Part shown: positions 1-64,000 of the stretch, in pieces | How positions within the stretch are numbered: the first letter of the stretch is position 1 | Layout: every line of letters begins with the position of its first letter | Origin: Arthrobacter sp. ISL-5 | GTDB lineage: Bacteria > Actinomycetota > Actinomycetes > Actinomycetales > Micrococcaceae | DNA: 64,000 bases | Reading direction: 5' to 3' | Assembly: GCF_018613835.1 (NCBI RefSeq) | Contig: NZ_JAGGPM010000043.1 | Coordinates: 1-64,000, forward strand | Translations under genes and position numbers: made by a program | The notes under the pieces: generated by a model | What the model was told of the DNA's origin: nothing | Databases searched by the model: none | Seen by the model: the letters and a program-made list of their open reading frames with translations, nothing else

Positions 1-125
1 ACACTAGGCCCCTGACGAGCCAGCCGGCCCTTGGTCCGCTGGTCCTTGCGCGGGAACGACGCGAAAACCTGCCTGACGTACTCCTCCAGCCCGGCCCGTA
101 TCGCCGCCAGCTCGTCCTGATCCAT
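1..125 (-). pseudogene. IS701-family transposase, N-terminal fragment
   Basis: Reading leftwards from an ATG at 125 gives MDQDELAAIRAGLEEYVRQV and then a SFPRKDQRTKGRL stretch. This is the characteristic start of IS701-family DDE transposases. The expected continuation (YLRGLLLDGRRKS-like) is not seen: after GRL the frame reads ARQGPS up to the window edge. The copy is therefore either diverging at this point or cut at the edge. No terminal inverted repeat was identified beside it. Family assignment is from remembered family sequence, not a search. Confidence 0.6.
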
Positions 126-225
126 GCCCGAAAAATTAACAGAACGGGGAACGGATTAACAGCCGACACGCCACATCTAACAAAGTACTACTAGGTGCCA
201 CGCCCTATAAGGCCTCGATGACCCC

Positions 226-480
226 TTAACGTTTATCAGACAGTCCGGCAGATCTTTGGATGATTTTCGGCTTCGGGACCAGGATCTCATCCAGGCCGTA
301 CGCGACGTCCAGGGCTGTAACCGCGTACTCTCGAACAGTTTCGGACGGGATGGAGAGTCCTCCGCGTGGGCGGCCTCGTTGCGAAGCCGGCTTAGCCCGG
401 CTGCCGCTGTCCCCAGATCGTGAGGAACGGCCTCGACACGCTTCAGCTTGTAGTGAATCGACCCTTGCCTTACCTGGTGA
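226..480 (-). pseudogene. Frameshifted HEPN/DUF4145-like C-terminal remnant
   Basis: Two overlapping minus-strand frames join into one plausible C-terminus. The upstream frame reads LKRVEAVPHDLGTAAAGLSR followed by LRNEAAHAED. The downstream frame reads SIPSETVREYAVTALDVAYG followed by LDEILVPKPKII, ending at a stop at 226. An LRNEAAH motif followed by a helix with alternating alanines resembles DUF4145/HEPN-type domains, where R-x4-H is the signature. A single-base shift near 350-360 separates the halves and no N-terminus is visible. The gene is broken and its function cannot be stated. Confidence 0.35.
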
Positions 481-607
481 GGAGCATAATCGAATGCTGA
501 GGAAACTAAGGAGGACCGGGTTCACGCCGCCCCTGCCGTACTCAAATCATGACTGGCATTGAAGACTATGCAAGTCAGCGGCCAATGAGCAAGAAACAGC
601 CGATTCA
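481..607. other. Short intergenic stretch before the first CD-NTase
   Basis: I see no convincing coding frame or RNA gene here. It separates the decayed HEPN-like remnant (minus) from the plus-strand nucleotidyltransferase and could hold that gene's promoter, but no clear -10/-35 pair was recognised. Confidence 0.3.
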
Positions 608-1459
608 TTGGCGCCGGGGATGTGCACCGTCTGTAGGATTGCTTCAAGACGGACGCAAAGCCAAACGGAAGAACGCGAGGAGAACTTGGTTTGGACCACT
701 GCAGGCGCATTCCAGGAGTTCTTGTCGACAATAAATCTCCCCGGTGATCACCGGACGATCGCCAACATTCGTAAGGACTGGATCGTACGACTGCGTAGCG
801 GTGGCCTCAATATCCTAGACGCCTTCACAATGGGGTCGATTCCCAGATACACCGCGCTGCGTGATCACGCAGATTTGGACGTTATGGTCGTCCTTCATTT
901 TGCGGAGCACATAAAGGGCAGAACTCCGGCTCAGGTGCTGTCCAGTGTCAAAACTTCCCTGGGGTCCGGAGCGGGGAACGTGAGACGCAACGGTCAAGCT
1001 GTGACCATGAAATTCCTGTCGTGGCCGAGCGTGGACGTGGTGCCCGCCTCGAGGCTGGTAGACAAAGCGAAGGCTGTAACAGGCTACGAAATTCCAGATA
1101 TGAATCGTGGCGAATGGATTCGAACGAACCCACCGAGCCATTCAGTAGCGATTACCGCCGCTGTAGGGCAGTACGGGCCAAACTTTAGGCACGTGGTCAA
1201 AATGATCAAGGAGTGGAATCGCCGCCAGGACGTGCGCATGCAGAGTTACCACATTGAGGTCATAGCTTTAAAAATGACCACAAGTTGCCAGGATCATAGC
1301 TGGGCGATCCTTCAGTGGCTTGAGACAGCAAAGGGGGCAGGCGATAAGCCAGTGGCGATCCCTGTTTGGCCAGAAGTTCCCTACCTACGGCTAGCTCCCC
1401 TTCCAGAACACGGGCAGGTAAGGACTAGCTGTAGGACGGAAAGTCGGCGCCTAGGATGA
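608..1459 (+). pseudogene. CD-NTase (CBASS-type nucleotidyltransferase), 3'-truncated
   Basis: The product resembles the CD-NTase/SMODS family, which makes cyclic oligonucleotide signals in CBASS immunity. Counting from the ATG at 608, the GS motif is at residues 76-77 (GSIPRYTAL), the two catalytic aspartates are at 89 and 91 (ADLDVMV), and the third acidic residue is at 143 (SVDVVPA). A helical segment, MIKEWNR...SYHIEV, follows as in the family's C-terminal half. A TTG at 686 preceded by GAGGAG may be the true start, because conserved sequence begins there. The C-terminus collapses after WLETAKG into residues overlapping the convergent gene, so the last part of the fold appears lost. It is probably a remnant or a partner displaced by rearrangement. 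Confidence 0.6.
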
Positions 1460-2291
1460 TTTTCCAGAGGCGGAGGGATTCTTCGTGGTTCCCCGACGCC
1501 TCCGCTTCACCTGCAGCAACAGCCCGCTTGTGTGCAGTGCTGAAGCTCGACACCACGTCCGACCGGGAGCGTTCTGACAGGTACAAGTCCAGTCGTCCGG
1601 AGTGCCCAGACGGATCCTTAACCGGAAGCCACTTTGAAGCATGTTCGAAAAAGACTCGCAGATTAGCGCGCTGGTTGTTTCCCAGCGTTGTAAACATGCT
1701 TGCTGCAACAGTCTCAAGGTGAAACGAGCGCATCCGGCTAGAGTGGGCCCGATTCCACTTTTTGAGCAGCTGAACCAGTGGTTTTAGGTTCGATGCGTGC
1801 TGGCCGTCTTGAGTATTTAGCCATGAAGTGCAGGCTTCTGGATCCGTCGTGATCCAAGTGCCGTCGCCTGCTGGCAGCAAGTATCCCTTCGAAGCGGTGA
1901 GGACCGGGGCTATATCGACGTGGCCGCCATCAACGTAGAAGAGCCTCACAGCCTGGCCCCGCGAACCGACAGTTTCAACCCTTTTCCCAGCCAAGGCATC
2001 TCTGACTCTGTAAAGGAAGCCTTGGCTATTTGACTTGTACTTTTCATACAAAGCGGGAGCATTTGCAAACACGGCCATGGCATCGACGTCATCAATGGGC
2101 CGAATGATGGTTCCCTTTGCGGCCGATCCCATAAGTGCCATCCTGTGCAGGGGCATGTCTGTGCCGTCGAACTCGGTAGACAGAATATTTCGGGAACTGT
2201 TGAAGCGAGAATTCACAGAGTTCCACTGATTGACCGTGGGAGCGATGGCCGTGACATATTCACTAAATGCTGCAGCGGTAGTTATCGCCAC
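1425..2291 (-). CDS. CD-NTase (CBASS cyclic nucleotide synthase)
   Basis: This 288-residue protein has the nucleotidyltransferase signature of CD-NTases: GS at residues 55-56 (MGSAAKGT), the DDVDAMAVF motif with aspartates at 68 and 70, and the third catalytic acid at 126 (HVDIAPV). The C-terminal half (LLKKWNRAHSSRMRSFHLE) matches the helical OAS-like module. It is predicted to sense phage infection in the cytoplasm and to make a cyclic di- or trinucleotide. It starts at GTG 2291, immediately after the stop of the S-4TM gene, so the two form an operon with effector first. Its 3' end overlaps the opposing CD-NTase remnant by about 35 bp. The cyclic product cannot be predicted from sequence alone. 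Confidence 0.75.
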   Translation of the reverse strand: MAITTAAAFSEYVTAIAPTVNQWNSVNSRFNSSRNILSTEFDGTDMPLHRMALMGSAAKGTIIRPIDDVDAMAVFANAPALYEKYKSNSQGFLYRVRDALAGKRVETVGSRGQAVRLFYVDGGHVDIAPVLTASKGYLLPAGDGTWITTDPEACTSWLNTQDGQHASNLKPLVQLLKKWNRAHSSRMRSFHLETVAASMFTTLGNNQRANLRVFFEHASKWLPVKDPSGHSGRLDLYLSERSRSDVVSSFSTAHKRAVAAGEAEASGNHEESLRLWKIILGADFPSYS

Positions 2292-2292
2292 A

Positions 2293-3243
2293 TTACGCTC
2301 GCTCTCCGCTGATATTTTCCAGGAATCTGGCGGATGAATACTTCATCGCTCTCTCATTCCAGCCATAGACCAGCTTGTAGATTGGTTCCGGTAGAGGCGG
2401 GGCGCTGGACCTGATCTGGTACTGTGCGTCCTGGTTCGTACGCAACCGTGTTTCTGTGACCGCGCGGGACTGAGCTTGCTCGTCCAAGGCGTCCCCCAGG
2501 ACCTGCCGCTGTCTCGCTGCTGTAGCGTTGCCGCGTATTACTTCGTTCAGGGCGATGACGCCGGGAATAATCGGTAATGCGATGCCAGCCAGAAAGTCCC
2601 CCAAGGACATACCTTTGAGCACCGCTATGAGCAGGATTGCCGAAAGAGAAATGGCCCCCAGCATGGCTGTGACGATGTAGTAGACGGTATGAATCCTCTG
2701 ACTGTAAACGCACGCTATGCGTTGGGCCAGGAGAACCGCCATCGGGCCGGGCAGTCCGGGTCTGATCTCATACCAGCCCTGTAGTTTGTGCCTTTTTATT
2801 GCTTTCTCGAACCCGCCAAGGCGGTCTGAGATATGTTCCGGGGCAACCTTCTGGCCCAACGCCTGATTCCAGGGCAACCCAAAGACAATACATTCAAACT
2901 GTTCCAGGATCCTGGCAGCCCGAACGATCAACAAGGACTCCCACGGGGAAAGTAGCAATGACAGAACGACCCAGATGCCGGCCAAGGAGCCTACAAGATT
3001 GTCGGTCAAAACGTCAAGGGTGGTGACCACCGGTCCTAAAAGGGTAATAGTAAGGGCCCCGCCGATTCGGACTCTCCTGATCCACTTCGCAATTCCAAAG
3101 ATGCGACGCTGGGCAAGCAGTAGTTCTAGGGCTCCACGTTCATCTTGGCGCTCCAGCAACTCGTCGCTGGCAGCCACGAGCCGTGGCGAGGCACTGTTGA
3201 TCACATGCATCATCCAACCACACGTTGCCCGGGTATCTCCCAT
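2293..3243 (-). CDS. S-4TM-family putative pore-forming CBASS effector
   Basis: The conserved opening (ASDELLERQDERGALELLLA, then QRRIFGIAKW) and four hydrophobic segments match the S-4TM family. These are predicted membrane effectors encoded beside SMODS/CD-NTase genes. Segments appear as two helices early (GALTITLLGPVV, VGSLAGIWVVLSLLL) and two later (YYIVTAMLGAISLSAILLI, FLAGIALPIIPGVI), with cytoplasmic linkers between them and a charged C-terminal tail. In such systems the cyclic nucleotide is thought to trigger membrane disruption and abortive infection. The frame stays open to 3435, but the extra N-terminal sequence is arginine-rich and unlike the family. ATG 3243 (316 aa) or the double ATG near 3211 is more likely. 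Confidence 0.7.
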   Translation of the reverse strand: MGDTRATCGWMMHVINSASPRLVAASDELLERQDERGALELLLAQRRIFGIAKWIRRVRIGGALTITLLGPVVTTLDVLTDNLVGSLAGIWVVLSLLLSPWESLLIVRAARILEQFECIVFGLPWNQALGQKVAPEHISDRLGGFEKAIKRHKLQGWYEIRPGLPGPMAVLLAQRIACVYSQRIHTVYYIVTAMLGAISLSAILLIAVLKGMSLGDFLAGIALPIIPGVIALNEVIRGNATAARQRQVLGDALDEQAQSRAVTETRLRTNQDAQYQIRSSAPPLPEPIYKLVYGWNERAMKYSSARFLENISGERA

Positions 3244-3435
3244 CGCCCCTCGCCGGTCTGGGGCGGCGCCATGCTTCGTTTGCCTATGCCGAACAGGGTG
3301 GGTCATGCCTAGGCCCAATTTGCCTCGGCGTAGACGTCTATGGGTGGAAAGTGGACCATTTCGCTGTCCATTGATGATGTCGACAGACGTATCCACTCGC
3401 ATGCCGGGCGTAAGAAGACGGTTTAAGGTCGTCAT

Positions 3436-4013
3436 GCACGCGGCACATGACCGGGGAACTCTACTTCATCGGAACGCTACCTTGAGCCATGTACGGCTGG
3501 GGCTCGGCAAGTAGTCGAGATTCTGCCTAGGAGGACCCACCTCCCAATTGAACAATCACTGGCAACAATGGTCAGGTGAGTCTTACAACCCAGACAGGCT
3601 CGATTGACCAGCAAAAGTGCTGGTCAGCGGGCATTTGGGCTACCCACCTCTGCACTGAGAGTTTGTGCGCCTCGCCAACAAACTATCTGCAGAGGTGGTC
3701 CTCTGCCGGTGTCAGTGCTCGGGGGCAGTTCGGTGATGGCAGTCTCTCGTTGCCATGCACCTCTGGCATTCCAACTGGAGCGGCAACGGAAGCGCCCCAG
3801 CTCCATTACTGAGTTGGCCGGGCGACTGCGGCAAGCAATCCATCAACGTGCACGGGGCGGCCGACTGCTTCCCGCATTCATTTCGGCGACTGACCGGTGC
3901 TCCACGCGAGCCCTCGGAGCCCTGATCTCGACGCACTGAGCGACCCACTAGCCCCGCCGGGGGTACCCGACAGGGACTCCCGGGATTGGCGTCCCTGCTC
4001 GTACCTTTGAGGA
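3436..4013. other. Non-coding stretch with a recurring CTGCCTAGG motif
   Basis: No convincing gene is seen. Around 3521 lies GATTCTGCCTAGG followed by ACCCACCTCCC, which recurs in related form near 10187, 16900, 22265 and 47222. A plus-strand frame (3604-3939, TTG start) is open but resembles no family I know and is probably spurious. Confidence 0.35.
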
Positions 4014-4646
4014 ATGAATTCGAAGGACGAAGCACAGGAGTTCCTGATGTCCCGCCGCGCGCAGATCACGCCGGCCCAGGTCGGCCTGCCCGACTACGGC
4101 GAGGAGCGGCGCGTGCCCGGGCTGCGGCGCGAGGAGGTCGCGTCGCTCGCCGGGGTGAGCCTCGGTTACTACACGCGCCTGGAGCGAGGCGACGTCGGCG
4201 GCGCGTCGGAGAGCGTGCTGGGCGCGATCGCCACAGCGCTTCGGCTGACGGAGGCGCGCACTACTGAGGGCTGCTCCCTTGGAGGGGAACGAGCCCTCAG
4301 TAGTGCGCGCCTCGCTCCGACGCCTTGTCGACAGCATCAGCGTGCCCGCGATCGTGCAGACGCCGCGCCTGGACCTGGTTGCGGCGAACGACCTCAGCCT
4401 GGCGCTGTTCTCCCCGGTCTTCGAGGACCCGCGCGGGGCGAACTTCGCGCGGTTCAACTACCTCGATCCGCCCGCCCGGGACTTCTACGTCGACTGGCTG
4501 CTGGCGCGGCGGCCGGCGCGGCCATCCTCCGCCTGGAGGCGGGACGCAACCCGCTGAACGAGGAGCTGACGGCGCTGATCGGCGAGTTGTCCACGATCAG
4601 CCCGTACTTCCGCGAGGACTGGGCGCGCCGCGATGTCGGGGTCTGA
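4014..4646 (+). pseudogene. MmyB-like XRE regulator, disrupted by a hairpin and frameshifts
   Basis: The N-terminus (MNSKDEAQEFLMSRRAQITP; VPGLRREEVASLAGVSLGYYTRLERGD) is the helix-turn-helix of MmyB/XRE-type repressors. The C-terminal ligand-binding part appears in another frame (LRRLVDSISVPAIVQTPRLD; NDLSLALFSPVFEDPRGANF). It then shifts again near 4520 to AAILRLEAGRNPLNEELTAL. The linker between the domains is replaced by a perfect inverted repeat (4251-4313), and the protein ends early at DVGV without the usual last 60 or so residues. Upstream GC and codon use are higher than in the flanks, suggesting recent acquisition. The gene cannot make a normal regulator. Confidence 0.75.
4251..4313. 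repeat. Perfect 22-bp inverted repeat (hairpin) inside the MmyB-like gene
   Basis: Left arm 4251-4272 and right arm 4292-4313 are exact reverse complements (GAGGCGCGCACTACTGAGGG plus CT), separated by a 19-base loop. It sits exactly where the HTH and ligand-binding halves should join and shifts the frame. No U-run follows, so it is not a standard terminator. It looks like a deletion/inversion scar or a very small inserted element. Confidence 0.85.
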
Positions 4647-4723
4647 GGAGGATCGGTACGGAAATTCACGTTTAGGAGGTTATGGTGCGAATTCCGGCCT
4701 TGGATGGCGGAACTCTTTCGGAT

Positions 4724-5041
4724 CTACGCGGTGGTGTCGCCTGCACGTTTGATGGCGCGGTAGACGGTTGAGCGCACGACCGCGAACAGTTCTGCAAGTT
4801 TGACTGTCGTGTGCGTCCCCGCCGGGTGAACGGAGACCAGGTGCGCCTCCTGTGTTTTGGAGAGCTTGGGCTGCTTCCCCCGGAGGCGGCCCTTCGCCTT
4901 GGCGACGGCCATGCCCTCCCGGGTTCGTGCCCGGATCAGGTCCGCTTCGAATTCGGCGACCATGGCCAGGACGTTAAAGAGGAGCCGGCCACGGAGCACG
5001 AGAAACGCCAGGCCTACCCCGACGCCGTTGACCAGGCTCAC
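4724..5041 (-). pseudogene. Serine recombinase (resolvase), C-terminal fragment
   Basis: The sequence GRLLFNVLAMVAEFEADLIR followed by ARTREGMAVAKAKGRLRGKQ is the end of the catalytic domain and E-helix of Tn3-type resolvases. A Hin-type HTH follows (TVKLAELFAVVRSTVYRAIK). The N-terminal part with the nucleophilic serine and the R..DR motif is absent. Residues before GRLLF are degenerate, and a stop lies just upstream in the frame. It is a mobile-element remnant. Confidence 0.75.
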
Positions 5042-5224
5042 GCCGACTTAGCCGCGCTCCAGCCGAGCACCTGACGTTGGCCAAGACCGGCCCGGGTCAT
5101 CGCTGGTCAGCCATATCCGCCTGATTTTTCCCAAGTACTACGGCGATCCCGAGCAAGGTGGCGCAATCAGCAGCTGAGCCGGAACCTTGCCTGTACCACC
5201 ATCGCCCGCCGTGGGCCAGGTCGT
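5042..5224. other. Spacer between the resolvase remnant and the peptidase cluster
   Basis: No gene seen. This is the downstream end of the minus-strand transporter cluster; no clear T-run terminator was identified. Confidence 0.3.
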
Positions 5225-5779
5225 TCAGCGTTTCCGCTCGTTCACCGGTGAGGATCCCTGGTTTCTTGGATGCCTGGTGGCCTTCAGGACGAGCTGACCG
5301 ACTCCTATCAAGACCATTCTCCCGTCGGCGAAAAACGGCAGTAGATTGACGGCATGTCCGAGCGCCACAGGAATCGCTATCCAGGCCGGGACGCCGGCAG
5401 GGATGGTCAGTGTGCAGCACAGAACCCCGGCTAACGGGCCCGAGGTTGCCGTGAGGATGTTGTGTATTCCCTGCATGCGGGGTGCGGCTATCCATACACC
5501 GGTCAAGGAATTTTTCGTTGTCCCGGCGCAGGAATCCTGGAGGAGCCATCGAAGGACTGTCAGATGAGCGGTCTCATGGAGGATGAGGGAGCTCAAGCAT
5601 ACTGCGAACCCGATCAGTGCTGCCGTGAGGGGGTCATTGAGCGTTCCTGTGGCGAGAGCGGCTATGGTTCCCGCCGCGAGGAAGACGGATGCCATTGTCA
5701 TGGCGGGCAGGAGGGCTGCGCGGAGCACAGAGAGGAGCGCACCGCTGCTTCCCGAACCATGGCGAAGGTTCCCTGGCAT
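5225..5779 (-). CDS. Membrane-embedded zinc metallopeptidase (M50/site-2-protease-like)
   Basis: This 184-residue, mostly hydrophobic protein has an HETAH zinc motif at residues 68-72 inside a predicted helix (LSSLILHETAHLTVL). A second motif, NLLPFFADG, lies at 145-153. It corresponds to the N-x2-P-x3-DG-like third-ligand region of M50 intramembrane proteases. Four to five membrane segments are visible. It is the last gene of a minus-strand cluster with a small peptide and an ABC transporter, 79 bp after the permease. By analogy with clusters such as Bacillus yydFGHIJ, where an M50 protein matures a secreted peptide, it may cleave the 85-residue protein at 8457-8714. That role is inferred from context. 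Confidence 0.6.
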   Translation of the reverse strand: MPGNLRHGSGSSGALLSVLRAALLPAMTMASVFLAAGTIAALATGTLNDPLTAALIGFAVCLSSLILHETAHLTVLRWLLQDSCAGTTKNSLTGVWIAAPRMQGIHNILTATSGPLAGVLCCTLTIPAGVPAWIAIPVALGHAVNLLPFFADGRMVLIGVGQLVLKATRHPRNQGSSPVNERKR

Positions 5780-5858
5780 CCGTCCACGCCGCCGGATCTG
5801 GATACTTGTGGATGAAAAGGTTCCGGGTCGGTGGGCAGATGTGGGTGTCCTGAGCTGA

Positions 5859-7367
5859 TCACTGACCCGCCATTTCCGAGCGGTGCAGTCCCATCCACCG
5901 TCCTGTCAGGAAGTACGCCGCGACGACTGCGATCATCATCATTAGCTGTACCAGGACAATTGCGAACAGACTGCCGGATGCTGCAAGCGTTGACTGTAGG
6001 CCGAAGGTCAGGCCGATCAGGCCAATCACGGCGACTGCTTCGGACACGGCCCCGCCAATTGACTGGTCCCGGGACACCGGCAGCAAAAGCCCCAGGATGC
6101 AGCTGGCGCACATTTCCACGAAAAGCATCGGCAATGCCATCATTAGATCCACGGGCTGGGCGTCCGTGAATAGGATCAGGGCTGTCCCGTAGAAACCCAT
6201 CATGGCCGCCCAAACTACGAATACTGCCATGAATTTCGGCATGACCCATGATGTCGGTTGTCCTGCGACCCGGTATATCCAGTGGTGACGGCGGGTTGGG
6301 CCGTAACATCCGATGCCTAGGGCACTGGCGACGCCCAGCGAGATGTAGAACAGGCCCAGGTCATCAGAGCCGGCAATCGCAGCAGAAATGACAGCTGCCA
6401 CGCACAGTCCGTTGACGAACAACAGCAGCACGGCGTTCGAGGGGAAGCATAGCCACTGTCGAAGCTCGAGGCGGAAGAAGGATTCGTCGTTGGCCTTCCG
6501 GCGTTTCCGCCTCCATCGGAGTATTGGATGCCAGGCTGTGAATTCCGGCCGGGGCACCCATTCCAGCAATTGCAGGACGCCCAGCATGACCAATGGAGCG
6601 GCTGCGACCAGCGTCACGGTCCACCATGCCGGGGCTGGGCCGCCGAGTAGCCACGCGAATACCTCTCCCAGCGGCAGCAGAACGCCTCCGCTTTCCCTGC
6701 CGTTCATAGGCAGTGTGCCGATGAACGCGAACAGGAGAAGGCCCGCGGTCAGCAGTCCGCTGATTCCCTGAACGATGACTCCGTTCCGACCCAGCGACCT
6801 TCCTATGATCACCTGCCCCAGTTCGATAAGAACCTGGGTCGTAAGACATCCGAAGAGGGCTGCGAATAAGGCATAGCCAAGTCCGGCCACTGCGACGCGT
6901 ACGCTCCCAGTGAAGACGAACTGAAGGGCGAGGGGGCCTGCGACGAGAAGCCCGCCGAAGTAACCCACAGAGACGGTGAGCCACCGCACGGCCGCCCGGA
7001 TATGGGCCTGTCGGACGGGGAGTACCGAGAGCATCTCGGTGAGAAGCGTCCGGCTCGGGGCATACAGTACTGCCATCAGCGTGGCCAGTGCAGGCATTGT
7101 AAACACCACACCGGCTACGGGGGCAGCGATCTGCCATCCCATATCCGCGTCCAGCCCCAGTTGATGACCCAGCTCGACGCTGGACCACGCAGTCCAGGCC
7201 ACCATCGCGGTGAGGATCCCGGACACAAATGCTCTTGCCCTGTTCTTCGACCCCAGCGACCGGGCGAGATCGTTGAACCAGATACGCCAGGTGATGCCAT
7301 GGACTGCAGCCATCACGGTCAGTGCCGGCGGAGGAGGCGAAGGCCGGCGGAACCCGGTGATGCTCAT
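5859..7367 (-). CDS. ABC transporter permease, large (about 12 TM)
   Basis: This 502-residue protein has roughly a dozen hydrophobic segments, arranged as two halves joined by a basic linker (RWRRKRRKANDESFFRLELR). That layout is seen in actinobacterial exporter permeases that work with a separate ATPase. Its ATG overlaps the stop of the 86-residue membrane protein by four bases (ATGA), so the two are translationally coupled. It pairs with the ATPase at 7654-8427. The substrate is not evident from sequence; a secreted peptide is suggested by the neighbouring small gene and metallopeptidase. No extracellular MacB-type domain is present. Confidence 0.7.
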   Translation of the reverse strand: MSITGFRRPSPPPPALTVMAAVHGITWRIWFNDLARSLGSKNRARAFVSGILTAMVAWTAWSSVELGHQLGLDADMGWQIAAPVAGVVFTMPALATLMAVLYAPSRTLLTEMLSVLPVRQAHIRAAVRWLTVSVGYFGGLLVAGPLALQFVFTGSVRVAVAGLGYALFAALFGCLTTQVLIELGQVIIGRSLGRNGVIVQGISGLLTAGLLLFAFIGTLPMNGRESGGVLLPLGEVFAWLLGGPAPAWWTVTLVAAAPLVMLGVLQLLEWVPRPEFTAWHPILRWRRKRRKANDESFFRLELRQWLCFPSNAVLLLFVNGLCVAAVISAAIAGSDDLGLFYISLGVASALGIGCYGPTRRHHWIYRVAGQPTSWVMPKFMAVFVVWAAMMGFYGTALILFTDAQPVDLMMALPMLFVEMCASCILGLLLPVSRDQSIGGAVSEAVAVIGLIGLTFGLQSTLAASGSLFAIVLVQLMMMIAVVAAYFLTGRWMGLHRSEMAGQ

Positions 7368-7624
7368 TGCTTCCGGCCGGCGCGCTTGGACCCCTTGCCG
7401 GCCAGCCAGATCAGCGTACCGGCCACCAAGGCGAGGCCAATCGGGCCCAACGGGTTGAAAAACATGCTTGTTTCCGGGGCTCCGACCTCATTGGTGGTTG
7501 ATTCCACCACGACGAACGCCGGAATCGACAGGCTGCCGTTGGTGAGAAAGGTGACGATGAATATGACGAGCAACGTCAGCAGCGCCACCACGATTCCGAT
7601 ACCGAGGGACTTAGCGAAGTTCAC
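7364..7624 (-). CDS. Small two-TM membrane protein of the ABC/peptidase cluster
   Basis: This 86-residue protein has one helix at the N-terminus (IGIVVALLTLLVIFIVTFL) and another near residues 60-75 (PLGPIGLALVAGTLIWLAG), with a short acidic loop between and a basic tail (KGSKRAGRKQ). It lies between the ATPase (29 bp away) and the permease (ATGA overlap). It could be a transporter subunit, an immunity protein or a second peptide; sequence does not decide. No homologous family is recognised. Confidence 0.6.
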   Translation of the reverse strand: MNFAKSLGIGIVVALLTLLVIFIVTFLTNGSLSIPAFVVVESTTNEVGAPETSMFFNPLGPIGLALVAGTLIWLAGKGSKRAGRKQ

Positions 7625-7653
7625 ATTCTCTCCCGTGTGTGAAGTGACTCTGG

Positions 7654-8427
7654 TTACGGTGACCGCAGCAGTCGCTGCAGTTCCTTTTCCTTGCCGATCA
7701 TCGTGGCGTGCAACCCGGTGGCGTGGACAAACAATTCCTCCAGGGATCGGGCGCCGTTCTCTAACATCAGATCCCGTGGCGTTCCGGAGGCGACCATTGT
7801 TCCTTCAGCGAGGATGACAACTGAATCGCAGAATCGTTCAGCCGCCACGAGGTCATGGGTGGCCAGGAGAATGGCGCCGCCTTCTTGTGTGAATGTTTTC
7901 AGCAGCGCATTCATCAGCAGGCCGGCTTCCGGGTCAAGACCGCGCATAGGTTCATCCAGGATGAGCAGTTCCGGCCGATGGGCCAGGGCCAGAACCAGCT
8001 GAAGTTTGCGCTTCATGCCGTGGGAATAGTCCCCGACGTATTTATCCAGATGCGAGGACAAGCCGAGTAGCTCGGTGAGACCGGAAGCGGTTTCGTTGGA
8101 GAACAGCGGCCTCAGGCGGCGGTAGAAGGAAATGGTCTCGGAGGCCGTGAGGGACTCCGGCATCGGCAGATCGTCCGGGAAGAAACCAAAATGGTCCTTC
8201 GCCTCCACTGATTCGTGCGGGGCGCCGCCGATGAGGATGCTGCCGAAAGACAGTTTGATGAACCCGGTGATGCAATGCAGGGTGGTGGACTTGCCCGACC
8301 CGTTGGGTCCCAGAAGTCCCGTAATCGCACCCTGAGGGACAGCGAAGGAGAGATCCTGGACTCCGTGCCGGGTTCCGTAGGTTTTGGTCAAACCCGTCAC
8401 TTGCAACGGGTCAGGCAAGTTCGCCAT
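7654..8427 (-). CDS. ABC transporter ATP-binding protein
   Basis: This 257-residue ATPase has Walker A GLLGPNGSGKSTTLH, a signature loop reading YSHGMKRKL in place of LSGGQ, and Walker B LLILDEPMRGLDPEA with the downstream switch histidine (LLATHDL). This is the CcmA/NatA-like class used by many peptide and drug exporters. It energises the permease encoded just downstream on the same strand. The peptide gene lies 29 bp upstream. The full-length motifs indicate an active enzyme. Confidence 0.9.
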   Translation of the reverse strand: MANLPDPLQVTGLTKTYGTRHGVQDLSFAVPQGAITGLLGPNGSGKSTTLHCITGFIKLSFGSILIGGAPHESVEAKDHFGFFPDDLPMPESLTASETISFYRRLRPLFSNETASGLTELLGLSSHLDKYVGDYSHGMKRKLQLVLALAHRPELLILDEPMRGLDPEAGLLMNALLKTFTQEGGAILLATHDLVAAERFCDSVVILAEGTMVASGTPRDLMLENGARSLEELFVHATGLHATMIGKEKELQRLLRSP

Positions 8428-8456
8428 TGTTTTAATCCTCTCCTAGGGCCATCGGC

Positions 8457-8714
8457 CTAGTAGCAGCCGAGTTTGATGCCGATCTTGACTCCCCAAGGAC
8501 CCCTAACGGCACTAATGTCGCCGGTGAAGCCGTCGTAGCCTGATTTGCGGCAGTATACCCATGCGGCTGCAGCGGCGACCACCAGAATGCCGATTAGGAC
8601 CAGCCAGACCCAGCGAAATTCGCTGGACTTCTCCAGGGCCGAATCCACGGCTCGGGCGATGGCGTTCTGGGCGGATATGTGCGCCCCAATTGCATAATCT
8701 GTGAGTGCAAGCAT
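8457..8714 (-). CDS. Small membrane-anchored precursor-like peptide
   Basis: The first gene of the cluster encodes 85 residues. A soluble, weakly amphipathic N-terminus is followed by a single hydrophobic helix at about residues 36-54 (VWLVLIGILVVAAAAAWVY). The C-terminus has 31 polar/aromatic residues bracketed by two cysteines (C55 and C84; CRKSGYDGFTGDI...KLGCY). The tail is glycine- and aromatic-rich, as in secreted bacteriocin-type peptides, and the helix would suit intramembrane cleavage by the M50 protein at 5225-5779. No known bacteriocin family is recognised. It may instead be a structural membrane protein of the transporter. The peptide interpretation is inference from layout. Confidence 0.55.
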   Translation of the reverse strand: MLALTDYAIGAHISAQNAIARAVDSALEKSSEFRWVWLVLIGILVVAAAAAWVYCRKSGYDGFTGDISAVRGPWGVKIGIKLGCY

Positions 8715-8770
8715 TCACTTATTCCTTTCGATTTGTTGATGAATTGCCAAATGGCATTGCGGATTTCGCC

Positions 8771-9143
8771 CAGAAACAAACGCGGTTCAATTCCGCCCGT
8801 TAGGGCGCAGGAAAAGAAAGACCGTCAAGTCGATGGGTTGATCCAGTTAATTTGTTAATCAGCCAGTGCCGTCTTCGAATGCATGCTGGGCAGTCGAACG
8901 AAATCGTCTGATAAGAGGTCCGGAGGCAGCATGCGGGCACTGAGCCACTTGCCATCGATGCTTGAGTTATACGACAGGCGCGATGGAACAATGTGGCCAA
9001 TCTGCGGAGTACTCAGCGGGCGGCTGCTTGACGGGTTTCCCCTCAGAAACAAACGCTTCTCGAATCCCCCAAGAAAAGGGTAGAAAAGATACACCTGCAA
9101 AGTCAACGGGTTAATCCAGTTAATTTATTAATCGCCAAGTGCC
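8771..9143. repeat. Pair of diverged ~100-bp direct repeats upstream of the peptide cluster
   Basis: Copy 1 (8771-8870) and copy 2 (9044-9143) share CAGAAACAAACGC at one end and GTTAATCCAGTTAATTT-like sequence (GTTGATCC in copy 1) followed by TTAATC and AGTGCC at the other. The middle is more divergent (AGAAAAG...AGTC). They lie about 270 bp apart in the region that should hold the promoter of the minus-strand cluster. They could be regulatory modules or copies of a short element. No protein-coding frame spans them. Confidence 0.65.
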
Positions 9144-9235
9144 ACGTTCCCAGAGGCGCGTACTCGGGCCCGCCGCGTCCCAATCGATGAACACCCACCG
9201 TTCGCCCCCTTGCATATGCAGCGCAGTCCTTTGGA

Positions 9236-9394
9236 GTGCTCTTTGAAGGCCAACCGGTTCCAGAGGCAGCTGCGAGGCTGCGCGCTGTTATTGACGGTTA
9301 TGGGGCTGACGAGGTCCTACGGGAAGCGGCGAGCACTCGCACGCTGCGGCTGACTATGTCCTACGTAATCAAGACGCCTGGAAACAGGTCCTGA
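9236..9394 (+). pseudogene. Possible C-terminal remnant of an unknown protein
   Basis: A 52-codon plus-strand frame (VPEAAARLRAVIDGYGADEV, then LREAASTRTLRL) has balanced, coding-like composition and ends at TGA 9392. It has no convincing start or ribosome site and no recognised family. It may be the tail of a truncated gene. Confidence is low. Confidence 0.25.
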
Positions 9395-9497
9395 CCTAGA
9401 TTGCTGCTGCCGTGCAGGGACCCGATGAAGGATCCTTTACCGGACAGTCTCTTGACCCTTAGGCCTAGCAACACAGGCCAATTGGGCCGATCGGCCG

Positions 9498-9935
9498 TCA
9501 GCTCTTCTTCAGTTCCTCGGCGAGCATCACGAGGATGCCGCTGGGACCGCGGACGTACGTGAGCTTGTAGATGTCCTGATAGGTCGCTACGCCGCGAAGC
9601 GGATGGCAGCCGTGCCTCGCGGCTGTCTCGAGGGCTTCGTCGATGTCGTCGACCGAGAAGGCGACGCGGTGCATGCCGATCTCGTTGGGAAGCGTGGGCT
9701 TGGTCTCGATCGCTTCGGGGTGGATGTACTCGAAGAGCTCGAGGCGGCCGTGGCCGTCCGGCGTCTGGAGCAGCGCGATCCTGGCGTGGTTGCCGTCGAG
9801 GCCGACGGCGGTGTCGGTCCACTCGCCGCTGACCGTGTCGCGGCCGAGGACCGTGAGGCCGAGGTCGGTGAAGAACGCGATCGCGGCTTCGAGATCGCGG
9901 ACGGCGATGCCGACGTTGTCGAGTCTGATGGCCAT
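9498..9935 (-). CDS. VOC-superfamily (glyoxalase/bleomycin-resistance-like) protein
   Basis: This 145-residue protein carries the paired VOC beta-alpha-beta units: IRLDNVGIAVRDLEAAIAFF at the start and MHRVAFSVDDIDEALETA in the second half. The candidate metal ligands are a glutamate near LELFEYI and a histidine in IGMHRVAF. This is the typical single-chain length of lactoylglutathione-lyase-like proteins that dimerise to form the active site. The third base is almost always G or C, more so than in the neighbours, suggesting separate origin. The start is taken at MAIRLDNV (9935) because conserved sequence begins there. The substrate is unknown. Confidence 0.75.
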   Translation of the reverse strand: MAIRLDNVGIAVRDLEAAIAFFTDLGLTVLGRDTVSGEWTDTAVGLDGNHARIALLQTPDGHGRLELFEYIHPEAIETKPTLPNEIGMHRVAFSVDDIDEALETAARHGCHPLRGVATYQDIYKLTYVRGPSGILVMLAEELKKS

Positions 9936-10187
9936 GCGTTGCATTCTATCGAGCCGGGCCGGTTGGCTCCGGTGGCGAGTCGGAGCATGATCGAGTATGC
10001 ATAGGGGGCTCAGCCCGGCCCTCGGCCTTCGGGCAGACTCGCGCGTGCTCGAACCGGGCTGCGGCCATGAGCTCTACGTCGAGCGACTGGGCCGCCGTGG
10101 CATCGAAGTGCTCGGCATCGCGGACAGGGAACCCAGTGGTGGTGCCGCGGAGTGCCATGGTGCGAAGAGACTTGGCAGATTGGGGAG

Positions 10188-10573
10188 ATTCTGCCTAGGT
10201 GCACCCATCTCTGTTCTCATCCATGACTGGCGCAAACTGGGGTGAATGTGCCTAGGCAAAACGCCTCGACCTTGCCTAGGCACAAGCGGCTATGAACCGG
10301 CATTTTCCCTGCCCACCGCTCTGTTGAGAGTTGGTGCTGCTCTGCCGCGTTCGCCACCGTGGCTGGGTATCGCGGCTCAGAGAATGGTCACGACTCCGGG
10401 CTCTCCCATTCGTCGCTCTTCGTGAACTCCTCCGATGCGGCGTTCCAACTCCTCGGGGTGCGAGATGGGCAGCAGGCGGTGGGGGCTCCAGAGGGGCAGG
10501 CGTGTTGCAGCAGTGTACGTTCGAGGACCGGCTCACGGACGCATAGTCCGCGATTGTGAGGCACGATGGGGTC
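10188..10573. other. Non-coding stretch with several CCTAGGC-containing motifs
   Basis: The stretch 10185-10275 holds GATTCTGCCTAGG, GTGCCTAGGCAAAA and TTGCCTAGGCAC, related to motifs near 3521, 16900, 22265 and 47222. No convincing gene is seen up to the ORF at 10574. The repeated partly palindromic CCTAGG cores suggest ends of a mobile element or protein-binding sites. Confidence 0.35.
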
Positions 10574-11584
10574 ATGGCTGCGAGAACACGAATGTCGCCC
10601 CAACCAGATACGGTGCTTGACGCCCTTGAGAACTCACTCGGCGCTAAGCCGACGCATCCAGAGCTGGCCATGCTGAGTCTCGCCGAGTTGGACCAACTCG
10701 CGGGTGTGTTAGGTGAGTTTTGGCTGGTTCAAGCAGACGAGGCGATCTCAGATGGAGCCTCGCTTATTAGCGGATGGAGGAGCGCCTACGGAAGTGAGCC
10801 ATCTTTTCGCGAGGATTTGAGTGACTCGCTGCTGTACTACCCGAGGCTGCTGTTACTCGACCCGCTCGCCAACTTCTTCGATGATCGATCCGCGTTGCCC
10901 GACACCAGGGGTATCCGCTATCGGCGTGGCGACGGGGCCGACAATGTTGTGCATGCCGGAGCACAGATCTGGAGCCGAGATGGTTCCTACGAGTCGCTCC
11001 GGGAGGACCCCGCGTCGGCCGCCGCCCGGTTCGCCGGAATCGTCCACAACCTGTATGCCCACGCGCAGTACGTGCCGTCGTCCGAAGCCGAGTTGACCTT
11101 ATTGAGGAAGAAGGTCACCGTTGGAGCGCACCACATGCACCCCGAGGCGGTGCTCCGAGAGGTGTCTCGCGTCGCCGTGCCATCGATCGATGTATCGGTC
11201 CGGCAGGCGGCGGCTATCCGCAAATCGTCGAGCGACTTCGAGGACTGGCGGAGTGCGTTGCGTAGCATCCAGCGCGGAGCGTCAGCTGATTCACCTGACG
11301 AGCTGCGTCAGCGCGTCGAAGACGAGTTGCGGCCCCGAGTGAATAAAGTGCGCCGCGACCTCGAGAGCTCATCGCTCAAGGAACACGTACGAACTGACGG
11401 CACGGACGTGATCATCGATGGCGCTCTCGGGTTCTCCGTTGCCTTCGCGACCCACGAGCCGCTTTGGGGAGCGGCCGCCACTGTCGGTTCGGGGGTATTG
11501 CAATGGATCCGCAAGGCGTACACGAGGGCTCGGCCGACTGGGGCGGATGCTGTGCTGACCACCCTCCTACGCGACCCGAAGTAG
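10574..11584 (+). CDS. Hypothetical protein, 336 aa
   Basis: The reading frame is intact with coding-like composition. The protein is acidic to neutral and mostly helical, with no signal peptide. A hydrophobic stretch near the C-terminus (VIIDGALGFSVAFATHEPLW, then GAAATVGSGVLQWI) could be membrane-associated. A central region (VTVGAHHMHPEAVLREVSRV) and a coiled section rich in R/E follow. I recognise no family. A terminal apolar segment after a long helical domain is seen in some defence-island genes of unknown role, and this gene sits among conflict genes, but function is not inferred. The start may be ATG 10574 or GTG 10556; neither has a strong ribosome site. Confidence 0.6.
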   Translation: MAARTRMSPQPDTVLDALENSLGAKPTHPELAMLSLAELDQLAGVLGEFWLVQADEAISDGASLISGWRSAYGSEPSFREDLSDSLLYYPRLLLLDPLANFFDDRSALPDTRGIRYRRGDGADNVVHAGAQIWSRDGSYESLREDPASAAARFAGIVHNLYAHAQYVPSSEAELTLLRKKVTVGAHHMHPEAVLREVSRVAVPSIDVSVRQAAAIRKSSSDFEDWRSALRSIQRGASADSPDELRQRVEDELRPRVNKVRRDLESSSLKEHVRTDGTDVIIDGALGFSVAFATHEPLWGAAATVGSGVLQWIRKAYTRARPTGADAVLTTLLRDPK

Positions 11585-11601
11585 GAGCTCCGAACGAGAG
11601 T

Positions 11602-11959
11602 TCAGGTGCCCGGTAAAGGTCCTTCACCGGCGAATGTCAGGTGCGGCTCTGTCCGTTTCGCAATTCGAATGGCGACTCCAAAACCGCTCAGGTTATGTAC
11701 CTCGGGGACGTTTGGCGTAAGGCTGCATGCGCCAGGGCGGTAGTACGACCCATTCCGGTTCGGGCACGGAATTGCTTGACTCGGGCCACTCGCCGGACGT
11801 GACGAATAGGAAAATGCGCATGGTCTCTTGGTAGAGCCATGGCTGGAGCTGGCCCAGGAGCGCCATACGACCTTCGAAATGAACCAATGGCCATGCGTCG
11901 ACGTCCCACAGTGCAGGCTCCGCGTCGGAGCCCACAGGGCCGTCATATGTGACCTGCAT
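11602..11959 (-). pseudogene. Frameshifted hypothetical protein
   Basis: From ATG 11959 the frame reads MQVTYDGPVGSDAEPALWDV and continues to QPYAKRPRGT, stop at 11693. A second frame picks up at the same place with NVPEVHNLSGFGVAIRIAKR and runs to a stop at 11602. Joining them with a single-base change near 11700 gives a continuous, natural-looking 118-residue protein. No family is recognised. Its position next to an orphan toxin tail could suit an immunity protein, but that is speculation. Confidence 0.45.
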
Positions 11960-11994
11960 CCAAGGGTTCTCCCAGGCCCGATCCTCGGCCGATC

Positions 11995-12123
11995 GGTTCT
12001 CTGATCTTCGGCGGCGGCCTCGGGGACTTCTTCGGCCTGCGGACCTGGCTGCTGTCTATTCTGGGGGCCATCATCGTGCTGGCGATATTCGGTGCCTTCA
12101 GCGGGCGTCGAAGCAGGATCTGA
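11995..12123 (+). pseudogene. GlsB/YeaQ/YmgE-family membrane protein, C-terminal fragment
   Basis: The frame GSLIFGGGLGDFFGLRTWLL followed by SILGAIIVLAIFGAF and a basic tail GRRSRI is the last glycine-rich helix pair of GlsB/YeaQ stress-response membrane proteins. The first two helices and the start are missing. It is a truncated remnant with no function expected. Confidence 0.6.
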
Positions 12124-12243
12124 ACACGCTTGCGGGGCCGCGCCTCCGCTAATGTAATGACTTCACCGGTCCGGTTGGCAGTTCCTACCGGCCTCCCCGG
12201 GGCATCATGATGTGGCCGATCCGGGCCAGCAGGCTCGTAATAG

Positions 12244-12846
12244 TTCTGGCCTGGCGCGAAATGGTCAATCGGCTCGCAGACCGGCATCGCCAGCGTTTCC
12301 GGAACCGTAGCCATCGCCTGCGCGATCGCCTTTGTGATCTGTGGAGAGATAGCCCCCGTGGCAGGCGCACTCTCCTGGGTTGCCTCCGCAGTCGCCGTCT
12401 CCACAAGCGACCAGACAACCTCCTGCCTGTCTGGCCGCTCATCCTGCCCGGAAGCGATTGTGGGCGCCGCGGTAGCTGCAGGCGCAGGCAAGTTTGGTGT
12501 CGGAGGAAAGGCACTGGCCGCCCGCGCTACGTCCATTCATAGCGTCTTGGATCCCATCGCCCAGAACATGAGAGTCACGGCCGTTCTGAGCACGAAGGAG
12601 GGAGTGAACGTCCTGGCGTCTGGTGGTCGGGATCTGACTGGCGCTCAAAGGGCAATGGCCGGGGCTGACGATATGATTGCTTTATCACCCAAGACGCATG
12701 CGGAAGTTACGGCTGTCAACGGCGCCTTAAGCGCGGGCCTTACTCCGCAGGGTATCGGAACGTCCCATCCCATTTGCGGTGCGTGCCAGAATTTTCTAAA
12801 AAGCAAGGGGGCCACCATTACAAGTCCAACAACGGCCTGGTGGTGA
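12244..12846 (+). pseudogene. Orphan polymorphic-toxin tail: nucleic-acid deaminase-like domain
   Basis: The open frame begins right after TAG 12241 and has no credible start. It begins FWPGAKWSIGSQTGIASVSG, a segment resembling the hydrophobic junction after RHS/toxin cores. It ends with a domain carrying THAEVTAVNGAL and SHPICGACQNF. The HAE plus PxCxxC arrangement is the zinc-binding signature of deaminase-fold toxins (YwqJ-like and relatives). The delivery part of the toxin is missing, so this looks like a displaced C-terminal toxin cassette. GTG 12334 could initiate a 170-residue product. The immunity gene follows by 5 bp. Activity on nucleotides, DNA or RNA cannot be told. Confidence 0.65.
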
Positions 12847-12851
12847 TCAAG

Positions 12852-13472
12852 ATGCAAGCACTGCGAATCTATGATGAGCCCGCCTTGACGGCGAGGCTCG
12901 GGCAACTGGACCACCCGGCAAAGATTGCCTTTTCGGCGGCGTGCGCCCAACGCTTGATGCCCTTGTTCGTAAGATATGCGAAGAAGACTGGTACAGATGC
13001 CCAAGCCCAGCGGCTCGGGGAGATCCTATCGACTGCCTGGGAGGCCGCATCAGGTGGTCCTGTTGACGTGCGGGGGCTTGACTCCATGGCCGCCTCTTTC
13101 GGCCCTTCGGATGACGCTGAATGGGTCTTTGAAATGGGTTACGCACAGAACGCAGCGGCCGCCGTGGCTTACGCCATCAGAACCTGCCTAAGTGATGACC
13201 CTCAAGAGGCGGCGTGGGCTGCAAGACAGCTGTATGAGGCCGCAGACTACGCCATCTCCCAGCCCGACCTCGAGCAAGTCGAACTATATGTCCAGAAGGT
13301 TGGCGAGTCCCTGGAAAGGAATGAAGCAACCCTGACATCCGACGTAGTCCAGACAGCCCTGGCCTTCTTGGACAGAGACCTGGTGGTTGTGGAATCTGCG
13401 CCACCATCGTGGGAGGGTCTTCGGCAGCAATCAGCTTCGGAAGGCCTTTCATGGGCGGCCACGCTCCGCTAG
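12852..13472 (+). CDS. DUF416-like protein, probable immunity to the adjacent deaminase toxin
   Basis: This 206-residue, all-helical protein begins MQALRIYDEPALTARLGQLD and has HPAKIAFSAACAQRLMPLFV. That pattern (A-F-x3-C-A-x-R-L-x-P) is characteristic of DUF416/YjaG-type proteins, some of which are immunity proteins in polymorphic toxin loci. It starts five bases after the toxin stop, consistent with coupled expression. It would bind the toxin domain in the cytoplasm and block it. Immunity gene intact with toxin reduced to a tail is the usual state of orphan modules. Family assignment is by pattern; the immunity role comes from context. Confidence 0.65.
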   Translation: MQALRIYDEPALTARLGQLDHPAKIAFSAACAQRLMPLFVRYAKKTGTDAQAQRLGEILSTAWEAASGGPVDVRGLDSMAASFGPSDDAEWVFEMGYAQNAAAAVAYAIRTCLSDDPQEAAWAARQLYEAADYAISQPDLEQVELYVQKVGESLERNEATLTSDVVQTALAFLDRDLVVVESAPPSWEGLRQQSASEGLSWAATLR

Positions 13473-13552
13473 AGGACGGGCAGGCGAGCCCATCGCATGA
13501 ACCCCCGACGGGGTGAGGCAGGGCTCACTACCCCGTCACGGGCGGATCGATC

Positions 13553-13891
13553 ATGTCTGGAGGCCTTGTCCTTGTGCGCCGCCAATTGCCAGCTACGTGG
13601 CGCCGTTCGGGCTTGGGCTGCCCGGATGGCTTCAACACGCTCGAATGGACAAGGATCGGTGAGGCAGGCCAAGTGCCTTCGGAGGCTGAGCGAATAGCCG
13701 CCCGGCATGCCGGTTTTTCAGCAATATCGGCCGAGAGCTACCCGCTGTCCGCAGCCGCGACAGGCACCATGGCCGGCTACATCTCCACGGAGCAATTCAT
13801 TTGGGGACTGCACAAGGTGCTTGATGGACTCGTGGTCTCTGACCCCGGCGCCGAAATCGTCAGCGGAGCCGTAGACCACAGCGTGTCGTGA
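13553..13891 (+). pseudogene. TetR-family regulator, C-terminal fragment
   Basis: The segment SEAERIAARHAGFSAISAES, then AGYISTEQFIWGLHKVLDGL, matches the ligand-binding C-terminus of actinobacterial TetR/AcrR regulators (F-x-W/F-G-L-x-R/K-V-L-D-G-L). No DNA-binding HTH is present upstream; the preceding residues are unlike any TetR. It is a truncated remnant. Confidence 0.5.
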
Positions 13892-14167
13892 CAAGTGAAC
13901 ATATGTTGGGGAATCCGGCAAAGAGGTGCTATCCGTTGTGATCGGCGTGCTGATTGACTGAATCATGACCAAGCCGACCAAGTGGTTGGGCGACGGTCGC
14001 GGACCAGAAGATCATTTCCCGCCGCAAAAAAATTGGTATCCATAAACCGCAGCAGATTTTATTTATGCAGCGTTGTATCCTTCTCGTTGTGGCCGTTGAG
14101 AACGGCACGGCCAAGGCACACGGTACCGGGCTCAGCCGATACGCGTACCTATAAAAAGGAATATCGG

Positions 14168-15292
14168 ATGACCAAGGACGAACCAGAGTCCTTTCTGCCA
14201 GCACACACCGGCGCAGAGCCGTCACCGGATCCGGGGGGACCGGCGGCACCGCGAGGGGACATGACCCTGCGCGAGCAAGTGTTCGATGTGATCAACGATG
14301 TCCTGGACGATACTTGTCCAGAGCGGGAATGGGCCAAGAACCAGTTGCGGGAGCTGTTGGCTGCGCACCCGGACGATCCCGAACGAGCCCTCCTGGAGCA
14401 CTTGATCATCACAAGGAAGCTCACAGAAGCGGTCGAAGACGAAGCCCCGTCGGCACTCGGGCAGTTCTTGTCGGGTTCGTCGGCGCCGGAGGAGCCCCGG
14501 ACATTGAGGGTTCCCTTCGCGAGACGCAGCAGGAAACGGATTGAAGCATTTCTCGGGAACAGGATGTTGCTGACCGCCTTCCAGCCCATCCGGGAATTGC
14601 CGGACGGACATGTCACCGGTTTCGAGGCGTTGACCCGGTTCGTCAGCAAGGATGGCGCCAGCGCGGACACGTGGTTCCGGGAAGCAGCCGCCATAGGGCT
14701 CGGGACTGAGCTGGAAATAGCGGCGCTGCAATGCGCCCTGTCCGCTGCACTGGAGATCCCCCAGCAGCTGTTCGTGGCGTTCAACCTCACCCCCGAAACA
14801 CTCACCCACACCCGGGTCCAGGAGTTGCTGGAGACCGCACACCTGCCGCTGGAACGGATCATCATCGAGCTGACCGGCCGCGCCGGCGATAGCGTCTGGG
14901 ACGACCTCATCCGGATCCTGACACCGCTGCGCCATAATGGGCTGCGTGTAGCTGTCGACGGCTCCGGTCCGGGCTTCACCCCGACAGAACACGTCCGCAG
15001 GCTCCGACCCGACATCATCAAAGTCGATCGCACCTTCATCGAGAGCATCCTCAGCTCCCGCAGCTCGGGTGATCCTGCCGTGATCGAACTGGCCTGGGAA
15101 GTCGGGGCAGTCCTGGCCGCCGAAGGCATCGAAACCGAGGCCGAACTATCAGCCGTCATGCAAGCAGGGATGACCGCCGCCCAAGGCTATATGCTCGGCC
15201 GTCCCTCGGTCCACCCGCTGGACTGGTCAGCATGGACCATCCGAGCAGAAACCGTGCCGGCCCGGACCTCCGCAAATGACACCACCCTCTAG
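14168..15292 (+). CDS. EAL-domain protein with degenerate catalytic motifs
   Basis: This 374-residue protein has a charged N-terminal helical region (LREQVFDVINDVLDDTCPER) that may be a binding module. A C-terminal EAL domain follows: GFEALTRF (EAL), FVAFNLTP, IIIELTGR, IIKVDRTF, AEGIETEAEL and GYMLGRPSV. EAL domains hydrolyse cyclic-di-GMP. The metal-binding DDFGTGYS loop here reads VDGSGPGF, losing one of the paired aspartates, and ELTE is ELTG. The domain may therefore bind rather than cleave c-di-GMP. No signal peptide, TM or GGDEF domain is present. The start at ATG 14168 follows an AAAAGGA ribosome site. A terminator lies 270 bp downstream. Confidence 0.8.
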   Translation: MTKDEPESFLPAHTGAEPSPDPGGPAAPRGDMTLREQVFDVINDVLDDTCPEREWAKNQLRELLAAHPDDPERALLEHLIITRKLTEAVEDEAPSALGQFLSGSSAPEEPRTLRVPFARRSRKRIEAFLGNRMLLTAFQPIRELPDGHVTGFEALTRFVSKDGASADTWFREAAAIGLGTELEIAALQCALSAALEIPQQLFVAFNLTPETLTHTRVQELLETAHLPLERIIIELTGRAGDSVWDDLIRILTPLRHNGLRVAVDGSGPGFTPTEHVRRLRPDIIKVDRTFIESILSSRSSGDPAVIELAWEVGAVLAAEGIETEAELSAVMQAGMTAAQGYMLGRPSVHPLDWSAWTIRAETVPARTSANDTTL

Positions 15293-15563
15293 CGCGCTGC
15301 CGCCACTTCGGGGTCTGAATGCGTCGGAACGCTCGACTGACAGGCTGTAGTTCCGGACCCTTGCGATGGGGCGTTGATGTACCGCTGCTGTGGCCATGGG
15401 CCTTGCTGGGCGACGCGATGAAGCGGCATCGAGAGCCTGAGCTCAAGATCAAGATTGGCTCAAGAATGATCAGGAACGACGTAGGGGTAATGGGCGGGGT
15501 GCGACACTCGGTAAGTTAGCTGGCCGGGCACCCAGCTTTCCCCAAAGAGCTGCAGGCGCCCAC
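15293..15563. other. Spacer after the EAL gene
   Basis: No gene is supported. It separates the EAL gene from the terminator at 15564-15604. Confidence 0.3.
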
Positions 15564-15604
15564 AGAGCCCCTGCGTTTATGTCATTGATGCAGGGGCTCT
15601 TTTA
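15564..15604 (+). terminator. Rho-independent terminator
   Basis: An exact 11-bp stem, AGAGCCCCTGC (15564-15574) and GCAGGGGCTCT (15590-15600), with a 15-base loop is followed by TTT. It would stop transcripts from the EAL gene direction. Confidence 0.8.
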
Positions 15605-15798
15605 CGGAAAAGCCACCTGCCAGATTGGGGTGGCCCGTGGCCCGTGATCACGGTCCTCTTGTACGTGGTCGGACCCAATTTTGTCTAAACCACTCGTTCC
15701 AACAGTGCAGACGGCTCCGGGCATTTCCTGCAATGGTTCGGACAACGACATGAGGATCGGGGGGAGGGTTCCACCATGGGTGTCCCAGAACCAAGGAA

Positions 15799-15993
15799 GT
15801 GAGAGACTGCCGGTTACTGAAAAAGCGTGTCGGGCATAGGGGACCCTTTGACCGGACAAACCGGACTGAAGCCTGTCTGGACGGCCGGCGGCGGGGCATA
15901 GTCTTCTACCGCCAGCTGATTCTGCCAACCGATTGTGATGACGCGTTGATCGACGAACTGAGCAATTTCATCATCACGGGAGCCCAAGCATGA
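15799..15993 (+). pseudogene. TetR-like C-terminal remnant overlapping the SDR start
   Basis: The frame ends IVFYRQLILPTDCDDALIDE followed by LSNFIITGAQA, the usual tail of TetR regulators (FYR-x-L...D-x-L-V-D-x-L). Its TGA overlaps the ATG of the SDR gene as ATGA, the arrangement of a TetR-SDR operon. No HTH is present upstream (GTG 15799 opens into unrelated sequence). The regulator has lost its N-terminal half. Confidence 0.5.
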
Positions 15994-16820
15994 CCACACT
16001 GACCGACCAAACCCTCCTGATCACAGGAGCGACTGATGGGCTGGGCTACGCGCTTGCCCGCCGGCTGGCAAAGGACGGCGCCGCACTCGTCCTGCATGGC
16101 CGACGACCCGACGCCCTTGAACGCGTCGCCAACGATATCCGCCGTCCCGGCGTCGAGGTATCTTGTGTGCTGGCCGACTTTGCCGAACTCGACCAGGTAC
16201 GTGCCATGGCCGATGAACTCACGGCTGACGGAATCGGCATCGATGTGCTGGTTAATAACGCCGGTGTCGGCATAGGGCAGCCTGATACGACCACACGGGC
16301 CACCACGGTGGACGGCAACGAGCTGCGATTCGCCGTGAACTACCTCGCGCCCGCACTCCTGATGTCCCGGCTCCTCCCGGCCATGCAACATCGGCCGGGA
16401 TCCAGGATCGTGAACGTCGCGTCCGCGGGACAGCAACCCATCGACTTCGACGACGTTATGCTCACACACGGGTACAGCGGGACTCGAGCTTACTGCCAAA
16501 GCAAGCTCGCGCTCATCACCCTCGGGTTCATCCTGGCGGACCGCATCCCGGCACGTCAGGTGACGATCAACAGCCTCCACCCTGGGACCTACATGCCAAC
16601 CAAGATGGTGTTGGAATCCGTCGGCCATAGCATCGACAGCTTGGAAACAGGGGTCGTGGCCACCGCACGGCTGGTCGCTGATCCAGGCCTGTCCGACACG
16701 ACCGGGGCGTACTTCAACATCACCCGACGTGTCCGTGCCAACGCCCAGGCATACGACAGCATTGCCCGTCGGCGTCTGATCGACATCACAGAATCGCTCA
16801 TCGGTCAGCCCATCGTCTGA
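15990..16820 (+). CDS. Short-chain dehydrogenase/reductase
   Basis: This 276-residue classical SDR has the cofactor motif TGATDGLGYALA at residues 12-20, NNAGVG, the catalytic serine in VASAGQ and the YCQSK active-site Y-x3-K. It would reduce or oxidise a carbonyl/alcohol with NAD(P)H; the R-rich loop after the first strand (LHGRRPDAL) suggests NADPH. An insertion around DFDDVMLTHGYSGTRAYC resembles retinol-dehydrogenase-like members. It overlaps a TetR remnant by ATGA. The last 30 or so codons and 3' flank are repeated at 22091-22299. The substrate is unknown. Confidence 0.8.
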   Translation: MTTLTDQTLLITGATDGLGYALARRLAKDGAALVLHGRRPDALERVANDIRRPGVEVSCVLADFAELDQVRAMADELTADGIGIDVLVNNAGVGIGQPDTTTRATTVDGNELRFAVNYLAPALLMSRLLPAMQHRPGSRIVNVASAGQQPIDFDDVMLTHGYSGTRAYCQSKLALITLGFILADRIPARQVTINSLHPGTYMPTKMVLESVGHSIDSLETGVVATARLVADPGLSDTTGAYFNITRRVRANAQAYDSIARRRLIDITESLIGQPIV

Positions 16821-16934
16821 AGGCCGCATATCGCGAGCACTCGAGGGAGTGTCACAACGGGAGTGTGCGGTTCCAGCTCTTACGGCGTGATCAGCCGATT
16901 CTGCCTACGGTCCGTCGCCCAATCTGCATAGGTC
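16723..16934. repeat. Duplicated SDR 3' end and flank, copy 1
   Basis: This segment, from CCCGACGTGTCCGTGCC to CTGCATAGGT, recurs at 22091-22299. The coding part is nearly identical, and the flank holding GGAGTGTGCGGTTCCAGCTC and TTACGGCG is well conserved. Confidence 0.9.
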
Positions 16935-17339
16935 AGACCCACCCCTGCTCTGAACTATGTCTGGCAAGACTGTTTGAAAATTTACATGGGTTCTAAATCA
17001 GGCAATTTCGCACATTTCCGCAGGTCAAAGCTGTTCCTATTACCCATCTCTGGAAAATAGTTAGTGGCCCACGAAAGTTGAGTTAGATGTCTTCGATACG
17101 CCCTCTGAGACTTCACTCGGCTCGAAATTCTGCTGACCACCTTCGGGTCGCGGCTGTTTGGCCGTGTCGGCATGGGTTGGGGATGGGTGTCGCAGCCCTG
17201 CGCGCCGCATGCCCGGTGCCCAGAGAGGAACCAACCCGGAGTCAAGAGCTGGTGGGGATTGTGACGATCTTCAGCCTGTGCCTATGCAGCCCGGGGGAGA
17301 GGGGTTCGCGACTCATAACCCAGCCCGTCACCAACGCGA
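16935..17339. other. Spacer with mobile-element-like motifs
   Basis: Nothing codes convincingly. The stretch starts with the CTGCATAGGT/GACCCACC motif pair and is relatively AT-rich around 16975-17090. It may be a patchwork of element ends. Confidence 0.3.
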
Positions 17340-17537
17340 TTGAACGTGGCAACGTTCCTAGCCCACTGCTCGTCACTGCCAGATCTGGCCGCACAAGCAG
17401 CGGCCGGCGCCGAGTTGCGCAGCATCCGGACGCCGATGTCCACCAATTCCGACCCTGCCGACCTGGCCTTCGATATCTACCTCCAAACCCGCGTCCTCCG
17501 ATGCGCCTGTGGCTTCCAAATGGAGATCCCCGACTAG
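17340..17537 (+). CDS. Small hypothetical protein, 65 aa
   Basis: A TTG-initiated frame encodes NVATFLAHCSSLPDLAAQAA and ends VLRCACGFQMEIPD. The closing CxCGF pair resembles half of a zinc ribbon. Codon use is acceptable, but there is no ribosome site or known homologue. It lies just before transposase debris and may be a remnant. Confidence is low. Confidence 0.3.
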   Translation: MNVATFLAHCSSLPDLAAQAAAGAELRSIRTPMSTNSDPADLAFDIYLQTRVLRCACGFQMEIPD

Positions 17538-17571
17538 ATTTCTCAGTCGAATGATGAGTAGGTCCCCTTTT

Positions 17572-17694
17572 GGACGTCCACGCCTACCCTTCCGGTGGCG
17601 GCGACTACTCCGGGGTGCGGGGCCTGAACGCGCTGCTGGCCACCGTCAGCACGAAGGACACCGCCCCGGTCATCCTCGCCCAGCGGCTCAGATC
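17572..17694 (+). pseudogene. IS1380-family transposase, internal fragment
   Basis: The frame VHAYPSGGGDYSGVRGLNAL followed by LATVSTKDTAPVILAQRL is clearly related to the segment VHGYAKQGSGYGYSGVRGLN of the IS1380-type transposase at 37483-38780. Only about 40 residues remain. It is fused directly to a resolvase tail, so this is a recombination scar between two mobile elements. Confidence 0.75.
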
Positions 17695-17865
17695 GAAAAT
17701 GCCCGTCGCCTCATCGCAGGCGGCGAACCGGCAATACAGGTGGCACGTGATCTGGGCATGTCCAGGGCGACTCTGTACCGGCGCATCGCCAGGAAGCGCA
17801 ACACTGGATCAGCGCCCAAGGCTAACGGCTCCCACAATCCTCCAGTACAAGTTACTCATCATTGA
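17691..17865 (+). pseudogene. Serine recombinase C-terminal HTH fragment
   Basis: AQIENARRLIAGGEPAIQVA followed by RDLGMSRATLYRRIARK is the Hin/resolvase-type helix-turn-helix tail, including the S-x2-T-L-Y-R-R recognition helix. The catalytic domain is missing. It starts where the IS1380 fragment ends. Confidence 0.7.
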
Positions 17866-18110
17866 CTTGTCGGCTGACGGCCAAAGGAATACCGGGCACC
17901 TCGGGGGAGCGTCGTGCTGTCCTGCGGCCACCGTGTACTAGCCAGTAGACGGTTCTTCCCCGTAAGTTGGATAAGACGCCATGTGGCGCGCTTCACACTC
18001 AGTGAACCAGATGATCCTTTTGCCGGAACAGAACGACCGGAACGCAACGCCGCGTCCCGGACCCGACGAGACCTGCCGGGCGTCGCCGCCCGGCGTTCAG
18101 GAGGACACCC

Positions 18111-18485
18111 ATGACCGGTACGTTTGAACTCTTCATCGACGAGGACACGAGCTTCAGATTCAGACTCAAAGCCCCCGACGGAACCGTGGTGGCCGTCTCC
18201 CGATCCTTTACCGACAAGCCCGCTGCGGTGTCCGGCATCCGTGACGCGCGCGAGTATGCCGGAATGGGCCTGATCACCGATCTGTGCCCGGAAATCCCCG
18301 TCCACGGATCATCAGCGCCTAAGGCTACCGGTGCCCGGCAAGCCCTGCGGCCCTCGGCTGACCGTCCCACCGAGGCGCCGAATCCCGGCACCGGGGCGCC
18401 GCAGCGTACCACCGCCACGGGATCCTACAGGCCGGCAGCTCCACGCCGGGTTCGTGTTGGGTCCGATCTGCACAAGGTTGCCTGA
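18111..18485 (+). CDS. YegP/DUF1508-domain protein
   Basis: This 124-residue protein begins MTGTFELFIDEDTSFRFRLK and has KAPDGTVVAVSRSFTDKPAA, then VSGIRDAREYAGMGLITDL. That is the small DUF1508 (YegP) fold, in which one unit pairs with another to form a dimer of beta-sheets. The C-terminal half is proline/arginine-rich and probably disordered. A GGAGG ribosome site precedes the ATG. The biochemical role of DUF1508 proteins is not established. Confidence 0.75.
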   Translation: MTGTFELFIDEDTSFRFRLKAPDGTVVAVSRSFTDKPAAVSGIRDAREYAGMGLITDLCPEIPVHGSSAPKATGARQALRPSADRPTEAPNPGTGAPQRTTATGSYRPAAPRRVRVGSDLHKVA

Positions 18486-18590
18486 GGCACAGACCCACGG
18501 TCAGGAACACCCCGGCAAACACGGGAGGCGGCCGAATCGTGAACTAATTCCCGACGTCGGTGACTTTGTTGTCTTCGGATGCCTTCGGCG

Positions 18591-18794
18591 TTAGCCCAGG
18601 TAGTCGGCAAACTCCCTCTCCAGGAACTGTTTGGGCCTGGCACCGATGACGGCGGCCCGCAGCCTGCCGGCGTCGAACAGCAGGATGGCCGGGATGGAGG
18701 TGATGCCCAGCCTCGAAGCGACGCCCGGGTTTCGGCAAATTGCTGCAAGGCACGAGATGACGCAGGAGGCCAGGCTGGTCAGCGGTGTCGCCAC
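18591..18794 (-). pseudogene. Thioredoxin-like C-terminal fragment
   Basis: ASRLGITSIPAILLFDAGRL, then AAVIGARPKQFLEREFADYL, is the second half of a thioredoxin fold with the conserved cis-proline (SIPAILLF). The WCxxC active site and first half are absent; upstream residues (MATPLTSLASCVISCLAAI) are only weakly thioredoxin-like. It is not expected to have redox activity. Confidence 0.6.
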
Positions 18795-18825
18795 TGGAAG
18801 GGTGGACTAACCACCAGCGCTTCGC

Positions 18826-18855
18826 CTGCACCTTCCACCCCTGTGGAAGGTGCAG
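18826..18855. repeat. 13-bp stem-loop
   Basis: CTGCACCTTCCAC (18826-18838) and GTGGAAGGTGCAG (18843-18855) are exact complements with a 4-base loop, followed by ACTTT. It is terminator-like but lacks a long U-run. It lies between the thioredoxin fragment and the PKD protein. Confidence 0.7.
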
Positions 18856-18973
18856 ACTTTAGTCATAGGAGGAATCTGCGCCTCCTTCCGAGGGGGCGTG
18901 CCCGGCCGTCCGCGCATGGATGGAAGGAAGGGGCGTGTCAACGCACCCAGGGGATCAAGGCAGGAATGGCGTG

Positions 18974-20089
18974 GTGTCCACTCTTCGTCTCATACCGCTG
19001 CGGCTGTTGTGTTGCGGGCCACCGCAGCTGATCGTCACCGGTGCCATCGGCGCGGCCGGTTCAGTTCTGGCCCCCCGTGGTTGGTTTTCATCAGTCGCCC
19101 TGGGCGCCTATTCACTCGTTCAGCCCAACCTGGACCTAGTTGCTTCCCAGCTGACGAAGAACATCGATTTCAGCGTCTTTGCGGGCGCAGCCCGGGTCGC
19201 AGAGCAGTTCGCGGCACAGCAAACGACGTGGCTAAAGAACATCGCGCCGGCACTCGCATCGATGCGCGGCAGCGACGTTGTACTGTCCCTGACATCGCCA
19301 TCGGGGCGTGTCATCGACCGCGGCGTCCACAGTGCTGATGTCCAGCACGAAGTCGGCCCCACGTTCGAAAGCTACCACCTCAGCGCCAGCGAGCCAGGGA
19401 CATGGACGGCCACCTTGTTCGGAGCGCAGGTCGCGCCTCAGGGGGAGCCGACCCGGCTGTCCGTCTGGCACACACCTGCTGTCAACCAGGACCCGGTTGC
19501 CCGCTTCAGCCTCAATCAGGACGGCCGAACGGTCACCGTTGACGCGGGCGCAAGCACGGACTCCGACGGTAACGTTATCGACTATCTGTGGGAGTTCGGT
19601 GACGGCACCACAGCCACGGGAACCACTGCGACCCACACCTATACGACCGCGGACACGTATCTGACGACTCTCGCCATCCGGGACAATGCCGGCGGGGAAG
19701 CCTTCGCATCGGCAGAGCAGGCGGTAACCATCTCCAGCTACGACTTCACCGGTTTCTTCCAACCGGTAGCGGCGGCACCTGCCATCAGCGAGGTCAAGGC
19801 GGGCCGGGCCATGCCAATGAAGTTCAGTTTTGGCGGAGACTACGGCCTCAGCATCATCCAGGCAGGATCCCCCACATCCGTTCGGGTCGAATGTCCGGCA
19901 AACACTCCCAGCAGTGCAGTGGCGCCGACGTCAACGGCCGGCGCTGGCACCCTGAACTACGAATCCGCCAGCCAGACGTACAACTACGCGTGGAAGACTG
20001 AGGACAGCTGGGCCGGGACGTGTCGGATATTCAACATGACGCTGAACGGCGGCAGCTCACACCAAGCGATGTTCAAGTTCGTCCGGTGA
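18974..20089 (+). CDS. PKD-domain surface protein, probably 5'-truncated
   Basis: The C-terminal two thirds are clear. A PKD domain (NQDPVARFSLNQDGRTVTVD, IDYLWEFGDGTTATGTTATH) is followed by a module with KAGRAMPMKFSFGGDYGLSI. The latter is typical of actinobacterial cell-surface proteins ending in a Ca-dependent or carbohydrate-binding-like PxKF region. The middle (NLDLVASQLTKNIDFSVFAG) looks like the tail of a larger secreted esterase or VWA-type domain. The N-terminus from GTG 18974 lacks a convincing signal peptide. The gene probably lost its 5' part through a rearrangement near 18980-19090. Confidence 0.6.
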   Translation: MSTLRLIPLRLLCCGPPQLIVTGAIGAAGSVLAPRGWFSSVALGAYSLVQPNLDLVASQLTKNIDFSVFAGAARVAEQFAAQQTTWLKNIAPALASMRGSDVVLSLTSPSGRVIDRGVHSADVQHEVGPTFESYHLSASEPGTWTATLFGAQVAPQGEPTRLSVWHTPAVNQDPVARFSLNQDGRTVTVDAGASTDSDGNVIDYLWEFGDGTTATGTTATHTYTTADTYLTTLAIRDNAGGEAFASAEQAVTISSYDFTGFFQPVAAAPAISEVKAGRAMPMKFSFGGDYGLSIIQAGSPTSVRVECPANTPSSAVAPTSTAGAGTLNYESASQTYNYAWKTEDSWAGTCRIFNMTLNGGSSHQAMFKFVR

Positions 20090-20109
20090 TTTGGAAAGGT
20101 GCGCCGGCC

Positions 20110-20511
20110 ATGAGTCAGGAACCGGCTTCAATCCGCCGTCGAGGCTGGCCTGGGGTTATCCTCTGGTCGATCCTGGTCGTCTCGTCCATCGTCCTGATGG
20201 TTATCGGTTTGCTGAGGTCAACGTTCTTCGGTTACACGGCGATACCGGAATTTGTAGAGGACGCACGAGTCGGCAGTCTCTACCTGCTAGCCGGCTCGGC
20301 CACCTCACTCACAGCTGCACTCTGGTCGTTCTTGCGAGGCCAGCCGCACTGGGTAACGGCCTGCGTGGCAGCGCCCGCCATCCTAATCGGTGGAGTCGCC
20401 CTCGTGTGGCCTTACAGCTTGTTGCGGCATATCGTAGCCGTCGGTGCCCTGCCAGGAGCGATCGCGGGAATCATCGGCGGAATGGTGCACCGCGGTTACC
20501 GCCGAATCTGA
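20110..20511 (+). CDS. Four-TM membrane protein
   Basis: This 133-residue protein starts MSQEPASIRRRGWPGVILWS. It has four hydrophobic helices (ILVVSSIVLMVIGLL, YLLAGSATSLTAALW, ITACVAAPAILIGG-like and VAVGALPGAIAGIIGGMV) and a basic tail. It follows the PKD gene by 20 bp. Its 3' end overlaps the convergent DUF4190 gene by a few bases. No family is recognised. Confidence 0.6.
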   Translation: MSQEPASIRRRGWPGVILWSILVVSSIVLMVIGLLRSTFFGYTAIPEFVEDARVGSLYLLAGSATSLTAALWSFLRGQPHWVTACVAAPAILIGGVALVWPYSLLRHIVAVGALPGAIAGIIGGMVHRGYRRI

Positions 20512-20813
20512 TAGAGGGGGCACCTCACCAGTGTCAGGGCGTTGCGGCCCTCTGACGAAAAGAGGGCAATGGTGATGTACGCGAAGATTGCCATGTACGC
20601 GCAGCCGACGACGAGAGCGATGATAGCCAACCCGCGGCCGCGTTCATCCGTGGTCTTGATCTGGTTCAGGGCGATGAGCCCCAAGACGATGCCGGTCGGC
20701 CCGATAAAAAACGATGAGACAAATGCGGCGATGGCCAGAGTGTTGACCCTAGCAGGCACGGATCCCTCGCCCCGCTGCGACGGTCCTGGTACTTGATATT
20801 GAGGAATGCTCAT
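20496..20813 (-). CDS. DUF4190-type two-TM membrane protein
   Basis: The product is 105 residues from MSIPQYQVPG. A short P/Q-rich N-terminus is followed by NTLAIAAFVSSFFIGPTGIV, LGLIALNQIK and a second helix (LAIIALVVGCAYMAIFAYI). N-x-L-A-I-A-A-F-V then G-x-I-A-L-x-Q-I is the DUF4190 pattern common in Actinobacteria. Its role is unknown; such proteins sit in the cytoplasmic membrane, often with DnaJ- or Zn-ribbon-like partners. Confidence 0.75.
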   Translation of the reverse strand: MSIPQYQVPGPSQRGEGSVPARVNTLAIAAFVSSFFIGPTGIVLGLIALNQIKTTDERGRGLAIIALVVGCAYMAIFAYITIALFSSEGRNALTLVRCPLYQIRR

Positions 20814-20936
20814 CGGTGACGCCCTTCCGTGTCCCACACAAGTGCCCCGCGGAGATGCTTAGAGGCACAAGGTATCAAGTCAGGGCGGCCTTGTGCATCG
20901 GCCAACAGGACTTGCCTGCGGGGATACCCCGCCTTA

Positions 20937-21085
20937 TGCCAAGAAAAACCACATACGACGAAGTCGAGCGGCGCCTCGCTGCGGCGCTGCTCACTCTGCC
21001 GAAGAACCTCCCAAAGGATCCCTGCTATCCATGGCTCATGGTAAAGACGCCCCGCGGTGCCAAACCAGAGCGAACCGCCTGTTAA
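20937..21085 (+). CDS. Small hypothetical protein
   Basis: A short frame (MPRKTTYDEVERRLAAALLT, then LPKNLPKDPCYPWLMVK) has coding-like composition and a plausible amphipathic helix. There is no recognisable family and the ribosome site is weak. Confidence is low. Confidence 0.3.
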
Positions 21086-21112
21086 GCGGCACCAGGAATG
21101 GCCCCGGCACGT

Positions 21113-21367
21113 CTACAAACCGGCTGCCCGCTGGTGAGCCTTTCCATCGGCTCCGCCAAGATGGTCCGCTTCCGAGGAAAAACGCATTCCCTGAACCTTC
21201 GCCCACGCGCTGAGAGCGTACTCCCACAGAACGCTCCACTCCTCCGAATCAACAGAACGCAGGACAATCAGCACCCCGGAGGGGCCCACCTGATAGGAAT
21301 AACGCCCACTCTCATCATCATCAAAACGCTCCACCCGCCCGCTGCTCTCATGAACCAGCACTGACAT
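21113..21367 (-). CDS. Hypothetical protein, 84 aa
   Basis: The start at ATG 21367 is supported by AAGGAG about 9 bases upstream. The sequence (MSVLVHESSGRVERFDDDES; GRYSYQVGPSGVLIVLRSVD) looks like a small beta-rich domain with a C-terminal helix (SVLWEYALSAWAKVQGM). Unknown family. It is isolated, with no operon partner. Confidence 0.5.
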   Translation of the reverse strand: MSVLVHESSGRVERFDDDESGRYSYQVGPSGVLIVLRSVDSEEWSVLWEYALSAWAKVQGMRFSSEADHLGGADGKAHQRAAGL

Positions 21368-21738
21368 CCCTGTCACTCCTTCACCCATCGAACTGGCACG
21401 GAGTCTACCCGCAGCCGGTGGAACCAACAGCCCCAAAACCACAACAACCCGACCAGACCTGCAACCGAGCCCGGAACAGTAGCCCTCGGGGAACTCGGAC
21501 AGGCCCGGCGCACCAAGCGCTGTGGCCAGAGGTCTTTCAGCCGGAACGACACACACAACTACCGGGCGGGCCAGGGGCCGCGGCCACAGGAACCACGGGG
21601 CGCATGGCGCGTTGCGTGGCGCAGGGGGATTCACCCGGAGGTATTGCAATGAGGCAACAGGGTCTCGTCCTTGTCACTTTCCTAAGTCGTCGGGACAAGC
21701 GGGTCTGTCAATTATTCGGTGTAACTGGGTTGTCTTTT

Positions 21739-21969
21739 CTAGCTCCAAGCGGCCGACAGGCGTCCGTCGAAAGTGATCTCGAAGGCGTTCAAAGCGGCCT
21801 TCCAACGGTTACTCCAGCGTTTTCGGCCCTTGCCGGTGGGGTCCAGGCTCATGATCGCCAGATAGACGAACTTCAGCGCGGCCTGTTCGGTGCGGAAGTG
21901 GCCGCGGGCGTTCACAGCGCGGCGGATCCGGGCGTTTATGCTCTCAATCGCGTTGGTCGTGCAGATCAC
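21739..21969 (-). pseudogene. IS256-family transposase, C-terminal fragment
   Basis: TTNAIESINARIRRAVNARG, then HFRTEQAALKFVYLAIMSLD, SLDPTGKGRKRW and ALNAFEITFDGRL are the conserved end of IS256/MutA-type DDE transposases, including the last catalytic glutamate (NAIESIN). Everything upstream is missing. Remnant only. Confidence 0.85.
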
Positions 21970-22090
21970 CGTGCGGATCTTTGTTCATGTTGTCCAAGCC
22001 GTGGATCAGGGCAAGGGTCCGGAGGGCTCACGGACGGCGAGAGACTGTAGCGAAAACTGCGACGGTCTCTTATGGCGTTGATCAGCCGGG

Positions 22091-22299
22091 CCCGACGTGT
22101 CCGTGCCAACGCCCAGGCATACGACAGCATTGCCCGTCGGCGTCTGATCGACATCACAGAATCGCTCATCGGCCAGCCCATCCTCTGTAGGCCGCACATC
22201 TCGAACAGGGAGTGTCCCAACTGGAGTGTGCGGTTCCAGCTCTTACGGCGTTGATCAGCCGATCCTGCCTACGGTTCGTCGCGTCAATCTGCATAGGTG
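22091..22299. repeat. Duplicated SDR 3' end and flank, copy 2
   Basis: This repeats 16723-16934. The coding segment RRVRANAQAYDSIARRRLID and the sequence up to GQPI are preserved, but the stop codon is changed (CTC TGT instead of GTC TGA). The flank with GTGTGCGGTTCCAGCTCTTA and the CTGCCTACGG...CTGCATAGGT pair is also retained. No SDR N-terminus lies nearby; an IS256 remnant adjoins. Confidence 0.9.
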
Positions 22300-22507
22300 A
22301 GACTCTCGCTGACCAGGAAGGCGTAGTGCTGCGGGGAGATGGGCCGGTCCGCCGTGGCGAAATCGAGGGCCACTCCGTGGTCAAGTGACACGGTCATGAA
22401 GGACCACATGGGTTGGGGTTCTGGCAGTCCGAGCACCTTGGCCAGGACTCCGCCGAACGGCGCTTGTCCGTTGCGTAGACGATGGTGTGGTTGAAAGAGA
22501 CCGTCAT
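22296..22507 (-). pseudogene. VOC-family protein, frameshifted N-terminal remnant
   Basis: From ATG 22507 with an upstream GAGG site the frame reads MTVSFNHTIVYATDKRRSAE. It then continues in another frame as FGGVLAKVLGLPEPQPMWSF, MTVSLDHGVALDFATADRPI. This is the first beta-alpha-beta unit of a glyoxalase-like (VOC) protein. It is cut where the duplicated SDR flank begins (around 22299). The gene is broken by one indel and a truncation. Confidence 0.65.
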
Positions 22508-22967
22508 GGTGACCTCCTCAGATGCGCGGTTTGAGTCCATCTGACGTCCATCGGCTCGGCAATTGCAAGAGCCCCGGGCCGGGAGCGGATTTTGCTGGAT
22601 CATGTCCCACCAGAAGTTGCCTACCGTGTGATTACAAGGGGCTGGAGTTTGCCCATTCGAATGATTGAGCAGAATCCGACGCCCATGCGCGTCACCCTTG
22701 GCGGCGCTGTCGGCAAAGGGAGCTGCCTGTCCGGGGCGCGGGGTTGAGAGGGAGCGGGTGCTGCCCCATGCGCTCCGGGCCTGAAGGCGTTTCCGCAGAC
22801 ATGACAGGACCTGCGAGGCGATTTTCCTTCGCCGGTATTGTCCGGATCAGGTAATTGGGGTCGCCAGTCAACCTTTCGACCTTCTGGCCTCTCAGCCTTT
22901 CGGCTCCCTCGCCCGTCCCGCAGGCCACTTAAAGTATACGCGTCCGGCGCGTCTGGAGCATCCAGAA
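22508..22967. other. No gene supported
   Basis: Several short open frames on both strands show no consistent coding signal. No RNA gene was recognised. Confidence 0.3.
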
Positions 22968-23201
22968 CTAGGGCCTAAAGACCCTGGTCTTCGGCTTCCC
23001 GGCGGAAAGAGCTCCCCGCCCAAGCAGATAGCGCTGGCTGCCGGCAAGCTTCCAGGACAGCAACAGCGGCTGCGTCGGCTCCTCGCCGAACGGATCACCC
23101 GAATCATGGTCAAGCCCTTCATGGACATCTCGACCATGATCGAGGAACGGCTCACGCAATGCTGCGTTCATGTGGGCACGAAGAGTGACGCCGGCGATCA
23201 T
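22968..23201 (-). CDS. Small hypothetical protein, 77 aa
   Basis: From ATG 23201, preceded by a GGAG-type site, the frame reads MIAGVTLRAHMNAALREPFL and continues through EEPTQPLLLSWKLAGSQRYL to a basic end. Third codon positions are strongly G/C, as in the real genes nearby. The family is unknown. No operon context. Confidence 0.4.
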   Translation of the reverse strand: MIAGVTLRAHMNAALREPFLDHGRDVHEGLDHDSGDPFGEEPTQPLLLSWKLAGSQRYLLGRGALSAGKPKTRVFRP

Positions 23202-23320
23202 CAGTGTGCTCCGTTCTGTGCTGTCCAGGCGTGGCCGGCCCTGGCCAGGCAACGCATGAGCACAGCCACGGGCACACGGCTTCTCCCAGTCCGCCAGGTC
23301 TGAGTCAGCGATAGGAAGCA

Positions 23321-23698
23321 ATGATGAGTTCCGCATCTGATGCCCGGCGTATTGCAGCCGGGCCATTGCCGTCGCAGCTGGTGCGCTCCAAGCACGCAGG
23401 CCGGCACGGACACAGCCCTGACCCTGAAACGGATCCGCAGTCCCCGCCGACCTTCGACCCGCTGCGGCTCTGCATCTTCGCGACCATTGCCCTGCTCGGC
23501 TGGGCAGCCGGTCCGGTGGCACTGGCCGTGTTCGCCGCAGTCGGATTCGCAGGCTATTGGAAAGCACGACGGAGGGGCCTGACGAAATCGAAGTGCTACC
23601 TCCGCGATACGAGGCTGGTCTTGGCCTACCTGGGCATCCTGTTAGCGGCTGGGTTGTGGGGGATATATTCGCTGGCAGCTCAACTGTTCGGCCTTTAA
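23321..23698 (+). CDS. Small two-TM membrane protein
   Basis: This 125-residue protein has a soluble N-terminus. It then has a hydrophobic pair (LCIFATIALLGWAAGPVALA), a basic loop (KARRRGLTKSKCYLRDTR) and a third hydrophobic helix (LVLAYLGILLAAGLWGIYSL). By the positive-inside rule the central loop is cytoplasmic. Family unknown; the reading frame is intact. Confidence 0.5.
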   Translation: MMSSASDARRIAAGPLPSQLVRSKHAGRHGHSPDPETDPQSPPTFDPLRLCIFATIALLGWAAGPVALAVFAAVGFAGYWKARRRGLTKSKCYLRDTRLVLAYLGILLAAGLWGIYSLAAQLFGL

Positions 23699-23777
23699 AC
23701 CAACAACAGTGTGCGGTCGTCAAGTTCTTGAAACGGGTCGTTGTTGATTTGCCTCCAGGGCCTAAATGGTCTCTCCT

Positions 23778-24030
23778 TCAGGACCCTTCAGTTGGCGCAC
23801 ACCTCTGAGGCTGCCCGGACCAACCAACGCTTGCCGTTGTCTTGTTGAGTTGACCCATGAGTTGGCGGTTCGCCTCCCGGGCGGCACCTAGTTCTTCCTC
23901 TTGGTCTTGGAGCCTGGCTTGTAGTTCTTGGATCTCGCTCTGCAGTGTGTGGTTCTGCTCCTCAAGGCTTTGGCGCGTTGTAATGGTGGCGGTGGCTACT
24001 GCCGTTGACTGGCCGAGTAAACGTCGGCGC
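23778..24030 (-). pseudogene. Coiled-coil transposon accessory protein (DUF6262/TnpC-like), C-terminal part
   Basis: The frame reads LLGQSTAVATATITTRQSLE, EQNHTLQSEIQELQARLQDQ, then EEELGAAREANRQLMGQLNK. This is a heptad-patterned helix typical of the accessory proteins of Tn554-like site-specific transposons (DUF6262). The N-terminal DNA-binding part is missing. It abuts an IS21-type end. Remnant. Confidence 0.5.
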
Positions 24031-24043
24031 GGAGGTCGAGATG

Positions 24044-24096
24044 TGTCGGTGACGGTCGAAAACTGAGAGCCACGGTGACGGTTGAAAACTGAGCCA
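24044..24096. repeat. IS21-type terminal repeats
   Basis: Two direct copies, GGTGACGGTCGAAAACTGAG and GGTGACGGTTGAAAACTGAG, are separated by AGCCAC. Tandem repeats reading GTGGCTCAGTTTTC-x-ACCGTCACC on the other strand are familiar at ends of actinobacterial IS21 elements. No istA/istB genes are adjacent, so this is a solo end. Confidence 0.6.
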
Positions 24097-24298
24097 CCTG
24101 TTCAAAACGATTGGGTGGGTGATCACAGTAGAGGATTGGGATGCACTTCTGAACAGTTGTCGGTGGCCACAAATTACTCCACGACCTCAGGCAGCCGTTC
24201 ACCGTAAAATTTCTGTCGTCAGCAGCTCGTCCGCATATCCATCTGGGTCCACCGATGCCAGTGGCAGCCCTGAAGCATTGTTCAGATATCGTCCGGCT

Positions 24299-25870
24299 TT
24301 AGCTCTGCCGTCCCACATGCCATACGGCAATAGCGGACCGCGAGACTACGCCCAGCTTCCTCAAGATGTTGCTCACATGGTTTTCCACGGTACGTTCGGA
24401 GAGAAACAACGTCTGAGCTATGACCCTATTGCTATGGCCCTCGGCCACAAGCGCCGCCACCTCGGACTCCCGTACGGTGAGGAGCTCGCCGGAGCGGCGG
24501 AGCCGCCCCAGCTCCAGGCGTGCCATCGCTGCGAAGGGCGCAGCGTTGATGCCCTCGGCCAGCCGGATCGCGGTGAGGAAATGCTCGCGGGCTGCCTCGG
24601 GGTGACCGAGCAGGGCCGCCAACTGACCCAGGTAGTAGGCCACCGGCCCTGAGGACGGGGTCTGTGAGTCAGCGATCGACTGGAAATTCTCGAACGGCAG
24701 GAGATCGCTGTAGAGAGCCGACGCTGTGGCGCGGTCCTTGAGATATACGCAGAGCGTGGCATTGCCTGTCGCTGCGATGAGCCACTCCGGGGCACGCCGG
24801 GGGAAATCCTGGAGGTGGGGGACCATGGCCTTCCACAGGGCTTGTACTTCCTCTTTCCTGTCCATTGCGGCAAGGATCTGCGCCAGCCAGCCCTTGGCAA
24901 AGTACGGCGTGTTCTCGAGCCTGGCCCGTACGGTCCTTTCCGCCTCCTGAAGTCCGATCCCAGTCAGGACCGCGATGTTCGAGGTCATCACCAGATGCAG
25001 GAATGGAACCGTTTCGTCCTCCGCCTTCGCGCTGAGCCGCAGTGCAGTGTCTGCATGCAGGAGCGCCTCGGAATACCGGCCTTCGAGGTGCAGCAGAACG
25101 GCCCGGATCAGTTCCAGCCTGCATGTCCACAGTTCCTCCCGCATCCGGTTGGCGATGCTCGTGAGGACCTCAAGCTCCGCCGATACTTCCACGATCCGCC
25201 CGAGTTGGAGGAGCGCGTCGATGCGCCAGAGGAGACCCCAGGCAAGGTATTCGTCCGTCCCCTTCCGCCTCCCGAGCTCTACGGCACGGTCGGCGACCGC
25301 CAAGCGGTGGCTGACATGCTCGGCGCCGAGGAATCGGGCATGACGGGCATGGAAACCGAGGAACGCTGTATCGGGGTCTTCGGCGGTCATAGCGGCGGTG
25401 TCTGCTTCGCTGTCGAGATCAAAATAGCGTTCGCTGACCCAGACGCTGCCGGTGGCGGCCAGCTGCGCGCGAACGCGTGCACAGCGCACCGGATCGGAGT
25501 CGTCGAGCAACGCGAGTGCCTCGAGGCACAGCGCGTGCACCTGGGCCTTGACCGGAGAATTCGTGATGCCGCGGATCACTACCGCGGCATCTGCCATGGC
25601 GGGCCCGTCACCGGTCTCCCGTGCGATGTCAGCGGCAGCGTTGCAGGCTTCCCAGGCCAGGGCGACGTTGCCGGCGTGAAATCGGCTCCGGGCGAGTTCG
25701 AGCAGGAGGTCAACCTTGCGGATGGGGGAAGGTGGGGTTTCGTCTACGAGATCGATGGCGGTGCAGAGGAGGGCGCTTGCCTCTGCATATTCGCGGCGGG
25801 CACTGGCCACGCGGGCTGCCCGGATTGCGGCCTGCATATGCCCCGCTGATCTGCCTGCCCACGCCGTCAT
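24299..25870 (-). CDS. LuxR-family regulator with helical (TPR-like) N-terminal region
   Basis: This 523-residue protein is almost entirely alpha-helical over its first 450 residues, with TPR-like repeats (e.g. [56 protein letters not shown]). It ends in a LuxR/GerE helix-turn-helix: [45 protein letters not shown]. No AAA/STAND ATPase is present, so it looks like the C-terminal half of a LAL-type regulator or a stand-alone TPR-LuxR protein. It is divergent from the membrane gene at 25999 and may regulate it from the shared 130-bp region. Confidence 0.8.
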
Positions 25871-25998
25871 GTGCCCATGCTATGTCCGTCCTAGGTACTA
25901 AGACAGGTGGTTCCACGGATGCCCCGGCTGGAAGTGGCGAGCATCATGAACGAACTGGGCACCGCTCAGCAACCCCCACAACACCAGGGAGCATCCCA

Positions 25999-26655
25999 AT
26001 GGCACTCAAAGCAGCTGAAACTGTCCGGCGGCTCGGCGCGATCGGATTCTGGGGAGGAATCGCGGGCGCGCTGTCTGCGGTCGTGGTGAGCGTTTATCCG
26101 CCAGTGGTTGTCCCGGAGCACTTCAGCTACCCGTTCAACGCAACCGGATTCACCATCGCGCAGGTGTTCTTTGCAGTGCAACACGTCACGATGGTCGCAG
26201 CGATCGTAGCGCTGCTGCGGACCCCCGCTGTCGGATCATCACGGCTTGCGCGTGCAGGCCTTTTCATCGGAATCATCGGTCTTGCTTCGCTGTCTCTCCT
26301 GGAGCTGGCTGCCATCACGGCCGCGCACTCCGTTTCCGGGGACCCGCTGTACAGCCTGATCCAATCGCTCTTTGCGATCCCGACGATGCTCACAGGGATC
26401 GGACTGGTCCTGGGCGGCATCGGTGTCCTTCGGGCTCGTGCATGGAGGGGTGCGAAGCAGTTCCTGCCGCTGGTATTGGGGATCTACGTCTTCGTGCCGC
26501 TGATTCCGGCCATCATGGGGCCCCACGTCGCCGGCCGGATTGGCATCGGCATCTGGGTGCTGCTCTTTGGTCTCCTCGGCTGGATCCTCTGGCGCGGTGA
26601 TCGGGGCGTCGCCCGACTAGATGCGGTAAGTGCAGACACGGTGGGGCAGTCGTGA
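25999..26655 (+). CDS. Multi-TM membrane protein (DUF4386-like)
   Basis: This 218-residue protein has six hydrophobic helices: AIGFWGGIAGALSAVVVSVY, QHVTMVAAIVALL, GLFIGIIGLASLSLLELAAI, SLFAIPTMLTGIGLVLGGIG, FLPLVLGIYVFVPLIPAIM and GIGIWVLLFGLLGWILW. The pattern resembles DUF4386-type integral membrane proteins. It is divergent from the LuxR regulator. Its stop overlaps the GTG of the lipase fragment. No transport signature is visible. Confidence 0.6.
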   Translation: MALKAAETVRRLGAIGFWGGIAGALSAVVVSVYPPVVVPEHFSYPFNATGFTIAQVFFAVQHVTMVAAIVALLRTPAVGSSRLARAGLFIGIIGLASLSLLELAAITAAHSVSGDPLYSLIQSLFAIPTMLTGIGLVLGGIGVLRARAWRGAKQFLPLVLGIYVFVPLIPAIMGPHVAGRIGIGIWVLLFGLLGWILWRGDRGVARLDAVSADTVGQS

Positions 26656-26915
26656 GACTGGCCCTGATCGGTGCCATCCGCGGGTTGGCGTACTTCGATC
26701 CGGGTCACCCGTTTGCTGCCGTGGCACATCTCTTGGCTGATGCACTAAACCAGGTGTTCGCCGGCGTCGCAGCAGCAACGGGGTCCGAGTACGTCGATGT
26801 CACGGCTACCTTCGCCGGGCGCGGAGTCGGTTCCGCTGACCCATGGATCAACTTCATCCCAGACAACCCGCTAGATCCTGCGAATTTCCATCCAACCACC
26901 ACGTTGGTTGTTTGA
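26652..26915 (+). pseudogene. SGNH/GDSL hydrolase, C-terminal fragment
   Basis: IRGLAYFDPGHPFAAVAHLL, ADALNQVFAGVAAATGSEYV and DPANFHPTT form the last third of a secreted SGNH lipase, including the D-x2-x-F-H-P block that carries the catalytic Asp/His. The GDSL serine, glycine and asparagine blocks are absent. It is fused to the end of the membrane gene, with the GTG at 26652 overlapping the previous stop. Non-functional. Confidence 0.6.
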
Positions 26916-26973
26916 ACGGGTCTACCTGGTCCAAGTTCTCCTGCTCACCCAGCACGGCACGGCGCCTTCGTTT

Positions 26974-27435
26974 TCAGCTGGCGTTGCCGATGACCTCCCG
27001 GTCACCTATGGAGCTGAGCTGGACGTAGCCGATCAAGGTGACGTACTGCATGCTGCCCGGTTCGCTGTCGATGCTGCCCGGTTCGCTGTCGCTTGTGCCG
27101 GTCACCGTGATCTGGATGGAGGAGTCGCTTTCGGTGACTCTGACTTTTCTGGGATGACTGCAGCCGGTGCTGGACGCCGAGAGGTAGATTCGGTTCTCCT
27201 AAGGGTCCACCTTGATCAGCTACCAGGGCACGGTCGGGGCGGGGTGTGTTGTCTGGTCAATGATGAGTTCGCTGTACTGCGGCGTGATTGTTTCGATGGG
27301 CAGCACTGGCTTGTCTATTGGTGGGTTGGAACCAAGGGCAGGGTCCGCTTGCCCTGCACAGGCAGTCAACGCAGCCGCCAACACGACGAGGGAGGCAGTT
27401 CCGAGCCGAAAGCGGCGCTCGACATCGGTACTCAT
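26974..27435 (-). pseudogene. Lipoprotein gene with two in-frame TAG codons
   Basis: It begins MSTDVERRFRLGTASLVVLA with lipobox LTACAG, so it would be a secreted lipoprotein. The frame reads DQTTHPAPTVPW, then TAG at 27222-27220, LIKVDP, TAG at 27201-27199, and ENRIYLSASSTGCSHPRKVR down to a TGA at 26974. The same frame is maintained throughout. The downstream part includes a duplicated S-E-P-G-S segment encoded by a tandem 21-bp repeat near 27050-27090. It lies 3 bp after another lipoprotein gene. Decay by two point mutations is simplest. Confidence 0.65.
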
Positions 27436-27438
27436 CGT

Positions 27439-27951
27439 TCACCTCACTATGAAGACGATCGGCGGTGTCGTAACCGGGCTGCCACAGGGGTTGAACGGGT
27501 CGTCCTTCGTCCATTCCAGGTCGTTCACCTGCTCGGCCAGCACGGAGCCGTCGTCGGCGAGGGCCCGCAGGGTGACCCGGTCCGGTGTGCCGTTGCGCGT
27601 CGCCGCCGGGTAGAAGGCCCATTTGCCGGCGTCGCGCTTGTAGCTGAGGAAGGGCGCGTCCGGGTAGGTGGGCGGTGGAATGCTTGGCCCGGCCGCGGGG
27701 GAGAAGCCCCCGTTGGGCAGCGGTACCCAGTGCTCGGAAACGATGACCGACGGGGCAGGCCCAGCGGTGGGTTCAGGCGCAGAACAACCTTCGTCCGTAC
27801 ACAGCTGGACCTCATTGACTGCCTTCGTGTCCCCCTCCATGATCACCTCGATGGTGCTGACGTATCCGATGGCAGGACAGGCAGTGCTGCAGCCAGAGGC
27901 AGGCAGCGTGACCAGCGCAGCGATTCCCAGGATCCCCCAACCCGTCTTCAT
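27439..27951 (-). CDS. Lipoprotein, 170 aa
   Basis: The N-terminus MKTGWGILGIAALVTLPASG ending in GCST is a lipoprotein signal peptide with lipobox (LPASGC). The mature part is proline-rich, with an internal cysteine pair (CTDEGC). A pattern DAPFLSYKRDAGKWAFYPAA suggests a small beta domain. It is co-directional with the broken lipoprotein 3 bp downstream, apparently as an operon. It is anchored to the outer face of the membrane; no enzymatic motif is seen. Confidence 0.7.
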   Translation of the reverse strand: MKTGWGILGIAALVTLPASGCSTACPAIGYVSTIEVIMEGDTKAVNEVQLCTDEGCSAPEPTAGPAPSVIVSEHWVPLPNGGFSPAAGPSIPPPTYPDAPFLSYKRDAGKWAFYPAATRNGTPDRVTLRALADDGSVLAEQVNDLEWTKDDPFNPCGSPVTTPPIVFIVR

Positions 27952-28067
27952 GGCTCGAGTCTACGACCGCCCTGGGTCGGCCACACATACGATGAACCGG
28001 TGACCGAGGGCGGCAGCCTAAGCAAGCAGAGTGCATCATCGGCGTGAGAGACGGGACAAGCTGGGCC

Positions 28068-28343
28068 TTAGTTGATCCGTTCTTCCAGCTTTCGGGCCAG
28101 CTCCAGGCCTCTCGGTTCCGGATCTCCATCGCTGCGCGGATTCACTCGGGCGTCCACCTCATCCCAGCGATGCAGCTGGCCGGCGACGAATCGCCACGAA
28201 TCGACCGGCTGTTCGACGGTGAGGTGCTCTTCGTAAGGCGGCCAGCCGCCCCAGCCTTGCTCGGCCTTCGGGACGGCGGGAGGCCATCCATCCGGCCTCA
28301 CGGACCGCATGCCCGTGCTCCGCTGTGAGCCGCCGGGCATCAT
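28068..28343 (-). CDS. Hypothetical protein coupled to the HIRAN/TPR gene
   Basis: The start ATG 28343 overlaps the TGA of the upstream gene (AAATGATG), implying translational coupling. The 91-residue product (MMPGGSQRSTGMRSVRPDGW; EEHLTVEQPVDSWRFVAGQL; HRWDEVDARVNPRSDGDPEP) is polar, tryptophan-rich and of unknown family. It is probably a partner of the HIRAN/TPR protein. Confidence 0.55.
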   Translation of the reverse strand: MMPGGSQRSTGMRSVRPDGWPPAVPKAEQGWGGWPPYEEHLTVEQPVDSWRFVAGQLHRWDEVDARVNPRSDGDPEPRGLELARKLEERIN

Positions 28344-29227
28344 TTCGCCTCCAGCTTCGCTAGCCGTTCGGCGATCCCGCTCCCATTCCGATACTGCTTC
28401 GGGCAGTGTGCCAGCCACCTTTTCAGGACCGCGATCTCCTCATCCTTCTGGCCGAGCTTCCGGTGCACGATGGCGGCCTGCTCCGTGTACCAGGGCGCCG
28501 GCATGTCACCCTTAGCGTCCCCTTCAGCGGCCTCGATGGCTTTGTAGCAAAGGACCAGAGCTTCTTCCAGCCGGACTTCGCGTTTCAACTGCTTGATTGG
28601 CTCGACGAGCTCCAGGTAGTGGGCGCCGTCAACTATGCCCCGTTTGAACTGTTGTGCGCGTTCACCGCCACCCTGCACCGCTTCCCGGACCATAGTGGAC
28701 TTCTCTGTGTGGGAGCTGTTGATTCGTTCCCGCGAGGTCAGCGCAGGCGGGTTCTCTCGGGTGTGGGCCCATTCCGGCTCGCCGTCGCCCAGCCACACGT
28801 AAGCCTTGGCAAGCATCTTTTGCTCACGCAGGACGTGCAGCTGGTAGCTGACGGATGCGCTTGCACCGGCCGGCAGTGGGAGGTCCTTGGCAGCATAAGA
28901 CGGGAGGCATCCGACCTTCTCACCATCCACGAGGACGGCCACGGCCTGCGGATCCACTGGGTTCTCGGGCTCCCGCTGCAGCTGTGCCTGACCCTCGTAA
29001 TAGCCGCGCTCACCGAGGCCTTTTCGGTCGGTCAGGGCGGCGACGGCGTCCTTGGCAAAGGTCGTGGTCCCGGCCACTTCCAGACATTGGTTCAGGTGCA
29101 TCGAGATGGTGAGCACTGCGTGAGGCTGGTCGTCAGTGTGCTCCTCTGGATGCACCGCCGGTGTGAACGCATTCCCGCCGATCGTCTTTCGCAGCCAACT
29201 GCCAAGTCCCACTGGAGTCCCCCTCAT
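28340..29227 (-). CDS. HIRAN-like domain plus C-terminal TPR-like region
   Basis: This 295-residue cytoplasmic protein has a basic start and a HIRAN-like central part: GQAQLQREPENPVDPQAVAV, LVDGEKVGCLPSYAAKDL. N-P-x-D-x-x-A-V-x-V followed by G-x-L-P is the HIRAN signature, associated with recognition of DNA 3' ends or damaged DNA. The C-terminal 110 residues are TPR-like helices (EALVLCYKAIEAAEGDAKGD, AIVHRKLGQKDEEIAVLKRW). No helicase or nuclease domain is attached, unlike HLTF-type proteins. It lies in an operon with the 91-residue protein. Confidence 0.65.
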   Translation of the reverse strand: MRGTPVGLGSWLRKTIGGNAFTPAVHPEEHTDDQPHAVLTISMHLNQCLEVAGTTTFAKDAVAALTDRKGLGERGYYEGQAQLQREPENPVDPQAVAVLVDGEKVGCLPSYAAKDLPLPAGASASVSYQLHVLREQKMLAKAYVWLGDGEPEWAHTRENPPALTSRERINSSHTEKSTMVREAVQGGGERAQQFKRGIVDGAHYLELVEPIKQLKREVRLEEALVLCYKAIEAAEGDAKGDMPAPWYTEQAAIVHRKLGQKDEEIAVLKRWLAHCPKQYRNGSGIAERLAKLEAK

Positions 29228-29372
29228 AGTCCTGAGCGGCTTCGACCCGCCGGTGCTGACTCTACCAATCAGGGATTAGCTAGCGCGGCCGCTCTTTCGG
29301 TCCAGTAACGGGGATGCTCTTGCAGCATCGGGTTCAGACGCCGGACGAACATCACAGGGTGCTGCGCCGAGC

Positions 29373-30062
29373 CTAGACGATCGCCCCATCGCCGAGCTGC
29401 AGCCTGGGAAAGCGGCGGGGAACCCGTGTGGCCCAGTAGGTGATCATCAGTCCCGCAGTGGCGGCCCCGCCCGCGTACATCCACGGCGCAGCCCACGCTC
29501 CTTCCGGGGTGGGAATCGCTACGGCCACCACGACGGCGGTCGCAGCGAGGAGGATTTCCATCCCCGCCTGCAGGCGCCTCGCCCTGTATTCGGGGTAGGA
29601 AAGCCGGATCAGTGGGATGGCTGGCAACAGGAACACAGTGAAGCTGAAGATCACCCAGATCATGTTGAACGTAAAGATCGCCATGCCCAGCACCAGAAGC
29701 CCCAGGAACGTCAGGACCCGACCCACAGGGAGCCGGTTCCCCGGCGTCCACCGGCTCAGCAGCAGACCCCATGCCGGGAGCCCGAGCAGCCAGCCGCCGC
29801 CCCAGAGTCCGACGTTTAAGAGCGCCAGAGGGACGAGCAGGGCGCCGGGAAGCAGGAACGCCACGGCCTGACGCAGCGACGGCAGCTTGCCCACCGGGCC
29901 GAAGATGCAGGCGCCGATCAGCAGGTAGGCGGCCGTGTACCAGGGCAGCAGCTCGATCACAGGCACCTGGGTCAGACCGAACACCAGGAGCGTCAGAGCG
30001 GGAACCATAACGCACACCGAGGCGAACGTCCACGGTCGGCGGGCGGGCTGCTGCTGCTGCAT
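29373..30062 (-). CDS. Multi-TM membrane protein, 229 aa
   Basis: From MQQQQPARRPWTF the protein has about seven hydrophobic segments (VCVMVPALTLLVFGLT, YTAAYLLIGACIFG, AVAFLLPGALLVPLALLNVG, VLTFLGLLVLGMAIFTFNMI, MEILLAATAVVVAVAIP, AAPWMYAGGAATAGLMITYW). No transport, kinase or peptidase motif is present. The ATG overlaps the end of the upstream remnant. Function unknown. Confidence 0.55.
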   Translation of the reverse strand: MQQQQPARRPWTFASVCVMVPALTLLVFGLTQVPVIELLPWYTAAYLLIGACIFGPVGKLPSLRQAVAFLLPGALLVPLALLNVGLWGGGWLLGLPAWGLLLSRWTPGNRLPVGRVLTFLGLLVLGMAIFTFNMIWVIFSFTVFLLPAIPLIRLSYPEYRARRLQAGMEILLAATAVVVAVAIPTPEGAWAAPWMYAGGAATAGLMITYWATRVPRRFPRLQLGDGAIV

Positions 30063-30231
30063 TAGGGCAACGCAGGAAGGACATCGTGTGACCACTCTTT
30101 GAGCACGTCGTTCAGCTCCTCGTTGGGGCTGCTGACGCAATACGGCGTGTGGTCCGGGTTCAACACTGCCAGGTTCACCGGGACAGCGAACAGTCCCCAG
30201 GGTTCGATCCTGTTGGCCAGATAGCCGGTGA
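30062..30231 (-). pseudogene. C-terminal remnant upstream of the membrane protein gene
   Basis: The frame ELTGYLANRIEPWGLFAVPV, NLAVLNPDHTPYCVSSPNEE, then LNDVLKEWSHDVLPALP has strong coding composition and ends in a stop at 30062-30064. It begins immediately after an in-frame TGA near 30232, where sequence character changes. It is the tail of a lost gene, originally in an operon with the membrane protein. No family recognised. Confidence 0.5.
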
Positions 30232-30408
30232 GTTCTCAGCAATATCAGGGAGGCCCGGTTTCTGGACTATGGGACTGCTTTACGCAAACCCCGTCCCTAG
30301 ACGGCTGTCTTTCCTGCCAGCCAATCTTGGTCCGTTACTACGTTGATGGCTGGAACACGTGTTCAGTGAGAGTGCGGTTATTCACTGGCCACACCGAACG
30401 GCGACCCC

Positions 30409-30945
30409 TCAGTCGGGATCGCGCAGGGACTGTAGATCCTGCTCACCGAACGCGGGGTCGGAGAGCAACCGCTGGACGAAGTCGACGGCAGGGTGCCCGC
30501 GCAACGACGAGACCGGCGAGTCCGAATAGAGGTCACCGTGTTCGGCCGTCAACGCTTCAAGATCCTTCACGACGGCGGCAAACTCGTCGCGCGATATATA
30601 GAACACGGTGCCCGGCACCGCATCCGGCCCGTCGCGCCAGACCGGGATCTGCAGCGGCTCAGCCGTCCCAGCGCGGTCTGCGTCCGGTGTGACGGCCCGG
30701 TCCGCGAACAGCACCGCCTCCAGCCGCGCCTCATCGGAGCTGCCGATGGAATCGAGATCGGCTGGTAAGTTGGCGCGGTTCAACGCGCTCGAGCGGGGCC
30801 CGCGCTCGGGCACGAAGGTGATCGTGACCGTGTTATTGAGAGTGACATCGAAGATGCCGTCGTAGAACCTCGCGACCGCGGGATCCTCGTCCCAGCCGCG
30901 CGGACGAACCCGGATCGGGTAGTCACTGCGGGGACTGATCTGCAT
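30409..30945 (-). CDS. Candidate immunity protein for the adjacent toxin
   Basis: A strong AAGGAGGAG site 7 bases upstream fixes the start at ATG 30945. The 178-residue acidic protein (MQISPRSDYPIRVRPRGWDE; DEFAAVVKDLEALTAEHGDL) has no signal peptide, membrane segment or known family. It starts 13 bp downstream of the toxin stop on the same strand, the usual place for immunity genes. The low pI and absence of catalytic motifs suit a binding inhibitor. The role is inferred only from position. Confidence 0.5.
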   Translation of the reverse strand: MQISPRSDYPIRVRPRGWDEDPAVARFYDGIFDVTLNNTVTITFVPERGPRSSALNRANLPADLDSIGSSDEARLEAVLFADRAVTPDADRAGTAEPLQIPVWRDGPDAVPGTVFYISRDEFAAVVKDLEALTAEHGDLYSDSPVSSLRGHPAVDFVQRLLSDPAFGEQDLQSLRDPD

Positions 30946-30958
30946 CGCCGGCTCCTCC

Positions 30959-33121
30959 TTACTTCTCATTCAGTAGCTTGCGCCGGATGTCGGCGACCCG
31001 GCCTTCGAACTCGGGGATGTCGGGGAACCGTTCCTTCGCCCATTGGGTGATGCTGCTCTTCTCGCCACCGCGGGTAGCGTCCAAGTATCGACGACGCCAG
31101 CCCTTGTCCGAGATGCTGCCGTCGATGCCCTCCAGATGTTCGCGCATGACCGACGACGAGGTCCCGCGTTTCTCCAGCCACACCAGCTCCTGCAACCGAT
31201 TATGATACTCCATGATCGCATTCTGACGCGTGTTCAATACGCCGCCCTGATTGGGGGCTTTCCTCATCCCACGGCTGTCCTCGATCCTGATCTCTGTGGG
31301 TGGTGGGCCATCCGGGAACCTGGCCGGGTCAGTCACCTGCCGCACATGACCCACCTCGTGCTCGAAGTCCAGGTGTCGCATGTCCGTACGCACATGCACT
31401 TCTTTCTCCACCCGCAGGACCGAGCCGTCGGAGCCCACTACTCGCCTGATCACCACGTGCGGGTCACCAGTAGTTCTCACAATAGTGAACCCGCGTTCCT
31501 GAAGCGCCGCGACCTCGGTGCCGTAGTTTGGGTGCTCATCCATCCTGACCGTGCCCGCCCGTATGGTTTCGGGGGTCGGGTCGGAGCCGGTCTTGGCGCC
31601 AGCGCTGGCTTTATTCCTCGTGGAACCGGCTTTGCCTGATTCGCGGTCAATCGCTCCGGACTCGCGGGGCGGCAGCATGCTCGCAGGCGGAGAGATTGTT
31701 TCGGCAGTCGTTTTCATTTTCTGCCGGTCCGTCAGCCAGCGGGCGAGTTGGCTCTGTCCGACCTTGCCGGCGAACTTGGTCTTGGCGAGGGCATCGCCGC
31801 CCTTCTTCATAAGGTACGCGGCCAGGGCTACCAACAGGGCGCTTACCAGGATTCCCAGGGCATCGGCCAGCGTCTTGCCTGCCGTGTCAAGCTGCTTGGC
31901 GTCGCCGTTGGCGTTCCAGACCTGGCTGACGAAGCTGCCGAGCTGCCCGACCAGGCTACCGGCCATGCTCAGGATCGCCTCGATCAGCATCGCCAGGCCG
32001 TAGTACTCGAGGATCAGCAAGCCTATCTCGAAGCCAATTTCGGCGCCCGGTACTGCGCCCACTCCGCCGAATAGCGCACCGATCAGGGCGCCTACCGCTG
32101 TGCTCACGGCCAGGATCTTGGCTGCGTCAATCGCGAAGTCGATCAGGCCGGTGAGAAGCCCCATCGCGGTTTCGCCGGCGTGCCGGGAGACGGCCCCGGG
32201 AACGTACTTGACTGTCGCCGAGCAGGCGGTGCCGAAGTCCTGGATCTTCTGTTCGATCTTCTTGACGATCCTCGCTACTTCTCCCGTTACTGTACCGCTG
32301 CCCACGTCCATGGCCACCGCCACGCCGAAGCTGGGTATCCACAGGTCGTACCCGGCCTTCAGCGAAGTGTCCGAGGCATCGCGCCCACCGATCACCCAGT
32401 TGCCGATGTCGTCGAGCCAGTCGGTGTTGACGATGAAAGCGTCGCCCTTGTTCACCGACCTGATCGCATTGATGAAGTGGTTGATGTTTTGGTCGGCCGT
32501 GCTTTCATTGCCCTGGATGCCGTACTGCTCCTTGACCAACCCCCAAAACGTCTGTCCGCTGCGGATCCGGATCATGCTCATCCCCGGGTCGCGGGCAACC
32601 AGGTCGGTCGGTGCGAAGTGCACTCTATGGGCGGAGAGGAACCCAACCGCCGCAGCCGGTGTAGTCACCTTCTGCCAACCTGGATGTATCGCCTCATCCT
32701 CGAGCACGTGCACACGGGCGCCGAAGGGCAACTGGGCCAGCGAGTTCGACGCCTGGTCCGGGCCGGCGCGCAGGTTGAGCCCCTCTTCTCGGACGAAAGC
32801 GACGCGATTGCCGGCCGAGGGCGGCGCGGATGGCACTGGGGGCGACGGCAACGTCACGCTGGCCGCCGGTGCCGGACTTCCCGGCGCCCGCTGCACGGCC
32901 CGCTCTCCGGTTGAAGGTGCTTGTGAGACCAACCGCCTGGTCGCGGTGTTGCCGACAATGCTTTGCAGCCGCAGCACCGTGGCTTTCGTTGCCGGAGCTG
33001 TTGGGGAGACGGCGCCGTTGAACGCAGCAGGCTGGTCCGCTTGTTTAGTCGGTGAGCCGACACCGCTTGGGAGGGGACGCCGTTGTGCCCTTGCATGGGC
33101 CGGCCCCCGGCTGTCATTCAT
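30959..33121 (-). CDS. eCIS-cargo-like polymorphic toxin with C-terminal HExxH peptidase
   Basis: The protein is 720 residues. The order is: a disordered basic N-terminus; a leader-like motif VLRLQSIVGNTATRRLV (about 48-64), typical of proteins loaded by extracellular contractile injection systems; an SH3b domain (EEGLNLRAGPDQASNSLAQL); a LysM-like segment (IRIRSGQTFWGLVKEQYGI); hydrophobic helices in the 320-450 region (AVSTAVGALIGALFGGVGAV, LLILEYYGLAMLIEAIL, LGILVSALLVALAAYL); a linker; and a C-terminal domain with HLDFEHEVGHVRQV (HExxH at 588-592). It is likely exported and lethal to neighbours through proteolysis or membrane insertion. No injection-system structural genes lie in the window. 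The candidate immunity gene follows. Confidence 0.65.
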   Translation of the reverse strand: MNDSRGPAHARAQRRPLPSGVGSPTKQADQPAAFNGAVSPTAPATKATVLRLQSIVGNTATRRLVSQAPSTGERAVQRAPGSPAPAASVTLPSPPVPSAPPSAGNRVAFVREEGLNLRAGPDQASNSLAQLPFGARVHVLEDEAIHPGWQKVTTPAAAVGFLSAHRVHFAPTDLVARDPGMSMIRIRSGQTFWGLVKEQYGIQGNESTADQNINHFINAIRSVNKGDAFIVNTDWLDDIGNWVIGGRDASDTSLKAGYDLWIPSFGVAVAMDVGSGTVTGEVARIVKKIEQKIQDFGTACSATVKYVPGAVSRHAGETAMGLLTGLIDFAIDAAKILAVSTAVGALIGALFGGVGAVPGAEIGFEIGLLILEYYGLAMLIEAILSMAGSLVGQLGSFVSQVWNANGDAKQLDTAGKTLADALGILVSALLVALAAYLMKKGGDALAKTKFAGKVGQSQLARWLTDRQKMKTTAETISPPASMLPPRESGAIDRESGKAGSTRNKASAGAKTGSDPTPETIRAGTVRMDEHPNYGTEVAALQERGFTIVRTTGDPHVVIRRVVGSDGSVLRVEKEVHVRTDMRHLDFEHEVGHVRQVTDPARFPDGPPPTEIRIEDSRGMRKAPNQGGVLNTRQNAIMEYHNRLQELVWLEKRGTSSSVMREHLEGIDGSISDKGWRRRYLDATRGGEKSSITQWAKERFPDIPEFEGRVADIRRKLLNEK

Positions 33122-33386
33122 TGTCCGATGATTGCACGCATCCGTAACCGTTTATTGCCCGAAGGACCCGGGCTGAGGGCATCACCGACGGACCCTTTAC
33201 ACCGAGTATTTTCAACTGGAACCCCAAGTTGGCCCTCCCACCAGCACAGGGACTTCCGCGGGAAAGAGTAACGCCTGATTCGGGGACCGGTACGGTCGTA
33301 ACGTAGGCGGACATGACAGGGCCGTCGGTGTTTTAATGCCCTTGCCTCAACGCCTGTCGCTGGAGATCACAGCGTATGCGAGACAA
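33122..33386. other. Spacer between toxin and CpaF remnant
   Basis: No gene is seen. It should contain the promoter of the minus-strand toxin gene; no -10/-35 pair stands out. Confidence 0.3.
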
Positions 33387-34030
33387 CTAGATCCCGACAT
33401 GTGCTTGAGCAAAGTCGGGAAGCCCGGAATTCAGGGCGATGAGAATGTCGAGGCTTTCGACCTCCCGTACTTCCCCCACTACGAGGCGGTCGGGCCGCAT
33501 CCGGAGGCTTCCTTGACCAAGCGCCGCAGCGGGATTTCACCCTCTCCTTCCAGGTTGGGCTGCCTGCACTGCAGCCCGACGACGTCGCGCAGCGGAAACT
33601 GGAGCTCAAAGATTTCCTCAACCGTGATCACGCGCTCGCGGCTGCCGATGCTGGCCGCCAGGCAGTTGAGCATTGTGGTCTTGCCCGCCTGGGTGGCTCC
33701 GGATACCAGGATGTTGAGCCCGCTGGCCACCGCGGCTCCGAGAAACCGTGCCGACTGGGGAGTCAGGGTGCCCAGCTCTACGAGGTGTTCCAGGCGGCTG
33801 GCCTTGACGGCGAACTTGCGGATGTTGATGGCCCAAATGGCGCCTGGTGACGTCCGGTATGACCACATGGAGCCGTGACCCGTCGGGCAGCGCGGCATCC
33901 ACGAAAGGCGAGGACATGTCCAGGCGCCGGCAGGAACTTTTCAGCATGCGCTCCACCAGGTCGCGGACCTGCTGGTCAGTGAGGCTGAGCGACGTCAGTT
34001 CGGACTCCCCGTTCCAGCCCACATAGATCT
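33387..34030 (-). pseudogene. CpaF/TadA-type secretion ATPase, frameshifted and truncated
   Basis: Three frames rebuild one CpaF-like sequence: LTDQQVRDLVERMLKSSCRR, LDMSSPFVDAALPDGSRLHV; then INIRKFAVKASRLEHLVELG, ILVSGATQAGKTTMLNCLAA (Walker A), RQPNLEGEGEIPLRRLVKEA; then LRMRPDRLVVGEVREVESLD (Walker B and arginine finger region). The first break is an extra T near 33833, the second a missing C near 33512. The protein ends prematurely at 33387 and lacks the N-terminal domain. Such ATPases power Flp/Tad pili or type II-like secretion; no other tad genes are here. Confidence 0.8.
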
Positions 34031-34071
34031 CAGTGGGGAAAACGATTCGATATAGGTTTCTTCCCACAACA

Positions 34072-34110
34072 AGGAAACCCCGCCAGACGCGATGACTGGC
34101 GGGGTTTCCT
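34072..34110. terminator. 15-bp palindromic stem-loop, possible bidirectional terminator
   Basis: AGGAAACCCCGCCAG (34072-34086) and CTGGCGGGGTTTCCT (34096-34110) are exact complements around a 9-base loop. The stem is A/T-rich at its base (GGAAA/TTTCC), giving short U-runs in both directions. Confidence 0.65.
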
Positions 34111-34231
34111 GGTGACATTCAACGTGTCGATTGGACGGTCGGGTCCGCCTGAGTAGGCGGGTGCTCGTGCCGGGGAAAGACGGGTACTGAGTACTGATGT
34201 CTTGTCTCCGCCCGTCGCTTAGGTTCGTGCT

Positions 34232-34516
34232 ATGGGTGGAGACGAAGAGGATCAAGGAAGCGCCAACATCCCTGTGGATGTTGTGATGGGCTGTCGAGGG
34301 ATGCTGCTGCCAGCGGCAATGTTCGGCTTCAAGAATGGTGTGGCGTGGGTGGCTGATGACGTGTTCGTGACTCGTTTTACTGGCGGGATCCTGCTGGCCG
34401 AGCGATGGGATGGGCGGAGTGTGAGGTCTGCCGTTCTCCGTCCAGACAGTGAGGGTTTCCTCCGCGCACTGTGGGTGGCGCTCAACGAAATTGCAGTGAA
34501 CGGGGCGCCCGAATAG
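34232..34516 (+). CDS. Hypothetical protein, 94 aa
   Basis: The frame reads MGGDEEDQGSANIPVDVVMG, then AMFGFKNGVAWVADDVFVTR, ending in a helix (GFLRALWVALNEIAVN). Composition is coding-like. The family is unknown and no partner is evident. A 35-base stem-loop follows about 90 bp downstream. Confidence 0.45.
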   Translation: MGGDEEDQGSANIPVDVVMGCRGMLLPAAMFGFKNGVAWVADDVFVTRFTGGILLAERWDGRSVRSAVLRPDSEGFLRALWVALNEIAVNGAPE

Positions 34517-34602
34517 GCACTGTAGAAGGGAACAGTGCCCTCTAATGGGCCTCACCCTTGACCGACGCGGAAGCCGTTAGCGCAGGGTGCCTCTTTAACG
34601 GA

Positions 34603-34638
34603 GCAACCCCCGCACATGGGGGGACACGCGGGGGTTGC
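34603..34638. terminator. 11-bp stem-loop
   Basis: GCAACCCCCGC (34603-34613) and GCGGGGGTTGC (34628-34638) pair exactly around a 14-base loop. It is GC-rich and lies downstream of the 94-residue gene, but no U-run follows, so its role as terminator is uncertain. Confidence 0.5.
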
Positions 34639-35153
34639 CACCTACAAGGTTACTACTGGGACGTAGGTGAGTCATCCAACTTCATAAGCCTGGGGGCAGG
34701 TTACGTGCCGTTTACTTGCATGGCATATGCTCCCTTTACTGTTGCCGGAACGGCCCATTGGGGGATCTACGGCGACGGTAGGTGGTCCGCTCCGAAATAA
34801 ATGGGGGACGGAGCGGGGCACCGCTGGGCAGATGCAGGTTTTCGGGTAGGAAGCCTGGCAGGCGTTCCACTGGATGGAGCGGAGCGCGGGCTGGCACTGG
34901 TGGTATTCGATGATGTCCCACTCTGACGCGGTGAGGCGGCGAACGCTGCTCGAGGGGATCCATACTTACCGCCGCCGGCCAGAGGCCGCCCCCTAAGCTC
35001 GACGTGGCTCACGAACCTGTAACCATGAGAGCCTTCCGCTGACAGTCCTCCATCCTTCCGAGAATCGGTTTCGCCCAGCTCATATTTTGGCCCCTCATAC
35101 CAGCTGTACGCGTGAGCTGACTGGATCTACTCTGATTGGAGGTAATTGAGACT
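34639..35153. other. Spacer before the putative amyloid-signalling pair
   Basis: No convincing gene on either strand. It ends with the GGAGGT ribosome site at 35138-35143 of the next gene. Confidence 0.35.
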
Positions 35154-35627
35154 GTGAAACGGGGCGTGGACGTGGATCCAGTGACTTTGGGCGTAGTGGC
35201 CGCCACGCTGGTGGCCAAGTACTTCGAAAAGTTTGCCGAGAAGGCCGGCGAGGAAACGGCAACGAGAGGTGCCGATTCCCTCGAAAAGCTGGTTCGCTGG
35301 CTCAGGAGCCGGTTCTCAGAAGTTGGAACCGGCGCGGCAACGGTCCTTGAAGACGTGGCGCGCGTTTCGGACAGCGCGAAACTTCAACAGTCACTAGCCG
35401 AGGCGATTAAGCAGCATGCCGACGCGGACTCGACGTTCAAGGTGGAACTCGAAGCCCTTGTCGAAGATGCTAAGAGAGCTGGGGTAGCTATTCCATCCGT
35501 CACACAAAGCGCAGTGGGCGACAGAAACGTGCAGGCGGCTAATACAGAACACTCGAACATCACAGTCAGCCAGGGCGGTCCTGCATATCCACCTTCTCCG
35601 CCACGTCAAAACATAAAGGATTTCTGA
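35154..35627 (+). CDS. Small helical effector-like protein with C-terminal RHIM/amyloid-like motif
   Basis: The start is GTG 35154, 10 bases after GGAGGT. The 157-residue protein is a compact helical domain (DPVTLGVVAATLVAKYFEKF; LEKLVRWLRSRF; QQSLAEAIKQHADADSTFKV). It is followed by a short low-complexity linker and the segment QSAVGDRNVQAANTEHSNIT. VGDRN plus a second N...I-x-V strand resembles the V-x-V-G-x-x-N core of RHIM and bacterial amyloid signalling motifs. The next gene, 5 bp downstream, carries a matching motif at its N-terminus. Such pairs (helical effector plus NLR) are described as bacterial amyloid-signalling systems. The cell-death role and membrane target are inferred. Confidence 0.55.
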   Translation: MKRGVDVDPVTLGVVAATLVAKYFEKFAEKAGEETATRGADSLEKLVRWLRSRFSEVGTGAATVLEDVARVSDSAKLQQSLAEAIKQHADADSTFKVELEALVEDAKRAGVAIPSVTQSAVGDRNVQAANTEHSNITVSQGGPAYPPSPPRQNIKDF

Positions 35628-35632
35628 GGCGG

Positions 35633-37347
35633 ATGGAGCCGCACGCGGCTCAGTGGGCGGACGGTAACCAGAACGTACAAATCAGCAACGTCTCCGGGTC
35701 CACAATCCAAATCACCTTCAATGAGCGATCGTGGCACGTCCCATTGGAACCGGCGACCGTCCCCGTTGGGCTGCACATATCGTCTCCTGCCCGTCTAGTG
35801 TTGGCCCGTTCCGGTGTTCTTCCCTATATCGACCGCGGCGGGCATTTGGCCGCCTTGTCGGCGTGGGTCGGCACACCTGATCCCTTCGCGGTCTGCGTCA
35901 TCGGGGGCCGAGGCGGGAGCGGAAAACTCGTTTGGGCGTCGAACTCTCCGAAAGAACGGCAGCCCAAGCTGGCTGGCTTTCCGGGCTATTGCAGCGCAGC
36001 GCCGACCCGTCGGGCCTCAAGGATCTGGCGGACACGCCCAACCCTAGGCTTATTGTCATCGACTACGCAGAGACCCGCATCGAGCAGCTCGAAGCAGTGC
36101 TGCCGGCCCTCCAGCGGAAGGCCCGAACCGATTACCCTGTACGAGTGCTGCTGCTGGTCCGTAAATCGCCCGAAAAGAGTGGCGACTGGATAAGTGTGCT
36201 GCGCAGCGGGGACGATTGGCTCGAGTCTGTGCTCGACGATGCCACTGCTCGGGTCCTCGATGAGACCGTGCCGACGCTCGGAGAACGCGCCATCCTATTC
36301 GACGCCGCGGTCAAGGCGTTCGCTGCAAGGGCGGATTCCTCCATTGCTTCGATTGAAGGTATGGCACCGGATCTGTCCGGAGAGACGTTTGCCAATCCCT
36401 TGCTCATCGTCACCGCCGCGTATCTTTCCGTTTACAACCGCCACGACGACCTTCCCTCCACTCGTGCAGGACTTTTTGAGGGACTTATCCGGCACGAAGA
36501 CCGATATTGGGCCAGCCTCGCTAACGGACTACACATCTCGCCGGTTCTTCGACGCCGCCTCGTCGCCTTGGCCACACTAGCCGGAGCGGGAGCAGGGGCG
36601 GAGTCCGACGCCGAGGCGGAAGACGAAGCGGCCCGTATGCTGCGCCACATTCCGGAACTGTCAGATGCCAGCGGGGAACGACGCTATGAACTCGCACGCT
36701 GGGCTCATGCTTTATACCCTGGACCCCATTGGTGGAACCCGCTCGAACCGGGCCCGCTCGGCGAATATCTGCTAAGCGGGGAGCTGGGCGGATACCCAAA
36801 CATTCTCGAAGCCGTCCTGAACCGCGAGCATCCCGCTAGCCTCATACAGCCTTTGGACGCTTTCGCACGGGCAGCATCGTACGACAAGAAACTCGGAAAT
36901 GCCCTCCGCCCTGTTCTCAGCACCAACCTTGCTCGGCTGTGTCGTACTGCTGCAGATCAAGTCGCTGCCGGGACTGATTTGGTCCTGATGCTGGCTGGCA
37001 GCACCGTGGCGGGGGCACTTGAGAGGGCAGTCTCAGTAATTGTCCCTGAGCCCGAAGTGCTGCCCCCCGCCCTGAAAGCCTTGCCGTCCCGGCCTGATGT
37101 CATCCTCAACGGTCTCGCTCTGACACTCACTAGCCAAATCGCTGACGCAGTCCGGGACCTCGCGCAGGCGGACAGCGGATGGAGCCAGCAGGACCTCGCC
37201 CAGGCACTGAACAGTCTCACCACTCACCTCTCAAACGTGGGGCGCTTGGACGAGGCACTGGGCGCGTGCACCGAAGCCGTGGACCTCTACCGGGATCTGG
37301 CCAGGGCTGACGTCTCTGGGTTGCGCCCCGGACTAGCTAAGCCTTGA
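35633..37347 (+). pseudogene. STAND/NLR-like ATPase with N-terminal amyloid-like motif; frameshifted in Walker A and 3'-truncated
   Basis: The N-terminus (WADGNQNVQISNVSGSTIQI) has paired N-x-Q/V-x-I strands matching the tail of the preceding protein. The P-loop reads VIGGRGGSGK and then shifts frame: GGAAAACTC (35921-35929) needs one more A to give GGSGKTRLGVEL. The next frame carries LGVELSERTAAQAGW, Walker B PRLIVIDYAETR, an ARC-like region (AAYLSVYNRHDDLPSTRAGL, RRRLVALATLAGAGAG) and the first TPR-like repeats (LAQALNSLTTHLSNVGRLDE, ALGACTEAVDLYRDLA). It ends in unrelated residues where IS1380 sequence begins. In NLRs the repeat region senses the trigger and the ATPase oligomerises to seed the effector. 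Confidence 0.65.
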
Positions 37348-37482
37348 TCCACCGATGGGCGGTCGGCCGGTGCCCGGGATCGATTTTCGGGTGCGGGACC
37401 GGAGTGCGGGCAGCGTGAAGCTGCCGGCCTCGCTGCCGGGGTGTTCCACTGTCTTTCGGTAGGGTTTGTCGTTGGGCGGCGG
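37348..37482. mobile_element. IS1380 terminal region
   Basis: This short stretch lies between the truncated TPR region and the transposase stop and probably contains the IS end (GATCGATTTTCGGGTGCGGG and nearby). The exact inverted repeat could not be fixed because the opposite end is missing. Confidence 0.4.
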
Positions 37483-38780
37483 TCAGGCCGGTGCTTTGGC
37501 CGGCGGTTTCAGGGCCAGGGCGGACAGGTCGGTCCATGCGGTTTCCCAGGGCCAGCCTGCGGGGAGGTGGAGACGGATTTTACGGGCACTGGAAGCGATC
37601 CTGGCCGGGACGCTGATCAGTTTCCTGCGGATCGTTCCGGTCCGTGCCTTCGCCAGAGCGTTGCCTGCCGCGGTTGCTGCGGCGCGGGTGAGGTTGAACG
37701 CCATGACGGCCAGAACCAGCCAGGCCGCATTCGCGGTGAAAACACCTGAGGGCAGGTGCGCCAGAGCGCTGTCTTTGAGGTCGGCATTGACCTGCTCGAT
37801 GACGGCGTGACCGCGGTGGGTTTTGTCCGCGGCGACGGTATCCATCGTGCCGGTGGTGAAGAACGCGTGGTGACGGTGGGTGTCAAACAGGGTTCTCTGG
37901 CCCGCGCCGGCCTGCGGATTCAGTTCCGGGATCCGGCGCACGACCAGGCGTCCGGTGACGCGTTCGGACTGTTTCCGGGAACTGAACGCGGTGAACTCGG
38001 TTTCGGCGACCTCAGCCGAGGAGATCCACCGCTTGGACGTCTCGTCGTAGACGGCATCTGTGTACTTGATCGGTGTCCATGCGTCTTGGGCGATGCCGGC
38101 GATGGCCTTCTTGACGGCCGGGTCCATGCGAACGGTGACGGATACGGCGGCGCCGGCCTTCGCCGCGGCGGCCACGGTGGAGTACCCGTAGAACGCCGAG
38201 TCCGCGCGCACCAGCACCGGGCCAGAGGGGCCGGCGCCGCGGACCCTCACCACGGTGGCCATGGCATCGGCGACCAGCCGTTTGGCGCCGCGGGGCGAGC
38301 CGGCGGAGCCCTTGCGCAGCCGCTGGGCGACGATCACCGGGGCCGAATCCGGGGTGGAAACAGTGGCCAGCAACGCGTTCAGGCCACGGACGCCGGAGTA
38401 GCCGTAACCGGAGCCCTGCTTGGCGTAGCCGTGGACCTCGATGATCGTGTCATCGACATCCACGAAGGTATATCCGCCCGCGCTGGTCGGAATCAGCGGG
38501 GCCCTGCCCGCCAGGTTCACCAGGAACCGGGAGGCGGTAGCGTCGAGCTGGCGCACGTGTCCGAAGGTGAAGGAACGCAGGAACGATCCCAGCGTTGAGG
38601 GCGCGTAGCAGGCCTTGAAAATCCTGCCCATGCCGCCGTGGCGCAGCAGGGCCATGTCATCGATGGAGTCCGCGCCGGCAACCATGCCGGCGACCAGCGA
38701 GGCGACTTTCAGCCCGGCATTTGCACCCTTGTCCGTGGGAACGGACAGCCATTCGTCGGCCAGGTCCCGCAGGCGCTCCA
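37483..38780 (-). pseudogene. IS1380-family transposase, 5'-truncated
   Basis: The catalytic body is well kept: ADEWLSVPTDKGANAGLKVA, GYTFVDVDDTIIEVHGYAKQ (DDE aspartate), GPVLVRADSAFYGYSTVAAA (second aspartate, R-x-D-S), and HAVIEQVNADLKDSALAHLP (catalytic E region). The frame continues rightwards to 38946, but residues beyond about 38780 are antisense to a DUF4365 gene fragment, so the true N-terminus (about 40 residues) is lost. The element ended the STAND gene on its left and was itself cut on its right. Confidence 0.85.
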
Positions 38781-38933
38781 ATCCAGGCCTACGAGGATCG
38801 ATGGGACCTGCTCGGCACGCCGACGGACGAAGTGCCCGTGATGCTGCCGAAGCATTACCGCGCACTCGCCACGGACCCGAGAGTCGGCCTCCCTGAGCAG
38901 CACCCCTGGAAGCAGAAACTTCCGGAGTGGTAG
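38781..38933 (+). pseudogene. DUF4365-family C-terminal fragment
   Basis: IQAYEDRWDLLGTPTDEVPV, MLPKHYRALATDPRVGLPEQ, HPWKQKLPEW closely parallels the end of the gene at 44072-44676 (TFEGYRDKWELLDMPTDEVP...). The nuclease-like N-terminal domain is missing; the junction with IS1380 sequence is at about 38780. Confidence 0.75.
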
Positions 38934-38991
38934 GTTGCGGGCCCATTGTGGCAATGGTCAGACAGGCCGCTCGAACAGACCACGGTGGTCA

Positions 38992-39425
38992 TCACACGGT
39001 GTTGACTTGGGACAACTCTGACGCCCGCGAGAAGGCTTCTCCTAGCAATTCCTTATTGGGCCTGCCCGTGACTGTGTCTGTCTTGTTGTAAGCAAGCGGA
39101 CTCGGGTGGGGAGCGGTGACAACAGGCAGGCTCTTGAGCTCAAGAGATGCACTGAGCAGCAGCTGCGACCAGGCTGCCTGTGCTTGTTTGCCTAGAAGGA
39201 GAACCACCTTGGGACGGGACTCCAGCAAGTCCAGCAGCTCGGCCAGCAGGGGAGCGGCCCGGCGTGCTTCAGCAGCCAGCGTCCGTGGTGGAAAGGCTGG
39301 GTTTGCAACCCACCAGGGCACGACGTTCCAGTGGAGAGACCTGGAGTAGGGGAGACCGCCGGCTTCGGCTGCGACTATGGAGTTATGGGCCGTCCGAGCA
39401 AGAGGTGTCTGATCCCAGCGGAGCG
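38992..39425 (-). pseudogene. Uracil-DNA glycosylase-superfamily protein, 5'-truncated
   Basis: The frame reads ARTAHNSIVAAEAGGLPYSR, SLHWNVVPWWVANPAFPPRT, LLDLLESRPKVVLLLGKQAQ, then VTAPHPSPLAYNK. The W-N-x-V-P-W block and the terminal HPSP loop (DNA intercalation and catalysis) are hallmarks of the UDG fold. The first motif with the catalytic G-E-x-P-G segment is missing and no start codon fits; the frame is lost beyond about 39430. It would normally remove uracil from DNA. Non-functional as it stands. Confidence 0.65.
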
Positions 39426-39431
39426 GCCGTG

Positions 39432-40640
39432 ATGGGTGCCCTAGAGGATGCCCTAGGGCAGAAGGCGGCTGGTGGTGAGCAGCCCATTCGCCGGCCCAGG
39501 GTTGTCACGGTAGCGGAGGTCTGGGGCCCGATGACTGTCTCGGCAAGCCAGGATGGCATTACGGACATCTTTGACGACGCTCTGAAGGTGCTGCGTTCTC
39601 TCCGGAGGGCGCACCATTTGGTCACTGAAAGACCTCTGCGGCTCGTCACCAGAAAGGGCCTCCCGGCTGCACTCCCCATCCTGCTATCCTCAGGCGAGAT
39701 CTTCGCCAAACCATCCGTGCAAATCTTCATGGCGAATGTGGGCGAGAGCGATGCAAGTTATTTGCGCGGCCCTGATCTACCCCAGGATCAGCAACGAGCA
39801 CTCGGCCGAGCGTTCAACGACTACTCACCCAACATTTTCACGGCATTTAGCGACATGCGACGTGAAGCGAATCTTGCTTATGGACGAGGTGAAAACCTCA
39901 CGCAATTATCTTGGCGGGTGCAGCCGCCGAAGCGCTCCTGGTTGAGGTTATGCTCCTGATGATGTGGGAAGAGGACTTGAGCTGCGCGGCTGTCGCGAGA
40001 GTCTTGGACACGAAGGACACCGTCACAAAAAAGGTGACATCCCAATTCTCAGGTCGACTCGGAGGCCAGTGGAATCTTGACAGGCCGGGGCCGGTGCGAA
40101 ACTGGCGAATCAACCTAGCGGATCTGCGTAACGCTGCCGTACACGGTGGATACATCCCTGATGACAAAAGATTCAATCGGCCTTCAGAGCATTGATCGAG
40201 TTTGAGGTGCACCTTGGCGACCGGCTTGTAGCCAATATGCGGCGTTACCCAGCGACCACTCAGATCTTCCTCGGTCCGCGGGGCCTCGATCGCCGCGGAA
40301 AGGCGAATGCATTCCGGGCTATCCTCAGGGCGGACGAGGCATACCTGCCTCCTGACCCCGGCATCTATTTCCGACGCTGGAACAAAGAAATTGACCGTAT
40401 TAGAGTGGGGAGACTCATCGGAAATGCGGAGAACGCGGAGATCGTCCTCGTCTGCTATCCCAACGGCGTTCATCGTTGGTTCGTCCAGGACAACGACAGT
40501 GGGCTGGCTGCACAGATCCCGGAGCCAGCGCTGGAGCCGAGAATGGCGCAACAGGTTGCCAAGGTGAAGGCCCAGCCAGCAAACCATGCCTGTTTCCGCT
40601 CTCATTCAAGGTGTCACCTTTCCACCGACCATCCCGCTGA
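39432..40640 (+). pseudogene. HEPN-like protein in three frames (two 1-base deletions)
   Basis: It begins MGALEDALGQKAAGGEQPIR and runs in one frame to GRGENLTQL (about 39905). It resumes as IILAGAAAEALLVEVMLLMM, with IQLADLRNAAVHGGYIPDD-like sequence (actual NLADLRNAAVHGGYIPDDK). At AAAA 40166-40169 it shifts again to IQSAFRALIEFEVHLGDRLV, RRYPATTQIFLGPRGLDRRG. Restoring one base at each site gives a continuous protein of about 390 residues. R-N-x3-H in a helical domain is the HEPN ribonuclease-type signature, common in toxin and abortive-infection proteins. A basic C-terminal region follows. Currently inactive unless the indels are errors. Confidence 0.55.
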
Positions 40641-40788
40641 AGTGGCTTCCGGTGGGAGAAGTCAACCCCGTGCACCCATACAGGCGCTGGGAGGTCTGCC
40701 TGATCCCGCCCCCAGTGATCGAAACCGAGGGTGAGGATGCTTAGCGGCCAGACTGGCCCCTTGTGTTGCTCATCGCGAAATCGCCTTG

Positions 40789-41620
40789 TCAGGAGCGTTT
40801 TGAACCGGAGCCGATCTGGAGCAGAGGCGGGACAATCCCTGTTTCAAAGGCCTTTGCAACCGCCTGCTCTGACTCTCCATCCACGGTAAGCCCCACTGGG
40901 GCCTGGTTGGGCGAGTTGTAGACGCGCAGGTGAACCGGCCCGTCCGCATTCGTGTTCGCACAGACGGGGTCCGCTGACCGGCGGGCACCACCGAGTTTCC
41001 AGCGTCGGACCCGGTTGCTGTCGATGCCGCTGACTGTCCCCTGGCTGAGGGGGTCGCGGCGGGTGGACGCAAATCCGAACTGGTACTCAAGCTGTTCCAT
41101 GTCCGCAGCGGCCGGGTCAATCAGCAGCTCATCCAGGCATCCGGGCGGCCACCGTCGATGCTCATGCCGAGTCGGTCAGCCAGGGATCGGCGGTCCGCTG
41201 CTGCCGCGGATCTTGCCTGACGTAACTGGGCATAGGAGGTTCCGGCATGCAGTAGCAGCGCCTGATAAGCGGCCAGGACGATGTCCCGGCCGGCGGCCGG
41301 CGGAACCACCGGACCCAGATGCCGCCAAGACCGATCATCCGGGTCGTAATCGAGAACCCAGATACCGTTGGCTTCACCCTTGGAGAAGACCAGCTCATCC
41401 CGCCCGTCGCCGTCCACATCCGCCGCGGTTACGGAGAACGCCGGCACTCGCCCGCCGGGCGTCCATTCCAGATCCGCTTCCAGGGGGTGTCCGGGGATAG
41501 GACTCAGGTGGCTCCATACCCCGGCAGCGTCACGGTCAAGGACCCATGCAGCGTTGCGGCGATTCGTCGTTCCGGAATGCGTCAGGACCACGAGTTCGTC
41601 CAGACCGTCACCATCCGGTC
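40789..41620 (-). pseudogene. FG-GAP/VCBS-repeat protein fragment, frameshifted
   Basis: The frame contains DGDGLDELVVLTHSG and, about 45 residues later, ADVDGDGRDELVFSKGEANG. These are Ca-binding FG-GAP/integrin-type repeats (D-x-D-G-D-G-x-D-E-L). It changes frame at about 41140 (GATGCCTGG, one C short) to LDELLIDPAAADMEQLEYQF and LGGARRSADPVCANTNADGP. No signal peptide is seen and the 5' end is lost. Normally such proteins are extracellular beta-propeller parts. Confidence 0.65.
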
Positions 41621-41712
41621 AACGACCGGCTCCGGATTGTCGGACGTTCCAGTGTCCTATCGGGCACGTCGTCCAAAGCGCTGGCCGCTCACCTGCACAT
41701 CCCCCGCAAAGA

Positions 41713-42268
41713 TCAGAGGACGTCGAAGGCGGCGACGCATGCCGGCAGTTCACGGCCCGTGTCGATTGTTGCCGCCTGGAGGTTGTCATGCGCATCCCAT
41801 TTGGGTTCGTAGAATGCCCCGCCCGGCACGGTAGAACCCGGGGGCCGGCTCAGGAATCGTTCCTGTGATCGTCAGACAGGTGACCGTTGGCCTGGAGCGT
41901 CCCGTTAGCACTAACGGGCACGAGGCGATCTCTACCGTTCCCAACCAACAGGGTCACATCCCGCGCGTTCCGGCCAAAGATTGCGCGAGTTTTTCCCTTG
42001 GCTGCGCAGGGTTGCTCAAGGATTCCCCCGGTACCTTCCATCCAGCCTGCCGACTCTGTGATCATGATGGGGGACCGCGCGCTTCGTGCGGCTGCCTCAA
42101 CAACGACCTGACATTGTTCTTTGGTACACCCGTGATCCCGGAGGAACTGTGAAAATCCCGACTGTACCTTGCTCGGCGTCATGCTGGTGGGTCTGGCTCG
42201 CGGCGGCCAAGGCGTCCCAGGTGCCCGTGGATCCGTCAACACTCCCATAGAGACCGGGCAGTTATTGA
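41713..42268 (-). pseudogene. Decayed unknown gene in several frames
   Basis: Coding-like blocks alternate between frames: VDGSTGTWDALAAASQTHQH, then FLRDHGCTKEQCQVVVEAAA, GKTRAIFGRNARDVTLLVGN, then GAFYEPKWDAHDNLQAATID ending at TGA 41713. Together they could be one protein upstream of, or fused to, the FG-GAP fragment. No family recognised. Confidence 0.4.
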
Positions 42269-42349
42269 CCGTCTGTGGTTACAGTATGTAAGAGAATATA
42301 CGGGCGTCTAACATGGATGCGCGTAACAGAAAAACAGTTAGGAAATATT

Positions 42350-42613
42350 ATGGCACTAAACTTTAGCAGCAACCAGCCCAAGCGTATTAACCAGCTTCTC
42401 ACTCAGGAAGAGAAGTGCTTTCTTGATGATCTTCCACAGGAGGCTGTGAACGCATTCTATTCAGAAGTGGATGGTCAGGAAAACGGAAGTATTACCGGAC
42501 TTACAAAAGAGGGCGTGACGACTATTACGCTAGAAAGCCCTGAGCGAGTACAGGCCGTAAAGCAGTACATCGACATGCTGATAGAACTTGGAGTCCGGGA
42601 ACGTCCCGAGTGA
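42350..42613 (+). CDS. Small hypothetical protein in an AT-rich island
   Basis: The 87-residue protein MALNFSSNQPKRINQLLTQE, EKCFLDDLPQEAVNAFYSEV, TTITLESPERVQAVKQYIDM is acidic and helical. The start is ATG 42350 after a TTAGGA site. Its codons are far richer in A/T than any other gene in the window, and the AT-rich character continues to about 42930. It appears recently acquired from a lower-GC source. No family is recognised. Confidence 0.55.
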   Translation: MALNFSSNQPKRINQLLTQEEKCFLDDLPQEAVNAFYSEVDGQENGSITGLTKEGVTTITLESPERVQAVKQYIDMLIELGVRERPE

Positions 42614-42938
42614 TTAGATATTCCGATGTATTCTTTATGCCTCTGATACCATAATTTCAGGATTAGTGGCTGTAGTCGTTTCACGTACCAGCAAAGCCAA
42701 TACCTATAGCCCAATCCTTACCCTCGGGGTTATGCTAATCCCTTCGGATATTCTTATCGAAGCCACGATGCTAATAATGTTTATCGTTTCTGTGGTCTTT
42801 TAGCAGGAGACGCGCATATGCCGCTCTCCACAGGGTAATCGGCGCAGGATCTTATGATCAAAGCTGCTGACATAAACCAACGCCTGAGTTTATCTTTCTG
42901 GGGGTTTCTTTTGGCAACTGTGTTCCAAGAATCTGGTT
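42614..42938. other. AT-rich non-coding stretch
   Basis: Markedly lower GC than the surroundings and continuous with the 87-residue gene. No second gene is evident. Confidence 0.4.
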
Positions 42939-43385
42939 CTACTTTTGGGGTTGGCAAGTGAACAGGAAGCCGCGGCCGGCCTTTAGGTTGGTTGTTGGAC
43001 GAGCTATTCTCTGCGTCATCACAGGGGGATGGTCAGCGGCCATTTCTAGCAACTTTAACTTCATGACCGCGGTATCTCTCAACTTTTTGGTTTTACCTTC
43101 ATCACTCTTTGTAGGTGGTGGGGCCCGGGCGTGCTTCCGCCAGTGTTCCCAGGCGGTGAGGAAAGTTCCCCGGAAACGTGACGAACCATCGGCACGCCCA
43201 AGAATCCTCATCCGATGAATCAGACACAGCCTTGCCGCCTGTCGCATACGACTCGGCACACCGCGCGGGCGAACACCGCGGGCATCAACTGACATTGCTC
43301 TTGACGCGGCTGCTAGTTCAAAGTTTTGACCAAACCCGCGCGATAACCGAGCCTTCTTGACGTGGGTTTCGGCAGCGTCCACCAT
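42939..43385 (-). CDS. Possible basic hypothetical protein
   Basis: A 148-codon frame (MVDAAETHVKKARLSRGFGQ; RMRQAARLCLIHRMRILGRA; GTFLTAWEHWRKHARAPPPT) is uninterrupted, with acceptable codon use and a very basic product. There is no ribosome site, family or partner to confirm it. It may be spurious. Confidence 0.25.
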   Translation of the reverse strand: MVDAAETHVKKARLSRGFGQNFELAAASRAMSVDARGVRPRGVPSRMRQAARLCLIHRMRILGRADGSSRFRGTFLTAWEHWRKHARAPPPTKSDEGKTKKLRDTAVMKLKLLEMAADHPPVMTQRIARPTTNLKAGRGFLFTCQPQK

Positions 43386-43894
43386 GGCCGAGGGCGTGCT
43401 GGGCGAGAAGACCCGCAGGATGCTGAACTGGAAGTGCCGCCAAATAAGGACAAGCGGCGACTCAGCAGGCAGTGCAATTCTGCCACCGGTCCGCCTTCCG
43501 GTGGTCCATGCACCGCGCAGAAGGTGAGCCCCGTCGGTTATGTTCAGCTCAACGGCCCCGTCGGCTGGCGTCGAATTGTGGGAAACACCCCTTAGGAGGT
43601 CAGGCCGTTAATGCGTTCGAATTACGGACGGTTCGACGGCCACTGTTCCGAACGGGGGCGGTCCGGTATCTTCCGGCTAGTCTGTGAGCGTCCGCCCTTC
43701 GTGCCTTCCGGGGAACCCGCCACGGGGAGTACCGGGGTCGGTCAAGGTGAGCGTTGGAGTTTGCATGCCGATCGCAGAGTTGTGTTTACGAGCCGTGATT
43801 CTCAAGAAGGACAAACATGAAGGCCGCACGTATGAGGCACGCAACGCTCCGCTGCCGTTCGTTTGTTCCCCGTCGCGGTGACTCTCGCCCTAGG
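43386..43894. other. Mobile-element debris without a clear gene
   Basis: This contains GGACAAGCGGCGACTCAGCA at 43448 (repeated at about 47196) and several short stem-loops. No gene is supported. Confidence 0.35.
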
Positions 43895-44050
43895 CGTAAA
43901 CCTGGCTCTTAGCCAGGCGCGTGAGGCGGCAAGCTGAATGGCAGCCATGTAGTTGCGTGCGGTCTTATCGGATCTCATAGCGAGGCCCCGCCAGTTTTGA
44001 GCTGGTTGAATCCGCGCTCGACGACGATGTTGCGGTATTGACTTGCTGGC
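43895..44050 (-). pseudogene. IS5-family transposase, C-terminal fragment, frameshifted
   Basis: QYRNIVVERGFNQLK is followed, in the next frame, by WRGLAMRSDKTARNYMAAIQ, LAASRAWLRAR. This is the Y-R-x-x-V-E-R-x-F-x-x-L-K-x-W-R-G-L end of IS5-type transposases. The frame breaks inside TTTT 43995-43998 (AAAA on the coding strand, one A short of LKNWRG). Only about 50 residues remain. Confidence 0.75.
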
Positions 44051-44071
44051 CGTGCTGCTACGCTCCAGATC

Positions 44072-44676
44072 ATGGCCGACACGATGCAGATCACGAGTGC
44101 GGGGGAGCACTGGGTGTGCTCGGTGTTGTCTCGGTACGGCTGGGCCGTGACGCTCACCCCCGGCCCGGGACCGCGAGGACCGACATCCTCGCGGTCAAGA
44201 CCGAAGGACAGCGGCCGTGCATCGAGGTGCAGGTCAAGACAAGCAGGATGGTCATCCGGACGAGTACTGCCACAAGGAAAGAAAACGGGTGCTGGCACCT
44301 CGGCGACAAAGACCAGTTGCCAGCGCTGTCGACGTACGAGTGGTACGCGCTGATCCTAGTCGATCGCGATCCGATGGCCAATGCGCCCCGGTCCTTCATC
44401 GTCCCGAGGGACCACGTGGCGGCGGCAGCATGGATCGGACACATGCATTGGCGCACCGACAAGAGCGTTCCTCCAGGGAGGCGCAATGCCCCAACGGATC
44501 AGGCCACTGTCTGGGTCGAGACATTCGAGGGTTACAGGGACAAATGGGAGCTGCTCGACATGCCGACGGACGAAGTGCCGGTGCTGCTCCCGGAGCACTA
44601 CCAAGATTGGGCCGCTGAAGAGGGAGTAGGCCTGCCTCCGGAGCACCCGTGGACGATAAACATGCCTGAGTGGTGA
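44072..44676 (+). pseudogene. DUF4365-family (PD-(D/E)xK nuclease-like) protein, single frameshift
   Basis: It starts MADTMQITSAGEHWVCSVLS, RYGWAVTLTPGPG, then shifts frame near 44160-44175 (a C/G run one base short) to TARTDILAVKTEGQRPCIEV, QVKTSRMVIRTSTATRKENG. D-I-L-A-V...I-E-V-Q-V-K-T is the catalytic core expected of PD-(D/E)xK nuclease-like DUF4365 proteins, which occur in defence islands. The rest (YEWYALILVDRDPMANAPRS, ending HPWTINMPEW) is intact. Restoring one base would give about 200 residues. A paralogous tail lies at 38781-38933. Confidence 0.7.
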
Positions 44677-44815
44677 ACGAATCCACGTGAATCAACAGTG
44701 AGGCGGCCTCCGGGAGCCTCTTGAGGCTTTTTGCATCTGCGGTCGGCCGTAGACGGCGGCTGCTCGGCAGGATCGGCGCTGACACAGTTGGTGAAGACCA
44801 TTTTCATCATCCGAT

Positions 44816-46936
44816 TCAGGGCTCTGCGTCGGCCGGTATTGAAGCTGCCGTGCTCTGCAATTGTGCACGAAGGTCCCGGAGGCGACGCCCGTCCGCGACA
44901 GCCCAGAAATACCAGCCGTTCGTGGCCTTCTTGCGCAGGTGGTGACCAGCCGATGACGGGGCGGTGAAACGCTTGCCACCAAGCTCGATCGATCCGTCCG
45001 CCGTGACCAATGCTTCGACGCCCTTGAAGTCGCGGTGCGTGGCGATGAGCTTGTCGCCCGGGGCAAGGAGGCCAGCAGCAATCAGGTGCTTTAGCTGGAC
45101 CCAATCTTCCGCCTTGGCCTGGGGGTCGACTACCTGACCTTTGTGTCCGTTGGGGACAGGCCACACCCTGAGAAGCGCTTCGACCAGGACCTCTGTCCGG
45201 TGGTCAATGAGCGATTCACGCCACGCCTCTCCTTCGGTGTCCGCGACCACGCGCCCGGTCAGACTGATTGTGTTGTGCTTGAGCATCGCGTCGCGTTTGG
45301 CCGACCACGGGCCGTTGGAGACCTTCGAATTCAGGGGGCCGGTCAGGAGCGTCAGGTTGCCGAGGCGGTGCACATGAGCTTGACGATCCTGCTGTTCCTC
45401 GGGAGTCTCAACCGGCCAGTTCTCCTGCCACATCTGAGGAAGGATGTGCTCGATCGGAAGCCCGGCTCGCACGACCTGGGCCTGCTTGGTTTCGGCGCGG
45501 TAGTGATTCTCGATCGCCTCAAGGAACATGCGCAGGCGAGGGCGCGGGTAGCGGCGGTAGGCGGGCTCATCCTTGAGCGCCACCCTGATCTCGTCGTCCC
45601 CAGGCCAATACGTGCTGGAGACATTGAGACGGGCGAGGTACCCGGTGACGCGCTCGACCAGTTCGCTGGCTTCGACATCGGAGTTGGCGTGGATGAGTTC
45701 GGCTACGATGCGGCCGAGATCGGAGCCCGTGAGACGAAGCAACTGCCGACGGATCACCCAGCTCTCCGCGGCACCGATCACGGCATCGATCACTTGCTGC
45801 GGACGATCCCTGCCGGGTTCGTACAGCCAGAGCATGAGCGGCTTGAGAAGTTCAATGCCGGCGGCATTCATGCGGTGGAACGCCATCTCTACAGCTCCGA
45901 GGTTTCCGTCAGGCCTCAGCGAAGCTTCAGTCCACATCTCATATAGCGCAGCTTGCTGCTTGATCACGGCGAGCAGGTCAACCATCTTGTGCCCGGATGT
46001 GAGCTCGACGTACGACTTGAATCTGGTGAACGTCGACTGCGGGCTGATCTCCTCACCTGTGCGAGAGATCAACCACTGGTTGAAGAAGAGCGAGCTTCGA
46101 GTCACGAAGTAGCGACCGACGCTGACCTCCTTCGTCCAGAACCTGGCCTCGAAGGGCCAGTCCTCGCGGTAGGCCTTCTTGGTGTCTCCGCCTTCAGCTT
46201 CAAGCCGCTGGAACACAAAGTTCCGGATCAGATCCGCCGCCGTCAGAGGAGTCCCGCGGGCGTTGAGCGTCTCGAAGATCTCCTGTGAGTTCTCCGAGGC
46301 CTTGAGCTCGATGGTAACGAGCTGCAGATCGTCGAGCAGGACGCGGGCGAGTTCTTTGGCCCTCGTCGCGAAGTCGTCTGTGCCAGGGTTCCCAAGCCAT
46401 TGGGTGACAGCGGTGGTGAAATACCGATGTGCATGGACGATCCGCGACTCGTGGTGTTTGAGGTCAGAGTGGTCGACAGGTGGTTCGACCGTCATCACTT
46501 CGAGAAAGGCATCGTGATCATTGTTGAGGTGCCGAACCTTGAGCGGGCTTTCATCTTCCTCGATGAAGCTCTCGGAGTTGTGTGTCAGGCCTTCGAGCTG
46601 ACTGGCATACTTCGAAAGCCCGGCCTGCGCAAAGATCGCGCACGTCGCGTCGGCAAGCAGCTGTAGGGTTGTCAGACGCTGCTGACCATCGATGACATTC
46701 CAAGTGGTAAGTCGTGCGCTCTCGGCTTCATGCGCCTGGAGCACGACTGCTCCCAGAAAGTGCTGTGGCGCGAGGTGCGGCTTACTGATGCGCAGCTCCG
46801 CAACCCGACGAATGTCTTTCCACAACGGCTCCCACTGCTCATCCTCCTTCCAGACGTAGGGCCGCTGGAACAGCGGAATCACGAAGTGCTGAGGCAAGTT
46901 GAACAGCTGAAGGGGCGTTCGCTTGAAAGTCTCCAC
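44816..46936 (-). CDS. GmrSD-like type IV restriction protein: DUF262-DUF1524-RAMA
   Basis: This 706-residue intact protein has an N-terminal DUF262 domain (FVIPLFQRPYVWKEDEQWEP; VIDGQQRLTTLQLL; IFETLNARGTPLTAADLIRN), the ParB-like nucleotidase part of GmrS. A DUF1524 HNH-type nuclease follows (GLPIEHILPQMWQENW; HRLGNLTLLTGPLNSKVSNG). The C-terminus is a RAMA-like domain (GVEALVTADGSIELGGKRFT; AGHHLRKKATNGWYFWAV), thought to recognise modified bases. It would use NTP hydrolysis to cut DNA carrying modified cytosines, such as glucosylated phage DNA. It is a single gene fusing S- and D-type functions, with no partner gene. Confidence 0.85.
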   Translation of the reverse strand: METFKRTPLQLFNLPQHFVIPLFQRPYVWKEDEQWEPLWKDIRRVAELRISKPHLAPQHFLGAVVLQAHEAESARLTTWNVIDGQQRLTTLQLLADATCAIFAQAGLSKYASQLEGLTHNSESFIEEDESPLKVRHLNNDHDAFLEVMTVEPPVDHSDLKHHESRIVHAHRYFTTAVTQWLGNPGTDDFATRAKELARVLLDDLQLVTIELKASENSQEIFETLNARGTPLTAADLIRNFVFQRLEAEGGDTKKAYREDWPFEARFWTKEVSVGRYFVTRSSLFFNQWLISRTGEEISPQSTFTRFKSYVELTSGHKMVDLLAVIKQQAALYEMWTEASLRPDGNLGAVEMAFHRMNAAGIELLKPLMLWLYEPGRDRPQQVIDAVIGAAESWVIRRQLLRLTGSDLGRIVAELIHANSDVEASELVERVTGYLARLNVSSTYWPGDDEIRVALKDEPAYRRYPRPRLRMFLEAIENHYRAETKQAQVVRAGLPIEHILPQMWQENWPVETPEEQQDRQAHVHRLGNLTLLTGPLNSKVSNGPWSAKRDAMLKHNTISLTGRVVADTEGEAWRESLIDHRTEVLVEALLRVWPVPNGHKGQVVDPQAKAEDWVQLKHLIAAGLLAPGDKLIATHRDFKGVEALVTADGSIELGGKRFTAPSSAGHHLRKKATNGWYFWAVADGRRLRDLRAQLQSTAASIPADAEP

Positions 46937-47373
46937 GAAGGTAATCCTGCCGTAAGCGTCTGAAGATTGTGGTCAGTCATTCACCATCAGAGCCGCCGTG
47001 TCGACCGGCGCAGACGACCGAAGCAGTCATCGCTGAGCCGGACACCCGGTCGTTGTGCGGTCCTGGCGGCGCAGGAAGGACCTCGTGCCTATTCAAGTGC
47101 GATCGCTCTCGGCTGACTGCTACTTCTTCAGTGAGGGCACCGGGGGGAGATCTGAGCCGAAGTTTCTCCTAGCCAAAGGCCCTCAAACCCGGACAAGCGG
47201 CGACTCAGCAGCGTCGGAAATTCTGCCTTGGCAGTCCTTGAAGATCTGCTTAGCGTGTACCCACCTCCCTCTTTAACGGTATCTGGTACGAACTCTTTGG
47301 CAGAAAGGGCGGGTGTTGGCTACGCAGATTCACCTGTAGTTGAGAGGAAGTGCAGGTCAAGAGGCTTTTTTGG
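46937..47373. other. Spacer with repeat motifs
   Basis: GGACAAGCGGCGACTCAGCA (about 47196) and ATTCTGCCTTGG...CTGCTTAGCGTGTACCCACC (47220-47268) recur elsewhere in the window. No gene is seen; this should include the restriction gene's promoter. Confidence 0.4.
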
Positions 47374-47472
47374 CCGTTGAGGCGCAGCTCGTACTCGACG
47401 AACCCGTCGCCGTCACGGTCGCCGTAGTCCCGGATCCAGTCCAGGGCGCGGTCCGCGTGGGGCAGGCACTGT
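47374..47472 (-). pseudogene. Amylo-alpha-1,6-glucosidase/debranching-type fragment
   Basis: The short frame HADRALDWIRDYGDRDGDGF, VEYELR is a recognisable piece of the (alpha/alpha)6 barrel of actinobacterial glycogen-debranching/trehalase-like enzymes (A-L-D-W-I-x-x-Y-G-D-R-D-G-D-G-F). Nothing on either side continues it. Remnant marking the accessory/core boundary. Confidence 0.55.
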
Positions 47473-47740
47473 CTACGGGTGCAGGCTTCACGCCGATAGA
47501 GCTGCTTCCCGGAGGGACGGCGCCGGCAACTCGCCTTTCAGACGCCTTTTCCATGAACCCTGCGACTTCGTACCGCTCATTGGAACGATAGGTTCTTGTT
47601 TCGCTGTGAAGCCTGTCACTATCTCTTAGGCCGTTGCGGCGTAGGCATGCAGCGGCAGACGGAAGGAGTCGCGAGGATGCGAACAAAAAACCTACAGCTA
47701 TCGCTGAACAGCACACAAACCCAAGGCGTTCGAGTCACTG

Positions 47741-48712
47741 ATGCAGTCTGAGCTGCTGGCCCGCGATATCGCGGGGGAAGCGACGACCGATCTTGCTGCA
47801 GCAGACCAGCAAATAAGCGATCTGCGCAGACCGGCTTATCTGATCGGACTCATCGGAGACGGGGTTCTGCCGTCCCTGAGTCCACCGATGCACGAGCGCG
47901 AGGCGGAGTTCCACGGCCTACGCCTGGTCTACCGTCCCATCGACATGCCCAGCCTGGGACTCGGCCAGGCGGACCTGCAGGGTTTGCTCCGACACGCCCG
48001 TTTGCTCGGCTTCAACGGGATGAACATCACTCACCCGTACAAGCAAACAGTCCTCGGGCTGCTGGATGAGGTTTCGGATGACGCCCGGATCCTGCGCTCG
48101 GTGAACACCGTAGTCTTCGAGGACGACGGGCGGATGACCGGCCACAACACCGACCACCGGGGCTTCCAAAAAGGCCTCGAAGAGGGCCTCGGGGATGCAG
48201 CCCGCGATCGTGTGGTGCAGGTGGGGATCGGTGGCGCGGGATCGGCCGTGGCGTTGGCGCTCGTCCGCTCGGGCGTAGGACAGCTGACAGTCAGCGACCT
48301 GTTTCCGGAACGAGCCCACCTGCTGGCTGTAACTCTAAACACGACAGCGGGGCGGGAGGTGGTGCAGGTGGCAGATGCGGGGCAGCTGCAGGACGCCATC
48401 CGTGTCGCAGACGGCGTCGTCAACGCCACACCCATGGGCATGGACGCCCACCCCGGCACGTCATTTGACGTCAGTCTTCTCAATAGCAGCCAGTGGGTCA
48501 GCGACGTTGTCTACCGGCCGCTCCGCACCGAGCTGCTGGCCAGAGCCGAAGCCATCGACTGCCGGACGCTGGACGGAGGACGCATGTGCGTCCACCAAGG
48601 CGCCGAGGCATTCCGGCTGTTCACCGGCCTGGAACCGGATCCACAGCGCATGCGCCGCATTTTTCTTTCCCTTATTGACTCCGAACACCGCAGTTCCGAA
48701 CTCGAGAAATGA
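47741..48712 (+). CDS. Shikimate/quinate dehydrogenase
   Basis: This 323-residue AroE-family enzyme interconverts shikimate (or quinate) and the 3-dehydro form with NAD(P). Substrate loop: SLSPPMHEREAEFHGLRLVY. Catalytic lysine: GMNITHPYKQTV. Aspartate: TGHNTDHRGF. Cofactor site: GIGGAGSAVALALV. The serine loop reads SLSPPMHE rather than S-x-S-x-x-x-H-N, as in catabolic YdiB/quinate-type paralogues. The N-terminal about 30 residues before YLIGLIGDG are extra. Its stop overlaps the MFS gene's ATG (ATGA). It is the first gene of the catabolic block, so a degradative rather than biosynthetic role is likely. Confidence 0.8.
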   Translation: MQSELLARDIAGEATTDLAAADQQISDLRRPAYLIGLIGDGVLPSLSPPMHEREAEFHGLRLVYRPIDMPSLGLGQADLQGLLRHARLLGFNGMNITHPYKQTVLGLLDEVSDDARILRSVNTVVFEDDGRMTGHNTDHRGFQKGLEEGLGDAARDRVVQVGIGGAGSAVALALVRSGVGQLTVSDLFPERAHLLAVTLNTTAGREVVQVADAGQLQDAIRVADGVVNATPMGMDAHPGTSFDVSLLNSSQWVSDVVYRPLRTELLARAEAIDCRTLDGGRMCVHQGAEAFRLFTGLEPDPQRMRRIFLSLIDSEHRSSELEK

Positions 48713-50112
48713 GCTCCAACATGTCCATCTCCGTAAAGGGCCCGGCACCGTCGCCCGGCCACGCGCCCACACCCGTCAAGGCCGCCCTCGCCGCATTCCT
48801 TGGCTCCATGGTGGAGTACTACGACTTCTTCATCTACGGCGTTATGGCGACGCTTGTGCTGAACAAGGTGTTCTTCACCGCCGCTGATCCGGCCACCGGA
48901 ACACTGCTCGCCCTGGCAACATTTGGCGTGGCCTACGTGGCCCGCCCCGTCGGCGCGTTCTTCCTCGGCCACTACGGCGACAAGCTGGGCCGCAAGAAGG
49001 TCATGGTGTTCTGCCTCCTGCTCATGGGCCTGTCCACGTTCCTCATCGGTGTCCTGCCGGACTATAACGCCATCGGCGTGTGGGCGCCGGCGCTCCTCGT
49101 CTTCCTTCGCCTGTGCCAGGGACTCTCCGCAGCCGGCGAGCAGAGCGGTGCAAGCTCGCTGACCATCGAGCACGCCCCCATGGGCAGGCGCGCGTTCTTC
49201 GCCAGCTGGACCCTGAACGGGACCCAGGCCGGCCTGATCCTGGCGAACCTCGTGTTCCTTCCCTTCGCCGCCCTCCCGCCGGAACAGCTGTACACCTGGG
49301 GCTGGCGGGTACCGTTCCTGCTCAGCGCCGTGCTCGTGATCATCGCCTTCGTCGTCCGCCGTACCCTGGATGACGCCCCGATCTTCACCGACCTTGAAGA
49401 AGACCACAAGGTCGAGAAAATGCCCATCAAGGCACTGTTCCGCGACCAGTGGCGCGACATCATCCGCGTCATCGGTTGCACAAGCGTTGGTGTGGTCAGC
49501 TCCGTCACGGCAACCTTCGGTGTGGCCTACGCCTCCAAGCCCGAATACGGGCACGCCAATGTGGTCTCTTCCAGCACCATGCTGTGGGTAGTCATTGGCG
49601 CGAACCTCGGCGCCCTGATCGTTCAGCCCCTCGCGGCGATGCTTGCGGACAGGATTGGCCGCAAGCCGGTTCTGATCACGGCTGCGGTCGGCTGCACGCT
49701 TAGCTCCTTCTTCTGGCTGAGCACGCTGACCTCGGGCAACGGCTGGCTGATCTTCCTGGGCCAGTTCACCATCACCTCCCTCTTCTATAGCTGCTACAAC
49801 GCCATCTGGCCGTCCTTCTACCCGGAGCAGTTCGCGGCCAGGGTGCGCTACTCGGGTGTGGCTGTCTCCACCCAGCTGGGGGTGGTCCTCACCGGCTTCG
49901 CACCGTCCATCGCGGCCGCCATCGTGCTCAAGGGCGAAATGGGATGGCTGCCGATCGCCATCTTCGTCGCCGTCGCATCCTCAATTACCGTCGTGGCCGT
50001 TCTGTTCAGCCGCGAAACCTACAACGTCCCGCTGGAGGACCTTGGCAGGAAGAACCCCCGCCGGGTGGACCTGAAGGCCGCGCGGACCGAGCGGGTCAAA
50101 GAGACGGTCTGA
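48709..50112 (+). CDS. MFS metabolite:H+ symporter (shikimate/quinate-type importer)
   Basis: This 467-residue 12-TM protein belongs to the metabolite:H+ symporter family (ShiA/ProP-like). Signature loops: GHYGDKLGRKKVMVF after TM2 and ADRIGRKPVLITA after TM8. The conserved start is AALAAFLGSMVEYYDFFIYG. E-Q-S-G-A-S-S-L-T-I-E-H-A in TM4-5 also fits. It would bring shikimate, quinate or a related hydroxyaromatic acid into the cell with protons. It overlaps aroE by four bases. ATG 48721 (MSISVKG) is an alternative start. A strong terminator lies 57 bp downstream. Confidence 0.85.
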   Translation: MSSNMSISVKGPAPSPGHAPTPVKAALAAFLGSMVEYYDFFIYGVMATLVLNKVFFTAADPATGTLLALATFGVAYVARPVGAFFLGHYGDKLGRKKVMVFCLLLMGLSTFLIGVLPDYNAIGVWAPALLVFLRLCQGLSAAGEQSGASSLTIEHAPMGRRAFFASWTLNGTQAGLILANLVFLPFAALPPEQLYTWGWRVPFLLSAVLVIIAFVVRRTLDDAPIFTDLEEDHKVEKMPIKALFRDQWRDIIRVIGCTSVGVVSSVTATFGVAYASKPEYGHANVVSSSTMLWVVIGANLGALIVQPLAAMLADRIGRKPVLITAAVGCTLSSFFWLSTLTSGNGWLIFLGQFTITSLFYSCYNAIWPSFYPEQFAARVRYSGVAVSTQLGVVLTGFAPSIAAAIVLKGEMGWLPIAIFVAVASSITVVAVLFSRETYNVPLEDLGRKNPRRVDLKAARTERVKETV

Positions 50113-50168
50113 TCCCGGCGGCGCTCCCGCCACCTGCATCTGCGGCGCCCCGCCGGCAACACCTCAAG

Positions 50169-50211
50169 CTGAGGCCCCGCCCGAAACACTGGTTTCGGGG
50201 CGGGGCCTCAG
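50169..50211. terminator. Bidirectional terminator between MFS and IclR genes
   Basis: CTGAGGCCCCGCC (50169-50181) and GGCGGGGCCTCAG (50199-50211) form a long stem, extended by CGAAAC/GTTTCG around a small loop. It lies between two convergent genes. Confidence 0.8.
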
Positions 50212-50246
50212 CCCGTTGCCGGCAACGGCAGCCGGAACGGAGGTGC

Positions 50247-51020
50247 TCAGATCCTGCTCAGCTGCGTGTTGTTCCGGATCAGCCGGTTGAGCCCCATAGT
50301 GGCCGCCTGGACAGCGGGGCCCACCCTTTCCAGCTGGACGACGCCGAGCGGCCCGGAGACGCTGATGGCTGCCATCGGCTCACCGTTCTCACGCAGAATG
50401 GCGCCGGCGGCACAGCACACGCCTGCAGCCGACTCCTCCTGCTCAAATGCCACCCCGTGGGTGCGGACAGATTCCAGTTCCACGCGCAGGTCACTAGCAG
50501 AAGTGAACGTGCGCGGACCCATCTGCTCCAGCGGGCTTGAAAGGATTTCCTCCACGACGGCGGAATTGGCATAGGCCAGCAGGGCCTTGCCCACACCGGT
50601 TGCGTGGGCGGGCATCCGGCCCCCGACCCTTGAGGGCAATTGAACGCCGTCGCGACCACGGAGGATCTCGATGTAGACCACCTCACGGCCTTCGCGCACA
50701 GCCAGATGGACGGTGTGGCCGGTTGCCTGCCGCAGGTCAGCCATCGTGGCCAGCGCCAGCCTGCGGAGATCCTTGGGCCTGCGGGTGAGGGATCCCATTT
50801 CAAAAATCCGCAGCCCCAACCGAACCGACGTACCGCGGCGTTCTAGGAACTCATAGTCAATAAGTTCACGGGAAATCCGGGAGACGGTCGCCTTGGCCAG
50901 CCCTGTCCGGCGGGCGATCTCTGAGATGCCAAGATCTTCATCATTCGGGCCGAAGGCACCCAGGACCAGCGAGACCCGTCCGATCATGGATTCGGGGACG
51001 TTTCGTTCAGTGGGACACAT
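50247..51020 (-). CDS. IclR-family transcriptional regulator
   Basis: This 257-residue protein has a winged HTH (GAFGPNDEDLGISEIARRTG, LAKATVSRISRELIDYEFL) and an IclR effector domain (LRRLALATMADLRQATGHTV, PAHATGVGKALLAYANS, EQEESAAGVCCAAGAI, AISVSGPLG). Members such as PcaR/QsuR-type proteins control aromatic or quinate catabolism in response to pathway intermediates. ATG 51020 is used because conserved sequence starts soon after. It is divergent from the hydratase gene, with a 94-bp shared intergenic region, so it probably controls the plus-strand operon. Confidence 0.85.
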   Translation of the reverse strand: MCPTERNVPESMIGRVSLVLGAFGPNDEDLGISEIARRTGLAKATVSRISRELIDYEFLERRGTSVRLGLRIFEMGSLTRRPKDLRRLALATMADLRQATGHTVHLAVREGREVVYIEILRGRDGVQLPSRVGGRMPAHATGVGKALLAYANSAVVEEILSSPLEQMGPRTFTSASDLRVELESVRTHGVAFEQEESAAGVCCAAGAILRENGEPMAAISVSGPLGVVQLERVGPAVQAATMGLNRLIRNNTQLSRI

Positions 51021-51114
51021 GCTTGGAGTATGGGGCAATGAACGGCAGTATTCCAAGTGTTCGTTCCATTCACCGGCCGTCATAGGCCGGGCAACACGAC
51101 TGACGGAGACAGGC
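51021..51114. promoter_or_regulatory. Divergent promoter/operator region of the catabolic operon
   Basis: Between the IclR gene and the hydratase gene lies AATGAACGGCAGTATTCC followed by AAGTGTTCGTTCCATT. The half-sites TGAACG and CGTTC form an imperfect palindrome of the size bound by IclR dimers. No firm -35/-10 assignment could be made. Confidence 0.35.
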
Positions 51115-51906
51115 ATGACCAGCAGCACCCCCGACAACGACGCCGCGCAGGCACTCCTCGAGGCCTACCGGACCCGCCAGAGCGTAGCGCCCCTGACGGA
51201 AAACATCCCGGACCTGGGCGTCGAAGGAGCCTACGGGATCCAGCTTGCACAGGTACAGGCCTGGAAAGTCGAAGGCCGCATCGTCAAGGGACACAAGGTG
51301 GGCCTGACCTCCCGCGCCATGCAGGTACAGCTGGGCGTGGACCAGCCGGACTTCGGGCACCTGATGGATGACATGTTCTTCGCCGACACGGAGCCGATCA
51401 AGGCCGGCCGCTTCATCAGCCCCAAGGTGGAACCGGAGTTCGCGTTCGTCCTCGGAAAGTCCCTGACCGGTCCGGGCGTCACCGTCGCCGAAGCGCTCAG
51501 TGCCATCGACTACGTCGTCGGGGCGCTCGAGATCATCGATTCCCGGATCACCGACTGGAAGATCAAGCTGGCGGACACCATCGCCGACAACGCCTCCTCC
51601 GGCGGAGTGGTGCTCGGTTCACGGCCGGTGAACCCGGCGGACCTGGACCTGCGGACCACCGGAGTGAACCTGTCGCGGAACGGCGAACTCGTCGCCAGCG
51701 GTGCCGGCGGTGCGGTACTCGGCTCACCGCTGAACGCGCTCGTCTGGCTCGCGAACACCCTGGGTCCGCTCGGCGTCACCCTCGAGGCAGGCTCCGTCAT
51801 TCTTCCCGGCTCCATGACGGCCGCCGTGGCCGCCGTGCCCGGAGACACCATCTCGGCCAGCTTCGCCGGGGGACTGGGCACAGTCACCGCGAACTTCGCC
51901 AACTGA
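51115..51906 (+). CDS. 2-oxo-acid hydratase/4-oxalocrotonate decarboxylase family (DmpE/DmpH-like)
   Basis: This 263-residue member of the FAH-like hydratase/decarboxylase family carries [30 protein letters not shown] (metal-ligand E-x-E), [20 protein letters not shown] and [10 protein letters not shown]. In meta-cleavage pathways such enzymes hydrate 2-hydroxypenta-2,4-dienoate or decarboxylate 4-oxalocrotonate; the two need each other as a complex. A paralogue is at 53965-54783, so one of each activity is likely. It is the first gene downstream of the divergent promoter. Which activity belongs to which copy cannot be fixed by sight. Confidence 0.8.
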
Positions 51907-51938
51907 CACTATGTAAACCAAGGCACAGGAGTAACTCC

Positions 51939-52901
51939 ATGGACCACAGTCCACGTCCCATCGCGGCCATCGTCGGCCCTGGAAACATCGGCACCGACCT
52001 GCTCATCAAACTCCAGCGCAGCGCAGCCCTCGACGTCCGCTACATGATCGGCGTCGACCCCGCCTCCGACGGCCTGCGCAGGGCACGCGACCTCGGGGTC
52101 GAAACCAGCGCCGGGGGAGTCGACTGGCTCCTCGAGCAGGACGTCCTTCCCGACGTCGTCTTCGAAGCCACCAGCGCCAAGGCCCACGAGGCGAACGCAC
52201 TGCGGTACCGCGACGCCGGCATCGCCGCCGTCGACCTCACACCCGCCGCCGTCGGCCCCTTCGTCTGCCCGGCAGTAAACCTGGATAACTACCTGGCCGC
52301 GGACGACGGCAACGCACCGAACATCAACATGATCACCTGCGGCGGGCAGGCCACCATTCCCATCGTTGCCGCCATCTCAAGAATCACCCCGGTGCCGTAC
52401 GCGGAAATCGTCGCCTCCATCTCCTCCCGCTCCGCCGGACCGGGAACCCGGGCGAACATCGACGAATTCACCGAGACCACCGCCCACGCCATCCAGTCCG
52501 TCGGCGGCGCCACCCGGGGCAAGGCCATCATCATCCTAAACCCCGTGGAGCCTCCCATGGTCATGCGGGACACCGTCTTCGCCGCCATCGGAGCCGACGT
52601 CGACCAAGACGCCATCACCGAATCGATCCACCGAATGGTCGCCGCGGTCCAGCAGTACGTCCCCGGCTACCGGCTCAAGTCCGAACCCCAGTTCGAGGAC
52701 CCGCGCCCGGACTGGGACGGCAACGGACGCGTCGCCGTCTTCCTTGAAGTCACCGGCAACGGCGACTACCTCCCCGAATGGGCAGGCAACCTCGACATCA
52801 TGACGGCAGCCGCAGCGCGCGCCGGCGAACAGCTGGCCCTGGCCTGGGCTCTTACAAGACCGGCCGCCACGACCCAGAAAGAGCAGGTGGCAGCGAAATG
52901 A
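51939..52901 (+). CDS. Acetaldehyde dehydrogenase (acylating)
   Basis: This 320-residue DmpF/BphJ/MhpF-type enzyme oxidises acetaldehyde to acetyl-CoA with NAD and CoA. Rossmann motif [14 protein letters not shown]; catalytic cysteine in [46 protein letters not shown]. It acts in a channelled complex with the aldolase encoded next, whose ATG overlaps its stop (ATGA). The GGAGTAA ribosome site precedes the ATG. All catalytic residues are present. Confidence 0.92.
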
Positions 52902-53968
52902 CCTCCATCGAACCAGCCGGCACCAACCCGCCCGTACGTATCATTGACACCACCCTGCGCGACGGCAGCCACGCCGTCAGCCACAGCTTCACTATCCAGC
53001 AGGTCGCGGATATCTCGCGGGCACTCGACAGCGCCAGTGTGCCCATCATCGAGGTGACCCACGGTGACGGCCTCGCCGGATCCTCCTTCAACTACGGCTT
53101 CTCAGCCGTCCGCGACATCGACCTGGTGGCGGCCGCCGCGGAATCTGTCACCAAGGCCAAGATCGCCGTCCTGCTGCTGCCCGGCCTCGGAACGGTAGCG
53201 GACCTCCGCGAAGCACACGCCGCCGGCGCCCGCATGGCACGCGTCGCCACCCACTCCACCGAAGCCGACGTCAGCATCCAGCACTTCCGCGCGGCCCGGG
53301 ACCTGGGCATGGAAACCGCGGGCTTCCTCATGCTCTCGCACCGCACCGCGCCCGCCCAGTTGGCCCAGCAAGCGCGGATCATGGCCGACGCGGGCTGCCA
53401 GTGCGTCTACGTCGTGGACTCCGCCGGGGCACTGCTGCCCGAGGGCGTCCGGACCCGCGTTGACGCCCTGGTCCAGGAACTCGGCGACGACGCACTGGTG
53501 GGCTTCCACGGCCACCAGAACCTCTCCATGGGCGTGGCGAACTCGGTAGAGGCCTACCGCGCCGGCGCCCGCAGCATCGACGGCACCCTCCGCGCGCTGG
53601 GTGCAGGCGCCGGAAACACCCCCACCGAAGTCCTCGTCAGCGTCTTCGACGCCCTGGGGATCCCCACCGGCGTCAACGTCGAGGCAGCCCTCGCCGCCGC
53701 CGAAGAGGTACTGGCCCCCATCGTGACGCGCATGCCCGTGATGGACCGTTCCTCGATCGTTCAGGGGCGTTACGGTGTCTACAACTCGTTCCTGCTCCAC
53801 GCGGAACGGGCCGCGGTGCGCTACGGCGTTCCGGCCCACCAGATCCTCCGCAGGGTCGGCGAAGCCGGCTACGTCGGAGGCCAGGAAGACATGATCATCG
53901 ACGTCGCCATCGAACTGGCAGGTTTGCAGCGCCAGGCAGCCGAACACAACGAAAGAGTCCCCGCATGA
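52898..53968 (+). CDS. 4-hydroxy-2-oxovalerate aldolase
   Basis: This 356-residue DmpG/BphI-type HMGL-like TIM-barrel protein cleaves 4-hydroxy-2-oxovalerate to pyruvate and acetaldehyde. Motifs: [20 protein letters not shown] (catalytic R-D), [36 protein letters not shown] (metal HxH), [20 protein letters not shown], and a C-terminal DmpG communication domain. It overlaps both neighbours by ATGA, fitting the channelled aldolase-dehydrogenase complex. Confidence 0.92.
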
Positions 53969-54783
53969 GCAACGAACCCACCAACACACCGTCCGCCCAG
54001 GGCAGCGCCTGGACCGAAGAGCGCGTCGCGGACGTGCTGTACAAGCGCGAACTCGACCGGACCGACGGCGGTAAAATCACCGACGAATACCCCGAACTGG
54101 ACCTGGATGCCGCCTACCGCGTCCAGCGGAAGCTCATCGACCTGAAGGTCGCCGGCGGAGAGCGCGTGATCGGCGTCAAGCTCGGCCTCACCGCCCGCGC
54201 CAAGCAGCAGCAGATGGGCATCGACTCTCCCCTCACCGCCGTCATCACCGACAAGATGGTCCTCGAAGCCGGTGTTCCGATCCCATTGGACGAACTTATC
54301 CACCCGAAGATCGAACCGGAAATCGTCTTTGTCATGAAAGAACGCCTCGCCGGCCCCGGCGTGACAGCGGCAACCGCGATGGCCGCCGTCGGCAGCGTCC
54401 ACGCAGGGTTCGAGGTCATCGACAGCCGCTTCACCGACTTCAAATTCACCCTTCCCGACGTCGTGGCAGACAACGCCTCCTCCTCTAGGCTCTTCATCGG
54501 CGCCTCCGGCACCGACCCGGCAGGACTGGACCTTGCCCTCGAGGCCGTCGTCCTGTCCGTCAACGGCACCGTGGTCGCGACCGCCACCGGCGCAGCCGTC
54601 CAGGGACACCCCGGTGAGGCCCTGGCCCTGGCCGCCAATGCCCTCGCCGAACGCGGAGAGGTCATCGACGCCGGTGCGGTCGTGCTCACCGGCGGCATGA
54701 CCGACGCCGTGTTCGTCCGGCCCGGAGAGCAGATCACCGCCGAGTTCACGAACCTCGGAACACTGACCGTCTGCGGCGCCTGA
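53965..54783 (+). CDS. 2-keto-4-pentenoate hydratase family protein
   Basis: This 272-residue paralogue of the 51115-51906 protein reads YRVQRKLIDLKVAGGERVIG, VKLGLTARAKQQQMGIDSPL, HPKIEPEIVFVMKERL, VIDSRFTDFKFTLPDVVADN and NASSSRLFIGA. It hydrates 2-hydroxypenta-2,4-dienoate to 4-hydroxy-2-oxovalerate, or acts as the decarboxylase partner. It overlaps the aldolase by ATGA, so its product would feed the aldolase directly. Confidence 0.85.
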   Translation: MSNEPTNTPSAQGSAWTEERVADVLYKRELDRTDGGKITDEYPELDLDAAYRVQRKLIDLKVAGGERVIGVKLGLTARAKQQQMGIDSPLTAVITDKMVLEAGVPIPLDELIHPKIEPEIVFVMKERLAGPGVTAATAMAAVGSVHAGFEVIDSRFTDFKFTLPDVVADNASSSRLFIGASGTDPAGLDLALEAVVLSVNGTVVATATGAAVQGHPGEALALAANALAERGEVIDAGAVVLTGGMTDAVFVRPGEQITAEFTNLGTLTVCGA

Positions 54784-54831
54784 ACCAGTCCGCGCCTCAC
54801 CACATAAGCCAATTACGAAAGAAGGACGGCC

Positions 54832-55260
54832 ATGACAGCCACCGAAGGCCAGAACTGGCAGATTGACGAATTCCTGGACACCTACCGCGAGCTGATGGGT
54901 TTCGTACCCCCGCGCATCCAGGCCCGCTTCGACCGGCTCCGGGTCACGAACCCGGAACTGCTGCTCGCAGAAGAGCGTGTCCGCAACCTGATCTGCTACA
55001 CGGACAAGCTCGACCAGAAAACCGTCCAGCTGATTCTGTTCGCGGTCCTGGCCGTCAACCTGCGCGACGCCGCCAAGCTGCACGGCCTGGCCGCACGCCG
55101 CGCCGGTGCCAGCTGGGACGAGCTGCAGGCCACGATCGACCTCGCCTATCTCTTCGGCGGGCTGTCCGTGGCCAACCACGCCCCGGCCGTTCTCGACGGC
55201 ATCGCCGAGCTGGAGCAGAAGAACGAAGCGGGCCTCGGCGCGTCGGCCGCACCGCGCTGA
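54832..55260 (+). CDS. Carboxymuconolactone decarboxylase-like protein
   Basis: This 142-residue all-helical protein contains VRNLICYTDKLDQKTVQLIL, VLAVNLRDAAKLHGLAARRA, GASWDELQATIDLAYLFGGL. That is the CMD/AhpD fold pattern in which helices carry the active site. It lacks the CxxC of AhpD, reading AKLHGLAA, so a peroxidase role is unlikely. CMD decarboxylates a lactone in ortho-cleavage routes; next to an extradiol dioxygenase it may instead act on a meta-pathway intermediate. The preceding GAAAGAAGGA gives a good ribosome site. Confidence 0.75.
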   Translation: MTATEGQNWQIDEFLDTYRELMGFVPPRIQARFDRLRVTNPELLLAEERVRNLICYTDKLDQKTVQLILFAVLAVNLRDAAKLHGLAARRAGASWDELQATIDLAYLFGGLSVANHAPAVLDGIAELEQKNEAGLGASAAPR

Positions 55261-55335
55261 CCCCACCTGCCCCTCAGACCTACCAAGACGACACATTTCG
55301 GCGGCCCCGCCGGCCGCCGCGTGCAAAGGAGCACC

Positions 55336-56358
55336 ATGGCTGACATCTCCCACCACGCCGAACGGCTGGCTGACCCTGCGGAAGACACTTACAAGGAACC
55401 CATTTACGACGTCGCCCAGTTGGGCCACGTGGAAATCCTCAGCCCGGATCTCCAGGCCACGGCAGACTTCTTCACCCGCGTCTACGGTCTCTACACGGTG
55501 GAGGAAACTGTTGATTCCGTGTACCTGAGGGCGTGGAACGACGATGTGCGGACGTCTTTGAAGGTGACGGCAGCGGGCCAGCCCGGCCCGGGCCATGTAG
55601 CGTGGCGCTGCACCAGTCCCCAGGCCCTGGGCCGCAGGGTGGCGGCGCTGGAGGCCAAGGGAATCCACGGGCAGTGGATCGACGGGGACGTCGGGCACGG
55701 CCGTGCCTACCAGTATCGCGGCCCGGGCGGGCACCTGCAGGAGATCTACTTCGAAACGGAAAAGTTCGTCGCCCCGGAAGGACAGAAGCCTTATCTGCCC
55801 AACCAGCCCCAGAAGTATGATCCGCGTGGCGTGGCGGCAGCCCACCTGGACCACATCAACCTGCTGGTCCCCAACGTCGCCCAGGCCAGCGCCTTCGCAC
55901 AGGAATCACTCGGCTTCAAGTTGCGGGAGCGTCTGGTCCCGGCCGGCACGGATCAGGAAGTCGGGGCGTGGCTTTCGGTCATGACCAAAGCCCATGACCT
56001 TGCCCTGACCCAGGAGCAGCATCCCACCGAAGGCCGGCTGCACCACCTCGCGTATGCCGTGGAAAGCCGCGAGGATGTGCTTCGCGCCGCGGACATTTTC
56101 ATGGAGAACGGCGTGCCCATCGATTTCGGGCCGGCCAAGCACTCCCGCACCCAGGGGTTCTTCCTCTACGTCATCGAACCCGGCGGGAACCGGATCGAGG
56201 TGTTCTCCGGAGGCATCCATATCTTCTCGCCGGACTGGGAACCGGTCACCTGGGACACGGAGACCGGCGGGCGAAGCACGGCCTGGGGCCTGGCCACTCC
56301 GCCCAGCTTCAAGGACTACGCCACCCCGCCCTACGTGCCCGCAGCACCGGTGGCCTGA
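55336..56358 (+). CDS. Extradiol dioxygenase (catechol 2,3-dioxygenase-like, type I VOC)
   Basis: This two-domain VOC protein of 340 residues is typical of type I extradiol dioxygenases, which open a catechol ring next to the hydroxyls. Iron-ligand candidates: His in AAAHLDHINLLVPN, His in GRLHHLAYAVES, Glu in GGNRIEVFSGGI, the C-terminal domain 2-His-1-Glu set. The N-terminal domain (LGHVEILSPDLQATADFFTR) is structural. An AAAGGAG site fixes the start at ATG 55336. In context it would cleave catechol or a carboxylated catechol such as protocatechuate. Confidence 0.88.
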   Translation: MADISHHAERLADPAEDTYKEPIYDVAQLGHVEILSPDLQATADFFTRVYGLYTVEETVDSVYLRAWNDDVRTSLKVTAAGQPGPGHVAWRCTSPQALGRRVAALEAKGIHGQWIDGDVGHGRAYQYRGPGGHLQEIYFETEKFVAPEGQKPYLPNQPQKYDPRGVAAAHLDHINLLVPNVAQASAFAQESLGFKLRERLVPAGTDQEVGAWLSVMTKAHDLALTQEQHPTEGRLHHLAYAVESREDVLRAADIFMENGVPIDFGPAKHSRTQGFFLYVIEPGGNRIEVFSGGIHIFSPDWEPVTWDTETGGRSTAWGLATPPSFKDYATPPYVPAAPVA

Positions 56359-56361
56359 GAC

Positions 56362-57279
56362 GTGGAAATAGTGCAGGCTGACAGCGACACCAACGCCGGC
56401 TCCTACGTGGCGAGCTTCTTCACCCTGTCCGGCAGCGGCTTCGGACAACCGCCGAGACACGCGTTCTCATACCGGGTCCGGGCCGCCGCCGAAGCAGGCT
56501 TCGACGGCATCGGCCTGCACCTGAACGAACTCACCGACCCGGCGTGGAACGAGCTCGGCACGGCCGATCCCTCGGCGGTGCTGGACCACATGGCCGGCGT
56601 CCTGCAAGGGACCGGGCTGGACGTCGTCGAAATCGAATTCGTGGGCGGCTGGTGCGACGGACCCGGCAACCCCGCCGTTGCTACGGCCGCTGAACTCATC
56701 GGCGAGGTCGCCGGGCGGCTGGCCGCCAACAATGTTGGCGGGCATCACGTCAGCGTGGGGGAGTTCACGGCCGGACCGTCCGCAGACCCGCAGCTCGCGG
56801 GCCGCGGACTGGCCGAGTTCGCCGAGGCCGTGGCCGGCACGGGTTACGTTCCCGCCATCGAGGCCTTCGCTTGGTCGAAGATCCCAGACTACGGTCTGGT
56901 CCGCGACATCCAGACCGTTACAGGCGTGGGGGGCGCCCTGGCAGATACGTGGCACGCCTTCAACACCGGCTGCACCACCGACGGGATCGCCAGGGGAGAG
57001 ATGGGCCTGATCACAGCCGTCCAGCTCAACGGCGGCTACCGCGTCCACGAAGACTTCCTGGCCAACGCGCGCTCAACCCGCCGGCTGCCCGGGGACGGCG
57101 ACCTCGACGGCGAAGGCTTCATCCGGGCCGTCCGCGCCGCCGGCTTCACCGGGCCCTGGTGCGTCGAAGTCAACTATCCGGAGTTCCGTGAGCTGGATGC
57201 CGCCATCGCCGCCAGCAGCAGCATCGCCGCCGCCCGGAAGCTCATGGCAGCGGCCCTCGCGCCCTCCCTGAAGCACTGA
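56362..57279 (+). CDS. TIM-barrel isomerase/epimerase-like protein, possible 3-dehydroshikimate dehydratase
   Basis: This 305-residue AP-endonuclease-2/xylose-isomerase-like barrel starts at GTG 56362, 3 bp after the dioxygenase. Motifs: AAAEAGFDGIGLHLNELTDP, DVVEIEFVGGWCDGP, PAIEAFAWSKIPDYG, ALADTWHAFNTGCTTDG, PWCVEVNYPEFREL. These supply E/D/H/E metal ligands. In quinate/shikimate catabolism an enzyme of this fold converts 3-dehydroshikimate to protocatechuate. The location between a dioxygenase and dehydroquinase makes that likely, but sugar isomerase activity is not excluded. Confidence 0.7.
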   Translation: MEIVQADSDTNAGSYVASFFTLSGSGFGQPPRHAFSYRVRAAAEAGFDGIGLHLNELTDPAWNELGTADPSAVLDHMAGVLQGTGLDVVEIEFVGGWCDGPGNPAVATAAELIGEVAGRLAANNVGGHHVSVGEFTAGPSADPQLAGRGLAEFAEAVAGTGYVPAIEAFAWSKIPDYGLVRDIQTVTGVGGALADTWHAFNTGCTTDGIARGEMGLITAVQLNGGYRVHEDFLANARSTRRLPGDGDLDGEGFIRAVRAAGFTGPWCVEVNYPEFRELDAAIAASSSIAAARKLMAAALAPSLKH

Positions 57280-57330
57280 ACCTTCTTCACGCCCGGTTTT
57301 GCGCGCCCATAGCCACCCAGAAAGCAGCCC

Positions 57331-57807
57331 ATGAACAATCGCGTCCTGGTCCTGAACGGACCCAACCTGAACATGCTCGGCACCCGCGAGCCAGAAATCT
57401 ACGGCAGCGACTCGATCGCCGACGTAGAACGCCTGGTCCGCGACCGCGCAGCCACCCACGGCCTGGAAGTGGACTTCCTGCAGAGCAACCACGAAGGTGA
57501 CCTCATCGACGCCCTCCACCGCGGCCGCAGCGAAAACATCGGCTGCGTCATCAACCCAGCCGGACTGACCCACACGTCCGTGGCACTGCACGACGCGATC
57601 AAGGCCTCAGAACTGGACGTGGTCGAAGTCCACATCAGCAACCCCCACACACGCGAAACCTTCCGCCACCACTCCTTCGTCTCGCCCGTGGCCAAGGCTG
57701 TCATCGCCGGCGCCGGCGTCAGCGGCTACGCCTTCGGGGTCGACATCATCGCCGCCCGGCACGCCGCGAGGTCCACTTCGGAAACCACGACCGCACAGGA
57801 GAGCTGA
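57331..57807 (+). CDS. 3-dehydroquinate dehydratase, type II
   Basis: This 158-residue AroQ/QuiB-type dodecameric enzyme converts 3-dehydroquinate to 3-dehydroshikimate. Motifs: VLVLNGPNLNMLGTREPEIY (flexible active-site loop with arginine and tyrosine), FLQSNHEGDLIDALH (N/E), CVINPAGLTHTSVALHDAI (N and H-x-S), VEVHISNPHTRETFRHHS (H and R). All known catalytic residues are present. Its place in the catabolic operon implies quinate degradation. Confidence 0.92.
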   Translation: MNNRVLVLNGPNLNMLGTREPEIYGSDSIADVERLVRDRAATHGLEVDFLQSNHEGDLIDALHRGRSENIGCVINPAGLTHTSVALHDAIKASELDVVEVHISNPHTRETFRHHSFVSPVAKAVIAGAGVSGYAFGVDIIAARHAARSTSETTTAQES

Positions 57808-58240
57808 CACGTCGCAGCGAAAACTCCGCGTGGGCATCATCGGTTGCGGAAAGAACGCGATCAACCACGTCGAGGCCCTCCAGAGCATCCCCGAGGTTGC
57901 GCTGGTGGGCCGCCGCCAGGAATGGGCTGCACGTCCTGTGTGAGAAGCCCATAGCCATCACCCTCGAAGAGACCGACCGCATGATCGAGGCCTGCCGTAA
58001 CGCCGGCGTGAAACTCGGTGTCCTCTTCCAGCGGCGCTTCTGGCTCGCCGCCCAGCGCATCCGCAAAAGCACTCGACGACGGGACGCTAGGCACCCCGAT
58101 CCTAGGCACCTGCACGTGCGGCTGGGACGCGATGCCGACTTCTGGGCCGAGCCGTGCCGCCGCAGCTGGGACACCGAAGGTGGCGGCGTGATGATCAACC
58201 AGGGCATCCACTATCTGGAACAACCGGCGGAGTTCTCCCC
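57808..58240 (+). pseudogene. Gfo/Idh/MocA-family oxidoreductase, internally deleted
   Basis: The N-terminus KLRVGIIGCGKNAINHVEAL, QSIPEVALV is a proper Rossmann start, but it then jumps to another frame at AARNGLHVLCEKPIAITLEE, TDRMIEACRNAGVKLGVLFQ. About 50 residues are missing between. A compensating pair of 1-base shifts follows (KST... for KALDDGTLGTPILGTCTCGW), then DADFWAEPCRRSWDTEGGGV, MINQGIHYL, after which it ends in foreign sequence. The enzyme would be an NAD(P)-dependent sugar/inositol-type dehydrogenase, formerly the last gene of the operon. Confidence 0.85.
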
Positions 58241-58716
58241 GACCATAGCTCAACCAAAGGATGTCAGCGTCTGATGTAGTGCCTCTACGCGACCGTAGCG
58301 CACGGGGGTCCCGGCCTGGGACCTCCTCCGAAGAGACAGCGGGCCCAAAACGTGCTGCACTCCCCCCGTTCAATTACGACATCGATGCGCCTAAGGAGTG
58401 CGACTGATGTCGGGCTGTCGCCGTCGTAACTTGTTTCCATGATTCTCATCAATCCCAGCGCAGATTCACGGAAAGCGTTCCAAAGAGCGGGACACCGGGA
58501 CGGGTCCTCAAACGGTGCTGGGTGACCAGAATGCCGTGCTTGCCCTGGGCGAGGGCCTTCGTGCGGACCGCATCCACGGCTCGGTTATCCCGTTCATGAA
58601 CGCTGCCGGCGTCTTAGGGACCAACTTCTGTGAGGACGGTCGATGGAGTGGCTGTCATCCGCTCTCTTTCGGGGGATGCAGTGGGAAGTCTGATGTGGGA
58701 ACGGGCGGTTTTCGCC
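58241..58716. other. Degraded boundary region
   Basis: No intact gene. A minus-strand stretch (DAVRTKALAQGKHGILVTQH) looks weakly coding but is unassigned. It separates two convergent catabolic blocks. Confidence 0.35.
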
Positions 58717-59367
58717 CTACCAATGCGCCCCGAAACGCTCGCGCAGTTCGTTGATGGAAGACTCTGCCAGCCCTGAGGGTCGGGTCCTGTTCCACAGGAA
58801 GGCTGTTTCCTCCAGTTCCTCCAGCGTTGCCATGGCCGACGCCGGGGAGGCGTGCCACACGTTTGGCCCGAGCCGATCGAGCATGACGCTGCGGATGGGG
58901 GCGCCCGATTCCTTGGCAGCGATGATTGCGTCGTGCACCAGATCGGCTGCCTCGGCCGAACCGGGCGTGAAGTACGGGATGAGCGGTACTCGGCCGACTT
59001 TCATCACGAAGTAGGGCGTGATGGGAGGAAGGAACTCGCTGGCAGGGCCGGTGTGGGCCAGGGACGCGGCTACCAGTTCGCGGCTGTGCGTGTGGATGAC
59101 GCACTTGGCGGCTGGATCAGCGTCATAGATCCGGCGGTGCAAGACGATCGTCTTACTCGGGCGCTCACCGGACACGTGGTTCCCTGCTGCATCGAGGAGG
59201 CTGAGGGCTTCCGGTTCCAGCCGCCCGAGCGAGGCATCGGTCGGGGTGACGAGGTATCCGTTATCGAGGCGGATGCTGATGTTTCCGGTCGTGCCGTGCA
59301 CATATCCGCGGGAAAACAGTGATGCGCCGATTCTGCAGATCTCAGTTCGTGCGTCAAATTCGTTCAT
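58717..59367 (-). CDS. otnC: 3-oxo-tetronate 4-phosphate decarboxylase (class II aldolase family)
   Basis: This 216-residue class II aldolase/adducin-fold enzyme reads ICRIGASLFSRGYVHGTTGN, NISIRLDNGYLVTPTDASLG, CVIHTHSRELVAASLAHTGP (zinc HxH), and a later zinc-binding region VWHASPASAMATLEELEETA. With the kinase encoded next it forms the OtnK/OtnC pair: after phosphorylation, 3-oxo-tetronate-4-phosphate is decarboxylated to dihydroxyacetone phosphate. Its ATG overlaps the kinase stop (ATGA). It is last in the minus-strand operon. Confidence 0.8.
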   Translation of the reverse strand: MNEFDARTEICRIGASLFSRGYVHGTTGNISIRLDNGYLVTPTDASLGRLEPEALSLLDAAGNHVSGERPSKTIVLHRRIYDADPAAKCVIHTHSRELVAASLAHTGPASEFLPPITPYFVMKVGRVPLIPYFTPGSAEAADLVHDAIIAAKESGAPIRSVMLDRLGPNVWHASPASAMATLEELEETAFLWNRTRPSGLAESSINELRERFGAHW

Positions 59368-60617
59368 GTCAGTTCCTCGAATGCGAAGGTAAAGAAGTTG
59401 GGCCCGCCAAAGTTGCCTGACTTAAGCGCGACATGAAGGGGTCCGGCGAACGACTCGCCATAGGCCCAGGGGACCCCGGGGTCTATCTGCCGGCCGATGT
59501 GCAGTTCGCGGATGCCCAGCGCCTGGACGCATGCGCCCGAGGTCTCGCCGCCGGCGAGAACAAGTTGCCCCACTCCAAGGTTGACCAGCCCGACGGAAAT
59601 GGCTGACAACGCGCCTTCGACAATGTTTCCGACGGACGCCGCGCCGGCAATTGCCTGTGTGGCGGAAACCGCCTCGGGGCAGGCTGTGGAGTAGAGGAGT
59701 ATGGGCTCCGCCTCCTGTAGGGCGGCGGCGGCCCAATCCAGCGCTTCGGTGACGATGTCGGCGCCTGCCATCAGACGTATCGGATCAACTGCGAATTTCG
59801 GCCCGTTAAAGAGTGCTACTTGTTCGTTTGTTGCCGCGGACACGCTGCCGGCAACTATGGCGCGTTTCCCGCGGGCGGTGGGTAATTCGCCTGCACCGCT
59901 GTTGTCAAGGTTCCAGGCCGCCGGGAGCGTCAGCCCGAGCCCTGAGCTGCCTGTGACGAGCGGGAAGTCGGCGACTGCCCGGGCGATGATGGTCAGGTCG
60001 GTGTTTATCGTGGTGTCGACCACCGCGATCTCTACGCCCATGGACTTCAGTTCCTCCAGGCGCTCCCGGACCCGCCCGCTGCCGGAGGCAATGTCATCGG
60101 AGTCAACGAGGCCTACCCGCCGCCGGGTTTGGGGGGTCAGCAGCCGCACGACGTCCGAGTCGGTCATTGGGGTCAGTGGATGGGTACGCATGCTCGACTC
60201 ACTGAGTGGCACGTCGTCAACGAATAGCCGGCCGTCATGGACGGTGCGGCCGGCATCGGGAAATGCCGGGGCGGCGATTGTCATCGTCGCGCCCAGGTCG
60301 TCCATTGCCGCGTCGATGACGGGTCCGATGTTGCCCGTTGGGGTGCTGTCAAAGGTTGAGCAGTATTTGATGAAGTATTTGCCGGCGCCTCTGGCGCGGA
60401 GCCAGTCCAGGGCCGCTCGTGACTCGCCCACGGCTGCCTCGGCCGGTGCCGTCCGGGACTTCAGGGCGATGACGACAGCGTCGACGTCGCCGGGGAGGTC
60501 GGAAGAGGTGGGCAGTCCGTTGATCTGTAGAACCCTTAGCCCTGCCCGCACGAGGTTGTTGGAAAGGTCCAGGGCGCCTGTGAAGTCATCGGCGATTGCC
60601 CCTACTGCCAGCGTCAT
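59364..60617 (-). CDS. otnK: Four-carbon acid sugar kinase (DUF1537, 3-oxo-tetronate kinase)
   Basis: This 417-residue DUF1537 kinase has VGAIADDFTGALDLSNNLVR (sugar-binding N-terminal domain), FIKYCSTFDSTPTGNIGPVI, MTIAAPAFPDAGRTVHDGRL and a C-terminal nucleotide-binding domain with VLAGGETSGACVQALGI. It uses ATP to phosphorylate 3-oxo-tetronate, the oxidation product of threonate or erythronate. It overlaps its neighbours by ATGA on both sides, a tightly coupled operon. Assignment among the acid-sugar kinase subfamilies (OtnK or DtnK-like) is from the partner OtnC. Confidence 0.85.
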   Translation of the reverse strand: MTLAVGAIADDFTGALDLSNNLVRAGLRVLQINGLPTSSDLPGDVDAVVIALKSRTAPAEAAVGESRAALDWLRARGAGKYFIKYCSTFDSTPTGNIGPVIDAAMDDLGATMTIAAPAFPDAGRTVHDGRLFVDDVPLSESSMRTHPLTPMTDSDVVRLLTPQTRRRVGLVDSDDIASGSGRVRERLEELKSMGVEIAVVDTTINTDLTIIARAVADFPLVTGSSGLGLTLPAAWNLDNSGAGELPTARGKRAIVAGSVSAATNEQVALFNGPKFAVDPIRLMAGADIVTEALDWAAAALQEAEPILLYSTACPEAVSATQAIAGAASVGNIVEGALSAISVGLVNLGVGQLVLAGGETSGACVQALGIRELHIGRQIDPGVPWAYGESFAGPLHVALKSGNFGGPNFFTFAFEELT

Positions 60618-61267
60618 GAGACGCCCACCAGGGTGTGGAGTTTTTCGAACAGCAGGTCAGGGCTGGCGAGCACCGGCACCTTGACCGACGAGGCTAGCTC
60701 CTCTTGCAGGGGTGCAAGGGAAGCCTGTGCCAGAACCAGCAGCTCCACGTTCGTGGCGAGCTCGCGCGCTGCAGATAGCACGATCCGGTCGTGTTCGGCC
60801 CGGTCTCCGGCGAAGAGGGCGGCGTAGGCCCGGGGCAGCAGGACCGGCTGGATGACGATCTGACGCGAGGCGTCCCGGGCGTGCTGAAGGAGCAGTGCGG
60901 TGCTCGCCTGAAGAGTGCTGGAGGCGGTGCAGACCAGTCCGATCCGGGTCGCCGACGTTACAGCAAGCGATGCCATGGGGTCATCGATCTTGAGGACCGG
61001 AGTTTTTAGCGAGTTCCGGGCGATGTCGACACCGGGGGACGTGGACGAACAAGTCACAACGATGAGGTCAGCGCCGGAGGCTTCGGCGATTTCCAGCTGT
61101 GTCGCGAGGCGCTCAAACACGGCGGCTGGAGGTTCTTCGCGGAGCAGATCCTGGAGCAGGCTTTCATTGAGAACATGAAATGCATCGAGGTCGGGAAATT
61201 CCGAGCTGACGCGGTCCCGGAACTGGTCCAGCACCGCGCTGACGGTGTGTACGAAGGCTAGTCTCAC
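60614..61267 (-). CDS. Asp/Glu racemase-superfamily protein
   Basis: This 217-residue two-domain protein has paired catalytic-cysteine-like loops: DLIVVTCSSTSPGVDIARNS and TRIGLVCTASSTLQAST. The LVLAQASLAPLQEELA region lacks the usual second cysteine, reading AQAS instead of C-T-x. So a two-base racemase mechanism is doubtful; maleate-isomerase or decarboxylase-like chemistry is possible. It sits between the lactonase and the kinase with ATGA overlaps, so it presumably acts on an acid-sugar intermediate. Confidence 0.7.
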   Translation of the reverse strand: MRLAFVHTVSAVLDQFRDRVSSEFPDLDAFHVLNESLLQDLLREEPPAAVFERLATQLEIAEASGADLIVVTCSSTSPGVDIARNSLKTPVLKIDDPMASLAVTSATRIGLVCTASSTLQASTALLLQHARDASRQIVIQPVLLPRAYAALFAGDRAEHDRIVLSAARELATNVELLVLAQASLAPLQEELASSVKVPVLASPDLLFEKLHTLVGVS

Positions 61268-62199
61268 AATGCACCCCGGGTGTTGACGTTGATTGCGTAG
61301 AGGGAGGTTCCTGCTGCCATGAACACGCGGTTCCTGGATCTTCCACCGAAGGTGACATTGGCGCAGCGTTCGGGAAGGGCGATGTGGCCGATCGGGTCGC
61401 CGTCAGGGGCGAAAATGCGTACCCCGTCGAGTTCGGGCGTTCCCATTCCCCAACCGCACCAGAGGTTCCCGTCTTCATCGACCCGCAGCCCGTCAGGGAT
61501 GCCGTCTTCGGCGTCGATGAGGACGCGCTGGTTCGTCAGGAGGTTATTGGCAACGTCGAAAGCGATGATGTTGCGGCGGGGGACGGCGCGTGACTGCACG
61601 ACATACAGGGTGGATTCGTCCGGGGAGAAGGCGAGGCCGTTGGGGGAGAGGATGCCGGACGCCGCTACGGAAAGCTCGCCGGTGGCTCCGTCGATCCGGT
61701 ACAGGTTGGTGGGCAGTTCTGCCTCCGCCCGGTATCCTTCGTAGTCGCCTGAGATGCCGAAGGCAGGGTCGGTGAACCACACGGAACCGTCCGACGTGGC
61801 GACAACGTCGTTGGGGGAGTTCAGAGGTTTGCCGTCCCAGGAGTCTGCGAGGACCGTGATGCTGCCGTCGTATTCGGTGCGTGTCACTCGTCGTCCGCCG
61901 TGCTCGCAGGTCACGAGGCGGCCGCCGCGGTCGCGGGTGTTGCCGTTGGCGTAGTTGGCCGGTTGCCTGAACACTGTTGATTCACCGGTCTGTTCGTCCC
62001 AGCGCATGATCCTGTCGTTGGGGATGTCGCTCCAGAGGAGCTGGCGCCCGTCGCCGAACCAGACGGGCCCTTCGGCCCATCGGAATCCGGTGGCGAGTCG
62101 TTCGACCTTTGCCAGGACTACTACGTATTTCTGGAAGCGTTCATCGAGGACCCGGACGGCGGGGTCGGGGAACCTGTCCGCGGGGCGCCAGTCGTTCAC
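61264..62199 (-). CDS. SMP-30/gluconolactonase-family lactonase
   Basis: This 311-residue six-bladed beta-propeller reads GFRWAEGPVWFGDGRQLLWS, DIPNDRIMRWDEQTGESTVF, GRLVTCEHGGRRVTRTEYDG, NSPNDVVATSDGSVWFTDPA, LSPNGLAFSPDESTLYVVQS and PDGLRVDEDGNLWCGWG. The metal ligands E (AEGP), N (NSPND), N (SPNGL) and D (PDGL) are all present. It would hydrolyse a sugar-acid lactone to the free acid, feeding the tetronate route. No signal peptide, so cytoplasmic. ATGA overlaps on both sides. Confidence 0.88.
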   Translation of the reverse strand: MNDWRPADRFPDPAVRVLDERFQKYVVVLAKVERLATGFRWAEGPVWFGDGRQLLWSDIPNDRIMRWDEQTGESTVFRQPANYANGNTRDRGGRLVTCEHGGRRVTRTEYDGSITVLADSWDGKPLNSPNDVVATSDGSVWFTDPAFGISGDYEGYRAEAELPTNLYRIDGATGELSVAASGILSPNGLAFSPDESTLYVVQSRAVPRRNIIAFDVANNLLTNQRVLIDAEDGIPDGLRVDEDGNLWCGWGMGTPELDGVRIFAPDGDPIGHIALPERCANVTFGGRSRNRVFMAAGTSLYAINVNTRGAL

Positions 62200-62984
62200 G
62201 ACGCGGCCTCCTCTGCGACGCCCCCGCCCAGTCCGTCGACGATCTGGGCTGCACCGCTGTTGACGATGGAGGTATCTGTGGCGACGCCGACAACGTGGAT
62301 GCCCTGGGTGAGCCTTGACTTGGCTTCGCGCTGGTTGAGGGTGAGGTAGCCTGCGGGTTTGTTGATGGCGCGCAGCCGGCGGAAGGCGTCCTCGATGGCT
62401 GCCTGGACCTCGGGATGCTGGGTCTCTCCGAGGTGGCCGAGGGATGCGGCGAGGTCCGCTGGGCCTATGAAGATGCCGTCCACGCCCGGTACGGCCGCAA
62501 TCTTTTCCAGATTCTTGAGGCCGGTTGTGGTTTCAATCTGGACGAGGATGCAGATATCTGCTGCCGCGGTTTTCAGGTAGGCCGTGTTCTGGCCATAGTC
62601 TGCTGCCCGGGAGCTGCCTGAGACACCTCGCACGCCTTCGGGCGCGTAGCGGGTGTAGCTGACGGCGGCGGCGGCGGCTTCGGCTGTGTCCACGGAAGGG
62701 ATGAGGAGGTTACGGGCGCCGGCGTCGAGCAGACGTTTGATGAGGACCATGTCAGACCAGGCGGGGCGGACGATAGCGCCGACTCCGCTGTTGTCAAGTA
62801 CACGCAGTTGGGAGATGACGTCGGCCATCTCGGTGGGCGAGTGCTCTGTGTCGATCATTACCCAGTCGAATCCCCACCCGGCCAAAAGCTCGATGAGAGA
62901 GGCACAGTTGAGGGTCGCGAACAGGCCCATCTGCTGCTCACGGGCCAGCAGGCGGCGTTTAAAGTGGTTCTCTGTCGTCGTCAT
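62196..62984 (-). CDS. HpcH/HpaI-family class II aldolase
   Basis: This 262-residue enzyme has MGLFATLNCASLIELLAGWG, FDWVMIDTEHSPTEMADVIS, DICILVQIETTTGLKNLEKI (metal E), and VDGIFIGPADLAASLGHLG (metal D). Members cleave 2-keto-3-deoxy acids such as 2-keto-3-deoxyglucarate or 4-hydroxy-2-oxoheptanedioate to pyruvate plus an aldehyde. The arginine loop (VRGVSGSSRAADYGQN) is present. It is the first structural gene after the regulator. Its substrate is probably a keto-deoxy sugar acid. Confidence 0.88.
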   Translation of the reverse strand: MTTTENHFKRRLLAREQQMGLFATLNCASLIELLAGWGFDWVMIDTEHSPTEMADVISQLRVLDNSGVGAIVRPAWSDMVLIKRLLDAGARNLLIPSVDTAEAAAAAVSYTRYAPEGVRGVSGSSRAADYGQNTAYLKTAAADICILVQIETTTGLKNLEKIAAVPGVDGIFIGPADLAASLGHLGETQHPEVQAAIEDAFRRLRAINKPAGYLTLNQREAKSRLTQGIHVVGVATDTSIVNSGAAQIVDGLGGGVAEEAAS

Positions 62985-62993
62985 GGTGTTGTC

Positions 62994-63848
62994 CTAAGAA
63001 TGGTTGGTCAGGGGGATGGTGTCGACGGAGTCGGCCAGGGCACGGGAGAGCGTCGCCGCGATCTGCAGCACTCGGGGGGAGCTGGTTGCGACGAGTTCGT
63101 CGATGGTCATCCGAGATGCGTCTACGGTCAGACTCACGGCGGCGACGGGCACCTTGGCGGAGTTGAAGATCGGCGCGGCAACGGTTCGGAGGCCGTAGGC
63201 GTTTTCACCGTCGGAGACGGCATAGCCACGTTCGCGGACCTCGACCAGGCGGGCCAGGAGATCGGGGAGTTCAGTCAGGGTTCGTTCGGAAAGCTTCCGG
63301 CGTTCTGTTCCTTCGAGCACCTGGATCTGCGTAGTCTCGGGCAGAAACGCGAGGATGGCATGTCCGAGTGCGGCCGCGTAGGCCTGGACGCGCCGGCCGG
63401 GCCTGATGTCTACATTGTGCCGGGCGACCCCGTTGTCGAATCGCTGGAGGTAGAGGATGTCTGATCCCTCCAGGGTGCCCAGCGACGCGGCATCGGCAAC
63501 GTCGGGCACACAGTCTTCCAGCAGCGGGGCCGCGTGCTCCCAGAGGTCCTGGGAGGACAGGGCGATGAAACCGAGTTCCAGGCATTTGAGGCTCAGCCTG
63601 AAACGCTTGCTCGGAACACTGGTGAGATAACCGAGGCCCAGGAGAGTGTTTAGGAGACGGTACGCCGTTCCGCGGTCCAGATCAGTGGCCGCAGCGACTT
63701 CGCTGACGGTCATGACCGGTGAGGTGGGTTGGAAGGCCTTCAGCACGGCGAATGCTTTGGCAACCGAGTGCACGACATTCTTTGGATTGTCGCTTCCCGG
63801 CGCCCGCCGGGCGGATTCGGGAAGATGCTTCGTATTTGTCTGTGTCAT
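62994..63848 (-). CDS. IclR-family transcriptional regulator
   Basis: This 284-residue protein has a winged HTH (AFAVLKAFQPTSPVMTVSEV, AAATDLDRGTAYRLLNTLLG) and an effector domain (GRRVQAYAAALGHAILAFLP, ERGYAVSDGENAYGLRTVAA, PVAAVSLTVDASRMTIDEL). It sits in the same direction as, and 9 bp upstream of, the HpaI aldolase gene, and its ATG overlaps the stop of an SDR gene. So it appears to be transcribed with the operon it is likely to control. Confidence 0.88.
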   Translation of the reverse strand: MTQTNTKHLPESARRAPGSDNPKNVVHSVAKAFAVLKAFQPTSPVMTVSEVAAATDLDRGTAYRLLNTLLGLGYLTSVPSKRFRLSLKCLELGFIALSSQDLWEHAAPLLEDCVPDVADAASLGTLEGSDILYLQRFDNGVARHNVDIRPGRRVQAYAAALGHAILAFLPETTQIQVLEGTERRKLSERTLTELPDLLARLVEVRERGYAVSDGENAYGLRTVAAPIFNSAKVPVAAVSLTVDASRMTIDELVATSSPRVLQIAATLSRALADSVDTIPLTNHS

Positions 63849-64000
63849 GAGTCGAAGAGCTTAATCGTGGAGAGGCCGCCGTCGAGCGTCAGCACGGAGC
63901 CGACGCTCGAACGGTTACCTGGGCGGGCGAGAAACAGGACAGCGTGGGCAACTTCATCAGCGGTGACCATGTAGCCGGTGGGCTGGCGGTCGTTGTAGAC
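63845..64000 (-). CDS. SDR-family oxidoreductase, C-terminal part (runs off window)
   Basis: The frame DRQPTGYMVTADEVAHAVLF, LARPGNRSSVGSVLTLDGGL ends in the typical SDR tail, with the G-S-V-L-x-L-D-G-G motif that contacts the cofactor/substrate loop. Its TGA overlaps the IclR ATG (ATGA). It is probably a sugar-acid or hydroxy-acid dehydrogenase, the oxidation step of the tetronate pathway; the rest lies beyond the window. Confidence 0.8.
   Translation of the reverse strand, partial: VYNDRQPTGYMVTADEVAHAVLFLARPGNRSSVGSVLTLDGGLSTIKLFDS

Follow-up and report, generated by a model that had tools for sequence, protein, structure and literature searches.

A five-gene cassette of Arthrobacter sp. 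ISL-5 that very probably encodes a TMcin-type pore-forming peptide

A 64,000-nucleotide stretch of DNA from the soil bacterium Arthrobacter sp. ISL-5 (the window) carries five adjacent genes on its minus strand which very probably constitute a TMcin biosynthetic cassette, with a pore-forming antibacterial peptide as its product. TMcins are a bacteriocin class published in 2025 and experimentally antibacterial (Dickey et al., PMC12328743); their biosynthesis by tmcA, tmcB, tmcE, tmcC and tmcP was described in a 2026 preprint (Nur et al., PMC13252029). They are recently described antibacterial peptides that form stable nanometre-scale pores, of which the Arthrobacter cassettes would provide a divergent example (four cassettes). 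The first-pass annotation of the region had proposed a possible new peptide-secretion system with an ABC exporter and a membrane metalloprotease. The genes do look like a cassette for peptide production and secretion that includes a site-2-type metalloprotease as well as an ABC exporter, and all five recur in identical order in a total of 4 cassettes. Its novelty was not upheld, and the cassette is probably not new as a system, since its parts match those of TMcin bacteriocin clusters one by one (PMC13252029, PMC12328743). The features are as follows.

5225..5779, minus strand: tmcP-like membrane metalloprotease, 184 aa (HETAH and NLLPFFADG motifs)
5859..7367, minus strand: tmcC-like permease, 502 aa (11 hydropathy peaks)
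7364..7624, minus strand: tmcE-like two-helix membrane protein, putative escort, 86 aa (two hydropathy peaks)
7654..8427, minus strand: tmcB-like ABC ATPase, 257 aa (Pfam ABC_tran, E 8.9e-25)
8457..8714, stop codon included, minus strand: tmcA-like gene for the 85-aa candidate TMcin precursor (ORF; intact orthologues in 3 genomes)
8460..8615, minus strand: putative mature peptide, residues 34-85 (alignment to TMcin-G1905, 52 residues)
8616..8714, minus strand: putative leader, residues 1-33 (alignment to mature TMcin-G1905)
8761..8870, minus strand: conserved leader region 5' of the peptide gene, common to the other cassette loci (alignment)
9034..9143, minus strand: second, diverged copy of the leader region, without a peptide gene (direct repeats)

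Layout, conservation and mobility of the cassette

All five open reading frames were confirmed at these positions, in the minus-strand order peptide, ABC ATPase, small membrane protein, permease and HExxH protease. The start of the permease gene overlaps the small-protein gene by 4 bases. An approximate hydropathy method gave one strong membrane peak in the peptide (residues 35-53), none in the ATPase, two in the small protein (residues 9-27 and 58-76, with a 30-residue loop between them), 11 in the permease and three in the protease.

The same five genes were found in unchanged order in three further Arthrobacter genomes (G151, G158 and G187), and all five were present in 4/4 cassettes, that of the window included. 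Amino acid identity between the window and the three relatives was 80-81% for the peptide, 75% for the ATPase, 62-64% for the small membrane protein, 67-68% for the permease and 49-51% for the protease, making the peptide the most conserved of the five products (80-81% versus 49-75%). Comparing the window with its relatives gave a dN/dS of 0.07-0.10 in the peptide gene and of 0.23-0.27 in the protease gene, at a dS of 1.2-1.9 that is near saturation; in the closer pair, L011/L013, the peptide gave a dN of 0.005 at a dS of 0.48. The cassette is under strong purifying selection, which is strongest on the peptide.

The block common to the genomes spans only about 3.6-4.2 kb and its flanks are unrelated, DNA similarity stopping at the cassette borders in the pairs compared. 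Because the common block is small and the flanks are unrelated, the cassette behaves as a self-contained mobile unit. Within the block common to the compared pairs there was no regulator or dsbA-like gene (tmcD), and beside the cassette these pairs shared no regulator, sensor or separate immunity gene. We consider it evenly balanced whether the Arthrobacter cassettes form a diverged actinobacterial TMcin branch without accessory genes (regulator, DsbA) that is spreading among Arthrobacter species as a bare five-gene cassette. If they do, production, export and self-protection would all lie within about 3.6 kb, and, with no immunity gene moving along, either the exporter or the escort protein would have to confer self-immunity. 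The sharp borders reveal which genes move together and so bear on TMcin self-immunity, which according to the preprint has not been investigated (PMC13252029).

The two copies of the leader region upstream share direct repeats (44 nt, 84%; 37 nt, 73%) at a spacing of 273. For a hairpin within the conserved 5' leader, z was -2.2 to -2.5 in two sequences taken from the relatives and -0.1 in the window. No sigma-70-like promoter was found by a scan under its criteria, and an Rfam search of positions 5000-9600 gave no match.

Assignment to the TMcin class

The kinds of gene present are those of the published TMcin core operon, tmcA, tmcB, tmcC and tmcP together with the two-helix tmcE. Membership of the class rests on the whole cassette because direct peptide similarity is weak (hhalign probability 14%): the window peptide matched TMcin-G1905 with a BLASTP E value of 0.064, and its identity to five Bacillota TMcin members was 17-30%. 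TMcin-G1905 is the type member, from the Staphylococcus aureus plasmid pCT545 (PMC12328743; PMC13252029). A tblastn search with its peptide returned TMcin-like plasmid loci in 6 records, 4 of which were examined: Peribacillus muralis, Roseburia sp. 831b, Paraclostridium bifermentans and S. epidermidis, all Bacillota plasmids. We know of no activity reported for these four loci. The five invariant peptide residues described below were present in 4/4 loci, an ABC ATPase gene in 3/4 (with Roseburia as the locus where none was seen) and an HExxH frame carrying NxxPxxxDG in 3/4 (none in the Peribacillus locus), which makes these reference loci an uneven standard of comparison. The Paraclostridium locus also holds a gene with a thioredoxin domain and a membrane protease with a PqqD domain.

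The residues W, C, F, G and C are invariant columns in an alignment of three Arthrobacter peptides (L012 left out) and five Bacillota TMcin peptides, giving the signature W...C...F[TS]G...C. Cys55 and Cys84 of the window peptide are invariant in 4/4 orthologues and align with the Cys residues of the 5 Bacillota TMcins. TMcins have two conserved Trp residues flanking the helix; the first (W35) is invariant, and the second position is Tyr54, with Trp52 two residues earlier. Search patterns were composed after these sequences had been seen; C-x(5-9)-F[TS]G-x(10-24)-C, required close to the end, matched 8 of 3,636 ORFs, namely all four Arthrobacter peptides plus the TMcin ORFs of the four Bacillota loci. 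A stricter pattern that also required the Trp and a hydrophobic stretch retained 7 of the 3,636 and missed Roseburia.

A TMcin profile built from Bacillota sequences only placed the four Arthrobacter peptides directly below its training ORFs among 3,039 ORFs (E 0.26-0.34). When the background was enlarged by 17 profile-picked loci the Arthrobacter peptides fell outside the top 12 listed, and when 296 genomes were searched with this profile at E 0.05, that of the window was not reported. All 17 of these loci, phylum matches of the profile spanning 1.6-3.1 kb each, were dropped as chance; none holds the peptide signature or an HExxH...NxxPxxxDG frame. A peptide match in G056, 29 residues inside a 427-aa frame and not reported in a profile search, was likewise dropped as chance.

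Profile-profile comparison with hhalign gave low probabilities for all four proteins compared (1-15%), and the column shuffles used as a control were lenient, membrane-helix character not being kept. Scores as high as the real one were reached by 1/200 shuffles for TmcA, by 0/200 for the protease against two Bacillota TmcP (15%) and by 0/60 for the permease against two Bacillota TmcC (only 2%). The small protein was aligned to two Bacillota TmcE with its ETSMFF against the GETAIAF/GVTSMSF loop, a result that was not significant (20/200 shuffles as high). No Arthrobacter protein was among the top 12 of a TmcE profile; a TmcC profile gave E 0.4-1.1 on the Arthrobacter permeases, with that of the window outside the top 12. 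The ATPase was 41%, 37% and 28% identical to the TMcin-locus ATPases of Paraclostridium, Peribacillus and S. epidermidis, and 26% identical to a further ATPase encoded in its own genome.

In six aligned proteases the catalytic H, E, H, N, P, D and G were the sole invariant residues. A TmcP profile searched against 3,636 ORFs scored the window's protease at E 0.019, with the training members, three ordinary M50 peptidases and the protease of Paraclostridium ranking above it; judged by sequence, likeness of the protease does not set TmcP apart from other M50 peptidases. DUF3267 (PF11667), the Pfam family to which tmcP belongs, gave matches in 2/4 cassette proteases at a best E of 0.023, which is under the Pfam cut-off; the window's protease was unmatched, and PF11667 found no match in the window's genome. 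A protease-profile match in G755 was dropped as chance, its frame being without HExxH.

Such clusters evade profile libraries. The peptide, small protein, permease and protease were all below the Pfam and NCBIfam cut-offs, and Pfam searches with orthologues of the permease and protease gave nothing over cut-off. Weak matches of the peptide to GT87 (Pfam, E 0.022), a PHROGs holin family (E 0.033) and, from PADLOC searches made with the peptide, permease and protease, the SAVED_TM model (E 0.0053) all lay over the membrane helix and were regarded as chance, as was the small protein's match to an NCBIfam model for a siderophore permease (E 0.011). Sequence searches of the PDB returned no match for the protease or the peptide; the permease gave 21 matches to calcium-channel gamma subunits or fusions (E >= 0.012, ~60 residues), judged to be chance. 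No match was obtained when plasmids were searched with the peptide and permease of the window, or viral contigs with the TMcin-G1905 peptide. AF2 models were of low confidence (mean pLDDT 60 and 48), and a structure search with these two models gave no match at E 0.001.

Proposed maturation and alternative readings

Gene content, synteny, selection, motifs and movement as a unit were shown directly in this analysis. The topology, the side of cleavage, the disulfide, the escort step, export and killing are transferred from the experimentally studied TMcin-G1905. The 85-aa precursor would enter the producer's membrane via its one helix and leave the tail, with its Cys residues, on the outside. 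The two-helix protein, in the role of TmcE, would escort the precursor and substitute for gate helices absent from the short protease, and the small site-2-type protease, in the role of TmcP, would cut off about 33 N-terminal residues. The cut is placed before R34 because W35 aligns with W2 of mature TMcin-G1905, R34 replacing A1. The resulting peptide is predicted to have 52 residues, comprising the membrane helix and a Cys55-Cys84 hairpin tail, and a computed mass of about 5655 Da with one disulfide. In the low-confidence AF2 peptide model a helix covers residues 31-57 and the overall layout is helix, helix and two-stranded hairpin (63-72/75-84), as published for TMcin. The Cys55-Cys84 disulfide may pin the tail to the top of the helix and would presumably be formed by the oxidative machinery of the host, whose genome carries a VKOR homologue (E 4.4e-43). 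The ABC exporter, in the role of TmcBC, would then extract the helix-containing peptide of ~52 residues from the membrane. Once exported, it may insert into the membranes of competing Gram-positive bacteria and assemble as a beta-barrel pore with the helices ringing it.

The same machinery might produce a signal acting on the producer's kin, such as a pheromone or envelope-stress trigger, in place of a killing peptide. The conservation of the peptide above all other products of the cassette would be unusual for a weapon under diversifying selection, and the pairs compared have no common immunity gene beside the cassette, both of which favour a signal. However, a regulator or sensor gene is likewise not common beside the cassette in these pairs, and the parts match those of a class whose antibacterial action is experimentally established (PMC12328743); a signal is considered very unlikely.

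Slightly less probable again is that the 85-aa protein stays uncleaved and unsecreted and serves an unusual ABC exporter as a subunit with a structural or regulatory role, the protease acting elsewhere. Strong conservation along the entire peptide and its presence with the transporter in 4/4 cassettes would fit a subunit, but the protease also accompanies them in 4/4, so that the peptide and transporter were not found without it, and the Cys-bracketed, FTG-containing tail is of the kind that a secreted pore peptide has. The first-pass annotation had further expected the tail (residues 55-85, including Cys55 and Cys84) to stand out in conservation. Variable sites numbered 7/31 in the tail, 3/20 in the helix and 7/34 in the part before the helix; the tail is neither clearly more nor clearly less conserved than the remaining peptide. 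This outcome does not bear on a TMcin assignment, because leader, helix and tail all have roles there.

The most improbable reading is an epipeptide-like system in which intramembrane cleavage sets free the 31-residue tail, and this tail is the active peptide: peptide, ATPase, permease and membrane metalloprotease do occur together as in epeXEPAB, but the helix is conserved as much as the tail, none of the 9 radical-SAM matches in the genome lies on the cassette's contig, and the TMcin protease takes off a leader N-terminal to the helix, the secreted product retaining helix and tail (PMC13252029, PMC12328743). The tail release proposed earlier is thus probably wrong; if the cassette is a TMcin cassette, an N-terminal leader of ~33 residues would be removed by the protease instead.

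Comparison with known systems

The epipeptide cluster epeXEPAB / yydFGHIJ combines a short peptide gene with an ABC transporter and a membrane protease of the M50 type. The resemblance to epipeptide clusters noted in the first-pass annotation holds for this general layout and for nothing beyond it. The earlier observation that no radical-SAM gene accompanies the cassette was correct and distinguishes it from epeXEPAB, as do the full membrane helix and Cys-bracketed tail of the Arthrobacter peptide. No epipeptide family (EpeX/YydF-type) was among the NCBIfam matches of the peptide up to E 1. An M50 protease is stated for epipeptides in PMC10885120.

The four Bacillota plasmid loci differ from the Arthrobacter cassettes in gene order and additional genes. 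The order is A-B-E-C-P in Arthrobacter and was read in this analysis as B-C-E-P-A in S. epidermidis pHOB2. Compared with the staphylococcal TMcin clusters, the Arthrobacter block is without a dsbA-like gene and without a regulator. The tmcD (DsbA family) and regulator genes belong mainly to staphylococcal clusters and do not define the family, and tmcD is missing outside staphylococci according to the preprint (PMC13252029).

Relative to TMcin-G1905, the Arthrobacter helix is ~3 residues shorter and the Cys-Cys loop 4 residues longer. Both have a single-helix precursor with an N-terminal leader (putative in Arthrobacter), two conserved Cys residues, a two-stranded C-terminal hairpin (predicted in Arthrobacter) and an FTG motif, and by alignment the mature peptides would be of equal length (52 residues). 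The ABC ATPase, the large many-helix permease and the small two-helix protein also have their counterparts, the published tmcBC transporter consisting of an ABC ATPase and a single-chain 12-helix permease, and both systems include an HExxH site-2-type protease with distal N, P and D residues.

Genes of the cassette and their orthologues

The coordinates and descriptions of the five genes in the first-pass annotation were correct on re-reading. Contig C38, which is the window, belongs to a genome of 5.35 Mb in total. The genes are, in order:

Peptide gene: first of the five in 8714-5225, minus strand, 85 aa
ABC ATPase gene: within 8714-5225, minus strand
Small protein gene: within 8714-5225, minus strand, 86 aa, two membrane segments
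Permease gene: within 8714-5225, minus strand, 502 aa
Protease gene: within 8714-5225, minus strand, 184 aa, motifs HETAH and NLLPFFADG

The same genes were found in identical order in three genus relatives, G151, G158 and G187 (loci L011, L012 and L013). At the amino acid level the window's peptide is 80-81% identical to those of the relatives; the ATPase reaches 75%, the permease 67-68%, the small protein 62-64% and the protease 49-51%. Further alignments differed from these values by no more than a few percent. With dS near saturation, dN/dS ranged from 0.07-0.10 for the peptide, the lowest of the five, to 0.23-0.27 for the protease, the highest. In the closer pair, L011 and L013, the peptide carried a single amino acid change at dS 0.48. 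Together with the low dN/dS, this identifies the 85-residue peptide, at the level of sequence, as a protein-coding gene under strong constraint. Its variable sites were dispersed (7/34 before the helix, 3/20 in the helix and 7/31 in the tail).

Upstream of the peptide gene, the window carries a conserved region in two copies 273 bases apart (8761-8870 and 9034-9143), the outer of which has no peptide gene behind it. The 5′ leader of the relatives (L011 6677-6976 and its equivalents in L012 and L013) contains a possible 8-bp hairpin, GCGGATTC...GAATCCGC, with z of −2.2 to −2.5 as against −0.1 in the window copy.

Distribution and mobility

The peptide profile matched 4 of 206 genus genomes, including the window's own. 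Among 395 sampled family genomes, 2 had the permease (the window's own genome and G187); G151 and G158, which also have it, were absent from these matches, presumably because they were not drawn in the sample. At class level the permease matched only the window's own among 394 sampled genomes, and the protease profile matched 2 of 246, namely the window's own genome and a frame lacking a protease motif. Scanning 84,980 species genomes for the single peptide by pattern, with a reach limited to close relatives, gave one match (AFG20).

Loci were compared by blastn (E 1e-5). For L011 and L013 the alignment spanned 3,569 columns at 81%, starting ∼150 bases ahead of the peptide gene and stopping ∼60 bases short of the protease gene's end, with no further DNA similarity across the 16-18 kb compared. 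For L011 and L012 it spanned 4,174 columns at 98%, starting ∼650 bases ahead of the peptide gene and ending shortly beyond the protease gene, with no other match in the 16 kb compared. Against L011 and L013, the window's first 20 kb aligned over 2.9-3.0 kb at 69-70%, covering the cassette and upstream leader only; the protease gene was too divergent for DNA-level alignment. Because similarity in the compared pairs is confined to the cassette, the five genes are, judged from these alignments, a unit that moves as one, with little or nothing conserved alongside.

In the window, a resolvase remnant (4724-5041, minus strand; Pfam Resolvase, E 9e-9) lies immediately downstream of the cassette, and a short frame upstream of the L011 peptide gene (6179-6448) is resolvase-like by eye. 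Both are possible traces of cassette movement. The window also has CBASS-type defence genes beside the cassette. On the minus strand, a SMODS oligonucleotide cyclase (1425-2291) is accompanied by an S_4TM effector (2293-3435); a second related cyclase (608-1459) is on the plus strand.

Comparison with TMcin proteins

TMcins are transmembrane-helix bacteriocins described in 2025 (text of PMC12328743); a 2026 preprint (PMC13252029) elucidated their biosynthesis. The core operon, as set out in the texts of both, comprises tmcA (precursor), tmcB (ATPase), tmcC (12-helix permease), tmcP (HExxH site-2-type protease, DUF3267) and tmcE (two-helix escort). A mature TMcin-G1905 query (sequence from PMC12328743) detected homologous peptides in 6 plasmid records, of which 4 loci were read (Peribacillus muralis, Roseburia sp. 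831b, Paraclostridium bifermentans and S. epidermidis). These are uneven yardsticks, since the Roseburia locus showed no ATPase gene and that of Peribacillus no HExxH frame. The Paraclostridium locus (L034) holds a protein in which a PqqD domain is combined with a membrane HExxH protease part (7496-8389), a gene annotated DUF3267 and a thioredoxin-domain gene.

Five columns (W, C, F, G, C) were invariant among five Bacillota and three Arthrobacter peptides, that of L012 being left out. Of 3,636 ORFs, 8 carry C-x(5-9)-F[TS]G-x(10-24)-C at their end, these being the four genes from Bacillota and the four from Arthrobacter; 3 of 200,000 shuffled versions of the 85-mer also had it. A stricter form was present in 7 ORFs and in no shuffle. 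Both patterns were designed after the sequences had been seen. When 3,039 ORFs were ranked by a profile built from Bacillota peptides only, the four Arthrobacter peptides came directly behind the training ORFs (E 0.26-0.34); they fell outside the top 12 shown once 17 loci picked with that profile joined the background. The genome-level search with the TMcin peptide profile did not report the window's genome. Pairwise BLASTP of the window peptide against TMcin-G1905 gave E 0.064.

Profile alignments with the Bacillota proteins (hhalign) were compared with column shuffles of the query, a lenient control in that membrane-helix character is lost. Shuffles scoring as high numbered 1/200 for the peptide (probability 14%), 0/200 for the protease against TmcP (15%), 0/60 for the permease against TmcC (2%) and 20/200 for the small protein against TmcE (1%). 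In ORF searches with two-member profiles, the window protease (E 0.019) ranked behind the two TmcP training members, three ordinary M50 peptidases from relatives and the protease of Paraclostridium. With the TmcC profile, permeases from Arthrobacter scored E 0.4-1.1 and that of the window was outside the top 12; the top 12 for TmcE contained no Arthrobacter escort protein. In an alignment of six proteases, three from Arthrobacter and three from Bacillota, only H, E, H, N, P, D and G were invariant. The window ATPase was 41% identical to that of Paraclostridium, 37% to that of Peribacillus and 28% to that of S. epidermidis; its identity to one further ATPase from the window's genome was 26%. 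A frame in an unrelated actinobacterium (L015 1351-1971, minus strand) that has 12 residues (GPQMRGAQNVAT) in common with the protease of L011 was dropped as a protease relative; it has no HExxH and the match was taken as coincidence.

Each test is insufficient singly; from their sum and the gene content, the cassette is very probably a TMcin biosynthetic cassette, a confidence lowered slightly by the profile ranks in the enlarged ORF search.

Proposed working and known TMcins

In TMcin-G1905, experiments showed that the precursor is membrane-seated, that TmcE and TmcP are required for N-terminal leader removal, that a disulfide fixing the tail to the helix top is required for killing, and that TmcBC exports the helix-containing product (PMC13252029). 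By transfer, the window precursor would sit in the membrane and lose its leader near residue 33/34 through the TmcE- and TmcP-like proteins, giving a 52-residue product (computed mass about 5655 Da with disulfide). The disulfide would pin the tail to the helix top, and the TmcBC-like exporter would release the helix-containing product. The TMcin product makes large pores, modelled as beta-barrels (text of PMC12328743), and large pores would likewise be expected here. The cassette has no dsbA-like gene, which is also reported missing in non-staphylococcal TMcin clusters (PMC13252029); a VKOR homologue in the host genome could serve in its place.

The first-pass annotation had proposed a possible new peptide-secretion system of epipeptide-like layout, in which intramembrane cleavage could release the 31-residue tail. 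Freeing the tail on its own by such cleavage is not how the TMcin system works. Its remark that no radical-SAM gene accompanies the cassette holds, with no match on contig C38 and 9 elsewhere in the genome; TMcins do not need such an enzyme.

A literature search for TMcin and Arthrobacter jointly found no paper in the library used, and the main text of PMC13252029 and the searched text of PMC12328743 do not name Arthrobacter. These sequences may already be in the published TMcin tree. TMcins are known from Bacillota and Actinomycetota in three gene arrangements (text of PMC12328743), and the window offers one candidate for each core gene and nothing extra.
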